This document shows, in pieces, positions 1-64,000 of a DNA stretch of 64,000 nucleotides. The first letter of the stretch is position 1, and each line of letters starts with the position of its first letter. Origin of the DNA: Natronobacterium texcoconense (GTDB lineage: Archaea > Halobacteriota > Halobacteria > Halobacteriales > Natrialbaceae); contig NZ_FNLC01000007.1 in assembly GCF_900104065.1 (NCBI RefSeq), positions 1 through 64,000 of the forward strand, given 5' to 3'. The position numbers were made by a program, and so were the translations under genes. The notes below the pieces were generated by a model. That model ran no database searches. It was not told where the DNA came from and saw only the letters and a list, made by a program, of their open reading frames with translations.

Positions 1-311
1 AATCCGCCACCCCACAGGTATTCCTCCAAGAACGGTTCGTGCTGTTCCCACATCTCCCGTGCCGTGATGCTCTTAACCGTCCGCACGATTTCGCTCGGTG
101 AGTGCTTCGGATGGGCTGACAGAAACAGGTGTACGTGGTCGGGAGAAATGTGGAGTGCTAGTATCTCGTAGCCGTACTCGTCGCACACATCGCGGAAACT
201 CGCTTCCAGTGATTCCTCGATTGGTTCGAGAATCGCATGGCGATACTTCGAGCACCACACGAAGTGGTAGTTGACGTTGTACACCGTGTGATTCGACCGT
301 TCCTCGCCCAT
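1..311 (-). CDS. tnpA: IS200/IS605 transposase TnpA (Y1 HUH), partial
   Basis: This is the N-terminal 103 residues of a Y1 single-strand transposase, cut by the window edge. The HUH metal-binding motif is visible as HVHLF at residues 59-63, after the family-typical YHFVWCSKYR at 15-24. The catalytic tyrosine normally sits near residue 120 and would be outside the window, so activity cannot be judged. In this family TnpA excises and inserts the element as single-stranded DNA at short target motifs. It is transcribed away from tnpB, with a 53-base spacer containing a palindrome. Confidence 0.9.
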   Translation of the reverse strand, partial: MGEERSNHTVYNVNYHFVWCSKYRHAILEPIEESLEASFRDVCDEYGYEILALHISPDHVHLFLSAHPKHSPSEIVRTVKSITAREMWEQHEPFLEEYLWGGG

Positions 312-339
312 ATCGAACCCACTCCACCAACACAATTAA

Positions 340-358
340 GTATATCCAAAGGATATAC
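340..358. promoter_or_regulatory. Palindrome between divergent tnpA and tnpB genes
   Basis: GTATATCC and GGATATAC form a perfect 8-bp inverted repeat separated by AAA. It lies 7 bases before the ATG at 365 and about 30 bases from the tnpA start. The position suits an operator or overlapping TATA elements serving both directions. It could also be part of a transposon-internal structure. Confidence 0.45.
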
Positions 359-364
359 GAAAGT

Positions 365-520
365 ATGGCGAATCGCTTTGAAATCGACGGCGAGGAAGTC
401 CTCGACGGCGAGGTCAAGCCGTTCGGGAACAGCGCCCACGTCACCGTCCCCAAACGCTGGCGTGGAGCCGACGTGAAAGTCGTCCGAACCTCAGAACCCA
501 CCGAACAAGACGACGAATGA
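365..520 (+). CDS. DUF2080-like transposon-encoded small protein
   Basis: A 51-residue acidic protein with the phrase GEVKPFGNSAHVTVPKRW, which resembles the SpoVT/AbrB-like swapped-hairpin signature of DUF2080 proteins. These are commonly found just before tnpB in haloarchaeal IS605 elements. Its TGA overlaps the tnpB ATG (ATGA, 4 bases), so the two are probably translationally coupled. A DNA-binding role in controlling the element is plausible but is inferred from the fold only. Confidence 0.8.
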   Translation: MANRFEIDGEEVLDGEVKPFGNSAHVTVPKRWRGADVKVVRTSEPTEQDDE

Positions 521-1794
521 CCGACGCACAGGCTCTCACCAAGACGCTGGACTTCCAACTCAACATACAGAGTGACAACGAGAGCCTGCTGTACGACGCC
601 TGCCTCGAAGCACGGTCGGCGTACAACGAAACCATCCGTCTCGCCAAAGAGGGCGTAGACTGGAACGCCATTCCCGACCGCGTGGCCGACGACGCCGATC
701 TCGTGAAGAACACGACACAGCGCGTCGTTGCGAAGGCTCTTGGTGCGATGGAGAACTACTACGAGTACGACGACTTCGGCCAACCGAGCCATACCAAGGA
801 CGGCACGTACCCGCTTCGTGCGAACTACGAGGAAGGGTACAACCTATCGCTTACTGACGACGGCGACGTGGCGTTCCGCATCAGCGCGAAGCCGTACAAG
901 CACATCAAAGGCGTCCTTGAAGGCGACGACGCCCACTTCGAAATTCTCAAGACCGCGCTCGAAAGCGACGAGTGGAATATTGGCACAGCAGAAGCCCTGT
1001 TCCACAACGGGAACGCCGAGTTGCACGTCAACGTCACCAACACCGAGCAGACCGTTCGAGACAAACAGGACTCGCGGACAGTCGTCGGCGTGGACGTGAA
1101 CGAGGACAACGTGGCTCTGGCTGCGCTCTCCGAGGATGGGGTTGAGGACACGTTAGTCATTGACTTTCCCGAAATTAAGTTCGAGCGGCACCGCTATTTC
1201 ACGATGCGGAAACGTGTCCAGAGCGCGGGGAAGGACAGTATCCACGATGCGCTCGAAGGGCGTGAGGAACGGTTTGTCCGCGACCGACTCCACAAGGTAT
1301 CTCGGCACATCGTGGAGTGGAGCCGTCAGTTCGAGAGGCCGTGCATCGTCTTTGAAGACCTCAAAGAGATGCGCGACAGTATCGATTACGGCACGCGGAT
1401 GAACCGACGCTTGCACCACCTCCCGTTCCGCGCTCTCCAATACTACACGTCGTACAAGGCGTCATTCGAGGAGATTCCGACTGCGTGGATTAACCCCGAG
1501 TACACCAGCCAGCGGTGTCCGATGTGTGGGCATACGGAGCGTGCGAATCGTAACAAGAAGCGGTTCAAGTGTCGGGACTGTGGGCATCAAGACCACAGCG
1601 ACCGGGGTGCAAGCGTGAATATTGCCGTGAAAGGCATCGAGAAGCATCAGGACTGGAATGTGCCTGCTCTCAACAGCCTTCCCGTTGTTCGGAAGGTGCG
1701 ACGGCAGGCATCGGGGGCCGTGGACGCCCCGACCGTGACCCACCCGACCGTTCGAGGCTATCAGGCCGATGGTCAGGTGGGAGTGTCCGACTAA
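517..1794 (+). CDS. tnpB: TnpB RNA-guided endonuclease of IS605 element
   Basis: A 425-residue TnpB (OrfB/IS1341 family, related to Cas12 nucleases). The split RuvC site is complete: D193 in GVDVNED, E280 in CIVFEDL and D362 in HSDRGASVNIA. The zinc ribbon has C334, C337, C352 and C355. The family cuts DNA using an omega RNA made from the element's right end and helps retain the transposon. Length and motifs are normal, so the protein looks functional. The ATG overlaps the stop of the preceding gene. Confidence 0.93.
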   Translation: MTDAQALTKTLDFQLNIQSDNESLLYDACLEARSAYNETIRLAKEGVDWNAIPDRVADDADLVKNTTQRVVAKALGAMENYYEYDDFGQPSHTKDGTYPLRANYEEGYNLSLTDDGDVAFRISAKPYKHIKGVLEGDDAHFEILKTALESDEWNIGTAEALFHNGNAELHVNVTNTEQTVRDKQDSRTVVGVDVNEDNVALAALSEDGVEDTLVIDFPEIKFERHRYFTMRKRVQSAGKDSIHDALEGREERFVRDRLHKVSRHIVEWSRQFERPCIVFEDLKEMRDSIDYGTRMNRRLHHLPFRALQYYTSYKASFEEIPTAWINPEYTSQRCPMCGHTERANRNKKRFKCRDCGHQDHSDRGASVNIAVKGIEKHQDWNVPALNSLPVVRKVRRQASGAVDAPTVTHPTVRGYQADGQVGVSD

Positions 1795-1834
1795 ACCACG
1801 GGAAGCCTCGGGGCTTGACCCCGAGGCGGTTCAC
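1690..1834 (+). ncRNA. Probable omega RNA / right-end region of TnpB element
   Basis: In TnpB systems the guide RNA overlaps the 3' end of tnpB and ends at the transposon right end, its guide being the flanking DNA. Here that interval contains a perfect 9-bp stem with a 5-base loop (1805-1813 and 1819-1827, loop CTTGA) followed by GGTTCAC. The 5' limit of the RNA cannot be read from sequence and the given start is a guess. The guide would begin at about 1835, inside the 3' end of the coiled-coil gene on the opposite strand. Confidence 0.45.
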
Positions 1835-2994
1835 ACCGGGTCGTCGACCTCGAGCGCCTCCTCGAGTCGTTCCCGTTCTTCCCGCAGCGCCTCGAGTTCG
1901 TCGGCGACGCGGCCGTCGGTCAGCCGCTCGCGTTCCTCGGGGGTGAGTTGAGCGACCGCCTGGGCTGCGGTCTGGAGCCGGTCGTACTCGTCGTCGTAGG
2001 TCAGGGTACGGACGTCCCGCAGGCGTTCGACGAGTTCCCCGCCGCCGACGCGCTCGACGAACGGCCGGTATTCGCGGGTGCGCCGACGGAGTTCGCCCGC
2101 CGGTCCGGGCGGCCACTCGATCGTCAATGGTTCGGCGTCGACGTTGTCGAGGAAGGTCCGCTGGGTCGCCACCCGCCGTTTGAGGACGTCCGCGTCCTCG
2201 ACGTAGTGCTCGAGTTTCGACCGCGAGTAATCGGCGTACTCGAGCAGTTCCGGAATCGTGTACTCACCGTCGGAACTGGTCTCGACGTACTCTCTGAGGT
2301 CCTCGGGCGGGTGCTCGTACCCGACGAAGGGATACCACCGACTGCGCTCGAGGAGGGCGAACACCTCGCGGGCCGAAGCCTCGAGTCGATACTCGGTGAC
2401 TGCTTCGCGGATCGCCTCGTTGTACGCCTCGATCGGCTCCCGGAGACGTTCGACCGGCGCGTCCAGGTCCGCGTTCGCGAGTTCGAGCAACCGCTCGCGC
2501 TCGTCGAGTTCGTCGTCGATCGCCCCGAGTCGACGGGACGCGTCTTTCCGGGCCTCCGCTACCTGTTCGCGGGCATCCTCTCGCTCCCGAAGCAACTCGT
2601 CGTACCGTTCGGCCGGCTCGAGTGCGGCGTGGGCCTTCTCGAAGTCGGACTCGCTGAGCCGTCGTTTGTCGATCGAATCGAGCGCGTCCTCGAAGGCGGC
2701 GCGGCTCTGCAGGTCCTCGGGCAGGTTCTCGACCAGACTGGCGAACTTCCCCTCGAGTTCGACGTAGGCCTTGAAGTTCTCCCGGCCGGTTCCGGTCGCC
2801 CGGTCGACGTAGGAGTCGAGGAGGTCTGTCGCCGATCGGTAGGCGTCGGCGGCGTCTTCGACCGCCTCGCCGCCTTCCTCCTCGATTCGACGTCGTGCCT
2901 TCTCGTAGCGATTGCGTGCAGCCTCGAGGGACTCGAGCGGGGTCGGTTCGTCGTTCGGCACGGGTGCGTCGCTGGTCTGGATTCGTTCGCTCAT
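1831..2994 (-). CDS. Conserved haloarchaeal coiled-coil protein, hisI-linked
   Basis: A 387-residue protein rich in Glu, Arg and Ala heptads. Long coiled coils span roughly residues 15-50 and 110-190 and the final 40 residues, with a more globular middle that includes [14 protein letters not shown]. No enzymatic motif is recognised. The start was chosen because its ATG overlaps the hisI stop (ATGA). The same coupling suggests co-transcription with hisI, but nothing points to a histidine role. The TGA at 1831-1833 falls within the right-end TTCAC of the adjacent transposon. Confidence 0.8.
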
Positions 2995-3359
2995 TCGTAC
3001 ACTTCGTCGGGGTCGAACACCTGTTCGCCGACGTTCTCGCCCTCTATCGTTCGGTAGAAACACGACCGATGTCCGGTGTGACACGCGCCACCTTCCTGGT
3101 CGACCAGATAGAGGAGGGTATCGGCGTCGCAGTCGACCCGAATCTCCTCGACCGACTGCACGTGGCCGCTCGTCGCGCCTTTCTCCCAGAGTTCGTCGCG
3201 GCTCCGGGAGTAGTAGTGGGCACGACCGGTCTCGCGGGTTCGCTCGAGGGCCTCGGGGGAGACGTAGGCGAGCATGAGTATCTCGCCCGTCTCGGCGTCC
3301 TGTGCGACGGCGGGGACGAGTCCGTCCTCGCCGAAGTCGACCGCAATGCCGTCGTCCAT
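2991..3359 (-). CDS. hisI: Phosphoribosyl-AMP cyclohydrolase HisI
   Basis: A 122-residue enzyme for the third step of histidine biosynthesis, opening the adenine ring of phosphoribosyl-AMP. The DCDAD motif (76-80) supplies magnesium ligands. C93 and C100 in ACHTGHRSC, together with C77, are the zinc ligands of the family. The length is normal for the single-domain archaeal form without HisE. It is the first gene of a pair with the coiled-coil gene (4-base overlap). hisB lies 23 kb away, so the his genes are scattered. Confidence 0.95.
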
Positions 3360-3502
3360 ACTCGAGAGGATGGTCGTCGGGGCGATAGGTCTTTTGCCGC
3401 GTTTCTCGGCGCGGTAAATAACGGCCGGAGCCGTGTTCGGTCGGTTCGCCTCACGAAATCGCTGGTGTTCTCGAGTCGTGTTAACACTTATATCGGTTCC
3501 TA

Positions 3503-3748
3503 GTGTATATTTGTCACGTGGAGTTTCCGACGCCCGATCCGACGGAGCACGTCAAAACGATCGCAGTCGTTCTGGCCACGCTCGCCGTTTTGCAGTATGC
3601 CGGTATTCTCTTCGAAAACCCCAGTGAACTCGATATCGTCTATCTCGTTTCTGTCGGCTTCGTTCTCCCGATAGCCATCTATCTGCTGTCGGTTCTCGGC
3701 GAAAACACGAAACGGATACCGGACTGGGTGTCGATGAACATGAAGTAA
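3503..3748 (+). CDS. Small two-helix membrane protein
   Basis: An 81-residue protein with two probable membrane helices, about residues 17-36 and 45-65, with the charged tail [15 protein letters not shown]. The GTG at 3503 gives the longest version. A second GTG at 3518 (VEFPTPDP) is equally possible and lies at a better distance from the AT-rich TTAACACTTATATCGG stretch upstream. The function is unknown and no family was recognised. Confidence 0.6.
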
Positions 3749-3793
3749 CAGTCCCGGACCGACCGAGTAACGGATCCGACGCACGCCATCGCC

Positions 3794-4087
3794 TTATTTC
3801 TCCCACCCGGGAACGTCGCCGAGGTGATCGTTCGCTTCCTGTGCGGTTCCACGCATCTCGTCGACTATCTCCTGCTGTTGTCGGGTTCGTTTCTGATATC
3901 CCTCGGCGAGGTCCTCGCGTGAAATCGGTCGTTCGATGACGATTTTCTCTCCCTCCTCACGAACGAGCACTTCGTCGCCACCTCGGAGATCCAACGCCTC
4001 CCGGAGCTGTTTGGGGATCGTTATTTGTCCACGCTCGCCGATTTTTCGCCGTTCTCCCTCGTTCATACGCCTTTCTACCACGTTCAT
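3794..4087 (-). CDS. SpoVT/AbrB-type swapped-hairpin DNA-binding protein
   Basis: A 97-residue protein whose residues 12-50 contain GERGQITIPKQLREAL, the hallmark of AbrB/MazE-like swapped-hairpin DNA-binding domains. The C-terminal half is a polar helix with many Gln and Glu. Such proteins are transition-state regulators or antitoxins. No PIN or other toxin gene is adjacent, which favours a regulator. An internal ATG at 4066 (MNEGERRK) is an alternative start. It diverges from the acetyltransferase gene with a 63-base spacer. Confidence 0.85.
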   Translation of the reverse strand: MNVVERRMNEGERRKIGERGQITIPKQLREALDLRGGDEVLVREEGEKIVIERPISREDLAEGYQKRTRQQQEIVDEMRGTAQEANDHLGDVPGWEK

Positions 4088-4150
4088 ACTTTGATGCTGT
4101 CGGAAGGCTACCCGGGAGCATTTTTACCGAACGCACTCGAGCACTACTAC

Positions 4151-4669
4151 ATGGAAATCCGACACGTCGAGGGTCGAGAAGACGTCCGTGGCGTCGTCAG
4201 GGCCCACGGACTGGCGTGGCGCGAGGGCTACGACGGGATACTCCCCGAGGACGCCCTCGAGTCCCAGCCGGTCGATCCGACCGCGGAGGAACTCGAGCCC
4301 TGGGTCGACGGCCTCGCGGAAAACGAAGAGGGCGTCCTGATCGCCGTCGACGAGGGTGAAGTCCAGGGATTCGTCGACCTGCGATGGGGCGACGCGGAGA
4401 CGAAGGAGTTCGTGGCCGACGACGAGGTGGAACTGAAGGCGATCTACGTCCATCCCGACTGCTGGAACGAAGGCGTCGGCACCGCCCTACTCGAGAGCGG
4501 ACTCGAGCTACTCCCCGACTCCGTCGATACCGTCCGACTCGAGGTGTTCGCGGCGAACGACGACGCCCGGCAGTTCTACGAGCGCCGGGGATTCGAACAC
4601 ACCGACGACAGGGAGATTGAGATCGGAGACGGATCGTACGAGACGTCGATCTATACGTTGGTTCTGTAG
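4151..4669 (+). CDS. GNAT-family N-acetyltransferase
   Basis: A 172-residue GCN5-related acetyltransferase. The acetyl-CoA-binding motif A is seen as IYVHPDCWNEGVGTALLE near residues 98-115, followed by the ARQFYERRGFE motif B near 139-149. The substrate is unknown. The ATG at 4151 was chosen because the fold begins at MEIRHVE and the upstream extension reads through the divergent promoter. TTTTTACC about 30 bases upstream may act as the TATA element of a leaderless transcript. Confidence 0.9.
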   Translation: MEIRHVEGREDVRGVVRAHGLAWREGYDGILPEDALESQPVDPTAEELEPWVDGLAENEEGVLIAVDEGEVQGFVDLRWGDAETKEFVADDEVELKAIYVHPDCWNEGVGTALLESGLELLPDSVDTVRLEVFAANDDARQFYERRGFEHTDDREIEIGDGSYETSIYTLVL

Positions 4670-4751
4670 CCCACGTCATCACGACTTGTGGACGTTCTCA
4701 CTCAGCGGACAGTCACGAGACGTTATTACTCCGTTCGTGGTGGCGATTCGT

Positions 4752-5618
4752 ATGGATCACACCGTTACGCGTCGCGGCGTCGTCGCGCTCGCGGCGGTCG
4801 GACTCGCCGGCTGTCTCAGTAGCGACGACAGTGACGGTCACGAGGACGACGATTCGGACGACACCGACGTCGACGGCGGTGGCGACTCGAGACCGCCCGA
4901 ACCTCCCGAACGTGACATCGAACCCGACTGGAACACAGCCCAGGAGTACCGGACCTGGCTACTCTCGGATACCGCCATGGAAGGGAACCGACGGTTCGAC
5001 TACACCGAAGTGTTCCCCGAGGATACCGACCTCGGAGCCGGCTTCCCCGACGCCTTCGGCATCTCGACCGAAACGGTCGACGCCCACCTCATCCAGTCGT
5101 TCACGCAGGTCTTCTTCGGCGACTTCGACCCCGACTCGGTTCACGAGGAGGTCGCTGCCGACGACGACCTCGAGCAGGTCGACGAATACGCAGGCTACGT
5201 CGTCGTCGAGGAACCGTTCGACGGCGACGTCCGGACGGTCGCCGTCGGCGAGGACGCGATCGTCGTCGGCGGGGACTACGAACGCCGGATCGACGCCCAC
5301 CGCGGCGAGTACGAACGCCTCGAGGAGGCCGACCCCGAGTTCACCCACCTGTTCAGACAGCTTCCACACGAGGAGACGGTCACCGCCCACTACGGTTCGC
5401 CGATGGGAGACAGCGTCGACGTCGACGGGATCTACCTCTGGGGCGTCTCGAGCGAGTCGCCGACGGCCGACGAACTGACCTGGGTGTTCGTCTTCGCCCG
5501 CGAAGAAGACCTGACCGAGGAGACGCTGTCGGGACTCGAGGAGATCTCGAGTTCGGTTACGGAGTCGTCGATGGAAGGCAGGACGGCGACGGTCGTTGGA
5601 GCGCCGCCGGAGGCGTAG
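4752..5618 (+). CDS. Exported haloarchaeal lipoprotein of unknown function
   Basis: A 288-residue protein with an N-terminal TRRGVVALAAVGLAGC signal: a twin-arginine-like start, a hydrophobic stretch, and a lipobox with C20 as the probable lipidation site. A disordered Asp/Ser/Gly linker follows (residues 22-55), the usual spacer of haloarchaeal surface lipoproteins. The remaining domain is acidic with several predicted strands and no recognised family. The start was chosen at the ATG that begins the signal peptide. Confidence 0.85.
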   Translation: MDHTVTRRGVVALAAVGLAGCLSSDDSDGHEDDDSDDTDVDGGGDSRPPEPPERDIEPDWNTAQEYRTWLLSDTAMEGNRRFDYTEVFPEDTDLGAGFPDAFGISTETVDAHLIQSFTQVFFGDFDPDSVHEEVAADDDLEQVDEYAGYVVVEEPFDGDVRTVAVGEDAIVVGGDYERRIDAHRGEYERLEEADPEFTHLFRQLPHEETVTAHYGSPMGDSVDVDGIYLWGVSSESPTADELTWVFVFAREEDLTEETLSGLEEISSSVTESSMEGRTATVVGAPPEA

Positions 5619-5635
5619 TTCGGACGGAAAGTCGC

Positions 5636-6421
5636 TCAGGCGACGATTTCGAACCCGAACAGCACGGCGTTGTAGAAGCCGTGGATCAACATGACGAGGA
5701 CGACGTTTCGATACCGTTCGTAGATTGCTCCCAGTACCAGCGAGAGGACGAAGATTACGGCGAGTGAGGCCACGGCGGTCGAGAACGCGCCCGTGAGATA
5801 CGCCGGCAGGTGAACGACGGCGAAGAGGACTGACGTCCAGACGACCGCCCATACGGGCGTGACTGCGGAGCGCAGGTAGTTCTGTATTAGCCCGCGAAAC
5901 AGCAGTTCTTCGACGGGGCCGATTACCAGAATCGAGAGCACGGCGAGGACGACGTAGTAACTCACGGGAGCGTCCTCGTCGAAGAGCGCGTGGTCCGACG
6001 CGGGAGCACCCACGAATTCGACGAGCGCGGACAGCAACGCCGCGAGGACGACGAGGCCGACGGTGGCACCGACGCCGACGAGCAGTTGTCGCCCGGTGGG
6101 AACCGCGAACCCGACGACACGCTTCGGTATCCAGCCCAGTGAGAACGAGAGCAACGCGGCGGCGACCGTTCCGAATCCGAGCAAGAGCGCCTCCGCGACG
6201 ACGAGGTAGATACTCCCGTCGCCGGTCAACAGCCACTCGAACGTCTCGGGCGTATCCGCGAGAAAGAACGCTATCGCGAGACCGGCGGTCAGGACGATGC
6301 TGGCGGCGATGACGAACGCGAACACGCCGACGACGTAACCGATCGCACCGGCGGCAGCGATCAGCGGTGATCGCTCCGGCAGCCCTTCGGATTCACCCTC
6401 TGGTGGTTGCGGGGACGACAT
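5636..6421 (-). CDS. CPBP-family intramembrane metalloprotease
   Basis: A 261-residue polytopic membrane protein with about seven helices. The CPBP (CaaX protease and bacteriocin-processing, Abi) motifs are present: EELLFRG at 171-177, AVVH with H204, and HGFYNAV starting at 247. Family members cleave membrane-embedded substrates such as prenylated tails or peptides. The partner here is unknown. It runs convergent to the lipoprotein gene, with only 17 bases between the two stops. Confidence 0.9.
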   Translation of the reverse strand: MSSPQPPEGESEGLPERSPLIAAAGAIGYVVGVFAFVIAASIVLTAGLAIAFFLADTPETFEWLLTGDGSIYLVVAEALLLGFGTVAAALLSFSLGWIPKRVVGFAVPTGRQLLVGVGATVGLVVLAALLSALVEFVGAPASDHALFDEDAPVSYYVVLAVLSILVIGPVEELLFRGLIQNYLRSAVTPVWAVVWTSVLFAVVHLPAYLTGAFSTAVASLAVIFVLSLVLGAIYERYRNVVLVMLIHGFYNAVLFGFEIVA

Positions 6422-6527
6422 ACGTTCCGATAGATTGTCAGATACGATCAGTGTGACGATACGCTCGAGACTGCAGATCGAACGGTGGCCAGAAGAGGTA
6501 CCGTCGAGAACCCGGTAACCGCTCGAG

Positions 6528-8111
6528 TTACTGCCCGTTCAGGGTGATGTAGTCGACGCCGATGATCCGTTCGTCCTCGTTCAACTCCGCTTTGGCTTCG
6601 TCGGGGACCTGGCTGTCGACGTTGTAGACGGTCAGTGCCTCGCCGCCGATCGTCTCGCGGGCGTTGAACATCCCTGCGATGTTGACGTCGTGTTTGCCCA
6701 TTACGCTCCCGATGAGGCCGATGACACCGGGTTCGTCGGTGTTTCGGGTGACGACCATCTTCCCGTGGGGGATCGCGTCGACGCGGTAGCCGTCGACCCG
6801 GACGATCCGTGGATCGTCGCCAGCGAACAGCGTTCCGTCGACCGCGACCTCTTCGTCGCCGTTGCCGACCTGTACCGAGATCAGGCTCTGGAAGTCTGCG
6901 GCCTGGCGGGTCTTGGACTCGGTGACGTCGACGCCGCGGTCGTCGGCGATCTGCGGTGCGTTGACCGCGTTGACCTGCCACTCGAGCGGTTCGAAGACGC
7001 CTTTCAGTGCAGAGGCGGTGACGAACTCGACGTCTTCTTCGGCGATGTCGCCTTCGTAGGTGATCTCGACGCTTTCGATGCGGCCGTCGAGCAACTGCGC
7101 GGCGACCTTGCCGGCGGTCTCTGCGATCTCGATGTAGGGTTCGACGCGTGGGAACGCACTCTCGTCGATCGACGGGGCGTTGAGCGCGTTCGCGACGGGT
7201 TCGCCCGCGAGAGCGGCGACGACCTGTTCGGCAGTCGAGGTCGCGACGTTCTCCTGGGCGGCTTCCGTCGAGGCCCCGAGGTGTGGCGTGACGATAACGT
7301 CGTCCTGCTCGAGTAGCGGCGAGTCCTCGGCCAGTGGCTCCTCGGCGAAGACGTCGAGTGCAGCACCTGCGAGCGTTCCGTCTTCGACTTTCGCGGCGAG
7401 CGCGTCTTCCTGAACGATACCGCCACGGCCGACGTTGACGAGGTGGCCGCCCTCGAGCAGATCGAGTTCTTCCTCACCGATCATCCCCTCGGTCTCGGGG
7501 GTCAGCGGCGTGTGGATCGTCAGGAAGTCGGCGCGCTCGAGACACGGCTCGAACTCGACGAGTTCGGCACCGAGTCGGTCGGCGCGGTCCTCGGAGATGT
7601 AGGGGTCGAAGGCGACGATGTCCATTCCAAGCGAGTCGAGTTTCTTGGCGACCTCCTGGCCGACGCGACCGAGGCCGACGACGCCGAGCGTCTTTCCGTT
7701 CAGTTCGGCGCCGAGGTAGTCGCTTTTCGCCCACTCGCCGTCTTTCAGGCGGATGTGTGCCTGTGGGATCGAGCGTGCGGTCGCGAACGTCATCGCGACG
7801 GTGTGTTCGGCCGCGGCGCGGACGTTGCCCTCCGGCGCGTTGGCGACGATGACGCCCTCGTCGGTCGCGGCGTCGATGTCGATGTTGTCGACGCCGATCC
7901 CCGCACGGCCGACGATGGCCAGCTCTTCGGCTGCCTCGAGCACCTCCTCGGTGACTTCGGTTCCGGAGCGGACGATCAGCCCGCCTGCGTCGGATACTGC
8001 CTCGAGGAGGTCCTCGCCCTCGAGTTCGTAGCCCGTTTCGACTTCGTGGCCGGCGTCTCTGAGTACGTCCAGACCCGCGTCCGCGATGGGGTCCGTGACG
8101 AGCACTTTCAT
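6528..8111 (-). CDS. serA: D-3-phosphoglycerate dehydrogenase
   Basis: A 527-residue enzyme for the first step of serine biosynthesis. Order: substrate domain, NAD-binding Rossmann domain with GLGRVG (146-151), catalytic-loop histidine in VTPHLGASTEAA, an intervening ASB-type domain from about 300, and a C-terminal ACT domain containing DEPGVIGLIGSVMGKHDVN, the likely serine-feedback site. This is the long four-domain form. The start is at MKVLVTDP, just inside an AT-poor upstream region. serB lies 10 kb away on the other strand. Confidence 0.95.
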   Translation of the reverse strand: MKVLVTDPIADAGLDVLRDAGHEVETGYELEGEDLLEAVSDAGGLIVRSGTEVTEEVLEAAEELAIVGRAGIGVDNIDIDAATDEGVIVANAPEGNVRAAAEHTVAMTFATARSIPQAHIRLKDGEWAKSDYLGAELNGKTLGVVGLGRVGQEVAKKLDSLGMDIVAFDPYISEDRADRLGAELVEFEPCLERADFLTIHTPLTPETEGMIGEEELDLLEGGHLVNVGRGGIVQEDALAAKVEDGTLAGAALDVFAEEPLAEDSPLLEQDDVIVTPHLGASTEAAQENVATSTAEQVVAALAGEPVANALNAPSIDESAFPRVEPYIEIAETAGKVAAQLLDGRIESVEITYEGDIAEEDVEFVTASALKGVFEPLEWQVNAVNAPQIADDRGVDVTESKTRQAADFQSLISVQVGNGDEEVAVDGTLFAGDDPRIVRVDGYRVDAIPHGKMVVTRNTDEPGVIGLIGSVMGKHDVNIAGMFNARETIGGEALTVYNVDSQVPDEAKAELNEDERIIGVDYITLNGQ

Positions 8112-8201
8112 GCGCGAGACAATCGGGCGCAAGAGGTAAACCCTTCCGTTGTCGCAGTGGGTGGCAAAAACTACCGCCGGGACGACAGTGGCCCGATGCG
8201 G

Positions 8202-10397
8202 TCACTCCGGGAAGTGACACTTCGACCGAACCGGTCCGAGTCGCTGCTGGTCGGGGTCGCGGTTCGCACAGTCGGGTTCGGCTCGCGGACACCGCGTCCG
8301 GAAGGCACAGCCGTCCGGCGGATCGATCGGGCTCGGAACCGATCCGGAGAGTGGTCGACCGGACGGCTCTCCGTTGGCGTCGACCGATGGAATCGCCTCG
8401 AGTAGCGCCTTCGTGTAGGGGTGACTCGGCCGATCGAACACGTAATCGACGGGACCGACTTCCATCAGTTCGCCGAGGTACATGACCGCGACGCGATCCG
8501 CGACGTGTTCGACGACGCCGAGGTCGTGGGAGATACAGAGATACGTCAGGTCGAGTTCCGCCTGGAGGTCGGCCAGGAGATTGAGAATGCGTGCCTGTAC
8601 CGACACGTCGAGCGCGGAGACGGGTTCGTCGAGGACGACGAGCCGTGGATCGAGTGCGATCGCTCGAGCGATGGCGACGCGTTGTACCTGCCCACCCGAG
8701 AGTTCGTGTGGATAACTCGTCGCGTGCCGTTCCGGAACGCCGACCTGCTCGAGTAGCTCCTGGACGCGTGCTTCTCTGCGCTCCCGGTCCCACCCGTGGC
8801 TGTGCAGCGGTTCGGCGACCGCTTTCTCGACCGTCAGCCGCGGATTGAGACTCGAGCGCGGATCCTGAAAGACGACGCCGACGTCGGCGAGGTCGTCGTG
8901 GGCGCGTTCGGTCGCTCGGCCGACCGTTCGCCCGCCGAACCGAATCGTCCCCTCTGTCGGCGTCTCGAGACCAGTCACGAGGTTCGCGAGCGTCGACTTG
9001 CCACAGCCGCTTTCGCCGACGAGCGCGACTGTTTCCCCCGACAAAACCGTGAGATCGACGTCGGTGACTGCTCGAAGCGAATCCTCGGTTCCAAGCAGTC
9101 GCTCGAGCATCCCGTCGGCGAGCGAGTACCGTTTCGAAACGCCCTCGAGTTCGACGAGCGGCGGATCGGAATCGCGCGTCTCGGCCCGTCGTTCCGATCG
9201 GTTTTCACTCGAGCCGGCGTCACCTTCGCCCAGAACGTCCCTACCGGTCGTCGTCGCGGCCGAGGGCTTCGATGGGTGGTCCGTCCGCCCGAAGTCTTCG
9301 AGGGCGCTCGGCTCCCCACAGGTCGCGCTACCCAGATCGTCTCCGAACTCGACCGTCGGAATTTCGCCGTCTCGACAGGCGTCGGTCGCGTGATCGCATC
9401 TCGGGGCGAACGAACAGCCGGTCCGCTCCTCGGTGGGTTCCGGGACCGTTCCCTCGATCGTCGGCAAGCGAGCGCCGCGTGGAACGCGCTGGGGCAGACA
9501 CTCGAGCAGCGATCGGGTGTAGGGGTGACGGGGAGACTCGAGAATCCGTTCGGTCGGGCCGGTTTCGACCACGTCGCCGTCGTACATCACGACGACGCGA
9601 TCGCAGAGTTCGGCGACGACGCCGAGGTCGTGCGTGATCAGGAGGATTGCCGTGTCACGTTCCTCGTTGAGCTGCCGGAACCGATCCAGCAACTGCGCCT
9701 GGGTCGTTGCGTCGAGCGCGGTCGTGGGTTCGTCGGCGATCAGTAACGCTGGATCGGTCGCGAGTGCGATGGCGATACTGGCTCGCTGGCACATCCCGCC
9801 GGAGAGTTCGTGCGGATAGGCGTCGACGCGGTCTTCGGGACTCGCGATTCCGACCTGTTCCATGAGGTCGACGGCCTGGTCGCGGTAATCGCGCCACTCC
9901 GACCGGCGACTGAACGGCGGCACGTGCAGGTAGTCGAGCAGGCGCTGCGAGTCAGGTCGGTCGTGGACTTTGAACGATTCGGCGATCTGTTCGCCGACGT
10001 CGAAGACGGGATTGAGCGTCTCGGTGGGGTTCTGGAACACCATCGAAACGGTCGTTCCGCGGAGCCTGCGAAGCTCTCTGCCGGTTGCTTCGGTCACGTC
10101 GATCCCGTCGAGCTGGATCGTTCCGTCGGTGATCTCGCCCGGTTCCTGTAAGCCGACGATCGACCGGGCCGTCACCGACTTCCCGAAGCCACTTTCGCCG
10201 ACGAGACCGACGATTTCGCCGTCACCGACGGTCAACGATGCGCCGTCGACCGCGCGGACGACGCCGTCCGGCGTTCGAAACTGCGTGTGGAGGTCGTCGA
10301 CTGCGAGCAACGGTTGATCGGCGTCGGTGTCTCTGTCACTGCTGTCGCTACTGGACGAATCGACGTCGAAAGACGAATCTGTGTGTATCGAACGCAT
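8202..10397 (-). CDS. Fused oligopeptide/dipeptide ABC transporter ATPases (DppD-DppF)
   Basis: A 731-residue protein with two complete ABC ATPase domains. The first has Walker A GESGFGKS (67-74) and signature LSGGMCQRASIAIA. The second has GESGCGKS and LSGGQVQRVAIARA. Each ends with the oligopeptide-type C-terminal region containing Cys clusters (GCSFAPRCDHATDAC and GCAFRTRCPRAEPDC) that bind an iron-sulfur cluster in some relatives. A Ser/Asp-rich linker joins the halves. It is the last gene of the SBP-permease-permease-ATPase operon, 8 bases after dppC. The ligand is peptide or nickel-like; the sequence does not decide. Confidence 0.92.
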   Translation of the reverse strand: MRSIHTDSSFDVDSSSSDSSDRDTDADQPLLAVDDLHTQFRTPDGVVRAVDGASLTVGDGEIVGLVGESGFGKSVTARSIVGLQEPGEITDGTIQLDGIDVTEATGRELRRLRGTTVSMVFQNPTETLNPVFDVGEQIAESFKVHDRPDSQRLLDYLHVPPFSRRSEWRDYRDQAVDLMEQVGIASPEDRVDAYPHELSGGMCQRASIAIALATDPALLIADEPTTALDATTQAQLLDRFRQLNEERDTAILLITHDLGVVAELCDRVVVMYDGDVVETGPTERILESPRHPYTRSLLECLPQRVPRGARLPTIEGTVPEPTEERTGCSFAPRCDHATDACRDGEIPTVEFGDDLGSATCGEPSALEDFGRTDHPSKPSAATTTGRDVLGEGDAGSSENRSERRAETRDSDPPLVELEGVSKRYSLADGMLERLLGTEDSLRAVTDVDLTVLSGETVALVGESGCGKSTLANLVTGLETPTEGTIRFGGRTVGRATERAHDDLADVGVVFQDPRSSLNPRLTVEKAVAEPLHSHGWDRERREARVQELLEQVGVPERHATSYPHELSGGQVQRVAIARAIALDPRLVVLDEPVSALDVSVQARILNLLADLQAELDLTYLCISHDLGVVEHVADRVAVMYLGELMEVGPVDYVFDRPSHPYTKALLEAIPSVDANGEPSGRPLSGSVPSPIDPPDGCAFRTRCPRAEPDCANRDPDQQRLGPVRSKCHFPE

Positions 10398-10405
10398 AGT
10401 TGTAC

Positions 10406-11314
10406 TCAGGTCGGTTTCTCGAGGGTCGCGTCGTGTTTCGGATCGAGTACGTCCCGAAGCCCGTCCCCGAGCAGGTTGAACCCGAGGACAGTCAGCATGA
10501 TCGCTGCGCCCGGCGCGTTCGCGATCCACCAGGCATCACGGAGGTGGTGGCGGCCGGCCGACAGCATCGTCCCCCACTCCGGGGTCGGCGGCTGTGCGCC
10601 GAGGCCGATAAACGAGAGACCCGCGGTTCCCAGGATGACCGTGCCCAGATTCATCGTGGCGAGGACGACGACCGGACTGACGACGTTGGGGAGGAGGTGT
10701 CGGACTGCGATTCGAGGCCGGGAGACACCCATGAGCTGTGCTGCGTCGATAAACTCGCGTTCTCTCATCGAGAGCACGCTCCCGCGGACGATCCGGGCGT
10801 ACGATCCCCAGCCGACGACTGCGAGTGCAACCATCACGTTTCGTAGGCTGGGGCCGAGTATTCCCGCGATTACGAGCGCGAGCACGAGTCCCGGAAACGC
10901 GAGCTGTACGTCGACCAGCCGCATCAGAAATTCGTCGACCCAGCCGCCGACGAATCCGGCGACGAGACCGACCGTCGAGCCCAGAACGAGCCTGATCGTA
11001 GTGACGGCGACGGCGATTCCGAGCGACAGGCGAGCACCGTAGAGCAGCCGGGAAAACACGTCTCGCCCCAGTTGATCCGTTCCCAGTGGATGGGCCATCG
11101 ACGGCCCCTGCAATCGGTTCGCCAACTCCTGGCTCGTCGGATCGTGCGGCGCAACGAGAGGTCCGACGACGGCGACGACCGTAATCGTCGCGACGATCAA
11201 AAGACCCGCAACGTTGAGCGGATTCGCGAAAAATACGGCCGATTTACGTGAGCGACACAGCACACGATACCGTCGGCGAAGGCTTCGCCCAGCCGAGACG
11301 AAGCCGTCGATCAT
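10406..11314 (-). CDS. Oligopeptide-type ABC permease (DppC-like)
   Basis: A 302-residue inner-membrane permease with six helices. The ATPase-docking EAA loop reads AAQLMGVSRPRIAVRHLLPNV. The N-terminal region with the phrase HPLGTDQLGRDVFSRLLYGAR identifies the DppC/OppC subfamily. Its start overlaps the end of the dppB-like gene by 4 bases (ATGA), and the fused ATPase follows after 8 bases, so the four genes form one operon. Confidence 0.92.
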   Translation of the reverse strand: MIDGFVSAGRSLRRRYRVLCRSRKSAVFFANPLNVAGLLIVATITVVAVVGPLVAPHDPTSQELANRLQGPSMAHPLGTDQLGRDVFSRLLYGARLSLGIAVAVTTIRLVLGSTVGLVAGFVGGWVDEFLMRLVDVQLAFPGLVLALVIAGILGPSLRNVMVALAVVGWGSYARIVRGSVLSMREREFIDAAQLMGVSRPRIAVRHLLPNVVSPVVVLATMNLGTVILGTAGLSFIGLGAQPPTPEWGTMLSAGRHHLRDAWWIANAPGAAIMLTVLGFNLLGDGLRDVLDPKHDATLEKPT

Positions 11315-12261
11315 CTCGCCTCACCCCCGAGCGCGACCCGCGGATCGAGGTACTGGTACGTGAGGTCGACGACCAGGTTCGTGACGACGAACACGACCGC
11401 CGTAACGAGGGCGATACCCTGAACGACCGGGTAGTTGCGTTCGAACACCGCATCGACGAGCACCGTTCCGAGCCCCGGCCGCTGGAAGACGATTTCGACG
11501 ACGACTGCGCCGTTCAACAACGTCCCCAACTGCAGGCCGAGAACCGTCACGACGGGGACGAGCGCGTTCCGGAGGGCGTGTTTGTAGACGACGATTCGCT
11601 CCCGTAACCCCCTGGTCCGGGCGGCATCGACGTATCCCGCCTCGAGCACCTCGAGCATCGAGGCTCTGACGAGGCGGGTCAGGACGGCCGCCATCCCGGT
11701 TCCGAGCGTGATCGCCGGCAGGATCAGCCGGTCGTAACTCCCGGCCCCGGAAACCGGTGCGACGCCGAGCGTGAGCGCGAATACCAGAATCAGCAGGTAG
11801 CCGAGCCAGAAGTTCGGCATCGAAACGCCGAGCAACGCGCCGAGCTGACTCGCGTAATCGATCGACGTCCCCCGATGAACGGCACTGAGGACGCCGGTCG
11901 GAATCGCGATTGCGAGTGCGACGATCATTGCGGCAACGGCCAACTCGAGAGTAAACGGTAACGCCTCGAGAATGAGCGTCGAGACCGGCGTGTCGCTGTA
12001 GTAGGAAGTGCCGAGATCTCCCTGAACGACGTCGGTGAGCCAGTTCACGTACTGGATTGGAACTGGATCGTCGAGACCGTTCTCTGCGCGAAACGCTTCG
12101 ATTTCGGCTGCGGACGGCTGTCGATCGAGTTGCTGTCTGAGGATCACTTTCGCTGGGTCGCCGGGCGTGAGAAAGATCAGGCCGTAGGTAACGACCGAAA
12201 CGCCGAACGTCACGCCAAGCGCCGTCAACAGCCGGTAAGCGAGGTACGTAATGCGTCTCAT
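11311..12261 (-). CDS. Oligopeptide-type ABC permease (DppB-like)
   Basis: A 316-residue permease with six predicted helices. DppB-type features include FLTPGDPAKVIL near residue 30 and the EAA loop YVDAARTRGLRERIVVYKHA. It pairs with the downstream DppC-like subunit to form the channel. It begins 8 bases after the solute-binding gene and overlaps the dppC start, consistent with translational coupling. Confidence 0.92.
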   Translation of the reverse strand: MRRITYLAYRLLTALGVTFGVSVVTYGLIFLTPGDPAKVILRQQLDRQPSAAEIEAFRAENGLDDPVPIQYVNWLTDVVQGDLGTSYYSDTPVSTLILEALPFTLELAVAAMIVALAIAIPTGVLSAVHRGTSIDYASQLGALLGVSMPNFWLGYLLILVFALTLGVAPVSGAGSYDRLILPAITLGTGMAAVLTRLVRASMLEVLEAGYVDAARTRGLRERIVVYKHALRNALVPVVTVLGLQLGTLLNGAVVVEIVFQRPGLGTVLVDAVFERNYPVVQGIALVTAVVFVVTNLVVDLTYQYLDPRVALGGEAR

Positions 12262-12269
12262 CCGTCACG

Positions 12270-13817
12270 TTAGGTCGTTCTCGCAAGATCGTGCCACTCG
12301 ACGAGGGCGGCGATCGGATGGAGGTCGATTCCCTCGAGGGTGGCGTCGAACGCGACGGCGTCCTCCTGGTAATACAGTGGGACGACGACGGCGGCGTCCA
12401 CGATCTTTCGCTGCGCCTCGACGTACGCCTCGCGTTTCTCGTCCGGGTCGCGCGTCTGATACCCCCTCTCGATCAGGTCGTCGACGTCGCCGCCGAGGTT
12501 GTACAGTCCGGTTCCGTCGGCCTCGTGGAGGTCGTTGTTCTCGATCCCTCTCGTGTGGAAGTTCTCCCACATGAGGTAGTCCGCCGCGGGGCTGTTCGAA
12601 CCGGTACTGCCGAGTTCGAGGTGGAACTCGCCGCTGTCCGTTCGGTCCTGGAGCGACGCTCGCTCGAGGATTTCGACATCGACGGTGACGCCGATTTCGT
12701 CGAACTCGGCCTGGAGGATCTGGGCAAGGTCCCGTCCGTTGTCCATGTCGTTGTCCACGAGACAGGTCAGTTCCTCCCCGTCGTAGGACGATTGGTCGAC
12801 GAGGTCGCGGGCGGTCGTCCGGTCGCGCTCGTAGGTCGGTAGTTCCGAGTCGACGGCCCAGTCGACGACGGTCGATATCGGGCCATCTGCGGGCTTCCCG
12901 ATGCCTTCGAGCACCGTTTCGACGATCTCTTCCTGTGAGATGGCGTAGTTGAGTGCTCGGCGGAGGTCGGTGTCGTCCGTCGGCGTTCGATGGATATTGA
13001 TCCAGACGGACGTCGCACCCGACGACTGTTGGGTTTCGAGTCGAACGTCGTCGTGCTCCCGGAGCGACGAGACGCGACTCTTCGCCGGGTCGTAGATCAC
13101 GTCGGCGTCGCCGCTGACGAGTAGATCCGTGCGGGTCGTCGCGTCCTCGGCTGCTCGGAACGTGAGTTCGCTGGGATTCGGTTCGTCACCCCAGTAGTCG
13201 TCGAAGCGTTCGACGCGAACGTACTGGCCGCGTTCGATCTCCTCGAGCGTGAATGGCCCGGTGCCGATGATCTCGCCCGCCCGTCGGTCGGCTTCGGGCG
13301 GCTGGATGTCGATCATGTTGTGGGCGATCGTTCCCGGAAAGCCGGGGAACGGATCCCGGTTTTCGAACTCGACCGTGTAGTCGTCGATTTTCGTGACGCT
13401 GCCGGGTTCCAGATGTAGCCAGCCGTGGACGAAGTCACCGCGGTCGGTGAGGATGTCCTCCTCGAAGGAGTGGACGACGTCGTCGGCGGTGAGTTCGTCG
13501 CCGTTGTGGAACTGAACACCTTCCCGGAGTTCGAACACCCACGTCGTGTCGTCGGTTGCGGTCCAGTCGGTTGCCAGCCACGGTTTCGGCTGCATGTCGT
13601 CGGTTCCCCAGACCAGCGGTTCGACGACGCGCGTCCAGTAGGGTGCCATTCCACCCCACGTGTCGTAGGAGTCAGTCGAGGTCGGGTCGGAGGACAGTCC
13701 GATCGTGAATCCCGTGTCGTTGTCCCGGGAGGAGGATTCCGCACAGCCTGCGAGACCGGCGACTCCGCCGCCGGCGATGCCGGCGAGAACGCGTCGACGA
13801 GAGGATTCGAGCGTCAT
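12270..13817 (-). CDS. ABC transporter substrate-binding lipoprotein, family 5 (DppA/OppA-like)
   Basis: A 515-residue extracytoplasmic binding protein. The start MTLESSRRRVLAG gives a twin-arginine signal followed by lipobox LAGC, with C25 as the likely lipid anchor. The mature protein has the family-5 pattern, including WVFELREGVQFHNGDELTADDV near 105-125. It is the first gene of the ABC operon, so it sets ligand specificity, which cannot be deduced here. The 316-base region upstream should hold the operon promoter. Confidence 0.93.
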   Translation of the reverse strand: MTLESSRRRVLAGIAGGGVAGLAGCAESSSRDNDTGFTIGLSSDPTSTDSYDTWGGMAPYWTRVVEPLVWGTDDMQPKPWLATDWTATDDTTWVFELREGVQFHNGDELTADDVVHSFEEDILTDRGDFVHGWLHLEPGSVTKIDDYTVEFENRDPFPGFPGTIAHNMIDIQPPEADRRAGEIIGTGPFTLEEIERGQYVRVERFDDYWGDEPNPSELTFRAAEDATTRTDLLVSGDADVIYDPAKSRVSSLREHDDVRLETQQSSGATSVWINIHRTPTDDTDLRRALNYAISQEEIVETVLEGIGKPADGPISTVVDWAVDSELPTYERDRTTARDLVDQSSYDGEELTCLVDNDMDNGRDLAQILQAEFDEIGVTVDVEILERASLQDRTDSGEFHLELGSTGSNSPAADYLMWENFHTRGIENNDLHEADGTGLYNLGGDVDDLIERGYQTRDPDEKREAYVEAQRKIVDAAVVVPLYYQEDAVAFDATLEGIDLHPIAALVEWHDLARTT

Positions 13818-14133
13818 TATCGGATCACTCGAGAGGAGCAAATGGTCGTTGTGAGGACCGAAACGACAGGCGTCACCGTCGAATTCGGCTGCTTACGGTT
13901 GCAGCGTGGCGTTCGTCGACGATGACTCCGGTTGGGGCGACGTGTTGCTGTCATTGAACAACCTCACTTGCTGTATTGAAAATCTACTTGTTAATGATTT
14001 CGATGTACCCGAGTCGTCGGCTCGGTCGTGGCTGAGAACTGGAAACTGGCGACTCGTCGGCGTTCGATAGTCTAACGGACTACTCGACAGCGAGTCATTC
14101 GCCGAGAATGGCCCGAGTCCAGAGTGCCGACGC
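13818..14133. other. 316-base intergenic region, promoter of the ABC operon
   Basis: No reading frame here looks coding. An AT-rich stretch near 13960-14000, including TGTATTGAAAATCTAC, is the only obvious candidate for promoter elements of the leftward ABC operon. The right part borders the truncated end of a decayed membrane-protein gene and shows no similarity that I recognise to the missing part of that gene. Confidence 0.5.
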
Positions 14134-14574
14134 TCAAAGCACCTCGCTACTGAGCAGTTCCCAGCCGACCTCGAAGGCGGCGTACAGGTACGCGGCGAAG
14201 AAGAAGGCGTAGACCGGGGTCACGTAGAGAACGACGAGCGAGAACGAGACGTTCCGGAGGTAGATCGGCGGCAGCCAGTCGACGACTTGGACGCGACCGC
14301 GCTTTTCCGTCAACAGCCCGTTCGATACCGTCAGGACGCCGCCGTCCCGATCTTCTGTGGGCTGCTGCTGGGCGAACAGTGCCTTTCCACTGGCTAGCAG
14401 CAGCGACAGCAATACCTCGGCGCCGTAGACGAACACGAGCGTCGCTGGCTCCCACTCGAGGGCGACGACGCCGACGAGTGGAACGTAGGTTCGCCAGGAA
14501 GATCGGCAGGAGCGCCGCCCGGTCGCCGGCTCGTTCGGACGGGAACGGGGAAGGAACGATTTCGTGAGCGGTTT
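14134..14574 (-). pseudogene. Frameshifted, truncated haloarchaeal membrane-protein gene (DUF6498-like)
   Basis: The frame ending at 14134 reads VPLVGVVALEWEPATL and then FVYGAEVLLSLLLA, typical of a haloarchaeal polytopic family I associate with DUF6498. The natural N-terminal continuation RAALLPIFLANL is found one frame over, and one extra base near 14485 separates the two. No start codon fits the upstream frame. The protein also stops after LLSSEVL, where relatives as I recall them have about 100 more residues. A 100-residue product could still start at the GTG at 14436. A sequencing error would explain the frameshift but not the short C-terminus. Confidence 0.65.
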
Positions 14575-14611
14575 CTTTCCACCGTCTAATAAGGCGTTTG
14601 ATAGGACGCGA

Positions 14612-15508
14612 TCAGATCGTGATCAACACCGCCCCCACGACCACCAGCGCCGCGCCAGCGACGACGCCTCGAGTTACACGCTCGAGGTCCCGTAACAACA
14701 CCGCTGCGAACACGAGCGTAAACAGCGGCGCGGTCGCGACGAGCGGATCGACGATGGCGATCCGGCCTTCCTCGAGGCCGAGTGCGGCCATCAGCGACAG
14801 CATCGCGACGGTCGTCACCAGGCCGCTGCCGACGAAGTACCGGTAGGAGGCACGCGGCTTCTCGAGGACGTCCCGCCCACCGACGACAGCAACGTACGCG
14901 ACGAGCGCGACCAGCCCGGCCGTCTCGTTGATGGCGACCGCCTCGAGCGCGGAGATCGGCGTCTCGAGCATGCCGTACCGTCGGGCGACGTTCGCGACCG
15001 CGAAGGTGATCGCGGCGGCGATCGGCCACAGCAACTCGCGGGCCTGCCAGCCCTCGAGGTCGCCGCCCTGGGAGGCAGTCAGCACCGAGAGTCCGGCGAC
15101 GAGAATCACGATGCCCAGGCCCGTCACCGGCCCGAGTGGTTCGCCGAGAAAGACCAGCGCGATCAGCGTCGCGAACAGCGGTCGCGTACTGAGGATCGTA
15201 CTGTTGAGGCTCGCGCCGACCTTGTCGACGCCGACGAAGATCGTGATCCGGCCGAGTGCGGTGCCGATCACGCCCGCGAAGGCGAAAACGGCGAGCACCT
15301 CGAGCGTAAGTCCTGAGAACGCAGACCGGCCGTAGAGGGCGGCGATGACGAGCCAGTAGATCACCGAGTCGACGATCACGACGACTAGCGACGCCTGGAC
15401 CGACCCGCCACCTGCGGCCATCCCACGCTTGTCGAAGATCGGCGCGAACCCCCAGAAGAGAGCCGGGATCAGGGCGAGCACCAGTACCTGAAGCGTCGCG
15501 TCGGTCAT
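14612..15508 (-). CDS. EamA/DMT-family transporter
   Basis: A 298-residue membrane protein with ten predicted helices in two EamA repeats. Examples are TRPLFATLIALVFLGEPLGP in the first repeat and DPLVATAPLFTLVFAAVLL in the second, each followed by the usual glycine-rich helix. The family exports metabolites or amino acids; the substrate here is unknown. The start at MTDATLQ gives a protein that begins right at the first helix. It diverges from mscS with a 207-base spacer. Confidence 0.9.
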   Translation of the reverse strand: MTDATLQVLVLALIPALFWGFAPIFDKRGMAAGGGSVQASLVVVIVDSVIYWLVIAALYGRSAFSGLTLEVLAVFAFAGVIGTALGRITIFVGVDKVGASLNSTILSTRPLFATLIALVFLGEPLGPVTGLGIVILVAGLSVLTASQGGDLEGWQARELLWPIAAAITFAVANVARRYGMLETPISALEAVAINETAGLVALVAYVAVVGGRDVLEKPRASYRYFVGSGLVTTVAMLSLMAALGLEEGRIAIVDPLVATAPLFTLVFAAVLLRDLERVTRGVVAGAALVVVGAVLITI

Positions 15509-15715
15509 CGACGATCCTCCGTTCCAGTCCGTATTGCCATCGCCGGAAGTGCGGACGGGCAACGGGTCAATATTGTGCTCTCGGCGATTCGTCCACCGTC
15601 GCGTTCGACGATGTCGTCCGAGCAACTGTCGTCGGGTGGAAATGGACGACGCGAGCGCTATCGATCGACACCAGACAGTATTTACCTCTCGGTTAACTAC
15701 GCGTTACCCACGTCT

Positions 15716-16858
15716 ATGCCGTCTCCATCCGCCGAAACCGTTTCCCCGCCGCTCGAGGTGTCCCCTCTCGAGTGGCTGGAATCCTCTCTACTCGAGTTCG
15801 CCGGGTCGCTCGGAGACGGTGCGTGGCTCTCGGTCGCGCTTATCTTGCTTGGCTCGGTCCTACTGGCGCGGTTCGTCCAGTGGGCGAGCCGTCGATATCT
15901 CGGCAGCAGGGGCGAAGAGGAGACGTTCGGCCGGGCGGCCTTCACCGAGGTCCACACGCCGCTTGCGATCACGGTCGCACTGCTTGGCGTCTACTTCAGT
16001 CTGGCCGTACTGGACCTCCTCGAGTCGGTCGTCGTCGGTCTCATCGGCACGGTGCTGGTCGTTCTTTGGGCGCGAGCGTCGATCCGGATCGGCCGACACT
16101 GGATCGAGATGCTCCAGGAGGGGGAGGCGACCTACGAGTTCGCGCCGATGTTCGGCAACCTCTGGACGATCGTCGTCGCTATCAGTTCCGTCCTGCTGTT
16201 GGTCTCGATCTGGGATCTCGAGGTCACGCCCTTCCTCGCGTCGGCCGGCGTCATCGGCATCGTGATCGGCTTTGCCGCCCAGGACGCCATCGGGAACCTG
16301 ATCGGCGGCGTCGCCCTGTACTTCGACAACACGTACAAACTCGGGGACGTCATCCGGGTCGAAGACGACATGCGCGGGACGGTCACCGACGTCGGCATCC
16401 GGAGCACGACGGTGCTGACCGAGGACAACCTGCTCGTGACGGTGCCGAACGCGATGCTCAACTCGACGCAGGTGGTCAACGAGAGCGCGCCACAGCGACA
16501 CATGCGGCTCCGGATCCCGATCACGGCCGCTTACGGTACCGACTACGAACTGGTCGAGGAACTCGTCCTCGAGGTCTGCGAGGAGTGTCCGCTCGTTTTG
16601 GACTCGCCGTCGCCGAAACTGCTCTTCAAGGAGTTCGGTGACTCTGCGCTGGTGTTCGAACTCAGAGTGTACATCAACCACCCGCTGGTCGAGAAACGCG
16701 CGATCGACCGGATCAATCGCGGCGTCTACGATGCCTTCGAGGACGCCGGGATCACGATCCCGTTCCCACAGCGGGAACTCAGCTTTTTGGAGGACGACGT
16801 CGGGTACGAGTTCGACGAGCGAACCGTGACCGACGAGTCGCCGGCGGATCGTGACTGA
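15716..16858 (+). CDS. MscS-family mechanosensitive channel
   Basis: A 380-residue small-conductance mechanosensitive channel homologue. Several N-terminal helices are followed by the pore helix GVIGIVIGFAAQDAIGN and then the beta domain DNTYKLGDVIRVEDDMRGTV. The family opens under membrane tension to release osmolytes during hypo-osmotic shock, relevant to a halophile. TATTTAC at 15679-15685 lies 31-37 bases before this ATG, matching a leaderless promoter and supporting it over an upstream ATG at 15611. Confidence 0.93.
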   Translation: MPSPSAETVSPPLEVSPLEWLESSLLEFAGSLGDGAWLSVALILLGSVLLARFVQWASRRYLGSRGEEETFGRAAFTEVHTPLAITVALLGVYFSLAVLDLLESVVVGLIGTVLVVLWARASIRIGRHWIEMLQEGEATYEFAPMFGNLWTIVVAISSVLLLVSIWDLEVTPFLASAGVIGIVIGFAAQDAIGNLIGGVALYFDNTYKLGDVIRVEDDMRGTVTDVGIRSTTVLTEDNLLVTVPNAMLNSTQVVNESAPQRHMRLRIPITAAYGTDYELVEELVLEVCEECPLVLDSPSPKLLFKEFGDSALVFELRVYINHPLVEKRAIDRINRGVYDAFEDAGITIPFPQRELSFLEDDVGYEFDERTVTDESPADRD

Positions 16859-16954
16859 TCCGCGCCGGCGTGCAAACCCATCTCTCGAGTATCGATCTTC
16901 GCCAGCCGGGAACTGGCACCGACCATTATTTCCATTCGGCGCGTACCATCGCGT

Positions 16955-17404
16955 ATGTACGACCGAATCCTGCTACCGACCGACGCCGAGAAGGGAGCCG
17001 AACTCGCGACCGAACACGCCATCGCACTCGCCGACCACACCGACGCCGACCTCCACCTGCTGTACGTCGTCGACAGCGACGTCTACGGCTCCTACACCGG
17101 CGACGAGTACGTCCACGAACTCGAGGGGCTCGAGACTGCCCTCGAACAGGAAGGTGAGGACGCTCTCGAGGCGGCCGCTGAATCGGCTCGTGAGGCAGGT
17201 CTCGAGCCGGAGACGGCGGTCAGGCACGGGACGCCACACGAGGAAATTCTCGACTACGCCGACGACGAGGACGTCGACCTGCTGGTCATGGGGTCGAAAG
17301 AGCGCTCGGGCGAGTACCGACGACTGCTGGGAAGCGTCACCGACCGCGTCGCACGACTGGCCTCTCGGCCGGTGACGATCGTCAAGACGCCGGTCGAGGA
17401 GTAG
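16955..17404 (+). CDS. Universal stress protein UspA family
   Basis: A 149-residue single-domain Usp protein. The start MYDRILLPTD and the C-terminal GSKERSGEYRRLLGSVTDRV match the G-2X-G-9X-G(S/T) nucleotide-binding pattern of ATP-binding members, though the first glycine region is somewhat altered. The role is general stress adaptation; the specific partner is unknown. CATTATTTCC about 30 bases upstream resembles a TATA element for a leaderless transcript. Confidence 0.92.
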   Translation: MYDRILLPTDAEKGAELATEHAIALADHTDADLHLLYVVDSDVYGSYTGDEYVHELEGLETALEQEGEDALEAAAESAREAGLEPETAVRHGTPHEEILDYADDEDVDLLVMGSKERSGEYRRLLGSVTDRVARLASRPVTIVKTPVEE

Positions 17405-17435
17405 TCGCCGGCGCTTTCGTAGCGACGTTCGGTAG

Positions 17436-18080
17436 CTACTCGAGCGCTGCGACGGCTCTGACCGGGGAGCCGTCGCCGTCTTTCAGCGGCAGTGGGAACG
17501 CATACAGCGTGAATCGCTCGGGAAGCTCCTCGAGGTTCGTGAGGTTCTCGAGGATCGGCAGGTCGGCACCCAGCAGTTCGTCGTGGGCGGGAATCCCGTC
17601 TGGTTCGTTCGCACTCGCGCGTTCCGTCGGCGTCGGATCCGGGCTGAGCGTATCCGTCGCGACGCCACAGTTCGCGTTTCGGAGGACCGTCGCAGTCTCT
17701 GGTGTAAGGTACGGATGGTCGAGGTAGGCATCGGTGTTCCAGTGGGCGTCGTAGCCGGTTCGGACGACCAGCAGGTCTGCGGACTCGAGCGTGGCCGGCA
17801 GCTCCGCTGGCTCGATCGGTTCCCGTGGTTCGCAGGGCGCGAGATCGACGAACTGCGCGTCGAAGACGTACTCGCCGACGTCGCGATCCTCGAGGGTGTC
17901 CCCGTCGGATTCGGTGTGACTTGGGGCGTCGATGTGGGTACCCGCGTGACTGCTACAGCGCAGTTCTCGAACGGAAGCGCCGTCCTCCGGTATTGTCGCC
18001 CACTCCTCGAGTTCCACCGCAGGGTCGCCGGGATACGTCTGCATTCCGGACTCGATCGGATGCGAGAGGTCGCGGTACAT
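17436..18080 (-). CDS. Cyclase-family (kynurenine formamidase-like) metal hydrolase
   Basis: A 214-residue protein of the cyclase family PF04199. The metal-binding motif HAGTHIDAPSH is present near residues 46-56, and the N-terminal LSHPIESGMQTYPGDP is typical. Family members include arylformamidase, isatin hydrolase and polyketide-cyclase-like enzymes, and the substrate cannot be fixed. No tryptophan-degradation genes are adjacent. The start at MYRDLSHP was chosen over an ATG nine codons earlier because family members begin just before DLSH. It is divergent from serB. Confidence 0.9.
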   Translation of the reverse strand: MYRDLSHPIESGMQTYPGDPAVELEEWATIPEDGASVRELRCSSHAGTHIDAPSHTESDGDTLEDRDVGEYVFDAQFVDLAPCEPREPIEPAELPATLESADLLVVRTGYDAHWNTDAYLDHPYLTPETATVLRNANCGVATDTLSPDPTPTERASANEPDGIPAHDELLGADLPILENLTNLEELPERFTLYAFPLPLKDGDGSPVRAVAALE

Positions 18081-18148
18081 CGCTCGAGCGTTCGTTTGCC
18101 TCGGCAAAACCTGAACTGGTTTATCCGGGGCCGCACAATCGGCGACCG

Positions 18149-18841
18149 ATGACAGTCGTCGCCTTCGACTTCGACGGGACGCTTTCCGACTCCGAGATGA
18201 CCGTGTTGCTCGGTGACCGCTGTGGCGTCGCCGACGACATGGCCGAGATCACCGAACGCGCGATGAACGACGAAATCGGCTATGCCGAGAGTCTACGGGA
18301 ACGAGCAGCCCTGCTCGAGGGCCTCTCCGAGGACGACGCCCGCGACGCCTTCGACGAGGTCGAACTCCGCGAGGGTGCAGCCGACCTGATCGCCGAATTG
18401 AACGACGCCGGCGTCACGACGGCGATCCTGACCGGCGGCTTCGAACGCGGCGTCGCGACGGCACTCGAGCGCGAGGGAGTCTCGGTCGATCACATCGTCT
18501 CGAACCGACTGCCGATGGAAGACGGGGAGAGCGAGGCGACAGCCTCGGATACTGCGAGCGGCGATCAGCCGCGAGCACTCACCGGCGACGTCGAGGGGCC
18601 ACTCATCGAGGGGACCAAAGACGACGCCCTCGAGGATCTGGCCGACGACGTCGGCGTCTCGCTCGCGGAAACCGTCGCGGTCGGCGACGGAGCCAACGAC
18701 CTGCCGATGCTCGAGGTCGCGGGGCTCTCGATCGGTTTCGACCCGAAACCGGCCGTCGAACCGGCGTGTGACGTCGTCGTGACCTCGATGGAGGAGGCCC
18801 GCGAGGTGCTCGACGAGGAGGCCGTCCTCGAGTCGGCCTGA
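18149..18841 (+). CDS. serB: Phosphoserine phosphatase (HAD family)
   Basis: A 230-residue HAD phosphatase, probably the last step of serine biosynthesis. Motif I is DFDGTLSD (7-14, nucleophile D7 and general acid D9). Motif II is ILTGGFERGVA and motif IV GDGANDLPML. An acidic loop rich in Glu, Ser and Ala (near 125-150) interrupts the core and is longer than in bacterial SerB. Together with serA at 6.5-8.1 kb this supports serine synthesis by the phosphorylated route. Confidence 0.9.
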   Translation: MTVVAFDFDGTLSDSEMTVLLGDRCGVADDMAEITERAMNDEIGYAESLRERAALLEGLSEDDARDAFDEVELREGAADLIAELNDAGVTTAILTGGFERGVATALEREGVSVDHIVSNRLPMEDGESEATASDTASGDQPRALTGDVEGPLIEGTKDDALEDLADDVGVSLAETVAVGDGANDLPMLEVAGLSIGFDPKPAVEPACDVVVTSMEEAREVLDEEAVLESA

Positions 18842-18962
18842 CCTGTTCCATTCTTACGTTTCTGCGGTTTCGACTGGCACTGCCGGCGATATGTCTCGGT
18901 TCCGACTCTCCTTGCGATATGCCAACCGGGTGTTCATGTATCTGCCCCGTGATCCATCTACT

Positions 18963-19724
18963 ATGCGCGAATTCGCTTTTACCATCACCTACGACCGGGG
19001 TGCGGATCACCTGATGGACGTTTTCATCGACCACCCCGGTCTCTACGCGCGGACCGTCTCGTGTCAGGCGACCACCGAGACGATGTGGCGACTGGACGAG
19101 GTAACCGGTCCTCGAGAGGCACTGGCGGTCTACGACGACCGCCTCGCGAACCTCTCGCGGTGTTCCAGCCTCCGTGGAATGGGCGGCTGCTCGATCGACT
19201 GGACCTACGAGACGATCGCCGAACGCCCGACGCGTCGACTCATCTACTCCCGCCAGTCCGAGGGTGACGGCTGTCGGTCGGTGCCGTATCTCGCCGCGAA
19301 ACACCTCGAGGACGGCGTTCTCTGCCGGGCCGAACAGCACGGCCACGAGTACCGGTGGCGGCTCCTCGCCGAGGACGACGTCGCGGTTCGCTCTATCTAC
19401 GACGAACTGGGGGCGAACCTGCGTGACGGGCTCGCCCTCGAGTTCGAACGAGTCGGGGACTCGACCGACTGGCCCGACGACCTCGCGGAGCGTTCCAACC
19501 TGCCGTACAAACAGCGCGAGGCGCTCGAGCTGGCCGTCGAGTACGGCTACTACGACGATCCGCGTAGGATGTCGATCCAGGAAATCGCGGACGAAGAAGG
19601 GATTCCGACATCGACGCTACAGTACCGACTCACCCGCGCGGAGGCCTGGCTCGCCAGGACGTTCGTCTCGACCGACACGGGGGATCCAGTGGTGCAGGCG
19701 ATGGCGACGACGGCCGACGACTAG
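18963..19724 (+). CDS. HTH_10-domain transcription regulator (bacterio-opsin activator-like)
   Basis: A 253-residue regulator. The C-terminal HTH_10 domain runs from LPYKQREALELAVEYGYYDD through MSIQEIADEEGIPTSTLQYR. The N-terminal two thirds resembles the Bat-associated domain of haloarchaeal regulators, with conserved Cys and Gly in SRCSSLRGMGGCSIDW. The target genes are unknown. An opsin-like gene lies 44 kb away, too far to infer control. Its TAG stop (19722-19724) is part of the CTAG that begins an 88-bp repeat. The start MREFAFTITYD was preferred over a longer in-frame extension. Confidence 0.88.
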   Translation: MREFAFTITYDRGADHLMDVFIDHPGLYARTVSCQATTETMWRLDEVTGPREALAVYDDRLANLSRCSSLRGMGGCSIDWTYETIAERPTRRLIYSRQSEGDGCRSVPYLAAKHLEDGVLCRAEQHGHEYRWRLLAEDDVAVRSIYDELGANLRDGLALEFERVGDSTDWPDDLAERSNLPYKQREALELAVEYGYYDDPRRMSIQEIADEEGIPTSTLQYRLTRAEAWLARTFVSTDTGDPVVQAMATTADD

Positions 19725-19808
19725 TACCGTTCCAAGCGTCGACTGACAATCGAAATCGGGCGACCACCATCGATTTCTCCCAGCAGTTCCGGCTCGTGAC
19801 GCCACTAG
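19721..19808 (+). repeat. 88-bp CTAG-bounded palindromic element, copy A
   Basis: The element begins CTAGTACCGTTCCAAGC and ends with GACGCCACTAG. Internally CTG(N12)-type arms around a 14-base loop (GGGCGACCACCATC) pair imperfectly, with 9 of 15 positions matched. It has the same length and layout as the copies at 33933, 34017 and 43563. The first CTAG includes the stop codon of the HTH_10 gene. Confidence 0.8.
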
Positions 19809-19875
19809 CGTCTGCCGTCTCGAGTGGTCCATCTCCCTGTCCCATCCCGGGTTTCGTTTCGCTTTCCGGACACGA

Positions 19876-19903
19876 GTTGGAATATGCCGAACGAAATTCC
19901 AAC
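19876..19903. promoter_or_regulatory. Inverted repeat before the amidohydrolase gene
   Basis: GTTGGAAT and ATTCCAAC form a perfect 8-bp inverted repeat with a 12-base spacer, ending 34 bases before the ATG at 19938. The position fits an operator for a dimeric regulator overlapping the promoter. The adjacent HTH_10 regulator is a possible but untested candidate. Confidence 0.45.
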
Positions 19904-19937
19904 CGCTCTCGGCCGGTAGGATAGCTCGAGAGCGAAC

Positions 19938-21410
19938 ATGCACTCCGACGAACCGCGCACTGACAGTGGCGTATCGCGACGAAGCTATCTCGGACTCGGC
20001 GGCAGCGCACTGGCCGCGCTTTCATTTGCGCCGGCCGGCAGCGCAACCGAGGACGAAGCCGGTACCGAGGGGACGGCAGACCGAATTCTGATCCAGAACG
20101 GAACGATCGTTACCGTCGACCCCGACTACGGCGTCCTCGAGAACGCGGACCTGCTCGTCGAGGACGGCCGAATCGAGGAGATCGGTCACGACCTCGAGGC
20201 GCCGGCCGCGGCGACGATCGACGCCAGCGACGCGATCGTCACGCCCGGCTTCGTCAACTCCCATCTCCACACCTGGCAGGCCGGCGTCCGCGGCGTCGCG
20301 GGCGACTGGTCGTTCATGGAGTATCTCGATCTGATGCTTGGCCAGGTCAGCGCCCAGTACACGCCCGACGACGTCTATCTCGGGAACCTCTTTGGCGCAC
20401 TCGAGCAACTCAACGCCGGCGCGACGACGATCCTGGACTGGTTCCACGTCGCCAATTCGCCGGGCCACACGAACCGGGCGGTCGACGCGCTCGAGGACGC
20501 CGGTATTCGGGCCGTCTTCGGCCACGGAACGCCGGGCGACGACAGCGACCTGTGGTGGGAGGAGAGTACGGAGCCCCACCCCGACGACGTCCGACGACTC
20601 GCCGAGGAGCGGTTCCCGACCGACGACGGCTTGCTCACGCTGGCGCTGGGGATCCGCGGCCCAGACTACTCGACCGACGAGGTCGTCGAACACGACATCG
20701 AACTCGCACGCGAACTCGGCGTGCCCGCGTCGATGCACATCGGCTCGCTCGGACCGGGCGGCGTCGAGACGCTCGAGGAACTCGACTTGCTTGGGGACGA
20801 CCTCAACTACGTCCACGGCAATCGACTCACTGAAGAGGAGTTCGAACTGATCGGCGAGTCCGGCGGTTCGGTCTCGATCACGCCCGAGGTCGAGATGCAG
20901 ATGGGGATGGGGATGCCGCCGCTACGGGAGACCATCGAGGGCGGTGCGATCCCGTCGATCGGCGTCGACATCGTCTCGAACGTCAGCGGCGACATGTTCA
21001 CGCAGACGCGGTTCGCCCTGCAGACCCAGCGCGCGCTCGACAACCAGCCGACGGTCGAGGCCGGCGAGCAGGTCATGGATCTCTCGCTCACCGCACGCGA
21101 CGCCCTCGAGTTCGCGACCATCGAGGGCGCACGGGCGCTCGGCCTCGAGGACGAGGTCGGGTCGCTGACGCCCGGTAAGCGGGCTGACGTTGCCCTCATC
21201 CAGGCGGACGACGTCAACACGACGCCGGTTCACGATCCGATCGAAACGGTCGTCTTCCAGGCGGGCGTCGGGAACGTCGACACGGTTCTCGTGGACGGCA
21301 CCGTCGTCAAGCGCGACGGCGTCCTCTACAACCCGGCAGGGAGACGCCACCAGCATCGACTCGTTCGGTCGGGCCGTCGCGTCCTCGAGCGAAGCGGCGT
21401 CCTCGACTGA
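19938..21410 (+). CDS. Exported amidohydrolase (Tat signal, ATZ/TRZ-like)
   Basis: A 490-residue metal-dependent hydrolase. Residues 13-40 hold a twin-arginine signal (SRRSYLGLGGSALAALSF), so it acts outside the cell. Metal ligands appear in order: HLHTWQ (HxH), H in ASMHIGS, H in YVHGNRL and D in SIGVDIVSNVSG. The closest functional class is cytosine/guanine deaminase and triazine hydrolase types; the substrate is unknown. The last 25 residues (after YNPAG) are Arg-rich and unlike the rest. The +1 frame gives the more natural SIDSFGRAVASSSEAAS, so a terminal frameshift is possible. Confidence 0.88.
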   Translation: MHSDEPRTDSGVSRRSYLGLGGSALAALSFAPAGSATEDEAGTEGTADRILIQNGTIVTVDPDYGVLENADLLVEDGRIEEIGHDLEAPAAATIDASDAIVTPGFVNSHLHTWQAGVRGVAGDWSFMEYLDLMLGQVSAQYTPDDVYLGNLFGALEQLNAGATTILDWFHVANSPGHTNRAVDALEDAGIRAVFGHGTPGDDSDLWWEESTEPHPDDVRRLAEERFPTDDGLLTLALGIRGPDYSTDEVVEHDIELARELGVPASMHIGSLGPGGVETLEELDLLGDDLNYVHGNRLTEEEFELIGESGGSVSITPEVEMQMGMGMPPLRETIEGGAIPSIGVDIVSNVSGDMFTQTRFALQTQRALDNQPTVEAGEQVMDLSLTARDALEFATIEGARALGLEDEVGSLTPGKRADVALIQADDVNTTPVHDPIETVVFQAGVGNVDTVLVDGTVVKRDGVLYNPAGRRHQHRLVRSGRRVLERSGVLD

Positions 21411-21482
21411 TCGACCGGCTTCGATCGTCCAGAATCTCTGAATAACTGGCAGTAGAACCGTTCCCCAGGGCGATAGGGTTAT

Positions 21483-21500
21483 TAACTCAGGAGCGAGTAA
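21483..21500. promoter_or_regulatory. Operator-like palindrome shared with the 50.1 kb paralog
   Basis: TAACTC, a 6-base spacer, then GAGTAA end 9 bases before the ATG at 21510. The paralogous gene at 49741-50103 has TTACTC-N6-GAGTAA at the matching position. The sharing of both motif and spacing supports a common operator. Confidence 0.55.
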
Positions 21501-21509
21501 GTAGTTTTG

Positions 21510-21872
21510 ATGTGGCAAGACTTCGTATTCATGGTTGGAAGCGGCCTCTCGATCGTATTCCTCGCACCGACGCTCCGGGACGCGACAGCCAGGGTTCCCC
21601 TCGGAACGAGCCTCCCGTCGATGGCCATCGGTCTCGTCTACGCGGCGACGTTCTTCACGCTCGGGATGACGTTCTCGGCCGCGGGCTCTTTCGCTGCTGG
21701 CAGCATGTGGGCGCTCATCGCCCTCATCCGATCACCCGTGACGCCGACTATCGTCCGGAACTCCGACCCCGCGCTGATCGCTCGAGACGTGCGCGTCTGG
21801 CTGAGTCGGCTCGGATCGAACGAGCTACCGGCCGACCAGTACGTTCGCGTCGACTCCCAGCAAAACCACTGA
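21510..21872 (+). CDS. Small haloarchaeal membrane protein (MWQDFVF family), copy 1
   Basis: A 120-residue protein with three probable helices (about 5-20, 33-52 and 55-75) and a polar C-terminal tail. It begins MWQDFVFMVGSGLSIVFLAP and is clearly paralogous to the protein encoded at 49741-50103 (shared MWQDFVF, FLAPT.RD, ARVPLG.S and GMTFSA.GS). The family appears common in haloarchaea, with no known function. ATG is used here although a TTG immediately precedes it. Confidence 0.85.
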   Translation: MWQDFVFMVGSGLSIVFLAPTLRDATARVPLGTSLPSMAIGLVYAATFFTLGMTFSAAGSFAAGSMWALIALIRSPVTPTIVRNSDPALIARDVRVWLSRLGSNELPADQYVRVDSQQNH

Positions 21873-21952
21873 TCTCGTCTCCGTTCGTTCTCGCGGCTCG
21901 TTTTCAGCTTTCAGCGTAGCGGTTCGCCCTCGAACTCCCGGTCGCCGTCCGA

Positions 21953-23158
21953 CTACTCCGAAAAGAGGCTGGTGTGGACCGGAGCGAACGAGGACGATTC
22001 GTCGTCGCCGGGCGCAGTATCGGTGATGCTTCGGCCCTCGAGTCCCGCCTCGAGCAGGGCGGACAGCGGCGGACCGACCTTCTCCGGTTCGACGAGGAAG
22101 GCGTCGTGGCCGTGATCGGACTCGACGACGTGGTGGGCGACGTCGACGCGACCCTCACGAGCGGCGTCGGCCAGCGCCTCCGACTGCTCGACCGTGAAGT
22201 GCCAGTCTCCGGTAAACGACAGCAAGAGCAACTCGCCCTCGAACGCCGCGAGTGCGTCGGCGTCGCTCTCGTAGCCCGCCGACAGGTCGAAATCGTCCAT
22301 CGCGCGGGTCAGGTAGAGGTAACTGTTGGCGTCGAACCGATCGACGAACTTCTCGGCCTGGTAGTCCAGATACGACTCGACCTCGCGGTAGGGGAAAAAC
22401 GACGCCGCAGGGTCCGGTGGCTCCTCGCGGACGGTCTCTCGGCCCGCAGAGCGCCGGCCGAACTTCTGGGCCATCGACGCCTTCGAGAGGTACATGATGT
22501 GACCGATCTGTCGCGCGCGGGCGAGCCCGTCCTCGGGTTCCGGCCCGCCATAGTAGTGGCCGCCGTTCCAGTTCGGATCGGACGTGATCGCACGTCGGGC
22601 AACCGTATCGAGCGCGAGACACTGCGCGTCGAGACGTCCGGCGGTGGCAACCGCTGCGGCGCGTTCGACGTCGTCGGGATACCGGCGCAGCCAGTCCAGC
22701 ACGTTCATCCCGCCGACGCTGCCGCCGACGACCGCGTGAAGTCGGCCGACGCCGAGTTCGTCGAGCAATCGTCGCTGGGCGCGCGTCCAGTCGCCGACCG
22801 TCACCGGCGGGAAGTCGGTGCCGTAGGGCTCGCCGGTCTCGGGATTCGTACTCGAGGGGCCGGTCGTCCCGTAACACGATCCCGGGACGTTCGCACAGAC
22901 GACGTAGTACTCCGTGGTGTCGATCGCTTTCCCGGGGCCGACGACGTCGCCCCACCACGCGCGAGCCTGGCCAGCGGTGTCGTCGCCCGCGTCGGGTCGC
23001 CGTGCGACGTGGGAACTGCCGGTCAGGGCGTGACAGACGAGGACGGCGTTATCGCCTGTAAAGTCGCCGTAACTCTCGTAGGCCACCTCGAGCGACGGGA
23101 TCGACTCGCCGGAGAGGAATTCGAACTCGCCGAGGTCGATCGTGTCTCTGGACGTCAC
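21953..23158 (-). CDS. metX: Homoserine O-acetyltransferase
   Basis: A 401-residue alpha/beta hydrolase-fold enzyme that activates homoserine for methionine synthesis. The nucleophile elbow GGSVGGMN places Ser147, and the catalytic His lies in DHGHDAFL near residue 360. [13 protein letters not shown] is the conserved oxyanion-side loop of the family. It starts 6 bases after the metY stop, so the two form an operon. The acetyl versus succinyl donor is not resolved with certainty, although the archaeal MetX clade uses acetyl-CoA. Confidence 0.94.
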
Positions 23159-23164
23159 GAGTGT

Positions 23165-24529
23165 TCACCCTCGGTCGTCCGGCCGTGTCGACGTTTCGGA
23201 ACCGGCATTCGCTTCCGTGGCCGCCGAAATCGCCTGCTCGAGATCGGCCAGAATATCTTCGGGGTCTTCGATCCCCACGGACATCCGGACGAGGTCGGGC
23301 GTGACGCCCGCTTCCTCCTGTTCCTCGGGGGTTAGCTGGCCGTGGGTCGTGCTCGCGGGGTGGATGACCAGCGTCTTCGCGTCGCCGATGTTCGCGAGGA
23401 AGGACGCAAGTTCGACGTTCTCGCAGAACGCTTTCCCACCGTCGAACCCGTTCTCGAGGCCGAACGCAACCATCCCGCCGAAGTCTGCAAGATAGCGCCG
23501 GGCGTTGTCGTGAGTGGGGTGGTCCTCGAGTCCGGGATGGGTAACCCAGGCGACGTTCTCGTGATCCTCGAGGTAGTCCGCGACGATCCGTGCGTTCTCG
23601 CAGTGTCTCTCGACCCGCAGCGGCAGCGACTCGAGTCCCTGCAGGGTCTGCCAGGCGTCGAACGGCGTCTGCTGGTTGCCAAGCGTCCGCAGCGACCGGT
23701 ATCGCGCCGCGGCGGCGAACGGTGCCTCGGGGAAGTCCCGCGAGAAGTCGACGTCGTGATAGGCGTCGTTCTCGCCGGCGATTTCGTCGTAGTCGTGCTC
23801 CCCCCAGGGGAACGAGCCGCCGTCGACGAGGACGCCGCCGACCGTCGTGCCGGAGCCGTGGAGCCACTTGGTCGTCGACTCCCAGACGACGTCTGCGCCG
23901 TGCTCGAGCGGCCGACAGAGTGCGGGCGTCGCGAACGTGTTGTCGACGACGAGCGGGACGCCGTGTTCGTGGGCGATTTCGGCGACGCGCTCGAAGTCGG
24001 GCGTCACCAGCGACGGGTTGCCGATCGTCTCGACGTGGACGAACGCGGTGTCCTCGTCGATCGCTTCCTCGTAGGCGTCGTACTCGAGGGTGGGGACGAA
24101 TCGCGGTTCGATGTTTCGGCGGGTCGCCGTCTTCGAGAAGTAGGTCGTCGTCCCGCCGTAGGTGTCGGTCGAGACGACGACGTTGTCGCCGGCCTCCGCG
24201 AGGATCAGCGTCGCCGAGTCGAGCGCGGCCATCCCGCTGCCCGTCGCGACCGCGCCCGTCCCGCCCTCGAGTGCGGCGAGTCGTTTCTCCAAGGTCCGAA
24301 CGGTCGGGTTCGAGATCCGCGAGTAGATGTGGCCCTCGTCCTCGAGCGCGTACCGCTCGGCGGCGGTATCGGCGTCCTCGAAGACGTAGGAGGTCGTCTG
24401 GTGGATCGGCGGTGCCCGCGCACCGGTCGCCGGATCGGGCGACTGTCCGGCGTGTACGCTCCGTGTCTCGAACCCGTGCCCGCGACACCCCGCCTCGTCG
24501 TCGGGCCCGTCGCTCGCGTCGTCGCTCAT
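23165..24529 (-). CDS. metY: O-acetylhomoserine sulfhydrylase (Cys/Met metabolism PLP enzyme)
   Basis: A 454-residue PLP enzyme of the Cys/Met metabolism family. The Schiff-base lysine is K221 in ESTTKWLHGSGTTVGG. ATGSGMAALDSA and SRISNPT are family marks. The large insertion VDGGSFPWGEHDYDEIAGEN favours the homotetrameric sulfhydrylase type over cystathionine gamma-synthase. With metX immediately downstream it would convert O-acetylhomoserine and sulfide to homocysteine. An inverted repeat overlaps the start region. Confidence 0.93.
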   Translation of the reverse strand: MSDDASDGPDDEAGCRGHGFETRSVHAGQSPDPATGARAPPIHQTTSYVFEDADTAAERYALEDEGHIYSRISNPTVRTLEKRLAALEGGTGAVATGSGMAALDSATLILAEAGDNVVVSTDTYGGTTTYFSKTATRRNIEPRFVPTLEYDAYEEAIDEDTAFVHVETIGNPSLVTPDFERVAEIAHEHGVPLVVDNTFATPALCRPLEHGADVVWESTTKWLHGSGTTVGGVLVDGGSFPWGEHDYDEIAGENDAYHDVDFSRDFPEAPFAAAARYRSLRTLGNQQTPFDAWQTLQGLESLPLRVERHCENARIVADYLEDHENVAWVTHPGLEDHPTHDNARRYLADFGGMVAFGLENGFDGGKAFCENVELASFLANIGDAKTLVIHPASTTHGQLTPEEQEEAGVTPDLVRMSVGIEDPEDILADLEQAISAATEANAGSETSTRPDDRG

Positions 24530-24536
24530 GTTTAGT

Positions 24537-24564
24537 ACGCATACTTCTCTACGTTCATATGCGT
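24537..24564. promoter_or_regulatory. Inverted repeat in the metY promoter
   Basis: ACGCATA and TATGCGT form a perfect 7-bp inverted repeat with a 14-base spacer, immediately upstream of the metY ATG (24529). CATATGAA within it could serve as the TATA element on the minus strand, so a protein bound here would block initiation of metYX. This is a pattern-based inference. Confidence 0.4.
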
Positions 24565-24660
24565 CTCAGTAACGGCAAAAACCGCTGATCGTGGGTTTGG
24601 TTCACACGATTCCGGCGACGGATCGCTACACTCAAACGCCCGCCGTCTGATCCGTAGGGC

Positions 24661-25911
24661 GTGTCACGTCCCGTCTCCAGTCCCGAAACTGGTGCTCGAG
24701 CCGTCCTCGCGAGCGGTTTCCTGCTGGGTCTCGGCATGCTCGCCGTCTTGCTGACCGACCGCTCGCACATGCTCGCGGCGAACTTCGAGGTCTACCAGGT
24801 CGCCGCCGAAACCGCCCTCGCCGGCGGAGACTTCTACGCCGTCGCTCCCGACCGGTTCCCCAACTTCTTCTACCTGTATCCGCCGATCACGATCGTCCCG
24901 TTCCTCCCCTTCACAGCCGTCGGCCTCTGGACCGGCTTTCTCGCCCACACCCTCATCGAGGTCGCGCTCGGCCTCGCGTTCGCGTGGCTGCTCGTCCGCT
25001 GGATCGAACGCTACCGAACGCTCGAGACGATCGATTACGCCCTGATCGCCGGCTTCGTCGTCGGGTCGATCCACACCGTCCCCTCGCTGGTCTACGGCCA
25101 GGTCAACCTCCGGATGGCGCTTCTGATAGCGGTTGGCCTCTTCCTGCTCGAGCGAGCGGTCACGGCCGACGATTCCCATTCTGCGATGCGACTCGAGACG
25201 TTCGCCGGTATCGCTCTCGCGGGTGCAGCACTGTTGAAGGTCTTCCCTGCTGCGATCGGTCTCTGGCTGCTTCGCCTGCGTGCCTGGTGGACCGTCGCGG
25301 CTGCCGTCGCAACCGGCGTTGGCGGCCTCACACTCGGCGCACTCGTCTTCGGTCTCGAGCGAACCCGGACGTTCTTCCTCGAGGCGTTGCTTCCGCGCAG
25401 CGACGGCGACGCGTTCGCGGGCGGACTCGATCCCGCCGAGCCCTACGTCACGATCAGGCGACCGCTGTCCGTGCTGTTCGACCTCGAACCGACGCTGCTG
25501 TCGATTCTCGCTGCCGTCGTCTTGCTCGTCCCGCTCGCGTACGTCTACACGGGGATCGACTCGCCGCGGGATCGACTCGTCGGCGCGCACGCGACCGTCC
25601 TCGTCGTCTTCGTCTACTTCCCGTCGTTCCCACTGTACTACGTGATCACGTTCGGAACGCTGATCCCGCTACTGTACGTGCTCGAGGATCGCTCGGTCAG
25701 ACTGCTCTTCGTCGGCGGCGCCTTGCTCGCGAACCTGGCGCTCACTGGCGGGACGCTCGAGGACGTCGCAGCCGTCGCACCGCCTGCGGTCGCCGGTCCG
25801 TTGCTCGCGGTCGGGATGCCGTTTCTGACGCTGTCGACGCCGGTTCTCGCGGGTGTGATCGCAATGCTCTCCGGCTGTGTACTGTATCGGCATCGACGCT
25901 CGGTGGAGTGA
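24661..25911 (+). CDS. GT87-like polytopic membrane glycosyltransferase
   Basis: A 416-residue membrane protein with about ten helices. The segment FEVYQVAAETALAGGDFYAV followed by YPPITIVPFLPF is typical of the DUF2029/GT87 family of polyprenol-phosphate-sugar-dependent mannosyltransferases: the first extracellular loop carries acidic residues, then a YPP motif. LLKVFPAAIGLW matches the family's later KxxP motif. The probable role is in cell-surface glycan or glycolipid assembly. The start is a GTG (MSRPVSS), and no other start fits the first helix as well. Confidence 0.8.
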   Translation: MSRPVSSPETGARAVLASGFLLGLGMLAVLLTDRSHMLAANFEVYQVAAETALAGGDFYAVAPDRFPNFFYLYPPITIVPFLPFTAVGLWTGFLAHTLIEVALGLAFAWLLVRWIERYRTLETIDYALIAGFVVGSIHTVPSLVYGQVNLRMALLIAVGLFLLERAVTADDSHSAMRLETFAGIALAGAALLKVFPAAIGLWLLRLRAWWTVAAAVATGVGGLTLGALVFGLERTRTFFLEALLPRSDGDAFAGGLDPAEPYVTIRRPLSVLFDLEPTLLSILAAVVLLVPLAYVYTGIDSPRDRLVGAHATVLVVFVYFPSFPLYYVITFGTLIPLLYVLEDRSVRLLFVGGALLANLALTGGTLEDVAAVAPPAVAGPLLAVGMPFLTLSTPVLAGVIAMLSGCVLYRHRRSVE

Positions 25912-25957
25912 AAGGAGGGAGGAGGCGTCGTCGCGGTGGCGGCATCCGCGACGGCGC

Positions 25958-26227
25958 TTACTCCTGATTGTAGCCGTGGCCGAGATAGAGCGCGACGACG
26001 TTGATCGCGAGCAGTACGAGGAACGTGAGCGTTACGCTCGAGTCGCCGAGTCCCTGTGCGAGCAGCGGGACGTGGACGAACGGGAGGGCGATCGCGACCC
26101 AGAACGAGAGGAACTGGGCCGGACCTCTGAGCGAACGGAGGTACCACCTGGATGGGTCGCGGTCTTGCTCCGTCTCGGGGCCGGACGGTCCGATCGATTC
26201 GTTCGGGAGCGGGGAGTGATTCGACAT
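25958..26227 (-). CDS. Small two-helix haloarchaeal membrane protein
   Basis: An 89-residue protein with a disordered polar N-terminus (1-30) and two helices, about 38-57 and 64-82, ending LYLGHGYNQE. No family was recognised. It is convergent with the GT87-like gene. The 267 bases between it and hisB contain AT-rich stretches (CATCATATAACG near 26263 and TTTAAAATTTTATAGC near 26356) that could hold promoters for both directions. Confidence 0.75.
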   Translation of the reverse strand: MSNHSPLPNESIGPSGPETEQDRDPSRWYLRSLRGPAQFLSFWVAIALPFVHVPLLAQGLGDSSVTLTFLVLLAINVVALYLGHGYNQE

Positions 26228-26494
26228 CGCTTACCTTGTCTCGATTACGACATTCACCCCATACATCATATAACGAAACGAATATTGTCGTCGTTTCTGC
26301 TCGTTTCACCGACGTAGTCAGTGTATACTGATCTTTCATCGAGGCTCGAGAGATCGTTTAAAATTTTATAGCACTATCTGAGGCCGTAACGCTTTTCTGT
26401 CGGTTCTGCTGGGTCAGAGTACCCGTGGCCTGGTCGTGGGACGATCGGTGGACCGAACGCAACCCCCTTGTAGCGGCGGTCCGATCGTTGGATC

Positions 26495-27082
26495 ATGAGC
26501 GAGCGAACGGCGACAGTCACGCGAGACACTGCCGAGACAGCAATCGAGTGTAGCGTGACGATCGACGGAACTGGCGACGCCGACGTCGAGACCGGGATCG
26601 GCTTCTTCGATCACATGCTCGAGTCGTTCGCCAAACACGGGCTGTTCGACCTCGAGATCGACTGCGACGGCGACCTCGAGATCGACGATCACCACACCGT
26701 CGAGGACGTCGCGATCGTCCTCGGGGAGGCGATCGACGAGGCCCTGGGCGATCGATCGGGGATCGTCCGCTACGCCGACCGACGAGTGCCGCTGGACGAG
26801 GCCGTCGCGAGCGCCGTCGTCGACGTCAGCGGTCGGCCGCGTTTCTACTTCGACGGGGAGTTCTCCCAGGATGCGATCGGCGGGTTCACCAGCGACATGG
26901 CACGTCACTTCGGCGAATCGCTTGCGATGAACGCCGGCCTCACGCTACACCTTGAGGTCACTGGCGAGAACGCCCACCACGAGGTCGAGGCGCTGTTCAA
27001 GACGCTCGCTCGAACCCTAGATGACGCGACGCGGATCGACGAGCGCCGCGAGGGGACGCCGAGTACGAAAGGAACGCTGTAG
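26495..27082 (+). CDS. hisB: Imidazoleglycerol-phosphate dehydratase
   Basis: A 195-residue enzyme for the sixth step of histidine synthesis. The manganese-binding repeats are intact: [22 protein letters not shown], and in the second half [13 protein letters not shown] and [12 protein letters not shown]. It is the monofunctional archaeal form without the histidinol-phosphatase domain. It is followed head-on by the zinc-ribbon gene with zero intergenic bases between stops (TAG at 27080-27082, TAA complement at 27083). Confidence 0.96.
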
Positions 27083-27850
27083 TTACGGCTTTCGGAGCTT
27101 TCCCCACTTCTGTTCGAACTCCCCGTTTTCGACCGCGTGATCGATGAGCGTCGCGACGGCGTCGCGATCGACGCCGTACGCGTCGGCGACGAACGACTCG
27201 GCCTCGCGACGTTTCATCGGGAACTCGCGGCTGTACAGGAGCTGAACGACTTTCCGGTAGGCCCGTGCTGGGTCCCGACTCGAGTCGGCGTTCCCCTCGT
27301 TCGTCCCTTCTTCTGTCCCACGATTGGAGCCTTTCCCCTCGTTCGTCCCTGTTTCCGTCCCACGACTGGCGGCACTCTCCCCGTCCGGTTCGGGTTCAGT
27401 TTCGTGAACGGCGGCGCTTTCCTCGTCCGTTCTCGGTTTCCGCTCGCTGGCGTCCGCGTTCGCCGTCGCAGTCTCGGCGACAGTCACCCCCTCGTCGTCG
27501 GCCGTTCGGCTGTCCCCTCTCGCAGCCGTACTGTCAGCAGTTGCCGTGGGATCCGTCCGGCTCCGCCGTCGATTCGCTTCTCGGCCACCCCGTTCCGCAC
27601 CGCGGTCGGCGATTCGTTCGGTTGGCGGACCCGTGCGGGAGTCCTCTCGCCGCCCGCGGCGTCCGTTCGCGGATTCAGCGCGGAGACGCGCCACCAGCGG
27701 CTCGAGAAGCGTCTGGAGTTGCCCTCGACAGTCGGCACAGAGCGCGACCCGCCGCTGTTCGTCGTCGGTCGGCTCGAACTCGGGTGGGATCACCTCGAAA
27801 GTGCCGACGGCGTCGTCCGCACAGAAATCACAGCTCCGAAGTTGACGCAT
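27083..27850 (-). CDS. Haloarchaeal protein with zinc ribbon and C-terminal winged-helix-like region
   Basis: A 255-residue protein. Residues 1-45 carry CDFCADDA and CADCRGQ, a CxxC...CxxC zinc ribbon. Residues 70-190 are low-complexity Arg, Thr, Glu and Gly, including two 14-residue repeats (GTETGTNEGKGSNR and GTEEGTNEGNADSS). The last 60 residues form a compact helical domain (KVVQLLYSREFPMKRREAE...) resembling a small winged helix. A nucleic-acid role is plausible but unproven. The start MRQLRSCDFC was chosen because the longer frame reads into the divergent promoter. Confidence 0.78.
   Translation of the reverse strand: MRQLRSCDFCADDAVGTFEVIPPEFEPTDDEQRRVALCADCRGQLQTLLEPLVARLRAESANGRRGRREDSRTGPPTERIADRGAERGGREANRRRSRTDPTATADSTAARGDSRTADDEGVTVAETATANADASERKPRTDEESAAVHETEPEPDGESAASRGTETGTNEGKGSNRGTEEGTNEGNADSSRDPARAYRKVVQLLYSREFPMKRREAESFVADAYGVDRDAVATLIDHAVENGEFEQKWGKLRKP
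27291..27374 (-). repeat. Two tandem 42-bp direct repeats inside the zinc-ribbon gene
   Basis: The stretch beginning TTCCCCTCGTTCGTCCC recurs 42 bases later with a few changes, giving the two 14-residue Gly/Thr/Asn/Glu repeats in the protein's linker. Because the period is a multiple of three, copy number can change without a frameshift. Confidence 0.75.
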
Positions 27851-28000
27851 GCGAGTGGGGTTCTCAGTCGAGTAGCTAAAATCGTCTGGCAGATGAAGGG
27901 TCGTCTCGAGAGACCGGTGCTCGAGTCGAACTCGAGGAACGAACGCGATCGCGGCCAACCACCGACAATTATACGATTGCGGACGTACACTCGCCAACGA

Positions 28001-28504
28001 ATGTTCGACGAGATCATGGAGAAGTTCGAGGGGTCCCCGAGTCAGCAGGCAGTTATCCGACTCCTGCTCGAGCGAGGATTCTCGGTCAACGACGACGGAC
28101 GGGTCGTCTCCGGCGGTATCGAGATACCGAACACGGGGATCGCCCGCGAGATCGACGTCGACCGTCGGGTCGTCGACTCGACGACGGACGTCATCCTCGA
28201 GGATCCGGAACTGCGGCGTATCTTCCAGAATATCTCCCAGGTGCCGAGCCTGATGGACCTCGCGCCCGTTCTCGATCTGACAGTGCTGTCGATCGCCGTC
28301 GACGACCCGGAACAGGAGGGAATCGTCGCCGGCATCACCGGGACGCTCGCGGACAACGGCGTTTCGATCCGGCAGACGATAAGCGAAGACCCCGAGTTCA
28401 CCGACGAACCACGGCTCTACCTGGTCACTGACGAGGACCTCCCTGGCGATGTGATCACCGAACTTCGGGATCTGGAGTTCGTCCGGAAAATCGAGTTACA
28501 GTAG
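28001..28504 (+). CDS. ACT-domain amino-acid-sensing protein
   Basis: A 167-residue protein. The N-terminal half (MFDEIMEKFEGSPSQQAVIRLLLERGFSV) is helix-turn-helix-like. The C-terminal half contains an ACT domain with the ligand-loop pattern EQEGIVAGITGTLADNGVSI. The architecture suggests a regulator responsive to an amino acid. The family is conserved in haloarchaea without a defined target. The start follows TTATACGATTGC about 30 bases upstream, matching a leaderless promoter. Confidence 0.88.
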   Translation: MFDEIMEKFEGSPSQQAVIRLLLERGFSVNDDGRVVSGGIEIPNTGIAREIDVDRRVVDSTTDVILEDPELRRIFQNISQVPSLMDLAPVLDLTVLSIAVDDPEQEGIVAGITGTLADNGVSIRQTISEDPEFTDEPRLYLVTDEDLPGDVITELRDLEFVRKIELQ

Positions 28505-28507
28505 CTC

Positions 28508-28588
28508 ATACGGAATGCTGTAACGATGTCCGGCGCGACCACAGGACGGGGCGCGGTCGCGCCGGAAATGACTTACAGCGGTCCGTAT
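28508..28588. repeat. 81-bp palindromic intergenic element, copy 1
   Basis: Outer arms ATACGGA/TCCGTAT, middle arms GCTGTAA/TTACAGC and inner arms TCCGGCGCGACC/GGTCGCGCCGGA form a nearly continuous stem around a 14-base loop. A diverged copy lies at 58270-58349. The element sits between two convergent genes and its right edge abuts the TGA of the leftward gene (28588-28590). It could act as a bidirectional transcription terminator or be a mobile palindrome. Confidence 0.75.
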
Positions 28589-28965
28589 CAGGCGTTGTCG
28601 AGGACGGATTTCACCCCAGACGTCAGTTCTTCGAACCGTTCTATCGACATGCTGTCGGTCGTCACCCAGACGCCGTGTTCGTCCCGGATGATCCGCGTCA
28701 GGTAGCCGTTCTCGAACGTCCGTATCGTCGCCTGGTACTCACCCAGTTGCGTGTTGCGGTACGCCGACTGCGAGTGAAAGCCCATCCGCTCGTGTTCCGC
28801 GAAGCCGACGAGGTCCGCGGTCTGCTCGAGGTCGGATCGCAGGTAAAGCTGGGAGACGGCGTCCTCGGTGAAGTACGTAATACTCCGCAGTTCGTCTCCG
28901 ACCGTGGTTCGACAGACGGAGACCAGTTCGTCGGCGAGTTTGGGATCGATGTCGACGCTCTCCAT
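28588..28965 (-). CDS. Conserved haloarchaeal protein of unknown function
   Basis: A 125-residue acidic protein, predicted alpha/beta. Recognisable features include ELRSITYFTEDAVSQLYLR near 24-42 and YLTRIIRDEHGVWVTTDSM near 85-103. Related short proteins occur widely in haloarchaea as a DUF of unknown role (possibly DUF7522). The start MESVDIDP follows an AT-rich leader (ATAATAACG). Its stop codon lies at the edge of a palindromic repeat. Confidence 0.8.
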   Translation of the reverse strand: MESVDIDPKLADELVSVCRTTVGDELRSITYFTEDAVSQLYLRSDLEQTADLVGFAEHERMGFHSQSAYRNTQLGEYQATIRTFENGYLTRIIRDEHGVWVTTDSMSIERFEELTSGVKSVLDNA

Positions 28966-29100
28966 GTGTATCCGTATCACCCCCGCAATAATAACGTAAA
29001 GGGACGAGGCGAGACGTGCTCGACGGGACCGACGGTCTCTTTTCGGCGGGCGATATACTCCTCGTATGGTCGAACCGCCGGTCGACGCGGGTGAGCGGCC

Positions 29101-29709
29101 GTGACCGATGCCTACCGGACCGTCGCCGAACCTGCGACCGCCGACTTCGTCGTCCAGGGCTCGGAGTTTCTCGGCCACGTTCGGCCGGTCGACTCCGTCG
29201 ACGCCGCCGAATCGTTCATCGAAACCGTCGAGGCCGAGTACGCTGACGCCACGCACAACGTCCCCGCCTACCGGGTACGGGCCGATCCCGAGGGCGAACT
29301 CCTGCGCGAATACTCGAGCGACGACGGCGAACCCTCCGGTTCCGCGGGGAAACCGGCGCTGAACGTCCTCGAGAAGCAGGAACTCGAGAACTGTGCAGTC
29401 GTGGTCACCCGCTACTACGGCGGGACGAACCTCGGCGTCGGGGGGCTCGTCCGGGCCTACTCGAAGGCCGTGAAGGACGCCGTCGACGCCGCGGGCGTGG
29501 TCGAGGAACGGCCACACGAATCCGTCTCGGTCACCGTCGAGTACGACGACTCCGGCACCGTTCGCGGGATACTGGAGAGCGAGGGCTACGAGTTCGAAGC
29601 CGACTACGACGCCGACGTCTCCTTCGACGTCCGGGTTCCGATAGCGGAGGCCGAGCCGTTCCGGGATCGGCTACGGAGCGCGACGAGCGGCCGCGTCGAT
29701 CTCGACTAG
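29101..29709 (+). CDS. YigZ/IMPACT-family protein
   Basis: A 202-residue protein with the UPF0029/IMPACT signature: SDDGEPSGSAGKP near 75-87 and VVTRYYGGTNLGVGGLVRAY near 100-119, then the C-terminal DUF1949-like domain. Bacterial and eukaryotic relatives influence translation control; the archaeal role is unclear. GTG start. The neighbouring genes do not inform function. Confidence 0.92.
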   Translation: MTDAYRTVAEPATADFVVQGSEFLGHVRPVDSVDAAESFIETVEAEYADATHNVPAYRVRADPEGELLREYSSDDGEPSGSAGKPALNVLEKQELENCAVVVTRYYGGTNLGVGGLVRAYSKAVKDAVDAAGVVEERPHESVSVTVEYDDSGTVRGILESEGYEFEADYDADVSFDVRVPIAEAEPFRDRLRSATSGRVDLD

Positions 29710-29715
29710 CTAGTT

Positions 29716-30597
29716 TTACGCCGCCGCCGGGCGCGTCCCGTCGCTCGAGTGCTGGCGTTCGATCGCCGTCAGGAGTTTTTCGGGCGTCTCGAGGTCGTCG
29801 CTCTCGAGGCGGACGTCGAACAGGCCGCGGTCGAGGACGAGTTCGCCCTCGCGCAGGCGAACGTGGTCGACGTCGCTCCAGGGAACGAAGGATCTGGTGT
29901 AGGGCCACTGCCTGACGAGTCCGTCGTCGTGGACCCGAACCTCGGGCGACCGTCCCGTCGACCCGAGCCGAAACCGTCCCTCGACGAGGCCGCTGACGAA
30001 CCAGCCGGCTCCGACTCCTGCCCAGGTGATCGCAAACAGCCACTCGCCGGCGACGACGTTGACGACCGCTCCTAGCCACCAGAGAGCGAGCAAGAGCACG
30101 TCCAGTTTCGGTGACTGCGGCGGCTCCCACCGACACGCCAGTATCGGTTCCCCTCCGGCAGTTACGTCCGCGTAGCGGCTCCCTATCGACCACGCGAGGA
30201 CGTGTCCCGAGATAGCGATCGAAAACGCCGCGACGACGGCGACGATACCGACGCGTTCGCCCGTCGAACCGAATATCGCGGCGACCCCGACGACGGCGAA
30301 CGGCACGACTGGAAGAATCGGAACAACCCATCGGAGGCGACTGCCACCGAGTCTGTCCACGACGTCGAGATCGATCCTCGAGAGACCGACTCCAACGACA
30401 GAACCGACCGCGAACGCGACGAGCGTCGCAGCGAGAACTGTCGTTGTCGCCCTACCTGTCGCCATGGTGCCGATTGCGCCTGTAGAAGCGAAGAGAACCC
30501 CGACGTAAGCGACGACAGTGTATCGAAACGTCGACCGGGAGTGTGTGGGATCGCTCGAGGGCGGCGTCGACCCGTTCATCGCATCTGAATACGCCAC
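29716..30597 (-). CDS. Polytopic membrane protein with C-terminal PH-like domain
   Basis: A 293-residue protein with about seven helices in residues 25-205, then a soluble region (VRVHDDGLVRQWPYTRSFVPWSDVDHVRL) resembling bacterial PH/YdbT-like domains that often follow membrane helices. The function is unknown. An alternative start is the ATG at 30579 (MNGSTPP), which would remove six residues and leave the topology unchanged. Confidence 0.75.
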   Translation of the reverse strand: MAYSDAMNGSTPPSSDPTHSRSTFRYTVVAYVGVLFASTGAIGTMATGRATTTVLAATLVAFAVGSVVGVGLSRIDLDVVDRLGGSRLRWVVPILPVVPFAVVGVAAIFGSTGERVGIVAVVAAFSIAISGHVLAWSIGSRYADVTAGGEPILACRWEPPQSPKLDVLLLALWWLGAVVNVVAGEWLFAITWAGVGAGWFVSGLVEGRFRLGSTGRSPEVRVHDDGLVRQWPYTRSFVPWSDVDHVRLREGELVLDRGLFDVRLESDDLETPEKLLTAIERQHSSDGTRPAAA

Positions 30598-30622
30598 CGC
30601 CCGACAAAATCCTAGTGGGTGT

Positions 30623-30636
30623 GACAGCTAGCTGTC
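30623..30636. repeat. Perfect 14-bp palindrome at the TRAP permease stop codon
   Basis: GACAGCTAGCTGTC is self-complementary over 14 bases and contains the TAG stop of the TRAP permease gene (30628-30630, minus strand). It may contribute to transcript ending, or may be chance. Confidence 0.4.
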
Positions 30637-33360
30637 GCCGACAGTAGGCGTCGAGAACTCGCGGTTGTCCTCGAGTCCTCGAGTGCGGTTCCCGTAGGTG
30701 AGGCCCGCGAGCATCACCAGCCCGACCGCCCGTAGCGAGACGGTGATCGAGAAGATCGTCAGCGCGGAGGGAACGCCGAACAGCGCGAGCACGCCTTCGG
30801 CGATCAACAGCGGGATCTCCGGCACCATCAGCAGGACCGACGCAACCGAGTACAGTGCCCGCTTGGTCAGGGTTACTTCCGCGTACTGGTAGCCGATGAT
30901 CGTCACGCCGAGTGCGTAGACCCCGAGGAACATCCCGACGACCGGGATCACCACGTCGGGGATGAAGAAGCCGAGGTCGGCGACGTCGGCCCAGCCGATG
31001 ACGTTCCACCCCTCATCGCCCTCGCGCATGAGCAGGATGCCCGGTGAGAAGACGAAGGCGAACGGTACCAGGACCTTGTTCAGTGAGAGCAGGAACGCGA
31101 TCGTCGCGGTCTTCAACTCTTCTGCCTTCGCGACACCGGCGCCGGCGAACGCGGCCACGGCGACCGGCGGGGTGACGTCCGCCATCAGCCCGAAGTAGAG
31201 CACGAAGAGGTGTCCCGCGAGGATCGCAATTCCGGCGTCCTGGATCGGGCCGCCGAGCATCGCGATCAGGATGATGTACATCGCGGTCGTCGGCATCCCC
31301 ATCCCGAAGATGATCGAGGAGACACCCATCAGGATCAACAGCAACAGCATGGAGCCCCCGCTGACGACCTCGATGAGAGCCGCGAGGTTGGGGCCGAGTC
31401 CGGAGACGCTGATGACGCCGGGAACGACACCCGCCGCGGCGACGGCGACGACGACCGTCGTCGCGGTTCGTGCACCCGAGTCCATCGACTTCAGGACGAA
31501 CGTACTGAACCGGTAGGCCGTGTTCGACGACAGCGACGGCCGACCGATCACCGACGCGCTCTTTTCGGCCGCCTCGTCGACGTCCTCGTCGAGGTTCAGC
31601 AGCGGTGCGTCCGAACTCCGGTCGACGAGCAGGAAGGCAACGCTAACGAGGATCGTAATGATACCGAGGTCGGACGTGGCCGCGACCGCAGCCTCACCGA
31701 TGGCGTACGGCTCCGCGACAGCGTCAGCACCGGCCAGGACTTGGAGCGCGTGAACGAGTCCGCCGCCGGTCGCCGCGTACGCACCACCCTGGGCGAAATA
31801 GAGAACGCCGATCGTCGCAAGCAGCGGGACGCGCGTCCGTTCGTTGTAGGCCGCGACGACCGCGAGCAGCGCGATGACGGCGACGATCGTAAACCAACCG
31901 GCCCGGTTGACCGAGTACCGGGCGATGACGAGGAAGTAAAGCAGGAGGACGATCGGGATCAGGTAGAACCAGCCCGAACGGAGCTTCTCGAGTCCGTTTG
32001 GCAGCTCGGCCCGCGGAAGCCCACCGATACCGCCCCGGACGGCCTCGAAGTGGACCATAACCCACATCCCGAAGAAGAAGGCGATGGCGGGGAGAGTCGC
32101 GGCGATGATCACGTCCGCGTAGGGGGTTCCGGTGAACTCCATGATCAGGAACGCGGCAGCGCCCATCACCGGCGGGAGCATCTGGCCGCCCGAGGACGAC
32201 GAGGACTCGACTGCGCCGGAGAACTCCGGCGAGTAGCCCGATCGCTTCATCAGTGGGATCGTAAACGCGCCGGTCGTGACCGTGTTCGCGATCGACGACC
32301 CCGAGAGCATCCCCATGAAGCCACTCGAGACGACGCTGGCCTTCGCCGGCCCACCCTTCCGGGTGCCGGTCAGCGAGTAGGCCAGATCGATGAACCACTT
32401 GCCAGCACCGCTCATCTCGAGGAAGGCTCCGAAGAGGATGAAGATGTAGATGAAACGGACGCTGACGGCCACGGGCGTACTCATCACGCCCGCTTCGGTG
32501 GTGTACCAGAGGTTGTAGATGATGTTCCCCCAGGTTTCGGGCTGGATGGCGAGTGCTCCGACGACCGAGTCCCGCGGAACGAGGTAGCCCCAGCGGGCAT
32601 AGACGATAAAGGAGGCGACCAGCGACATGAGCAGGACGCCGAGTGCGCGCCGGGTCGCCTCGAGTACCAGCAGGATACCGAGTACGCCCATCAGGAACGC
32701 GTACGAAACTTCGTCGAGCGGGATGCCGATCGCGGCGACGGCCATCACGAGGGGCTCGAGCGACAGCGTGACGCCGTAGATATCCCACGAGGCGAACTCG
32801 TGGAGAGGCTCTCCCCCGTGAATGCCGAAGACGGCGAGATCCAGGATCTCGTCGAACGAGGTGATCATGTAGTGGACCGGGAGCAGCGCGAGACCGACGA
32901 ACACGACGTCGATCGGCGTGATCCGGCTCAGCGAGGGATCGACGATTGCCCAGTGGAGGAAATCACGGAGTCGATCGGTGACCCGTGCGAGTACGTGGTC
33001 CGGTCCGGTTCGACGGTGAATCGCGGACCTGAGTCTCCCCAGCAAGCCCGCGACTGCGCCGTCCCCCCTGCTCGCCGGGAACAACAGGAACGCTAGGACG
33101 AGCGCGAACGTGACGTGGATCGCGTTGACCTGCAGCAACTGCAGCGACACGAGTTGGAACTCGCCGATGCCCGGCAACGTGCCGCCAAACTGTCGGCCCC
33201 GAGCGGCGATCCACATCTGGAACGCCGAAAACGAGATACCGAGCAGCGTGACGACGAGTGCTGCCAGCCCGCGATGGCTTCGGCTTCGCTCGACTTCCTG
33301 TAGAATCTCCTCTTTCTCTTCTTCCGAAAGCCCGTCCGTGTCTCGATTGTCTACGCTCAT
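30628..33360 (-). CDS. TRAP-TAXI transporter fused membrane subunit (DctQM-like)
   Basis: A 910-residue integral membrane protein with the fused small (4-helix) and large (12-helix) TRAP permease domains plus extra C-terminal helices, the form that pairs with TAXI-type binding proteins. Family features include SGFMGMLSGSSIANTVTTGAFTIP and the mirrored IIFGMGMPTTAMYIILIAM. It moves an organic anion using an ion gradient. It lies last in the operon after the TAXI binding protein and the DUF1850 gene. Confidence 0.93.
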   Translation of the reverse strand: MSVDNRDTDGLSEEEKEEILQEVERSRSHRGLAALVVTLLGISFSAFQMWIAARGRQFGGTLPGIGEFQLVSLQLLQVNAIHVTFALVLAFLLFPASRGDGAVAGLLGRLRSAIHRRTGPDHVLARVTDRLRDFLHWAIVDPSLSRITPIDVVFVGLALLPVHYMITSFDEILDLAVFGIHGGEPLHEFASWDIYGVTLSLEPLVMAVAAIGIPLDEVSYAFLMGVLGILLVLEATRRALGVLLMSLVASFIVYARWGYLVPRDSVVGALAIQPETWGNIIYNLWYTTEAGVMSTPVAVSVRFIYIFILFGAFLEMSGAGKWFIDLAYSLTGTRKGGPAKASVVSSGFMGMLSGSSIANTVTTGAFTIPLMKRSGYSPEFSGAVESSSSSGGQMLPPVMGAAAFLIMEFTGTPYADVIIAATLPAIAFFFGMWVMVHFEAVRGGIGGLPRAELPNGLEKLRSGWFYLIPIVLLLYFLVIARYSVNRAGWFTIVAVIALLAVVAAYNERTRVPLLATIGVLYFAQGGAYAATGGGLVHALQVLAGADAVAEPYAIGEAAVAATSDLGIITILVSVAFLLVDRSSDAPLLNLDEDVDEAAEKSASVIGRPSLSSNTAYRFSTFVLKSMDSGARTATTVVVAVAAAGVVPGVISVSGLGPNLAALIEVVSGGSMLLLLILMGVSSIIFGMGMPTTAMYIILIAMLGGPIQDAGIAILAGHLFVLYFGLMADVTPPVAVAAFAGAGVAKAEELKTATIAFLLSLNKVLVPFAFVFSPGILLMREGDEGWNVIGWADVADLGFFIPDVVIPVVGMFLGVYALGVTIIGYQYAEVTLTKRALYSVASVLLMVPEIPLLIAEGVLALFGVPSALTIFSITVSLRAVGLVMLAGLTYGNRTRGLEDNREFSTPTVGDS

Positions 33361-33373
33361 AGTGTAAGATCAG

Positions 33374-33898
33374 TCATATAGCTGCGTGGATATTACCCGA
33401 GACCTCGTACTCGAGGGTTGAAACTGTGTCTATCCGAGTGGCGTCTGTCACTGTAATAACGACTGGGCCGTCGGACTGCTCGACCAGGTCGTATCGTTCG
33501 TCACCGACGACGAGTTCGTGTTCGGCGATCGGTGCGGGGACGACGCCCAGTTCCTCGTAGGAGTCGTCGCTGTAGACGACGAACCCGTCGTCGGTCCGCT
33601 CGATCGGCTTGTTCGCTGGTAACCCCGCTCCGTAGGAACGGAACACCATCCGATCCATGCGAAGCTCGGTTCCGTCGACGACGTAGACGTCCTCGATCGG
33701 CGTCTTCTCGACGCTGTGCGTGTACGAAAGCGTCACTTCGTCGCCGTCCTCGACCGGAATCTCGAGCAGTCGCTCACCGGTATCGGCGTCTTCGACGACG
33801 AGTGTCGATCCCGACGGCGCGACGACGACGGCGAGCGCCGCCGCTACGACGAACGCGAGAATACCGATCGCAACGCGCCGGCGGGTCGATCTGTCCAC
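33374..33898 (-). CDS. DUF1850 protein associated with TRAP-TAXI transporter
   Basis: A 174-residue protein with one N-terminal helix (about 8-27) and a beta-rich outer domain. The DUF1850 signature is visible as LSYTHSVEKTPIEDVYVV (residues 58-75) and FRSYGAGLPA. DUF1850 genes usually sit between TAXI binding proteins and the fused permease, as here, and may be accessory subunits. GTG start. It ends 13 bases before the permease gene. Confidence 0.9.
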   Translation of the reverse strand: MDRSTRRRVAIGILAFVVAAALAVVVAPSGSTLVVEDADTGERLLEIPVEDGDEVTLSYTHSVEKTPIEDVYVVDGTELRMDRMVFRSYGAGLPANKPIERTDDGFVVYSDDSYEELGVVPAPIAEHELVVGDERYDLVEQSDGPVVITVTDATRIDTVSTLEYEVSGNIHAAI

Positions 33899-33932
33899 GG
33901 TCGATAAATACGGTTGGTCGAAGGCGTTTCTG

Positions 33933-34020
33933 CTAGTGGCGATCCAAGCCCGACCTGCAGGGTCGAATCCGGCGATGTGGTTCGATTCGACCCTGCAGTC
34001 GACGCTTGGAACGGTACTAG
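33933..34020 (-). repeat. 88-bp CTAG-bounded palindromic element, copy B
   Basis: In minus orientation the copy starts CTAGTACCGTTCCAAGC and ends GGATCGCCACTAG. The inner arms CTGCAGGGTCGAATC and GATTCGACCCTGCAG pair perfectly over 15 bp around a 14-base loop. This is the best-formed of the four hairpins. Its CTAG at 34017-34020 is shared with copy C. Confidence 0.85.
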
Positions 34021-34104
34021 TGGCGATCCAGGCCTGAACTGGGAGGGCGAATTGAACTGCCCAACGGGATTCGCCCTCTCAGTCGAGGAGTGGAACGGTA
34101 CTAG
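34017..34104 (-). repeat. 88-bp CTAG-bounded palindromic element, copy C
   Basis: This copy is in direct tandem with copy B, sharing one CTAG. The inner arms CTGGGAGGGCGAAT and ATTCGCCCTCTCAG pair with one mismatch although the stem sequence differs from copy B, so pairing rather than sequence is kept. The outer CTAG at 34101-34104 contains the TAG stop of the TAXI gene. Confidence 0.85.
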
Positions 34105-35141
34105 TTGAAGTAGGCGTCAGCGCCAGGGTGGAGGTCGATCGGCATGCCGTCCTGGGCCGAGTCGACGTCGATGAAGTCCACCTTCTGGGTGACGTCGTCG
34201 GTGTTGTCGAAGATTGCCGCGGTGACGTCCTCGACGATCTCTTCGTCGACGCCCTCGTGGGTCGCGATCATCGCCTGCACGGAGACGGTGTCGACGTCTT
34301 CGTCGATACCGTCGTAGGTGCCTGCCGGGATGGTGTCCGCGGCGAACCACTCTGCGGCGTCCATGACGTCGTCACGGACGTCGCCGGCGATCTCGACGAG
34401 CGAGATGTCTTCGGTCGTCGCGAGTTCTTCGACTGCGCCGACCGGCCAGCCACCGACGACGAAGGCGGCGTCGACGTCACCGTCGCGGATCTGGTCCGCA
34501 GCGGCGTCGAAGTCGGCGTTCTGCTCGTCGAAGTCGTCCTCTTCGATGCCGGCGGCTTCCAGAATCTGCAGTGCGTTGACCTGGGTACCACTGCCGGCGT
34601 CACCGGTGACGACCGTCGCGCCCTCGAGGTCGGTGATCGTCTCGATCTCCGAGTCTTCCTGCGTGAGGACGTGGATCGTCTCGGGGTACAGCGTTGCGAC
34701 GCCGCGGATGTTCTCCATCGGCTCGCCCTCGAACTGCTCGAGGCCGGTTCCGTTGGCCGCGAAGTACCCGATGTCGTTCTGGATCAGGGCGAACTCGGCT
34801 TCCTCGCGGTGGAGGCTGCCGACGTTCGCGACGCTCGCACCGGTCGACTGCACCTGCAGTCCGTGGGCCGTGTGCTCCTCGACGATGCTCTTGAAGTCAC
34901 CGGACAGCGGGTAGTAGGTGCCACCCGTACCGCCGGCGTGCCACGAGAGCACTTCGCCTCCCTCGTCGGGCTGGGCGTCTCCGGCGTCGTCCTCGTCGCC
35001 ACCGTTGGCGTCTTCGTCACCGTTGTCGTCGGTATCGTCGCCGTTCTCGACGGCGTCTTCACCGACACAGCCAGCTAATCCGCTCAGTCCAGCAATCCCA
35101 GCAGCAGCGATAACCTGCCGCCGTTTGAGGTCTTTCACCAT
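34101..35141 (-). CDS. TAXI-family TRAP transporter solute-binding lipoprotein
   Basis: A 346-residue extracytoplasmic binding protein. The signal KRRQVIAAAGIAGLSGLAGC ends in a lipobox, with C25 lipidated by inference. An Asp/Asn/Gly-rich linker follows, then the TAXI domain starting LSWHAGGTGGTYYPLSGDFK. TAXI proteins bind small organic acids such as glutamate; the ligand here is undetermined. It leads the operon TAXI - repeats B and C - DUF1850 - fused permease. An inverted repeat flanks its promoter. Confidence 0.93.
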   Translation of the reverse strand: MVKDLKRRQVIAAAGIAGLSGLAGCVGEDAVENGDDTDDNGDEDANGGDEDDAGDAQPDEGGEVLSWHAGGTGGTYYPLSGDFKSIVEEHTAHGLQVQSTGASVANVGSLHREEAEFALIQNDIGYFAANGTGLEQFEGEPMENIRGVATLYPETIHVLTQEDSEIETITDLEGATVVTGDAGSGTQVNALQILEAAGIEEDDFDEQNADFDAAADQIRDGDVDAAFVVGGWPVGAVEELATTEDISLVEIAGDVRDDVMDAAEWFAADTIPAGTYDGIDEDVDTVSVQAMIATHEGVDEEIVEDVTAAIFDNTDDVTQKVDFIDVDSAQDGMPIDLHPGADAYFN

Positions 35142-35144
35142 GTC

Positions 35145-35160
35145 TGTTCACCTATGAACA
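35145..35160. promoter_or_regulatory. TGTTCA-N4-TGAACA palindrome at the TAXI gene start
   Basis: A perfect 6-bp inverted repeat with a 4-base spacer lies 3 bases upstream of the minus-strand ATG (35141). At this position a bound regulator would block initiation or translation of the TRAP operon. Confidence 0.45.
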
Positions 35161-35167
35161 TTCTCCT

Positions 35168-35212
35168 AATACCTCCTTCGGTTTCCCGTGAAGTATAACC
35201 TCAGGAGGTATT
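35168..35212. promoter_or_regulatory. 10-bp inverted repeat flanking the TRAP operon TATA element
   Basis: AATACCTCCT (35168-35177) and AGGAGGTATT (35203-35212) are perfectly inverted, 25 bases apart. The spacer carries AAGTATAACC, which reads GGTTATACTT on the minus strand and is a good TATA candidate. This looks like a two-site operator around the promoter of the TAXI-TRAP operon. AGGAGGT also matches a Shine-Dalgarno sequence, but it is too far from either start codon to act as one. Confidence 0.55.
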
Positions 35213-35361
35213 TCTCTAAATCATTTTTGAGAAGTGATTGTAAAGAACAACGTCAGTGGACGAACGACCAGTGCAGCGAGTGGTCCACAGCGTACCGTGG
35301 CGACGCTCCACCCCGTGAAATCGGCGGAAAATCTTTTAGATATCCCTCCCTCTCGAGGGAC

Positions 35362-37509
35362 GTGAACGGAATCGACGCGACCGATTACCACGATATCACT
35401 CACGCAGAAGAGCCTCGCCTCTCGCCGGGCGACGACCGCGTCGCGTTCGTGCGACGCGAACCCGACGACGAGGAGTCTTACACCGCGACGATCCACGCCG
35501 TCCCCGTCGGCGGCGACGAGCCGACCCAGTTTACCGTCAGCGAGGGCGTCGACGGCCAGCCTCGCTGGAGTCCGGACGGCGACAGACTCGCGTTCACCAG
35601 TACTCGTGGCGAAACCGATCGCCAGCAGCTATGGATTCTGCCAACGACCGGCGGCGAAGCCCGACGAATTACGGGCGTCGTCGGCGGCATCGCCGACCTC
35701 GAGTGGAGTCCGGACGGCTCGAAACTCCTCTTCACCCAGCAGGTCACTCCCGACGACCGCGAGCACGACCGCGATTACGCCGTCGATCCCGACTACGAAC
35801 CCGAGAAACCCGACCCGCGGGTCATCGACCGGATGATCTACCGCGCCGCGACGGAGTACTTCGACGGCCGCCGAAGCCACGTCTACGTCGTCGACGTCGA
35901 GCAAGCACTCGAGGCCGACGAGAGCACGCTCTTCGGGGACGACGGGGAGGAACTCGAGCGCGACTCCCACCCGATCACGCGGCTGACCGCCGGCGGCGTC
36001 GACTACGTCGGACCGACCTGGGGCGACGACGAGACGATCTACTACGCCGCCAAGGTTACCGAGGAGGACGAACACCCCGACGACTCGGACACGTACGAAC
36101 TGTACGAACACGACCTGGGAGCCGACGCGTCGGATGCCTCGGACGACGGCGAAACTCGAGAGCGCGACCACGTCACGGCGTTCACGGAGACGACGGGCTG
36201 GGTGGCGTCGCTCGAGGCGACGACGGACGGCCTCGTCGCGTTCACGTACACGCCCGAGGATAAGATGACGATGCGCCAGACCGAGATCCGGGTTCACGAC
36301 CGATCGGACGGGACGGAGGTCACGCCGACGGATCCGCTCGATCGGACCATCGGTGCCGGGAGCGGCTTCCAGTTCGATCCCGCCGGCGAGTCGCTCTACT
36401 TCGCGACGCCGGACGAAGGATCGCAGGTCCTCTGGTCGGTGCCGGCCGACGCGAGCGACGCCCCCACGAAAGTCCACGGCGACGGCGCTACCGTCGAAGC
36501 GTTCTCGGTCGGCGAGGACACCATCGCGTTCGCCCAGAGCGAGTGGGACCATCCCGGCGACATCTTCGTCTCGACCCGTGGCGGCAACGAGGTCCATCGG
36601 CTGACGCGGGTCAACGCCGATCTGCTCGCGGATCGGCCCGTCCGCCAGCCCGAGGAGATCCGGTTCGAGAACGACGGCACCGAGATCCAGGGGTGGATCC
36701 TGACGCCGCCGGAGTTCGACGCCGACGCGACCGACGAGGAGTACCCGCTGGTCGTCGAGATCCACGGCGGCCCCCACTCCCAGTGGACGACCGCGGGGAC
36801 GATGTGGCACGAGTTCCAGACGCTCGCGGCGGAAGGGTACGTCGTCTTCTGGTGTAACCCGCGTGGCTCGACCGGCTACGGTGAGGAGCACGCGATGGCG
36901 ATCGAACGCGACTGGGGCGACGTGACGCTCTCGGATGTGCTGGCAGGCGTCGAGGAAGTCTGTGAGCGCGACTACGTCGACGAGACCGAACAGTACGTCA
37001 CCGGCGGTAGCTTCGGCGGCTTCATGACCGCCTGGACGGTCTCTCACACCGACCGCTTCGAGGCCGCCGTCTCCCAGCGAGGCGTCTACGACCTCACGAG
37101 TTTCTACGGCTCGACGGACGCGTTCAAACTCGTCGAGGGCGACTTCGGCACCACACCCTGGGGCGAACCCGAATTCCTCTGGGAGCAGTCCCCCGCAGCC
37201 CACGTCGACGAGGTCGACACACCGACGCTGCTTCTCCACTCGGACCGAGACTACCGAACGCCCGCCAACACCGCCGAACTGTTCTACCTCGGCCTGCAGA
37301 AACACGGCGTCGACACCCGACTCGTCCGCTACCCACGCGAAGGCCACGAACTCTCTCGCTCGGGCGAACCCGGCCACGTCGTCGACCGCCTCGAGCGCAT
37401 CGTCCGCTGGTTCGACGGCTACTCCGAGTATACGGAGGATCCGCTGGCGCTCGAGCGCGACCGTGACGACGGTCTCTCGGCCGGTTCGGAGGACGCAGAC
37501 GAGGAGTGA
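35362..37509 (+). CDS. S9-family serine peptidase (acylaminoacyl-peptidase-like)
   Basis: A 715-residue prolyl-oligopeptidase-type enzyme. Residues about 15-400 form a beta propeller with repeated WSPDG motifs (RWSPDGDRLAF, EWSPDGSKLLF). The alpha/beta hydrolase domain has Ser550 in GGSFGGFM, an Asp in HSDRDYRTP (about 628-630) and His662 in REGHELSRSGEP. It cleaves short peptides in the cytoplasm; no signal peptide is present. The GTG at 35362 was chosen since upstream codons have non-haloarchaeal composition and CTTTTAGATA lies about 30 bases before it. Confidence 0.92.
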   Translation: MNGIDATDYHDITHAEEPRLSPGDDRVAFVRREPDDEESYTATIHAVPVGGDEPTQFTVSEGVDGQPRWSPDGDRLAFTSTRGETDRQQLWILPTTGGEARRITGVVGGIADLEWSPDGSKLLFTQQVTPDDREHDRDYAVDPDYEPEKPDPRVIDRMIYRAATEYFDGRRSHVYVVDVEQALEADESTLFGDDGEELERDSHPITRLTAGGVDYVGPTWGDDETIYYAAKVTEEDEHPDDSDTYELYEHDLGADASDASDDGETRERDHVTAFTETTGWVASLEATTDGLVAFTYTPEDKMTMRQTEIRVHDRSDGTEVTPTDPLDRTIGAGSGFQFDPAGESLYFATPDEGSQVLWSVPADASDAPTKVHGDGATVEAFSVGEDTIAFAQSEWDHPGDIFVSTRGGNEVHRLTRVNADLLADRPVRQPEEIRFENDGTEIQGWILTPPEFDADATDEEYPLVVEIHGGPHSQWTTAGTMWHEFQTLAAEGYVVFWCNPRGSTGYGEEHAMAIERDWGDVTLSDVLAGVEEVCERDYVDETEQYVTGGSFGGFMTAWTVSHTDRFEAAVSQRGVYDLTSFYGSTDAFKLVEGDFGTTPWGEPEFLWEQSPAAHVDEVDTPTLLLHSDRDYRTPANTAELFYLGLQKHGVDTRLVRYPREGHELSRSGEPGHVVDRLERIVRWFDGYSEYTEDPLALERDRDDGLSAGSEDADEE

Positions 37510-37583
37510 ACCGGTCGACTCTCGACCGGAAACGAAGGGGTTGCAGGGAACAGGTCTACGGCTGTGGCTCCGATAGGACGGGT

Positions 37584-37784
37584 ATGGATCGAAACGTCGG
37601 CGGAATCGACCGCCTCGTTCGGATCGTCGGCGGGTTCGCGCTGCTCGCGTTCGGCTACCGGAATCGAAATGATACTCTCGGAACACTTGCGTTCGTCGCC
37701 GGAAGCGACATTTTCGCGACGGCTGTGATTCAGCGGTGTCCGGTCAACGCACTCGTGGGTATCGATACCTGTTCGGACCCTTGA
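37584..37784 (+). CDS. DUF2892 small membrane protein
   Basis: A 66-residue protein starting MDRNVGGIDRLVRIVGGFAL, the DUF2892 pattern (N at the start, DR.VR...G). It ends with the conserved CPVNALVGIDTC. Two helices, about 10-26 and 34-50, are predicted. The same domain occurs next to or fused with rhodanese proteins in bacteria, but no rhodanese is adjacent here. Confidence 0.85.
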   Translation: MDRNVGGIDRLVRIVGGFALLAFGYRNRNDTLGTLAFVAGSDIFATAVIQRCPVNALVGIDTCSDP

Positions 37785-37870
37785 TGGCGAGAGGAAGCCG
37801 GCTATTTCGGACCGATTGGCAGATACTGGTCCGCTTCCGGTGGCTCTTCCACCTGTTTCCCCGCAAGAAT

Positions 37871-37902
37871 TATAAAATAGGCATCACTCGTGTCGAGTGA
37901 TG
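37871..37902 (+). promoter_or_regulatory. TATA box and palindrome covering a start codon
   Basis: TATAAAATAG at 37871-37880 lies 29 bases before the ATG at 37900. CATCACTCG (37882-37890) and CGAGTGATG (37894-37902) form a perfect 9-bp inverted repeat with TGT between. The second arm includes the start codon of the DUF4234 gene, so the operator would lie between TATA and the initiation site. Confidence 0.6.
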
Positions 37903-38226
37903 TCAGCGACCCAAGGAACCTTCGAAGAGCGAAGCACCGTTCTGGCAATCGTCCTCTCGATCGTCACCCTCGGACTCTACCTGGTGTACTGGCTCCACCA
38001 GGTCCACAAGCAGTTCGCCGCTGCCAAAGACGAGGAGTTCAACCCGATCGTTCGAACGATCGGGCTGTTCATCCCGATTTACAACCTGCTCGTGATGTGG
38101 CGTACCAGCTCCGACGCCGAGGAACTCCTGCCGAACGTCAGTTCCGTCGTTGTCTTCCTCACCTGGATCGTCTTCTTCCCGATCATGATGTATCTCGTCC
38201 AGAGCGGGATCAACGAACAGGCCTGA
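37900..38226 (+). CDS. DUF4234 membrane protein
   Basis: A 108-residue protein with three helices. The family pattern RSTVLAIVLSIVTLGLYLVYW (R..V...ILS..T.G.Y..YW) is clear, followed by HQVHKQF. DUF4234 proteins are membrane proteins of unknown role. GTG at 37897 immediately precedes the ATG; ATG is preferred because TATA spacing and the palindrome point to a leaderless start there. Confidence 0.85.
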   Translation: MSATQGTFEERSTVLAIVLSIVTLGLYLVYWLHQVHKQFAAAKDEEFNPIVRTIGLFIPIYNLLVMWRTSSDAEELLPNVSSVVVFLTWIVFFPIMMYLVQSGINEQA

Positions 38227-38287
38227 TCGGAGAGAACGGCCTAACGGCCAGAAACGACTGGTTTTTCGCGCCGATGAACTCTCTCGA

Positions 38288-38965
38288 TTACGTCGTCCGG
38301 AACGCCCGGTCGCCAGCGTCGCCGAGACCGGGAACGATGAAGCCGTCGTCGTCGAGTTTGTCGTCGATCGACACCGTCAGCAGGTCGGCCTCGGGGAACT
38401 CGTCGTCGACGCGCAGCAGGCCGTCCGGTGCCGAAACCGCGGAGAGGACGATCAGGTTCTCCGGTTCGACCGAGTTGTCCGTGATGTGATCCAGGACTGC
38501 ACACATCGTCGACCCCGTCGCGAGCATCGGGTCGGCGACGATGACGGTGTCGTCTTCGGTGATCTCGGGGAGTTTCACGTAGTCGATCGTGATCGGGAAC
38601 GAGCCATCTTCCTCGCGGCCGGCCTCCTCGTCGCGGCTCGCGCTGATGACGCCCTGTCGCGCGCGAGGGAACGCCTTCAGCAGTCCCTCGACGAACGGCG
38701 TCGCCGCGCGCAGGACGTTGATGATGACGACGTCGTCGAGGCCACGAACCTGCTCGCCCATCGTGGTCTCGAGTGGCGTCTCGATCTCGACGTACTCGGT
38801 CTCCATGCGGCCGTCGATAATCTCGTAGCCACAGATGCGCCCGAGCTTCACGAGTCCCTTGCGGAAGCTGACCTGTTCGGTTTCGACGTCTCGCAGCTGC
38901 GAGAGCGTGTGTTTCGCCAGTGCGTGCGTGACGAGATACGCGTCGTCCCGGTCTTCGATCGTCAT
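38288..38965 (-). CDS. upp: Uracil phosphoribosyltransferase
   Basis: A 225-residue salvage enzyme making UMP from uracil and PRPP. The PRPP loop is [16 protein letters not shown] near 135-150, and the uracil-binding end is [19 protein letters not shown]. The length fits archaeal Upp. The start MTIEDRDD was chosen over an upstream in-frame extension lacking family similarity. It is convergent with the DUF4234 gene and has a divergent neighbour at 39111. Confidence 0.95.
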
Positions 38966-39110
38966 ACTCGTACTGGCTCGCGCCGGGTAGTTGACGGTAT
39001 CGGATCGCTCACGAGCGTGCGAGACGTGATGACAGTCGCCCTGGGCCCCACCCACGCACGATCGGCGGAGAAGTTTATGACGGTCCACGCCATACTACCG
39101 CGTCAATCGA

Positions 39111-39848
39111 ATGGAAGAGAGCATCTCGGGGTTCAAAGTTCGCGGTGACTGGGGCGACGTCGTCGAACACGGCGAACGCATCTCCCGTGCGCTGCGGGAC
39201 GCCGGCGTCGGCTCGAGCGACGAGTCCGCCGACACCGACGCCGACGAGAACTTCACGGGTGCGCTCGAGGAGTGGGAGGAGTGGCGTCCCAAGGCCCACG
39301 AAACCCTCGATGCCGACGTCAGTGAGAAGACGGCTGACCAGGCAAGCGTCGAGGAAGGGAAAGGCGAGAAAGCAGGGAAAGAGCCCGACGAAGACATCAA
39401 GACCGCCGGCGAGAAGCTCTCGGAGTCGTACGAACAGCTCGAGGAGGACGACGCCGAGGCCGCGGTCGACAACTGGAAGGAGTCGATCGATTACGTCGCG
39501 CGCGCGGCAGATTCTGCCAGCCGCAAGGCGTTGCGACGGGTCGAGGACACGGTCTACCAGAACGTGATGACACAGCTCGCACCCTATTATTTCGACAACG
39601 CGCTCGTCAGTGCGAACATCCAGCAGTCCGCGCGCGGGAACGACGACGCCGAACGATTCGTCTTCGAGGTCAACGTCAACGACGACGACCTGAAAGACGA
39701 GGTCTCGGATCGGCTGGCCGAACTCGACGAGGAGGTCGACCGCTGGCACGTCGAAGTCGAGAAAGACACCGATGCGGCAGAAGCGATCGAGGGTGCCGAG
39801 CCGCCGCCGGAGCCAGAAGACGACGAGCCGAAGTCGACGACGAACTGA
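39111..39848 (+). CDS. Haloarchaeal DUF5828-like protein
   Basis: A 245-residue highly acidic soluble protein. It begins MEESISGFKVRGDWGDVVEHGERI. The central part (60-120) is charged and probably helical, followed by ADSASRKALRRVEDTVYQNVMTQLAPYYFDN and a C-terminal alpha/beta segment. I associate it with DUF5828, a haloarchaeal family of unknown function. The last 25 residues are low complexity (Pro, Glu, Asp). Confidence 0.78.
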   Translation: MEESISGFKVRGDWGDVVEHGERISRALRDAGVGSSDESADTDADENFTGALEEWEEWRPKAHETLDADVSEKTADQASVEEGKGEKAGKEPDEDIKTAGEKLSESYEQLEEDDAEAAVDNWKESIDYVARAADSASRKALRRVEDTVYQNVMTQLAPYYFDNALVSANIQQSARGNDDAERFVFEVNVNDDDLKDEVSDRLAELDEEVDRWHVEVEKDTDAAEAIEGAEPPPEPEDDEPKSTTN

Positions 39849-39915
39849 TATCGCCGGCGAAACTGTTCGAAGATCGGTTGTCCCCGAGACGACCGACCGC
39901 TGCCCGACAGTCTAT

Positions 39916-40914
39916 TTAGTCCGCCGTCCCCTGCTGGCGCCCTTCGGCACCGCCGATGCCGGGGACGGCCACCCGCCGTTCGACGTAGCTCATCAGATCC
40001 GTCGCCGAGAGGACGATCCCCAGGTAGACGAGCGCGAGCAGCGTGAAGATCGGCGTGTACTCGAACGTCGAGGACGCGATCCGGCTGGCCCGGTAGTAGA
40101 GTTCGGGCACCGTGATAAATCCGGCCAGCGAGGAGTACTTGATGAGGTAGACCAGTTCGTTCGTCCACGCCGGAATCGCGTACCGTAGCGTCTGTGGCAA
40201 GACGACGTGGCGGATTCCCTCGAGTTTCGAGAGCCCGATAGCGCGCGCGGCGGTTAGCTGCCCCTCGTCGACGCTCTCGAGAGCGCCGCGGATGTACTCG
40301 GCTTGGTACGCCGAGCCGTTGATGGTGAAACCGATGATGGCGATCCAGAAGGCGTAGTCGGGGACAGCGCCGCTGCCGACGACCGCCATGTCGTTGAGCG
40401 GGACCGCCAGGTACGGCGTGTAGAAGAGGACGAACAGCTGCGCCAGCAGCGGCGTCCCGCGGATCAGTTCCGTGTAAATGAGCGAGATCCAGCGGAACGG
40501 CCCACCGTAGACCCGGAGCACCGCCATCGGGACGGCGATGAAGAAGCCGAAAACGATGGCGACAGTCGTCAGGACGACGGTGTACCACGCACCGGTCGCC
40601 AGTGCAGGACCGATCTCGATCGCGAGAGCGACCCCGTCGACGAGCGAGGCGAGCCAGTCGACCGGGAGACGGACGGGTCCGAGCGCGATCACAGACCCCT
40701 CGAGTGTCGCAGCGACGTTCTCGACGGGCTCCGGCGAGAGGAACGGCTCGCCAGCTCCGGGACCGACGCCCCAGCGCGCGAGCACGAAGTCGTAGAGCCA
40801 GCGAAAGAGGAGCCAGGCCCAGAACGCGGCCAGCACCGCAAGCAGGAGCCGCCGCTCGAGGCTGACGTTCGCGGCACGAAGGCGCTCGAGGGCGGTGCCT
40901 TTCGAGACGCTCAT
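39916..40914 (-). CDS. Polar amino-acid ABC transporter permease 2
   Basis: A 332-residue permease of the HisMQ/GlnP class. The HisM-type segment YTELIRGTPLLAQLFVLFY and the EAA loop AARAIGLSKLEGIRHVVLPQ are present. An N-terminal extension of about 75 residues holds one extra helix (LLLAVLAAFWAWLLFRWLYDF). It is last in the four-gene operon, 42 bases after the ATPase gene, and probably forms a heteromeric channel with the permease at 41733. Confidence 0.9.
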   Translation of the reverse strand: MSVSKGTALERLRAANVSLERRLLLAVLAAFWAWLLFRWLYDFVLARWGVGPGAGEPFLSPEPVENVAATLEGSVIALGPVRLPVDWLASLVDGVALAIEIGPALATGAWYTVVLTTVAIVFGFFIAVPMAVLRVYGGPFRWISLIYTELIRGTPLLAQLFVLFYTPYLAVPLNDMAVVGSGAVPDYAFWIAIIGFTINGSAYQAEYIRGALESVDEGQLTAARAIGLSKLEGIRHVVLPQTLRYAIPAWTNELVYLIKYSSLAGFITVPELYYRASRIASSTFEYTPIFTLLALVYLGIVLSATDLMSYVERRVAVPGIGGAEGRQQGTAD

Positions 40915-40956
40915 CCTCGCGCGGTCACCTCCGTCTCCCTGGTCTCGCCGTCGGCG

Positions 40957-41736
40957 CTAATCATGGCGGATGCTCTCGAAGAATCGCTTCGTTCGCTCCT
41001 CCTTCGGGTCGTCGAACATTCGGTCCGGCGGCCCGCGTTCGACGATCTCGCCGCTCTCGAGGAACGAGATGCTCGAGGCCGCTCCACGAGCGAAGCGCAT
41101 CTCGTGGGTGACGACGACCATCGTCATCCCGTCTTCGACGAGTTCGCGCATAACCGCGAGCACCTCGTTGCTGAGTTCGGGGTCTAACGCGCTCGTCGGC
41201 TCGTCGAACAGCATGACCTCGGGGTCCATCGCGAGCGCGCGGGCAATGCCGACGCGCTGTTTCTGCCCGCCCGACAGCTGTGCCGGGTAGGAGTCGGCCT
41301 GATCCGCCAGCCCGACACGTGCGAGTTCGGCGTCCGCGCGCTCGCGGGCCTCTGTTTCATCCATTCCACGGACCTTTCGCAGGCCGAGCGTGACGTTCTT
41401 GCGCGCGGTGAGATGGGCGAAGAGGTTGATGTCCTGGAACACCATCCCGATCTGCTGGCGGATCTCGTTCGGGTTATTCTCGCCGGTGACCTCGAGATCA
41501 CCGAGATAGATATCCCCTTCGTCGACCTCCGTTAACCGGTTGAGACACCGCAACAGCGTCGACTTGCCGCTGCCGCTCGGCCCGACGAGCACCTCGACGT
41601 CGCCCCGCTCGATCTCGAGGGAGATACCCCGGAGAACGCGCTCGGTTCCGTAGGACTTGTGGACGTCCTCGAGTCGCAACAGTGGCTCGGTTCGATGCTC
41701 CGTGTCGGTCGGCTCTGTCGTCTCGGTGTCTGTCAC
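40957..41736 (-). CDS. Polar amino-acid ABC transporter ATPase (GlnQ-like)
   Basis: A 259-residue ABC ATPase with Walker A GPSGSGKST (about 53-61), signature LSGGQKQRVGIARALA, Walker B EVMLFDEPTSALDPE and switch His in VTHEM. It powers the import system formed with the two permeases and the binding protein. It overlaps the upstream permease gene by 4 bases. Confidence 0.94.
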   Translation of the reverse strand: MTDTETTEPTDTEHRTEPLLRLEDVHKSYGTERVLRGISLEIERGDVEVLVGPSGSGKSTLLRCLNRLTEVDEGDIYLGDLEVTGENNPNEIRQQIGMVFQDINLFAHLTARKNVTLGLRKVRGMDETEARERADAELARVGLADQADSYPAQLSGGQKQRVGIARALAMDPEVMLFDEPTSALDPELSNEVLAVMRELVEDGMTMVVVTHEMRFARGAASSISFLESGEIVERGPPDRMFDDPKEERTKRFFESIRHD

Positions 41737-42584
41737 GCTGTCTCACCTGGTATCGCGAACTTGTGGCTCAGATAGTCGAGCAGTCGATTCGTGCCGAAGG
41801 TCAGTACGAAGTAGATCAGGCTGATGAAGACGATCACTTCCAGTACGGCCGTCGTCTCCTGAATGAACAGGTCGTGGCTGCGCTTGAGCAACTCCCCGAG
41901 GCCGATCGCGAACGCAATCGACGTGTCTTTCAGCACGATGGTGAACTCGTTTTGAAACCCGGGAACGCTCCGGCGCATCGCCTGAGGTACCATCACGTGA
42001 CGAATCGCCTCGAGGCGGCTCATCCCGATCGAGCGCGCAGCCTCCATCTGTCCGTCGTCGATGCTCTGGAGCGCGCCACGGAAGATCTGGGACTGGTAGG
42101 CGGCGCTGCGGAGCCCGAGTGCGAGCGTCGCCGCGATGAACGCCTCTGGGACGTCCGTCGGAACGGTAAACGGCGTCGGACCGAGCAGCGACTCGATTCC
42201 CCCGAGCGTCCAGTCTATCCCAGTCAGAAGCGGACCGATCGGGATGACGAAGTACATGTAAATCATGATCACGAGAATCGGCGTCCCACGCAGCAGGACG
42301 CCGACCTTCCTGACGAACGCCTGCGAGTAGCCCGATCCGTAGACCTCGATCGCTCCCGCCGGGAAGCCGGCGAGAAAGCCGAGGAAAATACTCGTCAGCG
42401 TCAGGGCTACCGTGATCGCTGCTCCCCACAGCAAGTAGTCGGCGTTTCGAACGACGAACTCCCAGTCCTCGGGGCTCCCAATCTGGAGCGGCGCGGCCGC
42501 TGTCGAGAGCAGCGACGGATCGACCGACGTCGACAGCGCGGCCGCCGTGACGGTCACAGACGACGCGACGAACTCACCTACCAT
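41733..42584 (-). CDS. Polar amino-acid ABC transporter permease 1
   Basis: A 283-residue permease. The HisM-type FVRKVGVLLRGTPILVIMIY and EAA loop AARSIGMSRLEAIRHVMVPQ are conserved. A hydrophobic N-terminal stretch (10-30) may be an extra helix or uncleaved signal. It follows the binding protein by 11 bases and overlaps the ATPase gene. Confidence 0.92.
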   Translation of the reverse strand: MVGEFVASSVTVTAAALSTSVDPSLLSTAAAPLQIGSPEDWEFVVRNADYLLWGAAITVALTLTSIFLGFLAGFPAGAIEVYGSGYSQAFVRKVGVLLRGTPILVIMIYMYFVIPIGPLLTGIDWTLGGIESLLGPTPFTVPTDVPEAFIAATLALGLRSAAYQSQIFRGALQSIDDGQMEAARSIGMSRLEAIRHVMVPQAMRRSVPGFQNEFTIVLKDTSIAFAIGLGELLKRSHDLFIQETTAVLEVIVFISLIYFVLTFGTNRLLDYLSHKFAIPGETA

Positions 42585-42595
42585 GTCGCCTCAGG

Positions 42596-43447
42596 TTACT
42601 CGTCGAACCACTCCTGGGTGATCTCGTCGTACTCGCTGCTCTCCTGGACGGCTTCGATGCCCTCGCTGAGCGCCTGCTGGAGGTCGTCGTCCTCCTGTCG
42701 GACGCCGAAGCCGTACTCTTCGCCGGTCTCGAACGTGAACGCGATCTCGACGTCGCGGTCGGCCGCGAACGACTCGGCGACCGGTTCGTCGATGACGATC
42801 GCGTCGAGGGTGCCGCGCTCGAGTTCTTCGACCGCGAGCACGTAGTTGTCGTAGGAGTCGTAGTCGCCGTCGTCGATCAGCCCCTCCGCGATCAGTTCGT
42901 CCTCGACGATCCCCTCGCCAGTCGTCCCCGACTGCGCACCGACGTTGTGACCCTCGAGATCCTCGAGTTCGTCGGGCTGGACGTCGCCGCCCTCCTGGAC
43001 GAGCACCGTCTGGTCGGCGCTGTAGTAGGGATCGCTGAACGCGATCGTCTCCTGTCGGTCCTCGGTGATCGTCATCGCCGCAGCGATGACGTCGATGTTC
43101 TCGTTCTCGAGAGACGGGATCAGGCCGTCGAACTCGATCTCCTGCCAGTCGGCGAGTTCGTACTCGGTCTCGTCGACGACTGCCTCGAGGAGGTCGATGT
43201 CGAACCCGACGAGTTCGCCGTCGATGACCATCTCGAACGGCTCGAAGCCGGGTGCCGTTCCCGCGACGATCTCGTTTTCGTCGTCACCAGCCCCATCATC
43301 GTCGTCGGCTCCGGTCTCGTCGTCATCGTCGCCGTCGTCGGCGTCCTCGAGACAGCCGGCAAATCCAGTGAGGGAGATGCCAGCGATCCCCGCGCCCGTC
43401 GCTTTCAGATACGATCTCCGATCGAACGATTCGCGTTTCTCCACCAT
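42596..43447 (-). CDS. Polar amino-acid ABC binding lipoprotein (family 3)
   Basis: A 283-residue substrate-binding protein. A Tat signal (DRRSYLKATGAGIAGISLTG) runs to the lipobox FAGC (C31), followed by an Asp/Gly-rich linker. The family-3 fold shows GFEPFEMVIDGELVGFDIDL and ENIDVIAAAMTITEDRQETI, where the aspartate and arginine typically contact the amino-acid ligand. It is the first gene of the operon. Its promoter region contains copy D of the 88-bp repeat about 115 bases upstream. Confidence 0.93.
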   Translation of the reverse strand: MVEKRESFDRRSYLKATGAGIAGISLTGFAGCLEDADDGDDDDETGADDDDGAGDDENEIVAGTAPGFEPFEMVIDGELVGFDIDLLEAVVDETEYELADWQEIEFDGLIPSLENENIDVIAAAMTITEDRQETIAFSDPYYSADQTVLVQEGGDVQPDELEDLEGHNVGAQSGTTGEGIVEDELIAEGLIDDGDYDSYDNYVLAVEELERGTLDAIVIDEPVAESFAADRDVEIAFTFETGEEYGFGVRQEDDDLQQALSEGIEAVQESSEYDEITQEWFDE

Positions 43448-43562
43448 AGCTCTACGTAGTAGTACCCCGGGCCCGGCTTAGATGTTAAGGTTTTACACCG
43501 AGGCGCAATTTCAGGCATCCTCGCCCGGTCGCGTACACTGTTCGACTCCTTCCGAATGGTAA

Positions 43563-43650
43563 CTGGTACCGTTCCAAGCGTCGACTGCTGAGTCGAATCG
43601 ACCCACACCGCTGGATTCGACCTAGCAGTTCAGGCTTGGACCGCCACCGG
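43563..43650 (+). repeat. 88-bp palindromic element, copy D
   Basis: It begins CTGGTACCGTTCCAAGC and ends GGACCGCCACCGG, the same boundaries as the other copies but with CTGG and CCGG in place of CTAG. The inner arms CTGCTGAGTCGAATC and GATTCGACCTAGCAG pair with two mismatches around a 14-base loop. It lies between the divergent amino-acid transporter and phosphate permease genes. Confidence 0.85.
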
Positions 43651-43714
43651 CCCCGACTGACCGCGATCGCAGGCCGGCACACACTTGTACCACCCGCCAG
43701 TAGCCCCCTCGTAG

Positions 43715-44905
43715 ATGGTCGAGATCGCGACGATCGCGACGTTCCTGATTGCTGCACTCGCCAGCCTCTTTATGGCCTGGGCGATCGGGGCTGGCTCGAG
43801 CGGATCGACGCCGTTTGCACCTGCCGTCGGTGCGAACGCGATTTCGGTGATGCGTGCCGGCTTCCTCGTCGGGATTCTCGGTTTCGCCGGTGCAGTCCTG
43901 CAGGGTGCGAACGTCTCCGAGGCAGTCGGTACCGAACTGATCGGCGGCGTCGTCCTTTCGCCGAGCGCCGCGACGATCGCGCTGATTATCGCTGCCGGAC
44001 TGGTCGCGATCGGCGTCTTCGCGGGGTATCCCATCGCGACGGCGTTTACCGTGACAGGCGCGGTCATCGGCGTCGGGCTCGCCATGGGTGGCGATCCCGC
44101 CTGGCCGAAGTACATCGAGATCGCGACGCTGTGGATTCTGACGCCGTTCGTCGGCGGCGGCCTCGCGTACGGGATCGCCCGCCTGCTGCGTGCCGAACCG
44201 ATCGCCGAAGAATCACTGATCGTCCTGCTTGCCGCATTCGTCGGCACCATCGTCGCCAACATCGAGTTCGCCGTCCTCGGACAGGGCGAGGCCGACGGCG
44301 CGTCGATCGCCCAGGCCTCGAGCGGCCCGATTCCGGGGCCGGAGATCGTCGGCGTCGTCGTCGCGACGATCGTGATGGCGCTGCTCTGGGCGCTCGTGGT
44401 CGGCTACGACCTGCGAAATGGCATCGAACACGGCGAACGACACTTCTTGCTCGTGCTCGGCGGACTCGTCGCCTTCTCCGCGGGTGGCAGTCAGGTCGGT
44501 CTCGCGATCGGCCCGCTGATCCCGCTGTCGGGTGACGTTGGCCTCCCGCTGCTCGCGTTGCTCGTCGGTGGCGGCTTCGGTCTCCTACTTGGCTCCTGGA
44601 CGGGCGCACCGCGGATGATCAAGGCGATCTCGCAGGACTACTCCTCGCTCGGTCCGCGCCGCTCGATCGCGGCGCTCATCCCCTCGTTCATCATCGCACA
44701 GACGGCCGTCCTCTACGGCATTCCGGTCTCGTTCAACGAAATTATCGTCAGCGCGATCATCGGGAGCGGCTACGCCGCGGCCTCCGGTTCCGGTGGCGTC
44801 AGCGGCCGCAAGATGCTGTTTACCGTCCTCGCCTGGATTGCGTCGCTGGTCGGGTCGGTCGTCATCTCCTACGTCGGCTTCAGTGCGTTCGACTTCGTGT
44901 TTTGA
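43715..44905 (+). CDS. Inorganic phosphate transporter, PiT family
   Basis: A 396-residue membrane protein with about eleven helices. The PiT signature is present in both halves: FAPAVGANAISVM with FAGAVLQG near the N-terminus, and SGSGGVSGRKMLFTVLAW near the C-terminus. The family imports phosphate using a sodium or proton gradient. No PhoU gene follows, unlike many PiT loci. Sulfate transport is possible for some relatives. Confidence 0.88.
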   Translation: MVEIATIATFLIAALASLFMAWAIGAGSSGSTPFAPAVGANAISVMRAGFLVGILGFAGAVLQGANVSEAVGTELIGGVVLSPSAATIALIIAAGLVAIGVFAGYPIATAFTVTGAVIGVGLAMGGDPAWPKYIEIATLWILTPFVGGGLAYGIARLLRAEPIAEESLIVLLAAFVGTIVANIEFAVLGQGEADGASIAQASSGPIPGPEIVGVVVATIVMALLWALVVGYDLRNGIEHGERHFLLVLGGLVAFSAGGSQVGLAIGPLIPLSGDVGLPLLALLVGGGFGLLLGSWTGAPRMIKAISQDYSSLGPRRSIAALIPSFIIAQTAVLYGIPVSFNEIIVSAIIGSGYAAASGSGGVSGRKMLFTVLAWIASLVGSVVISYVGFSAFDFVF

Positions 44906-45025
44906 GCCGGACTGCTGGCTCTATACTCATGTAGGTTTCTGGTGGCATACTGAATAGAGAGCGCGAACGATGGACGAGATCCGGCTCGATTGAGCCTACT
45001 CCAGAAGAGAAGGGATTTACAACTT
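44906..45025. other. Left edge of an AT-rich islet
   Basis: Base composition drops sharply after the phosphate permease stop and stays low to about 45780. This first part holds no convincing coding frame. It may be non-coding flank brought in together with the two small membrane genes. Confidence 0.45.
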
Positions 45026-45418
45026 CTAATTATCGGCATATGCTTTGAAGCCACTGTACACTGCGCTGAGGCCAAAAAAGATACTTAGAATGAGCTGAAC
45101 GCCTGTTGGCTCTAATAGGTATCCAACACCGATCACAGCTGCTGTGGATGCAAAGAGGACACTCGCTAGTTGCAGTTGATCTAAATAATTAGTAGCAATA
45201 GCTAATATAACGATTGGGACTATTATATATACTGCAAACGCAGGGGTTGCTACGACGGCCTCAATACCTTCCTCAAGGAAAATCCTATAATGTGAATGGG
45301 CCTGCAACAACAGAACGATTCCAAGGCCGACTACTGAGACCACTTTCACAGGATTATTGAGAACGCTTTTCATCCTACGGAGCGGGCCTGATATGGATGT
45401 CAATTGTAATAATTTCAT
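45026..45418 (-). CDS. AT-rich small membrane protein
   Basis: About 130 residues if translation starts at MKLLQLTS (45418). ATGs at 45481 and 45373 are other options. Four predicted helices follow KSVLNNPVKVVSVVGLGIVL, ending FGLSAVYSGFKAYADN. Codon use is AT-rich, unlike neighbouring genes, suggesting recent acquisition. No family was recognised. Confidence 0.65.
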   Translation of the reverse strand: MKLLQLTSISGPLRRMKSVLNNPVKVVSVVGLGIVLLLQAHSHYRIFLEEGIEAVVATPAFAVYIIVPIVILAIATNYLDQLQLASVLFASTAAVIGVGYLLEPTGVQLILSIFFGLSAVYSGFKAYADN

Positions 45419-45540
45419 CCAGCTATTCAGGTATTGTGGTAAGCATATTATAAACATTTTACATACTTTTACAATCCTCATTTACGACGATAGTGACCGG
45501 CCAGCCGGGAAATTTCCGTGACCACTGCAGTATCAGACCG

Positions 45541-45759
45541 TCATGTATCATCTTTTCCGCCAGACTGTTCGAGGTTCCACCTCCAGATGTACCATGCGGG
45601 GACCCCGATAATGAGGAGAGAACTCACAACGAGAACGAGTTCTGCGACCGTGTCCATAAAGATACAACTACTGGCTATCCATAGCATCTTCAACTCTTGG
45701 GGACTCAGTCGCTTTTCAATCCGCTTGCTAACAAGGTCATCACCCGAAACTGGCAGCAA
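45541..45759 (-). CDS. AT-rich single-pass membrane protein
   Basis: A 72-residue protein with a basic N-terminal region (SKRIEKRLSPQELKML) and one or two helices (about 27-55), ending WNLEQSGGKDDT. It resembles small short-C-terminal-domain or phage-like membrane proteins only in general layout. It shares the low GC of the neighbouring gene, 59 bases or more away, on the same strand. Confidence 0.55.
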   Translation of the reverse strand: MLPVSGDDLVSKRIEKRLSPQELKMLWIASSCIFMDTVAELVLVVSSLLIIGVPAWYIWRWNLEQSGGKDDT

Positions 45760-45919
45760 TCCGCTGAGCAGTATATACGGGTCGTGGAGCCTCGAGGGAC
45801 CAGGCCTACTGTGACCGTTTTCGGCGCACCGACAGAACTGCTCGAGGAGACCCCGCCAAACCGTTCAGCAGACCGTGCGAGACCGAACGGACTTTATTCG
45901 ACGGGTAGCGATTTTACGT

Positions 45920-46675
45920 ATGGACGAGGACGCGGCTCCACCCGTCGATCCCGACGACCCCGAAACGATCCAGTGGCGACGCGACGCATCGACGTCTCGA
46001 ACCGTTCGTCTCCTCTGGTCGCTCGGCGTCGGCACCTTCTTCGCTGCGATCACCACCATCGTCTTCTGGCGACTGTACGATTTCGCCGGTCAGATCAGCG
46101 GTCTCGCGGAGTCGATCGTTCTTGCATCGATCGCCGCCCTCGTCGTGACCGTCCTCGTACTCGCGGTTTCCAGCAACTCCGAACGGCGACTCGAGCGACT
46201 CGTCGAGTTACTCCCACTGCCCGTGGGTTCGCCGTCCGATCGTGGGCTGTCGCGAGCGATCGACGCTGCCGTGGGAACGGTCGTGATGGGTGCCGTCATC
46301 GTGATCCTGATGGGGACCGGTCGGTTCGTCGCCCAGAGCGGTATCGAGTTCGGTGGTGGGATCGGTGTCGGCCTCTTTACGGGTCTGGCCGCACTGACGA
46401 TCCCGATCGCACTCGTCGCGCTCGTGCTGGCCTCGTTCCTTCGCTCCGTCGGTGCGGTCGATCGAGACGACGGCACGATCTACCTCTACGATCCCGACCA
46501 CCGGGTCGACCTCGAGGTAATCGACGACATCTCGGTCCGAGAAGTCGGCGACGCTGCCGTTCTGAAACTCAGTTACCGTCAGCCGGACGGCCAGTACGTC
46601 GCCGGTCCGCGACGGATCGCCGTCCCACCGTCGGTGGCCGACGAAATTCTCCAGTTGCTCGAGACTCGGCCGTAA
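45920..46675 (+). CDS. Haloarchaeal multi-pass membrane protein of unknown function
   Basis: A 251-residue protein with four helices (about 27-50, 58-78, 108-130 and 140-165) and a soluble C-terminal domain from about 175 with VDRDDGTIYLYDPDHRVDLEV. No family was recognised. The ATG at 45920 follows ACTTTATTCG about 30 bases upstream, a good leaderless arrangement. It ends 3 bases before the stop of the convergent CNNM gene. Confidence 0.75.
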   Translation: MDEDAAPPVDPDDPETIQWRRDASTSRTVRLLWSLGVGTFFAAITTIVFWRLYDFAGQISGLAESIVLASIAALVVTVLVLAVSSNSERRLERLVELLPLPVGSPSDRGLSRAIDAAVGTVVMGAVIVILMGTGRFVAQSGIEFGGGIGVGLFTGLAALTIPIALVALVLASFLRSVGAVDRDDGTIYLYDPDHRVDLEVIDDISVREVGDAAVLKLSYRQPDGQYVAGPRRIAVPPSVADEILQLLETRP

Positions 46676-46678
46676 CTG

Positions 46679-48136
46679 CTACTCCGACGTCCTGTCGGCG
46701 ACGTTGCCGGTGTTTGCTTCTTCGTCGGTTCCGTTTCCTTCGTCGTCGGGGTCGGTATCTTCGGCCGCCTCCGCTTTTTCCAGTTTTCGCAGCCGTGCTT
46801 TCATGATCCGGGTATTCTCGACGTCTTCGACGGTGATCCGGACGCCGTCGTAGGTGATCTCCTCGCCCTCTTCGACCAGTCGGCCCGCGCGGTTGAAGAT
46901 GAAGCCAGCGATGGTCTCGAACTCCTCGCCCTCGGGGAGTTCGATCTCGAGTGCCTCGTTGACTTCCTCGATGTTGACCTCGCCACGGACCATCACGGTT
47001 CGCTCGTCGAGCTCTTCGATCGGCTCGTCCTCGCCGGACTTGAGGATCTCGCCGACGATCTCTTCGATCATGTCCTCGACAGTCACTAACCCTTCGGTGG
47101 TACCGAACTCGTCGATGACGATCGCCATGTGCATCCGGTTTTCCCGCATCTCGGTCAACAGTTCGTCGACGTTCTTCGACTCGGGGACGTGCAGGGTCGG
47201 CTGGATGAGATCGGCGAGTTCAAGTTCGTCGTCTTCGGTTTCGCCGTAGTTGAGATCTCGGACGAGGTCGCGGATGTGGACGGTGCCGAGGACGTTGTCG
47301 AGACTCCCTTCGTAGACGGGCAGTCGGGCGTGGCCGCTCTGGATGCAGGTCTCGATCGCCTCGTCGATGTCGGCTTCTTTCGACATCGCCGTCATGTCGA
47401 GACGTGGCGTCATCACCTCCTTGACGATCGTGTTGTTGAACTGGAGGATTCGCTTCAGCATCTCGTGTTCTTCCTCTTTCAGGACGCCCTCGCGCTCGCC
47501 GGATTCGATCATCTCCTGGAGTTCGTCGCGGGTGACGTACGGCGACTCGATCGCACCGGTCGAGCCGGTGAGTCTGTTGACCTGCCGGGTCAGGTAGTCG
47601 AAGAGGACGATCAGCGGGAACAGGAAGTACTCCGTGGCCTTCAGCGGTTTCGCGATTCGGCGCGCCCACGATTCCGTGTTCTCGACCGCGTAGGACTTCG
47701 GGACGCTCTCACCGAACAGGAGAACGACCGCCGTGATCCCGATGGTCGCGAGGAAGACGGCGACCAGTCCGCCGAAGTAGAGCCCGAGCAACGCGGTCGC
47801 GATCGAAGACATCGCGATGTTGACGATGTTGTTCCCGACGAGGATCGTCACCAGCAATCTGTGGGGGTCGTCTTTCAGCTCCTTCGCGAGTTCGGCTCCC
47901 TCGAGGTCGTCCTCGACCATCCCCTCGAGGCGGTGTTTCGGCAGGTTGAACATGGCGATCTCCGAGGAAGAGAAGAAACCGGAGAGCACGATGAGTACGA
48001 CTACCGCGAGGGTTCCGAGGATCGCCACCGTCGACTGGTCGATCATGTAGTCGACAACCGGCACCTGATACGGGTCGGCCGTGAGGACGGCCGACACCTC
48101 GTACGCGGCGAGCACGAACTCGAGGGAGAGAGACAT
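46679..48136 (-). CDS. CNNM/CorC (HlyC) membrane protein with CBS domains
   Basis: A 485-residue protein. The DUF21 membrane domain (about 30-190) includes SGFFSSSEIAMFNLPKHRLE and GESVPKSYAVEN. A CBS pair follows (MTPRLDMTAM near 245, then GLVTVEDMIEEIVGEI), then a CorC_HlyC domain, and an acidic disordered tail. Relatives are magnesium or cobalt efflux or regulatory proteins. The old hemolysin name has no support in archaea. Confidence 0.92.
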   Translation of the reverse strand: MSLSLEFVLAAYEVSAVLTADPYQVPVVDYMIDQSTVAILGTLAVVVLIVLSGFFSSSEIAMFNLPKHRLEGMVEDDLEGAELAKELKDDPHRLLVTILVGNNIVNIAMSSIATALLGLYFGGLVAVFLATIGITAVVLLFGESVPKSYAVENTESWARRIAKPLKATEYFLFPLIVLFDYLTRQVNRLTGSTGAIESPYVTRDELQEMIESGEREGVLKEEEHEMLKRILQFNNTIVKEVMTPRLDMTAMSKEADIDEAIETCIQSGHARLPVYEGSLDNVLGTVHIRDLVRDLNYGETEDDELELADLIQPTLHVPESKNVDELLTEMRENRMHMAIVIDEFGTTEGLVTVEDMIEEIVGEILKSGEDEPIEELDERTVMVRGEVNIEEVNEALEIELPEGEEFETIAGFIFNRAGRLVEEGEEITYDGVRITVEDVENTRIMKARLRKLEKAEAAEDTDPDDEGNGTDEEANTGNVADRTSE

Positions 48137-48244
48137 CGATGTCTGCTCTTGGCGCCCGACCGGTTAACAGTTTACCATTTTCCCGATGTATGGCCCGAGA
48201 CGAGGACCCACACGCTTACCCGGCTGTCTTCACTATCACCGTGT

Positions 48245-48544
48245 ATGAGCGACCACGACCAACAGATCACGTTCTACCGACTGCAGGGCTGTCCGTACTG
48301 CGAACGCGTCGCTCGGCTGCTCCAGGAGTACGACCTCGACTACCAGTCGCGGTTCGTCGAGCCGATGCACTCGGATCGAAACGTCGTCAAACGCGTCGCC
48401 GGCGTCCGGACGGTGCCGGTGATCGTCGACCACGACACTGGCGTGACGATGGCCGAGAGCGCCAATATCGTCGACTACCTCGAGTCGACGTACGGCTCGG
48501 AGGCTCCCGCAGCCGAAACCGCCGCCGCCGGAGGTGACGCCTGA
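48245..48544 (+). CDS. Glutaredoxin-like thioredoxin-fold protein
   Basis: A 99-residue thioredoxin-fold protein with the redox motif GCPYC (C16 and C19), the cis-proline in RTVPVIVD and the GST-N-terminal-like ending MAESANIVDYLESTYG. It probably acts as a thiol reductant, perhaps using gamma-glutamylcysteine, the main haloarchaeal thiol. Its TGA overlaps the next ATG (TGATG), so it is co-translated with a peroxiredoxin-fold protein. Confidence 0.9.
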   Translation: MSDHDQQITFYRLQGCPYCERVARLLQEYDLDYQSRFVEPMHSDRNVVKRVAGVRTVPVIVDHDTGVTMAESANIVDYLESTYGSEAPAAETAAAGGDA

Positions 48545-49056
48545 TGCCGGAGTTCGAGGTCGTCTCGCTCGAGTCGACGGAGCATCCCGAAGCTGGCGAT
48601 GAGGCTCTCGAGTTCACCCGTCCGCTGGTCACCGACGAGTACTGGGAGGACGTCTCTGTGTCCGACCTCGTCGCTGACACCGGGAAAACGATCCTCGTCT
48701 TTACCCCCATGGCGGGCTCGTTCCTCGCGAAGTACGTCTGGGACGAACTCACCGAACGCGGCTGGGACGAGGCCGACGCCCGCGTCGTCGGTATCACTGC
48801 CGCCAACCCCTACGGAGTCAAGCGATTCCTCGAGGACAACGACGTTCCGTTCGAGTTCTTCGCGGATCCGGGTAACGAGGTCGCAGAGAAGTACGGTTTC
48901 GCCCACGACCTGGACGGGATGGCCGGCGTCAGCGAACCTCGACTCGCGTTCGTCGCACTCGATGCGGACCTGACCGTCGAAACGACGTGGGTCGCCGCGG
49001 AGTGGCCCGAGTTTCCCGACTACGACGACCTGGAGTCGGAACTCGGTCTCGCGTAA
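48544..49056 (+). CDS. Peroxiredoxin-fold (AhpC/TSA-like) protein without cysteines
   Basis: A 170-residue protein with the redoxin layout: ILVFTPMAGSFLAKYVWDEL in place of the usual catalytic helix, then ADARVVGITAANPYGVKRFL and VPFEFFADPGNEVAEKYGF. I find no cysteine anywhere in the sequence, so the peroxidatic residue is missing and ordinary peroxidase chemistry is excluded. Coupled translation with the CPYC glutaredoxin-like gene suggests a binding or scaffold role for that partner. Confidence 0.85.
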   Translation: MPEFEVVSLESTEHPEAGDEALEFTRPLVTDEYWEDVSVSDLVADTGKTILVFTPMAGSFLAKYVWDELTERGWDEADARVVGITAANPYGVKRFLEDNDVPFEFFADPGNEVAEKYGFAHDLDGMAGVSEPRLAFVALDADLTVETTWVAAEWPEFPDYDDLESELGLA

Positions 49057-49104
49057 CCGTACAGACGATACCTTTTTCCTCGCGTTGGGCCGAGTTCGAC
49101 CCGA

Positions 49105-49689
49105 ATGAGCGAGATAGACCGTGCGGCGTCGGCGATCGAATCGGGAGACCTGGTCGTCTACCCAACCGAGACCGTCTACGGGCTCGCAGCCGACGCGCTC
49201 GAGGCCGACGCGGTCGAACGGGTGTTCGAGGCGAAAGAGCGAGATCGGTCGAACCCGATCTCCTTTGCAGTGCCGTCGGTTCCTTCGGCGCTCCAGCACG
49301 TCCGCGCGACCGAACGCGAGCGCCAGTTCATGGCGACGTTTCTCCCCGGTCCCGTGACGGTGCTGTGTCGTCGACGCGATGCCGTTCCGGACGTTCTCAC
49401 CGCTGGAAACGACCGGGTTGGCGTCCGCGTCCCCGATCACGACCTCGCGCTGGCACTCTGTGAGCGGGCCGGCACGCCGATCACGTCGACCAGCGCGAAC
49501 GTCAGCGGCCGGGAGAGCGCCCGGACGCTCGAGGAAGTCGACCCCGAAATCCGCGAGGAAGCCACAGTCGCGCTAGACGGCGGACGGACCGAGGGTACAG
49601 AGAGCACCGTCGTCGACGTCTCGACGGAGACGATCCACCGCCGTGGAGCGATGGCCGACGAGATCGAGGAGTGGCTCGCGGCCCACTGA
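49105..49689 (+). CDS. Threonylcarbamoyl-AMP synthase (Sua5/YciO/YrdC)
   Basis: A 194-residue YrdC-domain enzyme that makes threonylcarbamoyl-AMP for the t6A37 modification of tRNA. Recognisable: VYPTETVYGLAADALE, KERDRSNPISFAV, the GPVT motif in LPGPVTVLC, and TPITSTSANVSG. It lacks the C-terminal Sua5 domain, so it is the short YrdC-type. The start ATG follows CCTTTTTCC at about -30. Confidence 0.93.
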   Translation: MSEIDRAASAIESGDLVVYPTETVYGLAADALEADAVERVFEAKERDRSNPISFAVPSVPSALQHVRATERERQFMATFLPGPVTVLCRRRDAVPDVLTAGNDRVGVRVPDHDLALALCERAGTPITSTSANVSGRESARTLEEVDPEIREEATVALDGGRTEGTESTVVDVSTETIHRRGAMADEIEEWLAAH

Positions 49690-49740
49690 GAACGAGAAAT
49701 TGCGACATCCGGACGACGTACCCTCTACCGACGAAAATTT

Positions 49741-50103
49741 TCAGTCTGCCGCCTGCTCACGGTCCGTCGTGGACGGTCCCGAACTGTCGATTGCAGTCGT
49801 CACGAGATCGTGGCCCTGCCGCGCCAGGGAACGGACGAATTGCAGGATGTTCTTCGGACCGGTCTGTGGTCCCGGCGCCCGGTAGAAGGCGATCAGCGAC
49901 CACATCACCGCTACGCCGAGCGACCCCAGCGCCGAGAACGTCATTCCCATCGTCGCGTAGGTAAACGAGTAGACGCTCCCGATCGTCATCGAGGGAACGC
50001 TCGAGCCGAGTGGCACTCGTGCGTTCGTGTCCCGGACCGTCGGTGCGAGGAACGTGATCGAGAGGACGCTTCCAGCGAGGAAGACGAAATCTTGCCACAT
50101 CAT
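49741..50103 (-). CDS. Small haloarchaeal membrane protein (MWQDFVF family), copy 2
   Basis: A 120-residue paralog of the protein at 21510-21872, with the same length and layout of three helices and a polar tail. It reads MMWQDFVFLAGSVLSITFLAP at the N-terminus, two ATGs in a row. The tail differs fully (LARQGHDLVTTAIDSSGPST). The operator-like palindrome before it matches that of copy 1. Confidence 0.85.
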   Translation of the reverse strand: MMWQDFVFLAGSVLSITFLAPTVRDTNARVPLGSSVPSMTIGSVYSFTYATMGMTFSALGSLGVAVMWSLIAFYRAPGPQTGPKNILQFVRSLARQGHDLVTTAIDSSGPSTTDREQAAD

Positions 50104-50115
50104 CAGTGGATCTTC

Positions 50116-50133
50116 TTACTCAGTCCCGAGTAA
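50116..50133. promoter_or_regulatory. TTACTC-N6-GAGTAA palindrome before copy 2 of the MWQDFVF family
   Basis: A perfect 6-bp inverted repeat with a 6-base spacer begins 12 bases upstream of the start codon at 50103. The same motif, with one mismatch and the same spacing, precedes the paralog at 21510. Confidence 0.55.
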
Positions 50134-50257
50134 AAGTCTCTCGGTATCAGGGCGGATCGACACCAAAACGACCGTATTCCTGTCTTTCAGGGCCTGATAA
50201 CGGTATCTAACTATTACCAGTTCATCGTCTGATCGATGTGCCGACCGATACAAATAC

Positions 50258-50941
50258 TCAGCCCAGCCCCAGCAACGATCGCAACGTCCGCGTCCGAACT
50301 CCACACTCGCCGGCGAACTCACAGGAGTCACACTTCGAACGGTTGTCGGTGCGAGGCGGCGGCCCGTCCAGTTCTCGTACCGTTCTCAGGGCCCGCCGGT
50401 AACGGGCCTTCCGGCGCGTCGTCAACTCGAGCGAGCGGATCTCCCCGTAGGCCGGGTACTCGAGCCAGACCCGGTCGATCGACGTCTCGTGCTCCCAGGA
50501 GAGGGCCTTCGCCGCGGCGACGGCCTGAACCGACTGGGAGCCCCAGACGCCTCGCTCCGGTGGCTTGCCGGCCGAGATCAGTGCCGGTTCGACCGGCCCC
50601 GAGAGTACTTTGTGGACGACGCCGCGACAGTCACGGCCCGTGGCGACGACGTTTCTGTCCTCAGGATTTCGGAGGCGTACCCACTGCTCGTTCGCGACGA
50701 GTCGATCCCGAGTCGTTTCGAGACGGTCGCGATACTCGACGGGCGAGATAGCGATCGGTTCCGCCTCCAGATGGCCGGCCGGTAACGCGAGCAGTTCCTC
50801 GTACCTCGCCGAAAGTGCCCTGATCTGCTCGACTTTCGGTGGGGGGTCCGGATCGTCGTCTCGAGTCTGCCGGTAGTAACACTTCCGTGCACAGTAGGCA
50901 GCGGTCCGGAGGTCGCTGAACGAAACGTGCGATCGAGACAC
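50258..50941 (-). CDS. Stand-alone Cas4-like (DUF83) nuclease-fold protein
   Basis: About 227 residues. The N-terminal FSDLRTAAYCARKCYYRQ and C-terminal KCDSCEFAGECGVRT provide the four-cysteine iron-sulfur cluster expected of Cas4-like nucleases. The PD-(D/E)XK core is less obvious (WLEYPAYGEIRSLELTTRRK). No cas gene or repeat array is present in the window, so a repair or other housekeeping role is more likely than CRISPR adaptation. The start is uncertain: GTGs at 50941 and 50926, or a longer frame to 50968. Confidence 0.8.
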   Translation of the reverse strand: MSRSHVSFSDLRTAAYCARKCYYRQTRDDDPDPPPKVEQIRALSARYEELLALPAGHLEAEPIAISPVEYRDRLETTRDRLVANEQWVRLRNPEDRNVVATGRDCRGVVHKVLSGPVEPALISAGKPPERGVWGSQSVQAVAAAKALSWEHETSIDRVWLEYPAYGEIRSLELTTRRKARYRRALRTVRELDGPPPRTDNRSKCDSCEFAGECGVRTRTLRSLLGLG

Positions 50942-50988
50942 GCCTCTCCTGGCCGTGGCTTCCCACAAAAACCCGCGGACAGGCGCGT

Positions 50989-51579
50989 TCAGAAGTCGAC
51001 GTCGGTCTCCATCCCCTCGGTAGCGTCCTCGAGGCCGTCCTCGCGGACGTCCGAGGTCATCTGGGCGGAGAGTTCCGCGTCGGCGAGGATGCTGTCGAAC
51101 TCGTCGCGGTAGCGGTCGTTTGCCGTCCGGGACTGGTCTTCGGCTTTGGCGACGCGTCTGTACCGTCCGATATCGTCGGCGCTGACGTCGTACTCTTCGG
51201 CCAGCGTCTCGTCGTCTTCCTCACGACCGCGGATCGCCGCGAGGTCGACGTCGTCGGCGTCGTCGTCGCCGATCAGGTGCAACGACATGCGTGCTTCGAA
51301 GATTTCCTCCGTATCGACGCCGAGATCCGTAGCGATCTCCTCGTCGCTTTCGTCCTCGTAGAACGCTTTAGCGACCGCTACGAGCTGTTCGTCCGAGAGC
51401 TCCGTCTCGAACTCGTATCGCTCTCGCATCTGGGTTACGACGCTCTCGAGTCGCTCGTCGTCGGTTCGCTCGTCTCGCTCGAGGGAGCCCCGGTTGTTCT
51501 CCTGGGACTGGGTGACCGTCTCTTCGCCGTCGGTGACGTCCGTGAAGATATCCCGGAGTTCCTCGGTTTTTTCGTTCAT
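50989..51579 (-). CDS. Haloarchaeal acidic helical protein (possible conditioned-medium-induced protein 4)
   Basis: A 196-residue protein, very acidic, all-helical by inspection. It begins MNEKTEELRDIFTDVTDGEET. Two HTH-like helical repeats are visible: LVAVAKAFYEDESDEEIATDLG and DETLAEEYDVSADDIGRYRR, each like a short sigma-type HTH. The start resembles the haloarchaeal family annotated conditioned medium-induced protein 4, of unknown function. That name is from memory and unverified. Confidence 0.75.
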   Translation of the reverse strand: MNEKTEELRDIFTDVTDGEETVTQSQENNRGSLERDERTDDERLESVVTQMRERYEFETELSDEQLVAVAKAFYEDESDEEIATDLGVDTEEIFEARMSLHLIGDDDADDVDLAAIRGREEDDETLAEEYDVSADDIGRYRRVAKAEDQSRTANDRYRDEFDSILADAELSAQMTSDVREDGLEDATEGMETDVDF

Positions 51580-51755
51580 GGGTGGACACTCCCGACGGGT
51601 GGCTATATAAGCCTGTTGCCAGATAACGTGGGCGCGTTACCGGTCGACAATCGGAATAAACGAAAGAATAGTTTATTATTTCCGCAAGACGGCGTTGGGG
51701 TACGTATCTGCTCGGTGGGGCAAGAATTAAGTCACGCCCCCGCCCGTGATTGAAC

Positions 51756-53942
51756 ATGAACGTCGTAGCCCAGTCGGACATCGCACGGGAGACCTACTGG
51801 GGGATTAGCGACACCGGATACGCGGTGTTCTATCTCCTGACGGTGATCACGCTCGCCGTGTTCGCCTACGGGGTTTACCTGCGATTCAGCCGGTACACAC
51901 AGGGGGATGACGACCCGTTCGCCCGGCTGAACGACCTTCCCAGTCGCATCGTCAGCGCGGCCAAGATCGTCCTCTCGAACGAGAAACAGTTCAACAGGGA
52001 TCTCTACGGCGGCCTGATGCACGCTTTCATCCTCTGGGGATTCCTGACGCTGTTTATCGCGACGCTGATCATCGGCTTCGAACAGTACGCCACCGACATG
52101 CTGCTCGGCCTGCAGTTCTGGGACGGAGACTTCTATCTCTCCTACCAGTTCATGGTCGACGCCATGGGGCTGCTGTTCGTCGTCGGAATCGGGATGGCGA
52201 TGTACCGGCGCTACTGGGTTCGTAACGAGCGCCTCTGGGATCGCCACACGTCTAACGAGGACGACATTTTCATCTGGACGCTGTTCCTGCTCGGCGTCGG
52301 CGGCTTCCTGCTCGAGGGCCTTCGTATCTACAGCGCCGGCATGCCCGACCACGAAATCGTCAGCTTCGTCGGCTACGGGCTCGCGATGGTTTTCGATGCC
52401 ACCGGACTGGCCGTCCTCGGACCGGAGCAGGCCGGACTCAACGGCGGCGGTCTGAACGCCGAGAACCTCCACTGGCTGGCGTGGTGGTCTCACTCGCTGA
52501 TCGCGTTCTTCTTCATCGCGTGGATCCCCTACGCCAAGCCGTTCCACATGCTCTCGTCGTTCGCGAACGTCGTCGTTCGCGACGAGAAAGCAGGTGCACG
52601 TCTGCCGAACGTCCCCTCCGACCTGGACGCAACCAACGCCGAATCCATCGACGACTTCACCTGGAAGGAAATCCTCGACCAGGACGCCTGTACCAAGTGT
52701 GGTCGCTGTTCGTCGGTCTGTCCCGCGAAAGCATCCGACCGGCCGCTCGACCCGCGTAACGTCATCCTCGATCTGAAGAAGTACCGCGAGGAACTCGACG
52801 CCGGCGGCGAGGAGAAGCCGATCATCGCCGACGGCGGCACCTCGGTGATCAACACCGAGACGATGGAGTCCTGTATGGCCTGTATGGCCTGCATGGACGC
52901 CTGCCCGGTCGAGATCGAACACCTCCAGTCCTTTACCCGGCTCAACCGCCAGATGACCGACCAGGGCGACGTCCCGCCGAGCATGCAGGACGTCTTCCAG
53001 AACGTCATGCAGAACGGCAACACCTTCGGCGACTCCCCACGCGACCGCGGCGACTGGGCCGACGACCTCGAGTTCGACGTCCCCGACGCCCGCGAAGAGG
53101 AAGTCGACTACCTCTGGTACGTCGGCGACTTCCCGAGCTACGACGAGCGCAACAAGCAGGTCGCCCGCTCGCTCGCGACCATCCTGAAGGAGGCCGACGT
53201 CAGCTTCGGCATCCTCTTCGACGACGAGAAGTACGACGGCAACGACATCCGCCGCGTCGGCGAGGAACTGCTGTACGTCGAACTCGCCGGCCACCACGTC
53301 GAGACCTGGGAGGACTGCGAGTTCGACAAGATCGTCTGTACGGACCCCCACTCCTACAACACGTTCGAGAACGAGTATCCGGAACTCAACTTCGACGAAT
53401 TCGCGGACGACCCGATGATGCCGTTCGAGTACGACGAGCAGTGGAACGAAGACGGCGAGATCGACGTCCTCCACTGGACCCAGGCCGTCGAGGAACTCGT
53501 CACCGAGGGCAAACTCGACCTGAACGGCGACGAACTCGACTACACCGTCACCTACCACGACCCATGTCACCTCGGCCGGTACAACGACGAGTACGAGGCC
53601 CCGCGTGAACTCATCCGCGCCACGGGCTGTGAACTCGACGAGATGCCCCGCAACCGCGACAACTCCTTCTGTTGCGGTGGCGGCGGTGGCGGCCTCTGGA
53701 TGGACTTCGAAGAAGAACCCAAGCCGAGCGAAGAACGGATTCGAGAGGCACTCGAGGACACCGACGCCGGTGCCGGCATCGAAAAGTTCGTCGTCGCCTG
53801 TCCGATGTGCATGACGATGTACGAGGACGGCCGCAAGACAGGCGGCTACGAGGACGAAATCGAAATCGTCGACGTCGCCGAACTGATCGTCGAGGCCATC
53901 GGCAAGGAAGAAGAAGCCGACCTCGAGGTCGCGGCGGACTAA
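51756..53942 (+). CDS. Membrane heterodisulfide-reductase-like iron-sulfur oxidoreductase
   Basis: A 728-residue fusion. Residues 1-280 form a NarI-like cytochrome b domain with five or six helices. A ferredoxin domain has CTKCGRCSSVCP and CMACMACMDACP (two 4Fe-4S sites). Two CCG domains follow, DPCHLGRY with CCGGGGGG being the clear one. Such proteins pass electrons between quinones and cytoplasmic donors, possibly in fatty-acid or lactate oxidation; the partner is not adjacent. The ATG at 51756 follows AAGAATTAAG at about -30, indicating a leaderless transcript. Confidence 0.9.
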   Translation: MNVVAQSDIARETYWGISDTGYAVFYLLTVITLAVFAYGVYLRFSRYTQGDDDPFARLNDLPSRIVSAAKIVLSNEKQFNRDLYGGLMHAFILWGFLTLFIATLIIGFEQYATDMLLGLQFWDGDFYLSYQFMVDAMGLLFVVGIGMAMYRRYWVRNERLWDRHTSNEDDIFIWTLFLLGVGGFLLEGLRIYSAGMPDHEIVSFVGYGLAMVFDATGLAVLGPEQAGLNGGGLNAENLHWLAWWSHSLIAFFFIAWIPYAKPFHMLSSFANVVVRDEKAGARLPNVPSDLDATNAESIDDFTWKEILDQDACTKCGRCSSVCPAKASDRPLDPRNVILDLKKYREELDAGGEEKPIIADGGTSVINTETMESCMACMACMDACPVEIEHLQSFTRLNRQMTDQGDVPPSMQDVFQNVMQNGNTFGDSPRDRGDWADDLEFDVPDAREEEVDYLWYVGDFPSYDERNKQVARSLATILKEADVSFGILFDDEKYDGNDIRRVGEELLYVELAGHHVETWEDCEFDKIVCTDPHSYNTFENEYPELNFDEFADDPMMPFEYDEQWNEDGEIDVLHWTQAVEELVTEGKLDLNGDELDYTVTYHDPCHLGRYNDEYEAPRELIRATGCELDEMPRNRDNSFCCGGGGGGLWMDFEEEPKPSEERIREALEDTDAGAGIEKFVVACPMCMTMYEDGRKTGGYEDEIEIVDVAELIVEAIGKEEEADLEVAAD

Positions 53943-54030
53943 ATCCGACTGTCTCTACGACGAGACGTTTTCATTCGGCCGAAGTGTAGATAGGATAAGG
54001 TGTTTATCGTTTGGGATCATTTTGTTATGT

Positions 54031-54597
54031 ATGAACCGACGGCAATTTCTTGCGAGTGCAACCATTGTCTGTCTCAGTGGCTGTCAAAGCATATTGGCCA
54101 GTGGCGAAATCTCACCCAGCCGTGAACCGGAAACGGTACCCTCCCCACTCAATTGTGATGACAACGAATTTGATAGACTCTCAAACCGAGGGCCAGGAGA
54201 GGTAGGTGATGCTGGACCCTTTTCACTACGCATAAATGATACCTCTTTTAGATACGGTGACACTGCAAAGATAACTCTCAGAAATACATCTCTCACTTCA
54301 GAATACACCGCGACTCGAGATCATTACAATATTCTTGTTTACACAGACGCCGGATGGGAGGAAGTGCGTGGTATAACCGAAGGGTATATGGACTATACGG
54401 ATGTCGAACGTAGTCATAGACCTGGTAACGTATACGAATGGACGCTCGAATTAACTGATAACGGACTTGTTGATGATAATGCCGAACTCGAAGTTTGTCC
54501 CGCCCTTCAACCTGGACGATATCGATTTGTATATTTTGGCGTAACTGATTCGATCGCTGTCGAATTTGATCTCCACCGCGACGAGGATTCAGGATAA
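54031..54597 (+). CDS. AT-rich Tat lipoprotein with Ig-like domain
   Basis: A 188-residue protein. The signal MNRRQFLASATIVCLSGC is a Tat lipoprotein signal with the lipidated cysteine at 18. The mature part has a beta-rich pattern (FRYGDTAKITLRNTSLT, YEWTLELTDNGLVDD, LQPGRYRFVYFGV) like bacterial immunoglobulin-type extracellular domains. Base composition is clearly lower in GC than the flanking genes, suggesting recent acquisition. Function unknown. Confidence 0.8.
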   Translation: MNRRQFLASATIVCLSGCQSILASGEISPSREPETVPSPLNCDDNEFDRLSNRGPGEVGDAGPFSLRINDTSFRYGDTAKITLRNTSLTSEYTATRDHYNILVYTDAGWEEVRGITEGYMDYTDVERSHRPGNVYEWTLELTDNGLVDDNAELEVCPALQPGRYRFVYFGVTDSIAVEFDLHRDEDSG

Positions 54598-54959
54598 CAT
54601 GGTTTCATTATCTGGATTGCTATCGTCCAGCGAAGTCAGTACCGTTAATCTGACCAATGACGACGCGCTCGTACCATACTAGTTCTGGGTTCGAGCCAGT
54701 CGGCAACTGGCAGCGATAGACGGGTTCGATTCTCTATGTCGCGCAATTTGCGTGCGATTTCGACCAGCGATAGTTCGTATTCGTCGACCTAATCAGCAGC
54801 CAACTGGCAGACGCGGTCGGCACGACGACCAGGGTCGACGACGCAGCGAACCACGCTGCACTCGGGGAGTGCCTTGCTTACGATCCGACCGCCTTCGGGA
54901 GGTCAACCGTGCATCGCCGTCGTTGGCCGACTTCCGATAAAAGAACAGTCCTTCTTCAA
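54598..54959. other. 362-base region with gene remnants, no intact gene
   Basis: The left part is AT-rich. The right part contains a degraded minus-strand coding segment described separately. No intact frame, RNA gene or repeat copy was found. Confidence 0.6.
54672..54890 (-). pseudogene. Degraded antitoxin-like (DUF433-type?) gene fragment
   Basis: One minus-strand frame reads GRIVSKALPECSVVRCVVDP, then RRADRVCQLAAD, a stop (TAG at 54789-54791), then VDEYELSLVEIARKLRDIE. The last part looks like the helix-turn-helix half of DUF433-type antitoxins. No start codon is present and the frame is interrupted, so it is not functional. It lies beside the VapBC pair, as expected in a decaying toxin-antitoxin cluster. 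Family assignment is tentative. Confidence 0.45.
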
Positions 54960-55397
54960 TTACGACGAAACGGTTCTCGGATCGATTCGATCGACGACTC
55001 CATCGAAGTCGTCGTCGAAACTGAGGACTGCGTCTATCCCCTCGTTCTCGACGAGTGTGATGAGACTCGCATCCGTAAAACTCAGTTCGTGATCGTCGTA
55101 CCGTTCGAACGTCTCGATCATTTTTTCGAATCGGTCACTGGTGATGAATAGTAGTTCGATTCCGTCCGGAAACGAACCACGACCTGCGATACGGTCCCCG
55201 ATGAGACGGGCTTCGCGATGGCTCTCGGTTCGCATCCGTGCGAGCGTTACGGCTTCGTCGTACACGTAATCAGTCGTGTACAGTGCTCCGAATTCGCCGT
55301 CGAACGCGGCAGTTAGCGCTCGAGTCGCTGCACCGTGATGTTCGTCACGTTCGTTCTGTGCCGCAACAAAGACACCCGTATCGATGAGGACGCTCAT
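54960..55397 (-). CDS. vapC: PIN-domain toxin VapC
   Basis: A 145-residue PIN ribonuclease. The acidic metal-binding residues are in place: D6 (VLIDTGVF), E48 (YDEAV), D109 (SFTDASL) and D128-D130 (SFDDDFD). VapC toxins cut tRNA or rRNA when released from their antitoxin. The gene overlaps the end of the antitoxin gene by 4 bases, the standard coupled arrangement. Confidence 0.93.
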   Translation of the reverse strand: MSVLIDTGVFVAAQNERDEHHGAATRALTAAFDGEFGALYTTDYVYDEAVTLARMRTESHREARLIGDRIAGRGSFPDGIELLFITSDRFEKMIETFERYDDHELSFTDASLITLVENEGIDAVLSFDDDFDGVVDRIDPRTVSS

Positions 55398-55672
55398 TTC
55401 CCGTACAGCACGTCGTCGATTTCGCCCTCGCTCGTTTCGACTCCCCAGTCGGAACTCCCTGACAACCAGCGCTCGATCTCGTTCTCCGACAACGGTTCGA
55501 ACTCGTCGCGGAACGAGTCGATCAATTCGTCTTTCGACCCGTAGCTGTCCGTTACGATCCGCTCGAGGAGTTCCTGTTGAGTCACGTTTTTCCCAGTCTC
55601 GAGTCTGATCTCGGCCTGTAACTCCTCGAGTTGGGATTTCGTTGCGTCCGTCACCTTGACCGAGGTGCTCAT
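55394..55672 (-). CDS. vapB: VapB-type antitoxin
   Basis: A 92-residue protein. The N-terminal MSTSVKVTDATKSQLEELQ is a ribbon-helix-helix-like DNA-binding segment. The acidic C-terminus (SSDWGVETSEGEIDDVLYGK) would wrap the toxin. The start at 55672 was chosen because family members begin just before the first strand. It is translated immediately before vapC and probably represses its own promoter, near the TAGTAGAGTG/CACTCTACTA complement at 55677-55690. Confidence 0.88.
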   Translation of the reverse strand: MSTSVKVTDATKSQLEELQAEIRLETGKNVTQQELLERIVTDSYGSKDELIDSFRDEFEPLSENEIERWLSGSSDWGVETSEGEIDDVLYGK

Positions 55673-55810
55673 ATCGCTAGTAGAGTGTTCTACTCGGAAA
55701 ATAGTTCCGCTAGTTCTGGTATCTCGCATCGTCGAGCCTGGTTCAACTCAGCTCAAATCATTGTTTAAGTACCCGGACACTCTTTTGATCTCGCGTCCCA
55801 GGTTCCGAGC

Positions 55811-56914
55811 ATGGATCTCGCCGGCCGACTCGTGCAGCGTCTCCGCGACGAACCCGACGACCCGACCGTCGTCGGATTAGAGGGCGAGGATGCAGACCAG
55901 TTGTTCGACGCGCTCGGCTCCGAGACCTCTCGCGCCGTTCTCCAGGCCTGCTACGAGGAGGGCCGAACTCGATCGGAACTGGCCGAGGAACTCGAGACGA
56001 GCGTCCAGAACGTCGGCTACCACGTCGACAAACTCGAGTCCGCGGACCTGCTCGAGGCGGTCGAGACCCGATACGGCGAGAACGGCCGGGAGGTGACTGT
56101 CTACGAGCCGTCGAAGCGTGCGGTCGTGGTCGCGGCGGGAGAACCCGGTCTGGTGGATCGGCTGGCGGAGGCTGTCGATCGGCTGTTTGCGCCGATCGTG
56201 CTCGCAGGGCTGTTCGCGATGGTCGTCGCCGTCGTCGATCGCGGTCCCGAACGGATCGGGATGCTCGGCGACGACGCCGCGCGGACCGAAGTGATGGCGG
56301 CGACCTCTGGAACGGCAGCCGCGGTCGCGACTTTCCTCGTCGGCGTGCTCGTCGTCTTGGCAGCCGATCGCGTCGGCGTCTTCGACCGGCTCGCCGACGA
56401 CCGCCGTACCGGGCGGGTACGGCTGCTCCTCGGTCGCAGTAGTGAATCGACGCGCCGGTACGCCGTCTCGATCCTCGTCGGTGGTCTCGTGACCTTCCTC
56501 GCGCTCGACCTCGTGGCCGCCGGGACGGGTCACAGACTGTCGCTCGCGGCCTGGCTGCTCGTGCAACTGGTGATCCCGCTCGGCGTCGTCGCTGCTGGCG
56601 TGATTGCCTACGCGAACGATGGGCTGGCCGTGAGCTGGGCGGCCGCGAGCGCTCCGTTCGTCGGCATCTGGGGCTACCTCGTCGCGGGCGAGTTCACCCG
56701 CGGCGGGATCGATCCGATCCTGTTCGCCCTTGGCCCTGTCGCCGTCGCCATCGTCGCCGCGCCGCTCGGCTCGATCGCGTATCTCGTCGGGCGCACCGTT
56801 GCTTCGTGGCGAGGGATTGGAGAACCGCTCTCGAGGCGAACTATCGCACTGCTCGTGGCACATCCGCTGTTTGTGGTCGTGATCGTCGCGGGCTGGCTTC
56901 GGCTGGTGGGGTGA
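55811..56914 (+). CDS. Membrane-anchored ArsR-type winged-helix regulator
   Basis: A 367-residue protein. Residues 25-105 form an ArsR-like winged helix (FDALGSETSRAVLQACYEEG, ELAEELETSVQNVGYHVDKL). The remainder has seven or eight helices. A DNA-binding domain on a membrane protein suggests signal-dependent regulation. It is followed 2 bases later by another membrane protein gene, so both may act together. Confidence 0.86.
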   Translation: MDLAGRLVQRLRDEPDDPTVVGLEGEDADQLFDALGSETSRAVLQACYEEGRTRSELAEELETSVQNVGYHVDKLESADLLEAVETRYGENGREVTVYEPSKRAVVVAAGEPGLVDRLAEAVDRLFAPIVLAGLFAMVVAVVDRGPERIGMLGDDAARTEVMAATSGTAAAVATFLVGVLVVLAADRVGVFDRLADDRRTGRVRLLLGRSSESTRRYAVSILVGGLVTFLALDLVAAGTGHRLSLAAWLLVQLVIPLGVVAAGVIAYANDGLAVSWAAASAPFVGIWGYLVAGEFTRGGIDPILFALGPVAVAIVAAPLGSIAYLVGRTVASWRGIGEPLSRRTIALLVAHPLFVVVIVAGWLRLVG

Positions 56915-56916
56915 AT

Positions 56917-57777
56917 ATGTCCAAACGGTCTCCCTCCGACGTCGATTTCGATGCCCTCCTTCGAGCCGGATTCACGGGTGCCGTGGGACTTCCGCTCGTC
57001 GTCGCCGCCGTCTTCGTTGCTCTTCCCGAACCGTCGGCGATTCCGTGGTGGCGATCGTTCGACGCCGGACTGTGGGCCAGATTTGTCGGCCTCTTCGGGC
57101 TCGTCGGTGTGATTCTTGGTGTCGCGTGGACACTCGAGTGCCGGATCGCCTTCGCTCTCGGGCTCGTCGCTCTAGTCGGTGCTGTAGCGTGGCCGCCCCT
57201 CGGGTTCGGCGAGTTGCCAAACGTTGTCTCGACGCTCGTCGGCACCGCCGTCGTCGGACTCCCGACACTCGTACTCGCGGTTCCGCTCGAGTACGCCGCC
57301 CGACGGAGCGACCGCCGGCTTCGGCCGACTCGAGTCGAGGCGGTCGCGCTCGTAGTCGGCCTCGTTCACCTGCTGGTGGTCAACTGGCTGACGGCCACGC
57401 TCGAGAACCGCCTCTTCCTGCCCCGGCCGAGCGAACTCGCTCACGCCGATCCAGCGGGACTTGTAGCGCTGACGGTCATCGCAGGCGGGCTGATCCTGCT
57501 CGGCGCGGTCCCGGTCGTCCTCGCCTGGCGGCTCCGACTCGTCACACCGGCCGGGTTCGTCCTCGTCGCGTTCGGCTGGGCGACCTACCGGACGTGGCAA
57601 CTCTCCCTCGAGACGTTGCCGCCGGCGGGACCCGGATTCGGACTCGTCCCGACGCCGCTGACGCTGTACCTCTGGGGCGGCTCGCTCCTGCTGGTTGGAG
57701 CCGTTCTGATCGGCGGCCTCGAGTACCTGTTCCACCGGAAACGAGGGGCTGGATCGCTACCGCCTCTCGAGAACTGA
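56917..57777 (+). CDS. Polytopic membrane protein, partner of winged-helix regulator
   Basis: A 286-residue protein with about eight helices and few charged loops; no family was recognised. The start ATG lies 2 bases after the TGA of the winged-helix gene, pointing to one transcript. A sensory or stabilising role alongside that regulator is conjecture. Confidence 0.78.
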   Translation: MSKRSPSDVDFDALLRAGFTGAVGLPLVVAAVFVALPEPSAIPWWRSFDAGLWARFVGLFGLVGVILGVAWTLECRIAFALGLVALVGAVAWPPLGFGELPNVVSTLVGTAVVGLPTLVLAVPLEYAARRSDRRLRPTRVEAVALVVGLVHLLVVNWLTATLENRLFLPRPSELAHADPAGLVALTVIAGGLILLGAVPVVLAWRLRLVTPAGFVLVAFGWATYRTWQLSLETLPPAGPGFGLVPTPLTLYLWGGSLLLVGAVLIGGLEYLFHRKRGAGSLPPLEN

Positions 57778-57814
57778 CCGTACGCTTACGGTCACTGAAC
57801 GGGAACGTTCGACC

Positions 57815-58252
57815 ATGGTACGACTCCTGTTCGGACTACTCGGAGTGGTGATTGCACTGTTCCCGGACGGCGTACGCGAAACCTACGAAGAAGTTGCGTT
57901 CGAGAACTCTGACGACGCGACGCCGAAACCGTGGCTCGTCTCCGGTATCCGGGCGGAGGGAATCCTCTACGCGCTGGCGAGCGCTGCTGGCGGGAAGAGC
58001 TACGCCTGGCTGTTGAACGTCGCGGGTCTCGCCGGCGGTCTCGCGGCGCTGTTCCCGAAGCAGTACCTCGAGACGGGCGTGGAGGTCGCCTACGAGGACG
58101 CGGACACACTCGAGTGGCGTGACGGGGTCGTCACTGCGGTCCGGGGAATCGGCACGCTCCTGGTACTGCTCGCGCTCGTCGGGGTCCGGAATCGGCGGAA
58201 AGCCACGTCGGAAACGGAAGAGGCGGACGCGGCGAGCGAATCTGCCGAGTGA
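57815..58252 (+). CDS. Small haloarchaeal membrane protein
   Basis: A 145-residue protein with an N-terminal helix (MVRLLFGLLGVVIALFPD), a second region near 65-82 and a third near 110-123, then an acidic tail. The repeated pattern FPDGVRETYEEVAFEN and FPKQYLETGVEVAYED indicates two internal homologous halves. No known family. It is downstream of the regulator pair, 37 bases away. Confidence 0.78.
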   Translation: MVRLLFGLLGVVIALFPDGVRETYEEVAFENSDDATPKPWLVSGIRAEGILYALASAAGGKSYAWLLNVAGLAGGLAALFPKQYLETGVEVAYEDADTLEWRDGVVTAVRGIGTLLVLLALVGVRNRRKATSETEEADAASESAE

Positions 58253-58269
58253 CGTCCACCTCGTTGTCG

Positions 58270-58349
58270 GACGGACCGCTGTAAGTCATTGCCGGCACGA
58301 CCGCGATCCGTCAGCGGTTGTGCGGATAAATCGGCACAGCAGACCGTAT
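58270..58349. repeat. 80-bp palindromic intergenic element, copy 2 (diverged)
   Basis: GGACGGACCGCTGTAAGTCATT, in the left arm, matches the arm of the element at 28508-28588 (read on the other strand). The right arm (GCGG..GTGCGG...AGACCGTAT) has drifted but is still partly complementary. Its right edge abuts the TGA stop of leuS (58349-58351), as copy 1 abuts the stop of its neighbour. Confidence 0.65.
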
Positions 58350-61000
58350 CAGTCCTCGATCTCGATCGCCGGCCGACCAGGTTCGGCGTTTTTCAGCACG
58401 CTCTCGTCGACCTCGTCGGCCTCGACGACTCGAACGTCGGCCTCGAACTCGCGCTCGAGCAGCCACGCGGCCGATTCGAGCGCCGTGTACTCCTCGTCGG
58501 GGCCGAGCGTTCGCTCGAGGGCCTCGCGCTCGACCTGCAGGTCTTGGCCGTAGTCGGCCGCTGCGTCGCCCTGTTCGCGGATGTGTGACTCCTGCATGAG
58601 TTCGCCGATCAAGTTGTCGGCGTCGCTCTCGATCGCGATCTCGAGGGCGTCGTACTTCCACTCCGGGGAGACGACGACGTCGATCGCCTTCGGATCCTCG
58701 ATGCCGGCGACCTCGACGATGTCGCGGACGTCCTCGCGAGTGTTCTCGACGAGTTGGCGGCGTTTCCGGACGTGGCCGCGGTCGACCTCGGCCTCTGGCC
58801 ACGGGGCGTCGACGACGAAGCCGTCGTTGCCCAGTTCGTTCCACAGCTCTTCGGCGAGGTGGGGGGCGACGGGAGCCAGCAGCCGGACGACCGCGGACAG
58901 GCCGCGCTCGTAGGTGTCGGCGTGGGGTTCGGTGTAGTCGGCGTACTGTCGCAGCGTCCGCGTCAGGTCCTGGGTTTCCCGCAGCGCCTTGTTGAAGGTG
59001 AGGTCGTCGTACTCCGCGTCGGCGATGGCGATCGTCGCGTCGATTTCGGCATCGACGTAGCTGGCGACGGCGTCGTTTGCGCCGTCCGGCCCGTTCGTGG
59101 TGTACTCTTCGACCATCTCCTTCAGCCGCGCGAGGAAGGCGTTCGTCGAACGGACGCCCTCCTCGCTCCAGTCGAAGTCGCGCTCGGGCTGGGCGGCCTG
59201 CATCATGAAGAGCCGGGCGGTGTCGGCACCGTACTCCTCGACGATCCGCTGGGGTGAGACGACGTTCCCCTTCGACTTCGACATCTTCTCGCCCTCTAGC
59301 TGGACCATTCCCTGGGCCAGCAGGTTCGTGAACGGCTCGCGGTGTTCCAAGCCCTCGTGGTCGGCCAACACCTTCGTGAAGAACCTCGAATACAGCAGGT
59401 GCATTACGGCGTGCTCGATGCCGCCGACGTACTGGTCGACCGGCATCCAGTCGTTCGCACGCTCGAGGTCGAATGGGGTCTCCTCGAGTCCGGGCGAGAC
59501 GTACCGCAGGAAGTACCACGAGGAGTCGACGAAGGTGTCCATCGTGTCCGTTTCGCGCGTGGCATCGCCACCACACTCGGGGCAGGTCGTCTGCTTCCAC
59601 TCCTCGGCGGCGTCCAGCGGATTCCCGGTGGTGTTGATGAACTCCGGCAGTTCGACGGGCAGGTCCTCTTCGGGTACCAGCACGGCCCCACAGTCGTCGT
59701 GACAGTGGACGACTGGGATCGGGGTTCCCCAGTAGCGCTGGCGGGAGATCCCCCAGTCGCGAAGCTGGTACTGTTTCGCGTGCTCGGCGCTCTCTATGTC
59801 CTCCGTCAGGCGCTCGCGGGCCGTTTCGCTGTCCAATCCGGAGTAGTCGCCCGAATTCACGAGCACGCCGTCGTCGGTGAACGCCTCCTCGCTCACGTCC
59901 GGCGCTTCGGGTTCTTCGCCCTCCTCGGGTTCGGGCGCGATGACAGGCACGATCTCCTCACCCATCTTCTCGGCGAAGGCGTGGTCGCGCTCGTCGTGGC
60001 CGGGGACGGCCATCAGCGCGCCCGTCCCGACGTCCGAGAGAACGAAGTCGGCGACGTAGACCGGGATCTCCTCGCCCGTGGCGGGGTTGGTCGCGGTCAG
60101 ATCGGTTGCGACACCGTTGGGTTCGTCACCCTCCGGATCAGCCTCGTGTTCGATGAAGTGGCGGACGTCCTCGTCTTCCTCGGCGAGTTCCTCGCTGATC
60201 GGGTGGTCCGGTGCGAGCGCGAAGAACGTCGCGCCGTAGATGGTGTCGACGCGCGTCGTAAAGGCTCGAACGGGGCCGTGCCCTTCGACCTCGAAGTCCA
60301 GTTCCGTCCCGTACTGCCGGCCGATCCAGTTGCGCTGCATCTGGCGCACCGAGTTCGGCCACCCCTCGAGGTCGTCGATGTCCTCGAGCAGTTCGTCTGC
60401 GTACTCGGTGATCTTCAGGAACCACTGCTCGAGTTCGCGCTGTTCGACGGGGGTGTCACAGCGCCAGCAGAGTTCCGCCTCGCCTTCGACCTGCTCGTCG
60501 GCGAGGACGGTCTCGCACTCGGGACACCAGTTGACCTCGGCGTCGCGGCGTTCGACGAGGTCTTCGTCGTGGAACCGAGAGAAGAGCCACTGGTTCCACT
60601 GGTAATACTCGGGCGTGCAGGTGGCGACCTCGCGGTCCCAGTCGTACCCGAATCCCATCGCGTCCATCTGGTCGCGCATCGTGTCGATGCAGTCGAACGT
60701 CCAGTCTCGCGGGTTGGTGTCGCGGTCCTTAGCTGCGTTCTCGGCGGGGAGTCCGAAGGCGTCCCACCCCATCGGGTGGAGGACGTCGTCGCCCTGCATG
60801 CGTCGATACCGGGCGTAGGCATCCGTGATCGTGTAGTTGCGGACGTGGCCCATGTGGAGCTTGCCCGACGGGTACGGATACATCCCGAGGACGTACGTCG
60901 GGTCCTCGACGTCGTCGGGCGTTCGATAGGCGTCCGCGTCGTCCCACGCCTCTTGCCAGCGCCGCTCGACTGCCGCGTGGTCGTAACCGGCGTCACTCAT
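58349..61000 (-). CDS. leuS: Leucyl-tRNA synthetase
   Basis: An 883-residue class I synthetase. The HIGH-type motif is GKLHMGHVRN (46-55) and KMSKSKGN starts at K572. The editing domain is inserted between them, and a zinc-type segment has CPEC and CRWC-like clusters (NWCPECETVL and LCWRCDTP). The overall pattern (bacterial-type insertion order, anticodon-binding domain at the end) matches the LeuS form found in haloarchaea. The start at MSDAGYDHA is the family's usual N-terminus. Confidence 0.96.
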   Translation of the reverse strand: MSDAGYDHAAVERRWQEAWDDADAYRTPDDVEDPTYVLGMYPYPSGKLHMGHVRNYTITDAYARYRRMQGDDVLHPMGWDAFGLPAENAAKDRDTNPRDWTFDCIDTMRDQMDAMGFGYDWDREVATCTPEYYQWNQWLFSRFHDEDLVERRDAEVNWCPECETVLADEQVEGEAELCWRCDTPVEQRELEQWFLKITEYADELLEDIDDLEGWPNSVRQMQRNWIGRQYGTELDFEVEGHGPVRAFTTRVDTIYGATFFALAPDHPISEELAEEDEDVRHFIEHEADPEGDEPNGVATDLTATNPATGEEIPVYVADFVLSDVGTGALMAVPGHDERDHAFAEKMGEEIVPVIAPEPEEGEEPEAPDVSEEAFTDDGVLVNSGDYSGLDSETARERLTEDIESAEHAKQYQLRDWGISRQRYWGTPIPVVHCHDDCGAVLVPEEDLPVELPEFINTTGNPLDAAEEWKQTTCPECGGDATRETDTMDTFVDSSWYFLRYVSPGLEETPFDLERANDWMPVDQYVGGIEHAVMHLLYSRFFTKVLADHEGLEHREPFTNLLAQGMVQLEGEKMSKSKGNVVSPQRIVEEYGADTARLFMMQAAQPERDFDWSEEGVRSTNAFLARLKEMVEEYTTNGPDGANDAVASYVDAEIDATIAIADAEYDDLTFNKALRETQDLTRTLRQYADYTEPHADTYERGLSAVVRLLAPVAPHLAEELWNELGNDGFVVDAPWPEAEVDRGHVRKRRQLVENTREDVRDIVEVAGIEDPKAIDVVVSPEWKYDALEIAIESDADNLIGELMQESHIREQGDAAADYGQDLQVEREALERTLGPDEEYTALESAAWLLEREFEADVRVVEADEVDESVLKNAEPGRPAIEIED

Positions 61001-61114
61001 TTGTATACGTGTGGACGCGACGGCGTCGTATAGCTTTCCATCCAGTGGCCGTTGCTGGCCACTTCGCGGTACATCGCACTCGATTCCGTTCTCGAGAACC
61101 GCAAAACAGTCGGA

Positions 61115-61534
61115 TTACTCGATGTCGATCGCTTTCGACTCGTCGCTCTCCTCGACTTTCGGCAGTCGAACCGTGAGCACGCCGTTCTCGTAGCCCGCCG
61201 AAACCTCCTCTTCCTCGACCGGTTCGGGCAGGCGAATCCGGCGACTGGCCGTCTTGCGCGTCCGCTCGCGACGGATGTACTCGCCCTCGGCGAACTCGAG
61301 GTCGTCCTCGCGGCTCGCGTCGAGACGCAGGGTGCCCTCCGAGAGCGTCAGGTCGATGTCGTCGGTCTCGTAGCCCGGCAGGTCGGCGGTGACGACGTAC
61401 TCCTCGTCGGTGTCGGCGACGTCGACCGGGACCGACCCCGGGACCTGCAGGCCGCCGCCGGTCATCCCCTCCTCGACCTGTCGGCTGACGCGGTCGAGCA
61501 TCTCCTCGATTTCGTCGAACGGGTTGCGTCGCAT
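61115..61534 (-). CDS. Small heat-shock protein Hsp20
   Basis: A 139-residue alpha-crystallin-domain chaperone. The core runs from VPVDVADTDEEYVVTADLPG to YENGVLTVRLPKVEES, with the conserved A.(x)nGVL.(V/I)..PK ending. The N-terminal arm MRRNPFDEIEEMLDRVSRQ is typical of archaeal members. It holds unfolding proteins during stress. Confidence 0.94.
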   Translation of the reverse strand: MRRNPFDEIEEMLDRVSRQVEEGMTGGGLQVPGSVPVDVADTDEEYVVTADLPGYETDDIDLTLSEGTLRLDASREDDLEFAEGEYIRRERTRKTASRRIRLPEPVEEEEVSAGYENGVLTVRLPKVEESDESKAIDIE

Positions 61535-61591
61535 ACACGACCGTACGCTCTCGAGTGGGATAAATCTGCCCGCGCCAGAAGGACAGAACCG

Positions 61592-62062
61592 TTATTCGGG
61601 AAGCGTCACGATCCCCTCGTCCATCGCCTCGAGCAACACGTCCCGGGCGTGGCCGTCGGGATCGACGTCCTCGTAGACTGCCTCGACCTCGCCGTCGGCG
61701 AGGAAAAAGGTCGTTCGCTCGGTCGGTGCGGGCCCCGCGTCGGTCTCGCGTTTCTCGACGTCGAAGGCGTCCGCGATCTCCTCGTCGGGATCGGCCAGCA
61801 GGTCGAACTCGAGTCCCTCCTGCTCGCAGAAGTCCTGGTGGGAGTCGACGTCGTCGGTCGAGACGCCGTAGATTGCGACGCCGGCGTCGCGGTAGGTCTC
61901 GCGTTCGCGCTGGAACTGGTTCGCCTCGATCGTACAGCCCGGCGTGTCGTCACGCGGGTAGAAGTAGAGCACGGTCGGCTCCTCGAACTCGAGCGTGATC
62001 GTCTCGCCGTCCTGGTTCCGTGCGGTGACCGTCGGTGCGTTCGCACCCTCCTCGAGTGTCAT
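61592..62062 (-). CDS. Bcp/PrxQ-type peroxiredoxin
   Basis: A 156-residue thioredoxin-dependent peroxidase. The peroxidatic Cys43 is in YPRDDTPGCTIEANQF. The nearby resolving cysteine of many Bcp proteins (five residues later) is absent, but C79 in QDFCEQE could serve. It reduces organic hydroperoxides. This intact enzyme contrasts with the cysteine-free relative at 48544. Confidence 0.93.
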   Translation of the reverse strand: MTLEEGANAPTVTARNQDGETITLEFEEPTVLYFYPRDDTPGCTIEANQFQRERETYRDAGVAIYGVSTDDVDSHQDFCEQEGLEFDLLADPDEEIADAFDVEKRETDAGPAPTERTTFFLADGEVEAVYEDVDPDGHARDVLLEAMDEGIVTLPE

Positions 62063-62117
62063 GAGTGACCGTACTGCGAACGCGCGGAAACGGCTTTCGG
62101 TGCGACCGCGACGGGAT

Positions 62118-62510
62118 TCACGTTCTGGCCCACTCGAGCGCCTCTTCGAGGTCGTCGAAGCTCTCGATTGTGGCCCCGTCGACGTCGATCTGAGATTTCA
62201 CCGCCATCGCCGTGATGCCACTCGAGACGAAGCCGATCTTCTCGACGCCGGTGTACTCGCCGTTGGCGGACCACTCTTTACCCATGTACTCCTGGGTCTC
62301 TTTGGGAAGGTTCGTCGCGTCGCCGAAGACGGCGAGGGTCGCTTCGACGTCGCGTTTGCTCCCACGCTCCCGGTAGTGCTCGCTGGCTGCCTCGAGGTCC
62401 TCGTCGGCGAACCCCTGCCAGCCTTTCATGAACCAGACCCCGACGCTGCCGCGTTTTTCGAAGTCCCATCCGTACTGTTCCGGATTCGGCACGTTGTCCG
62501 TTGTTGCCAT
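62118..62510 (-). CDS. SpoIIAA-like (STAS-related) haloarchaeal protein
   Basis: A 130-residue protein. The segment EKIGFVSSGITAMAVKSQID followed by ESFDDLEEALEWART suggests the SpoIIAA-like fold of small membrane-edge or regulatory proteins; the assignment is tentative. TTTTAAAA at 62533-62540 lies 23 to 30 bases upstream of the ATG, a good leaderless promoter. Confidence 0.7.
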   Translation of the reverse strand: MATTDNVPNPEQYGWDFEKRGSVGVWFMKGWQGFADEDLEAASEHYRERGSKRDVEATLAVFGDATNLPKETQEYMGKEWSANGEYTGVEKIGFVSSGITAMAVKSQIDVDGATIESFDDLEEALEWART

Positions 62511-62532
62511 TATACTGCAACAGCGGTCGCGG

Positions 62533-62540
62533 TTTTAAAA
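62533..62540 (-). promoter_or_regulatory. TATA element of the SpoIIAA-like gene
   Basis: TTTTAAAA is positioned 23 to 30 bases before the start codon at 62510 (minus strand), the canonical spacing for leaderless archaeal transcripts. Confidence 0.6.
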
Positions 62541-62629
62541 GTAATCTTGCTAACTGTGTTTGGTCGAACCGTCGCAGTCGGAAGGGACGAACCGAATTCG
62601 GCGCGTGTAGACCGTTACTCGACGTGTTT

Positions 62630-62800
62630 TCGTATCGTACGACTCCATCCGTCGCACCGACCGTTCTCGACCAGGTTTTCGATATCCTCGATGTAACCGT
62701 CTCGCCGCCTGATCTCGTGGGATGACCGTCGATATGCCCTCGCCTGTCTCGAGTACCATACGCGTGGTAGTGACTCGGCGACGACCTTGACTGGAGAATG
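62630..62800 (-). pseudogene. C-terminal gene remnant related to the window-end gene
   Basis: One minus frame reads RRRDGYIEDIENLVENGRC and then SRTIRKHVE before a stop (TAA at about 62615-62617). The neighbouring frame reads RRMESYDTK. The DNA around 62615-62655 resembles the end of the partial gene at 63957-64000 (RRLGSYDTEHVVE), with a small deletion that changes frame. No start is visible. It is probably a decayed copy; the extent is approximate. Confidence 0.35.
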
Positions 62801-63028
62801 CCCGCTGGTGGACCGAGTGTTCGAATATATGATATAGGATTTATATTTCTGGATTACACGTCTCTTCCCTATCGAGATTCATTCGGGATTTTCGGGCCGA
62901 ATACGACTCGAGAAGCCTGTAGAGTTTCTCACACGATTGGCGATAACAATTATCTGTTCTCCGAATAGTTCCTCGCCTAGCCAAAACTCGCCGTCGCTGA
63001 TGGCGAGGACGCTTGGACAGGATACACG

Positions 63029-63187
63029 ATGGTGCTCGAAACGTTCATTCCGGATCGGATTCGCAACCAGTATAGTGAAAAAACCATCACAGCGGTCGGC
63101 TGCGTACTGGCCGAAATCGGGCGGGTCGACGATAGCAGCCAGCAGATCACGTGGATGGCTGACGGGACCAGGGGTGGTTGTGCGTGA
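63029..63187 (+). CDS. Truncated rhodopsin-transducer-like N-terminal peptide (52 aa)
   Basis: The reading frame gives MVLETFIPDRIRNQYSEK, which matches the juxtamembrane N-terminus of haloarchaeal rhodopsin transducers (pattern P-x-R-(I/V)-R-x-x-Y-x-x-K, as in HtrII). Where the first membrane helix should follow, the sequence instead reads ITAVGCVLAEIGRVDDSS and ends. Its TGA overlaps the GTG of the opsin-like gene by 4 bases (GTGA), as in htrII-sopII operons. It is either a transducer with a large internal deletion or a new short partner. Confidence 0.6.
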   Translation: MVLETFIPDRIRNQYSEKTITAVGCVLAEIGRVDDSSQQITWMADGTRGGCA

Positions 63188-63918
63188 TCGAATTCCTCTC
63201 GGCGCACCTGATGCAACTCACGGGCGTCATTCTCGGGTTGATCACCCTGATATTCGTCGGCTGGACGCGTCTCCTCCCGGCCACGAGTCGACAGTTCGGG
63301 TACGCGGTCGCGACGGCAGCCGGTGCGATGGCCGTCGTCTATCTGGCGACGGCACCGCTCCAACAGGTGCTCGGGATCGGCGAGGACCCGATCCGCTTCC
63401 TGGGATACACGGCGATGTGGATCCCGTTCGTGCTCGTCATCGGCGCGATCGCCGGTGCCAGCAAGCAGCTGATTCTGGGGCTACTCGGCGTGGTCCTGAC
63501 GCGCGTGTGGGTGACGTACTTCGCCGGCTTCCTCGATGGAATCGCCATGATACTTGCATCGCTTACCCCGTTCGTGTTGCTCGTGGTCGGCATCTTCCTG
63601 TTGTACGGGCCATTCGAGCGGGCGGCAAACGAACAATCTCCCGCACGGTCGCTCCTGTACAGCAAACTCGCGAATCTGGTCGTCCTTGCGTGGATGGGAC
63701 TCGTTGCGAACGGGCTTATCGCTGCCTTCCAACTGGTCGACGATTTCGTTGGGGGGGTCGTTCTGGTCTACGTCGAGATCATCCTCGTAGTCGGCTTCGG
63801 CGCGCTCGTCCTCCGGAACGCCGACGCACTCGAGGACGTATCGACTGGGCTGCTCTCGTTCGATGAGGATGCCTCCGTTCCCACGGAACCGGCCGAAACC
63901 CAGACTACTGGCGACTGA
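63184..63918 (+). CDS. Opsin-like seven-helix protein lacking the retinal lysine
   Basis: A 244-residue protein with seven helices (about 10-28, 38-58, 71-91, 94-115, 119-142, 158-181 and 189-211). Similarity to sensory rhodopsins is clear in helices E to G: LLYGPFERAANEQSP, SLLYSKLANLVVLAW and VYVEIILVVGFGALVL. The last aligns with SRII VYLDLVTKVGFG, so the Schiff-base Lys is V202 and the counterion Asp is E198. Helix C keeps R71, but the Asp position (R+3) is G74. It cannot bind retinal in the usual way. GTG start, coupled to the upstream peptide. Confidence 0.82.
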   Translation: MIEFLSAHLMQLTGVILGLITLIFVGWTRLLPATSRQFGYAVATAAGAMAVVYLATAPLQQVLGIGEDPIRFLGYTAMWIPFVLVIGAIAGASKQLILGLLGVVLTRVWVTYFAGFLDGIAMILASLTPFVLLVVGIFLLYGPFERAANEQSPARSLLYSKLANLVVLAWMGLVANGLIAAFQLVDDFVGGVVLVYVEIILVVGFGALVLRNADALEDVSTGLLSFDEDASVPTEPAETQTTGD

Positions 63919-63956
63919 CGGCGAGACGAGCGACTTTTTCGCGACGACTCACAGTC

Positions 63957-64000
63957 CTACTCGACGACGTGTTCCGTATCGTACGAGCCTAGCCGTCGCA
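63957..64000 (-). CDS. C-terminal end of a minus-strand gene, partial
   Basis: The last 14 codons before a TAG (63957-63959) read RRLGSYDTEHVVE, a C-terminus seen in haloarchaeal soluble proteins. The gene continues beyond the window and cannot be named. It is convergent with the opsin-like gene. Its DNA is repeated imperfectly at 62615-62655. Confidence 0.45.
   Translation of the reverse strand, partial: RRLGSYDTEHVVE

Follow-up and report, generated by a model that had tools for sequence, protein, structure and literature searches.

Adjoining CTAG-bounded hairpin elements in a TRAP transporter operon of Natronobacterium texcoconense as probable nested IS630-type MITEs

How two copies of one short hairpin repeat came to lie side by side inside a transporter operon, joined by a single CTAG, and whether they serve that operon, is the question raised by a locus of Natronobacterium texcoconense (genome G000). 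The window analyzed is a 64,000 nt stretch of contig NZ_FNLC01000007.1. The features that bear on the question are as follows.

33933..34020, plus strand: putative MITE copy B, type I, 88 nt counted from CTAG to CTAG (covariance model R1, E 9.6e-25)
34017..34104, plus strand: putative MITE copy C, type I, 88 nt (model R1, E 2.1e-18)
33933..33936, no strand: outer CTAG of B
34017..34020, no strand: CTAG common to B and C
34101..34104, no strand: outer CTAG of C, holding the TAXI stop codon (minus strand, 34103-34101)
34101..35141, minus strand: gene for a TAXI-family TRAP solute-binding protein (TIGR02122, 3.4e-87)
33374..33898, minus strand: DUF1850 gene (PF08905, 4.4e-23)
30628..33360, minus strand: fused TRAP permease gene (TIGR02123, 1.3e-159)
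19721..19808, minus strand: putative MITE copy A, same family as B and C (model R1, E 1.0e-14)
43563..43650, minus strand: putative MITE copy D, same family as B and C (E 1.3e-22), end words no longer CTAG

B and C have the same orientation, and the CTAG at 34017-34020 is their whole overlap, exactly as the preliminary description had reported for this tandem of 88-bp copies. Its placement of the pair between the TAXI and DUF1850 genes was borne out by the TIGR02122 and PF08905 matches on either side. The permease gene lies downstream of DUF1850, and all three genes are on the minus strand. A partial Y1_Tnp transposase (IS200/IS605-type) stands at the very start of the contig (window 9-287, minus strand).

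Our reading, to which we assign a probability of roughly 0.92, is that B and C are two non-autonomous MITEs of the IS630/Tc1-mariner group, nested by separate insertions at CTAG. An IS630-type transposase acting in trans would putatively recognize ends of about 25 bp and place the element at the TA within a CTAG. The TA would be duplicated, and with a body that starts with G and ends with C, CTAG would be recreated at both ends, either of which could then receive another element. The first element would have landed at a CTAG where the TAXI gene ends, leaving two CTAGs; a later one would have entered either of these, so that B and C now have one CTAG in common.

The family is short (88 nt), non-coding and repeated, as MITEs are. 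A DNA search of the N. texcoconense genome gave 22 matches, and model R1 gave 42 at E <= 0.1, which fall into 26 distinct places once strands are merged (24 at E <= 1e-5). At E <= 0.001, R1 found matches in 21 of 61 genomes, N. texcoconense included; 20 of these belong to its own family and one to another family of the order, with 1 to at least 72 matches per positive genome. In G003, a genome of the same genus, the end pattern matched 152 + 155 times vs 12 + 12 for a reversed control. The sampled loci of that genome held 118 distinct type I/II copies, among them 13 type I copies identical to one another. These identical copies and the high end-pattern count suggest that the family was recently active in G003. 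A looser end pattern allowing three mismatches was discarded as uninformative, its reversed control matching more often than the pattern itself. One N. texcoconense copy (L034, C1:242701-242788) has TGA at both body ends where TA is expected. In G023 another palindrome adjoins the elements (L192, L194), reading CTATAG...CTATAG in L194, and similar sequence flanks a copy in N. texcoconense (L016).

Both elements fold as long hairpins. On the plus strand, B reaches -56.9 kcal/mol (z -10.3) and C -51.2 kcal/mol (z -7.6), with 0 of 200 shuffles as good in either case; the minus-strand folds, which correspond to the sense RNA, are -52.3 kcal/mol (z -8.4) and -41.8 kcal/mol (z -6.3), respectively. 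Across 17 aligned near-full-length N. texcoconense copies, 94% of the stem cells are paired. Cells changed on both sides number 25 vs a shuffle mean of 8.6 (0 of 500 as high), and nine stem pairs carry a change on both sides vs 5.1 in shuffles (1 of 500). A larger alignment (A2, 99 rows) was left out of these pair counts, since many copies stood in it on both strands. The compensating changes show a maintained palindrome and not an RNA function, because the kinship of the copies can inflate such counts. A plain model based on terminal inverted repeats does not require compensating changes, and this counts against the IS630-MITE reading. An Rfam scan of window 33700-34300 gave nothing above threshold, its two miRNA matches scoring 19.9 and 17.8 bits vs gathering scores of 196 and 142.

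The ends of the elements point to CTAG as the insertion target. This word is scarce in the window (26 occurrences vs 60.8 expected from trinucleotides), and the ends of copies A, B and C account for five of them. IS630 reportedly prefers the TA in 5'-CTAG-3', as the title of a 1991 paper by Tenzen and Ohtsubo is said to state. Empty and filled sites can be compared within G003 in a hairpin repeat, X, of about 75 bp with an internal CTAG (49 matches, some places being matched on both strands; L198-L226). X copies without an element read GTAA-CTAG-TTACAG, the filled copy L097 reads GTAA-[CTAG + 80 nt]-CTAG-TTACAG, and in L090 the same spot within X is taken by two modules, one of type III and one of type I. 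Among 29 empty X copies fetched, 18 have CTAG at the insertion place. One X copy (L215) itself interrupts a type I element and is flanked by TGA on either side. Throughout the sampled G003 loci, the body is preceded by CTA and followed by TAG in 110 of 118 type I/II copies; seven of the remaining eight deviate on one side only.

Comparisons between species gave a mixed picture. G001 and G002 lack an element at the site of copy C2:823995 and have one CTAG there, which by frame reading serves both convergent genes as stop codon; in G003 an element of a different type (II) occupies the site. The C3:72697 site holds no copy in G001 or G002, one in N. texcoconense and two modules in G003; the left neighbor is the same gene, and the right flank differs in G003. 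The C1:281381 site is occupied in both N. texcoconense and G003 by type I copies that point the same way and belong to different subtypes. The other cross-species empty sites examined (L009, L010, L012, L018) had no clear CTAG and add no support. Together, the sites show CTAG as the target in G003 and its recreation at both ends. Duplication of TA and duplication of CTAG would look alike at such sites; we infer that the duplicated unit is TA. IS630-family elements are described, in the sections of the source available, as inserting at TA with duplication of TA (PMC2170065).

Whether the B-C pair records two insertions or one insertion followed by duplication can be judged from the copies themselves. 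Slippage or unequal recombination would leave two copies in the same orientation with one common CTAG, just as found. However, B and C are only 68% identical, and C is the least similar to B among 16 other copies. The nearest relatives are elsewhere, C5:138988 for B (87.5%) and C3:393038 for C (80.7%). The low identity, and the closer resemblance of each to a copy elsewhere, argue for two insertions. Moreover, 65 of 67 shared-CTAG junctions in G003 join different types. These results contradict a tandem duplication unless it was old and followed by conversion from other copies, and we consider such an origin hardly credible. The preliminary description had proposed that one copy inserted at the CTAG end of the other. 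Separate insertion at CTAG gains support from the empty and filled sites within G003, the CTA and TAG flanks of its 110 copies, the 67 junctions and the low identity of B and C.

Junctions of this kind are common in G003. Its sampled array loci (L087-L116 and L341-L380) held 141 modules of three types in 74 arrays, 46 of which have two to four modules, and the 67 shared-CTAG junctions occur in many combinations of type and orientation. Modules sharing a CTAG were also found in G023 (L192) and G024 (L190, L191). Same-type neighbors account for only 2 of the 67 junctions vs a mean of 23.6, and none of 5000 within-array label shuffles was as low. The loci were picked mainly via type I matches, which should not hide I-I pairs and does shape the composition. 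In the first 27 arrays, types I and II met only in opposite orientation (11 of 11 cases); the larger sample had 17 of 33, and the apparent rule was dropped. The rarity of same-type neighbors could be caused by target immunity, by rapid recombinational loss of same-type repeats or by the order of bursts. Target immunity is not known for IS630. B-C, a diverged I-I pair, would fit the account by recombinational loss. A wider scheme is conceivable in which at least three related MITE types would land at each other's CTAG ends and, subject to an exclusion rule, assemble into modular hairpin arrays at the ends of genes, the palindromic core being selected for movement or as a 3'-end mRNA element. 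We hold it to be speculative and unlikely.

The link to IS630 comes from IS630-family elements with matching ends. A PF13358 (DDE_3) search gave matches in 11 of 17 genomes. Two elements of G020, from a related genus, carry an IS630 transposase between CTAG-bounded ends (L279:1346-2563, 1218 bp; L287:1346-2562, 1217 bp), and their 25-nt ends match those of the MITEs at 21-23 of 25 positions. As a control, 196 CTAG ends in 30 DDE_3 loci were scored; the best MITE-end score was at most 16 in 187 and at least 20 in 9. The L279 transposase matches PF13358 at 3.9e-28 over all 146 positions; against NF033545, its C-terminal frame scores 151 bits (cut-off 100) and its N-terminal frame 64 bits, below the cut-off. 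In L279 and L287 the transposase is read in two frames that part close to a stretch of A, an arrangement resembling programmed frameshifting. Less similar elements in G006, G019, G030 and G031 have CTAG ends matching at 16-21 of 25 positions, in G019 in only one of three copies. A MITE and an IS630 end have one CTAG in common in L279, L281 and L306. The subterminal CTAG spacing of type III, 26 nt, is the same as in the G020 elements, and a transposase remnant is attached to a type III end in G003. Another match, L322, had seemed to be an IS630 element with type III ends; on reading the sequence, it turned out to be a type III MITE interrupted by another IS. Because the IS630-family elements bear matching CTAG-bounded 25-nt ends, B and C would be MITEs of IS630 type.

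The distribution of the transposase counts against this reading. Relatives of the G020 transposase at E <= 1e-20 occur in 9 of 36 genomes, and N. texcoconense and G003 are not among them; N. texcoconense gave no DDE_3 match at all in the PF13358 search. G009 and G023 have the MITE and no DDE_3 match, and G031 has the transposase and no MITE match. Since N. texcoconense and G003 are without a close relative of the G020 transposase, the presence of the MITE and that of the transposase do not go together. We infer that the IS630 group found here is the transposase source, and the N. texcoconense copies, B and C included, are probably immobile now.

Mobile repeats of this shape could also be moved by a different enzyme. 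On this view they would be REP-like units, mobilized by a Y1 transposase of IS200/RAYT type acting on single-stranded hairpins at CTAG. In its favor, the hairpins are imperfect and show compensating changes, the ends bear a fixed tetranucleotide, and target-specific single-strand insertion would give an identical CTAG pattern. An intact Y1 transposase was nevertheless not found in G003, the genome with the most copies and the largest burst; its three Y1_Tnp matches are partial and cover 42-84 of 121 positions. The same ends are, moreover, borne by IS630 elements. We regard movement by Y1 as very improbable and retain the IS630-type MITE reading.

The position of B-C beside a stop codon is not peculiar to this pair. 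The 17 aligned copies have 34 ends, and at 15 of them the terminal word provides the stop codon for an open frame of 120 codons or more; for the other stop codons in these loci the figure is 175 of 1336. The word is CTAG at these ends except in three, where it is GTAG or CTAA; an open frame is no proof of a gene, and part of the 15 could be spurious. The elements tend to lie at gene ends because CTAG is rare and often a stop codon.

The preliminary description had also suggested that the two hairpins could give the binding protein and the permease different mRNA levels. On such a reading B and C, once MITEs, would now act in the mRNA to fix how much binding protein is made relative to permease. 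Two strong sense-RNA hairpins do lie between the TAXI and DUF1850 genes, the family stem is kept by compensating changes, and hairpins at mRNA ends can protect the upstream RNA. However, the covariation belongs to the whole family and not to the B-C place, and the CTAG target word alone can explain the position. On its sense strand, the TAXI-DUF1850 spacer lacks any stretch of four or more T, which gives no hint of a U-tract terminator. The corresponding spacers of seven related operons (G001, G002, G005, G009, G023, G024, G036) contain no element, and B-C is thus not a conserved control element of the operon. No R1 match at E <= 0.1 was found in 21 loci with a TAXI relative, namely those seven operons and 14 more chosen regardless of whether DUF1850 follows (one of them the G002 locus again). 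A stabilizing or processing role of the hairpins is possible; their adoption as a ratio-setting element we consider decidedly unlikely.

Elements of this kind, IS630-type MITEs, are already known. Among the closest is RUP of Streptococcus pneumoniae, presented in the parts available of two sources as a 107-nt hairpin-forming repeat at about 110 places, a hairpin MITE with a TA target and ends resembling those of an IS630 element, IS630-Spn1 (PMC3049150, PMC2229807). RUP shares the gene-end bias, being over-represented between convergent genes according to the available part of one of them (PMC3049150). Unlike RUP, the present family has CTAG as target in 110 of 118 G003 copies, forms multi-type arrays sharing one CTAG and has an archaeal host. 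IS630 of Shigella sonnei, likened by target alone, has the preference for TA in CTAG, but is autonomous and bacterial. MITEPsy1 of Pseudomonas syringae, as described in the available text, is a 100-nt MITE that inserts at CTAG or YTAA; it differs in duplicating 4 nt and in being likened to ISPsy2, with the family given as 'IS5?' (PMC3189936). The MITEs, PATEs and SMRs of Haloquadratum walsbyi are likewise short, transposase-free haloarchaeal repeats, some without a working transposase in the same genome, and CTAG is strongly avoided on that chromosome; the available portions of this source, however, name no IS630-linked MITE and no CTAG target (PMC3119063). Literature searches on haloarchaeal, CTAG-linked and IS630-linked MITEs yielded no description of the B/C family.

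Herein, the exclusion pattern within the arrays emerges as the most interesting lead. The proposed origin of B and C would account for a haloarchaeal repeat family whose copies often adjoin stop codons and form arrays, and would link it to a transposase group. It also advises caution: in these genomes, a hairpin at the end of a gene can be the footprint of a transposon and not a regulator. Depending on a depleted word and adding to its number with every insertion, such an element would be well suited to studying how the supply of targets and the limits on self-insertion shape mobile DNA.
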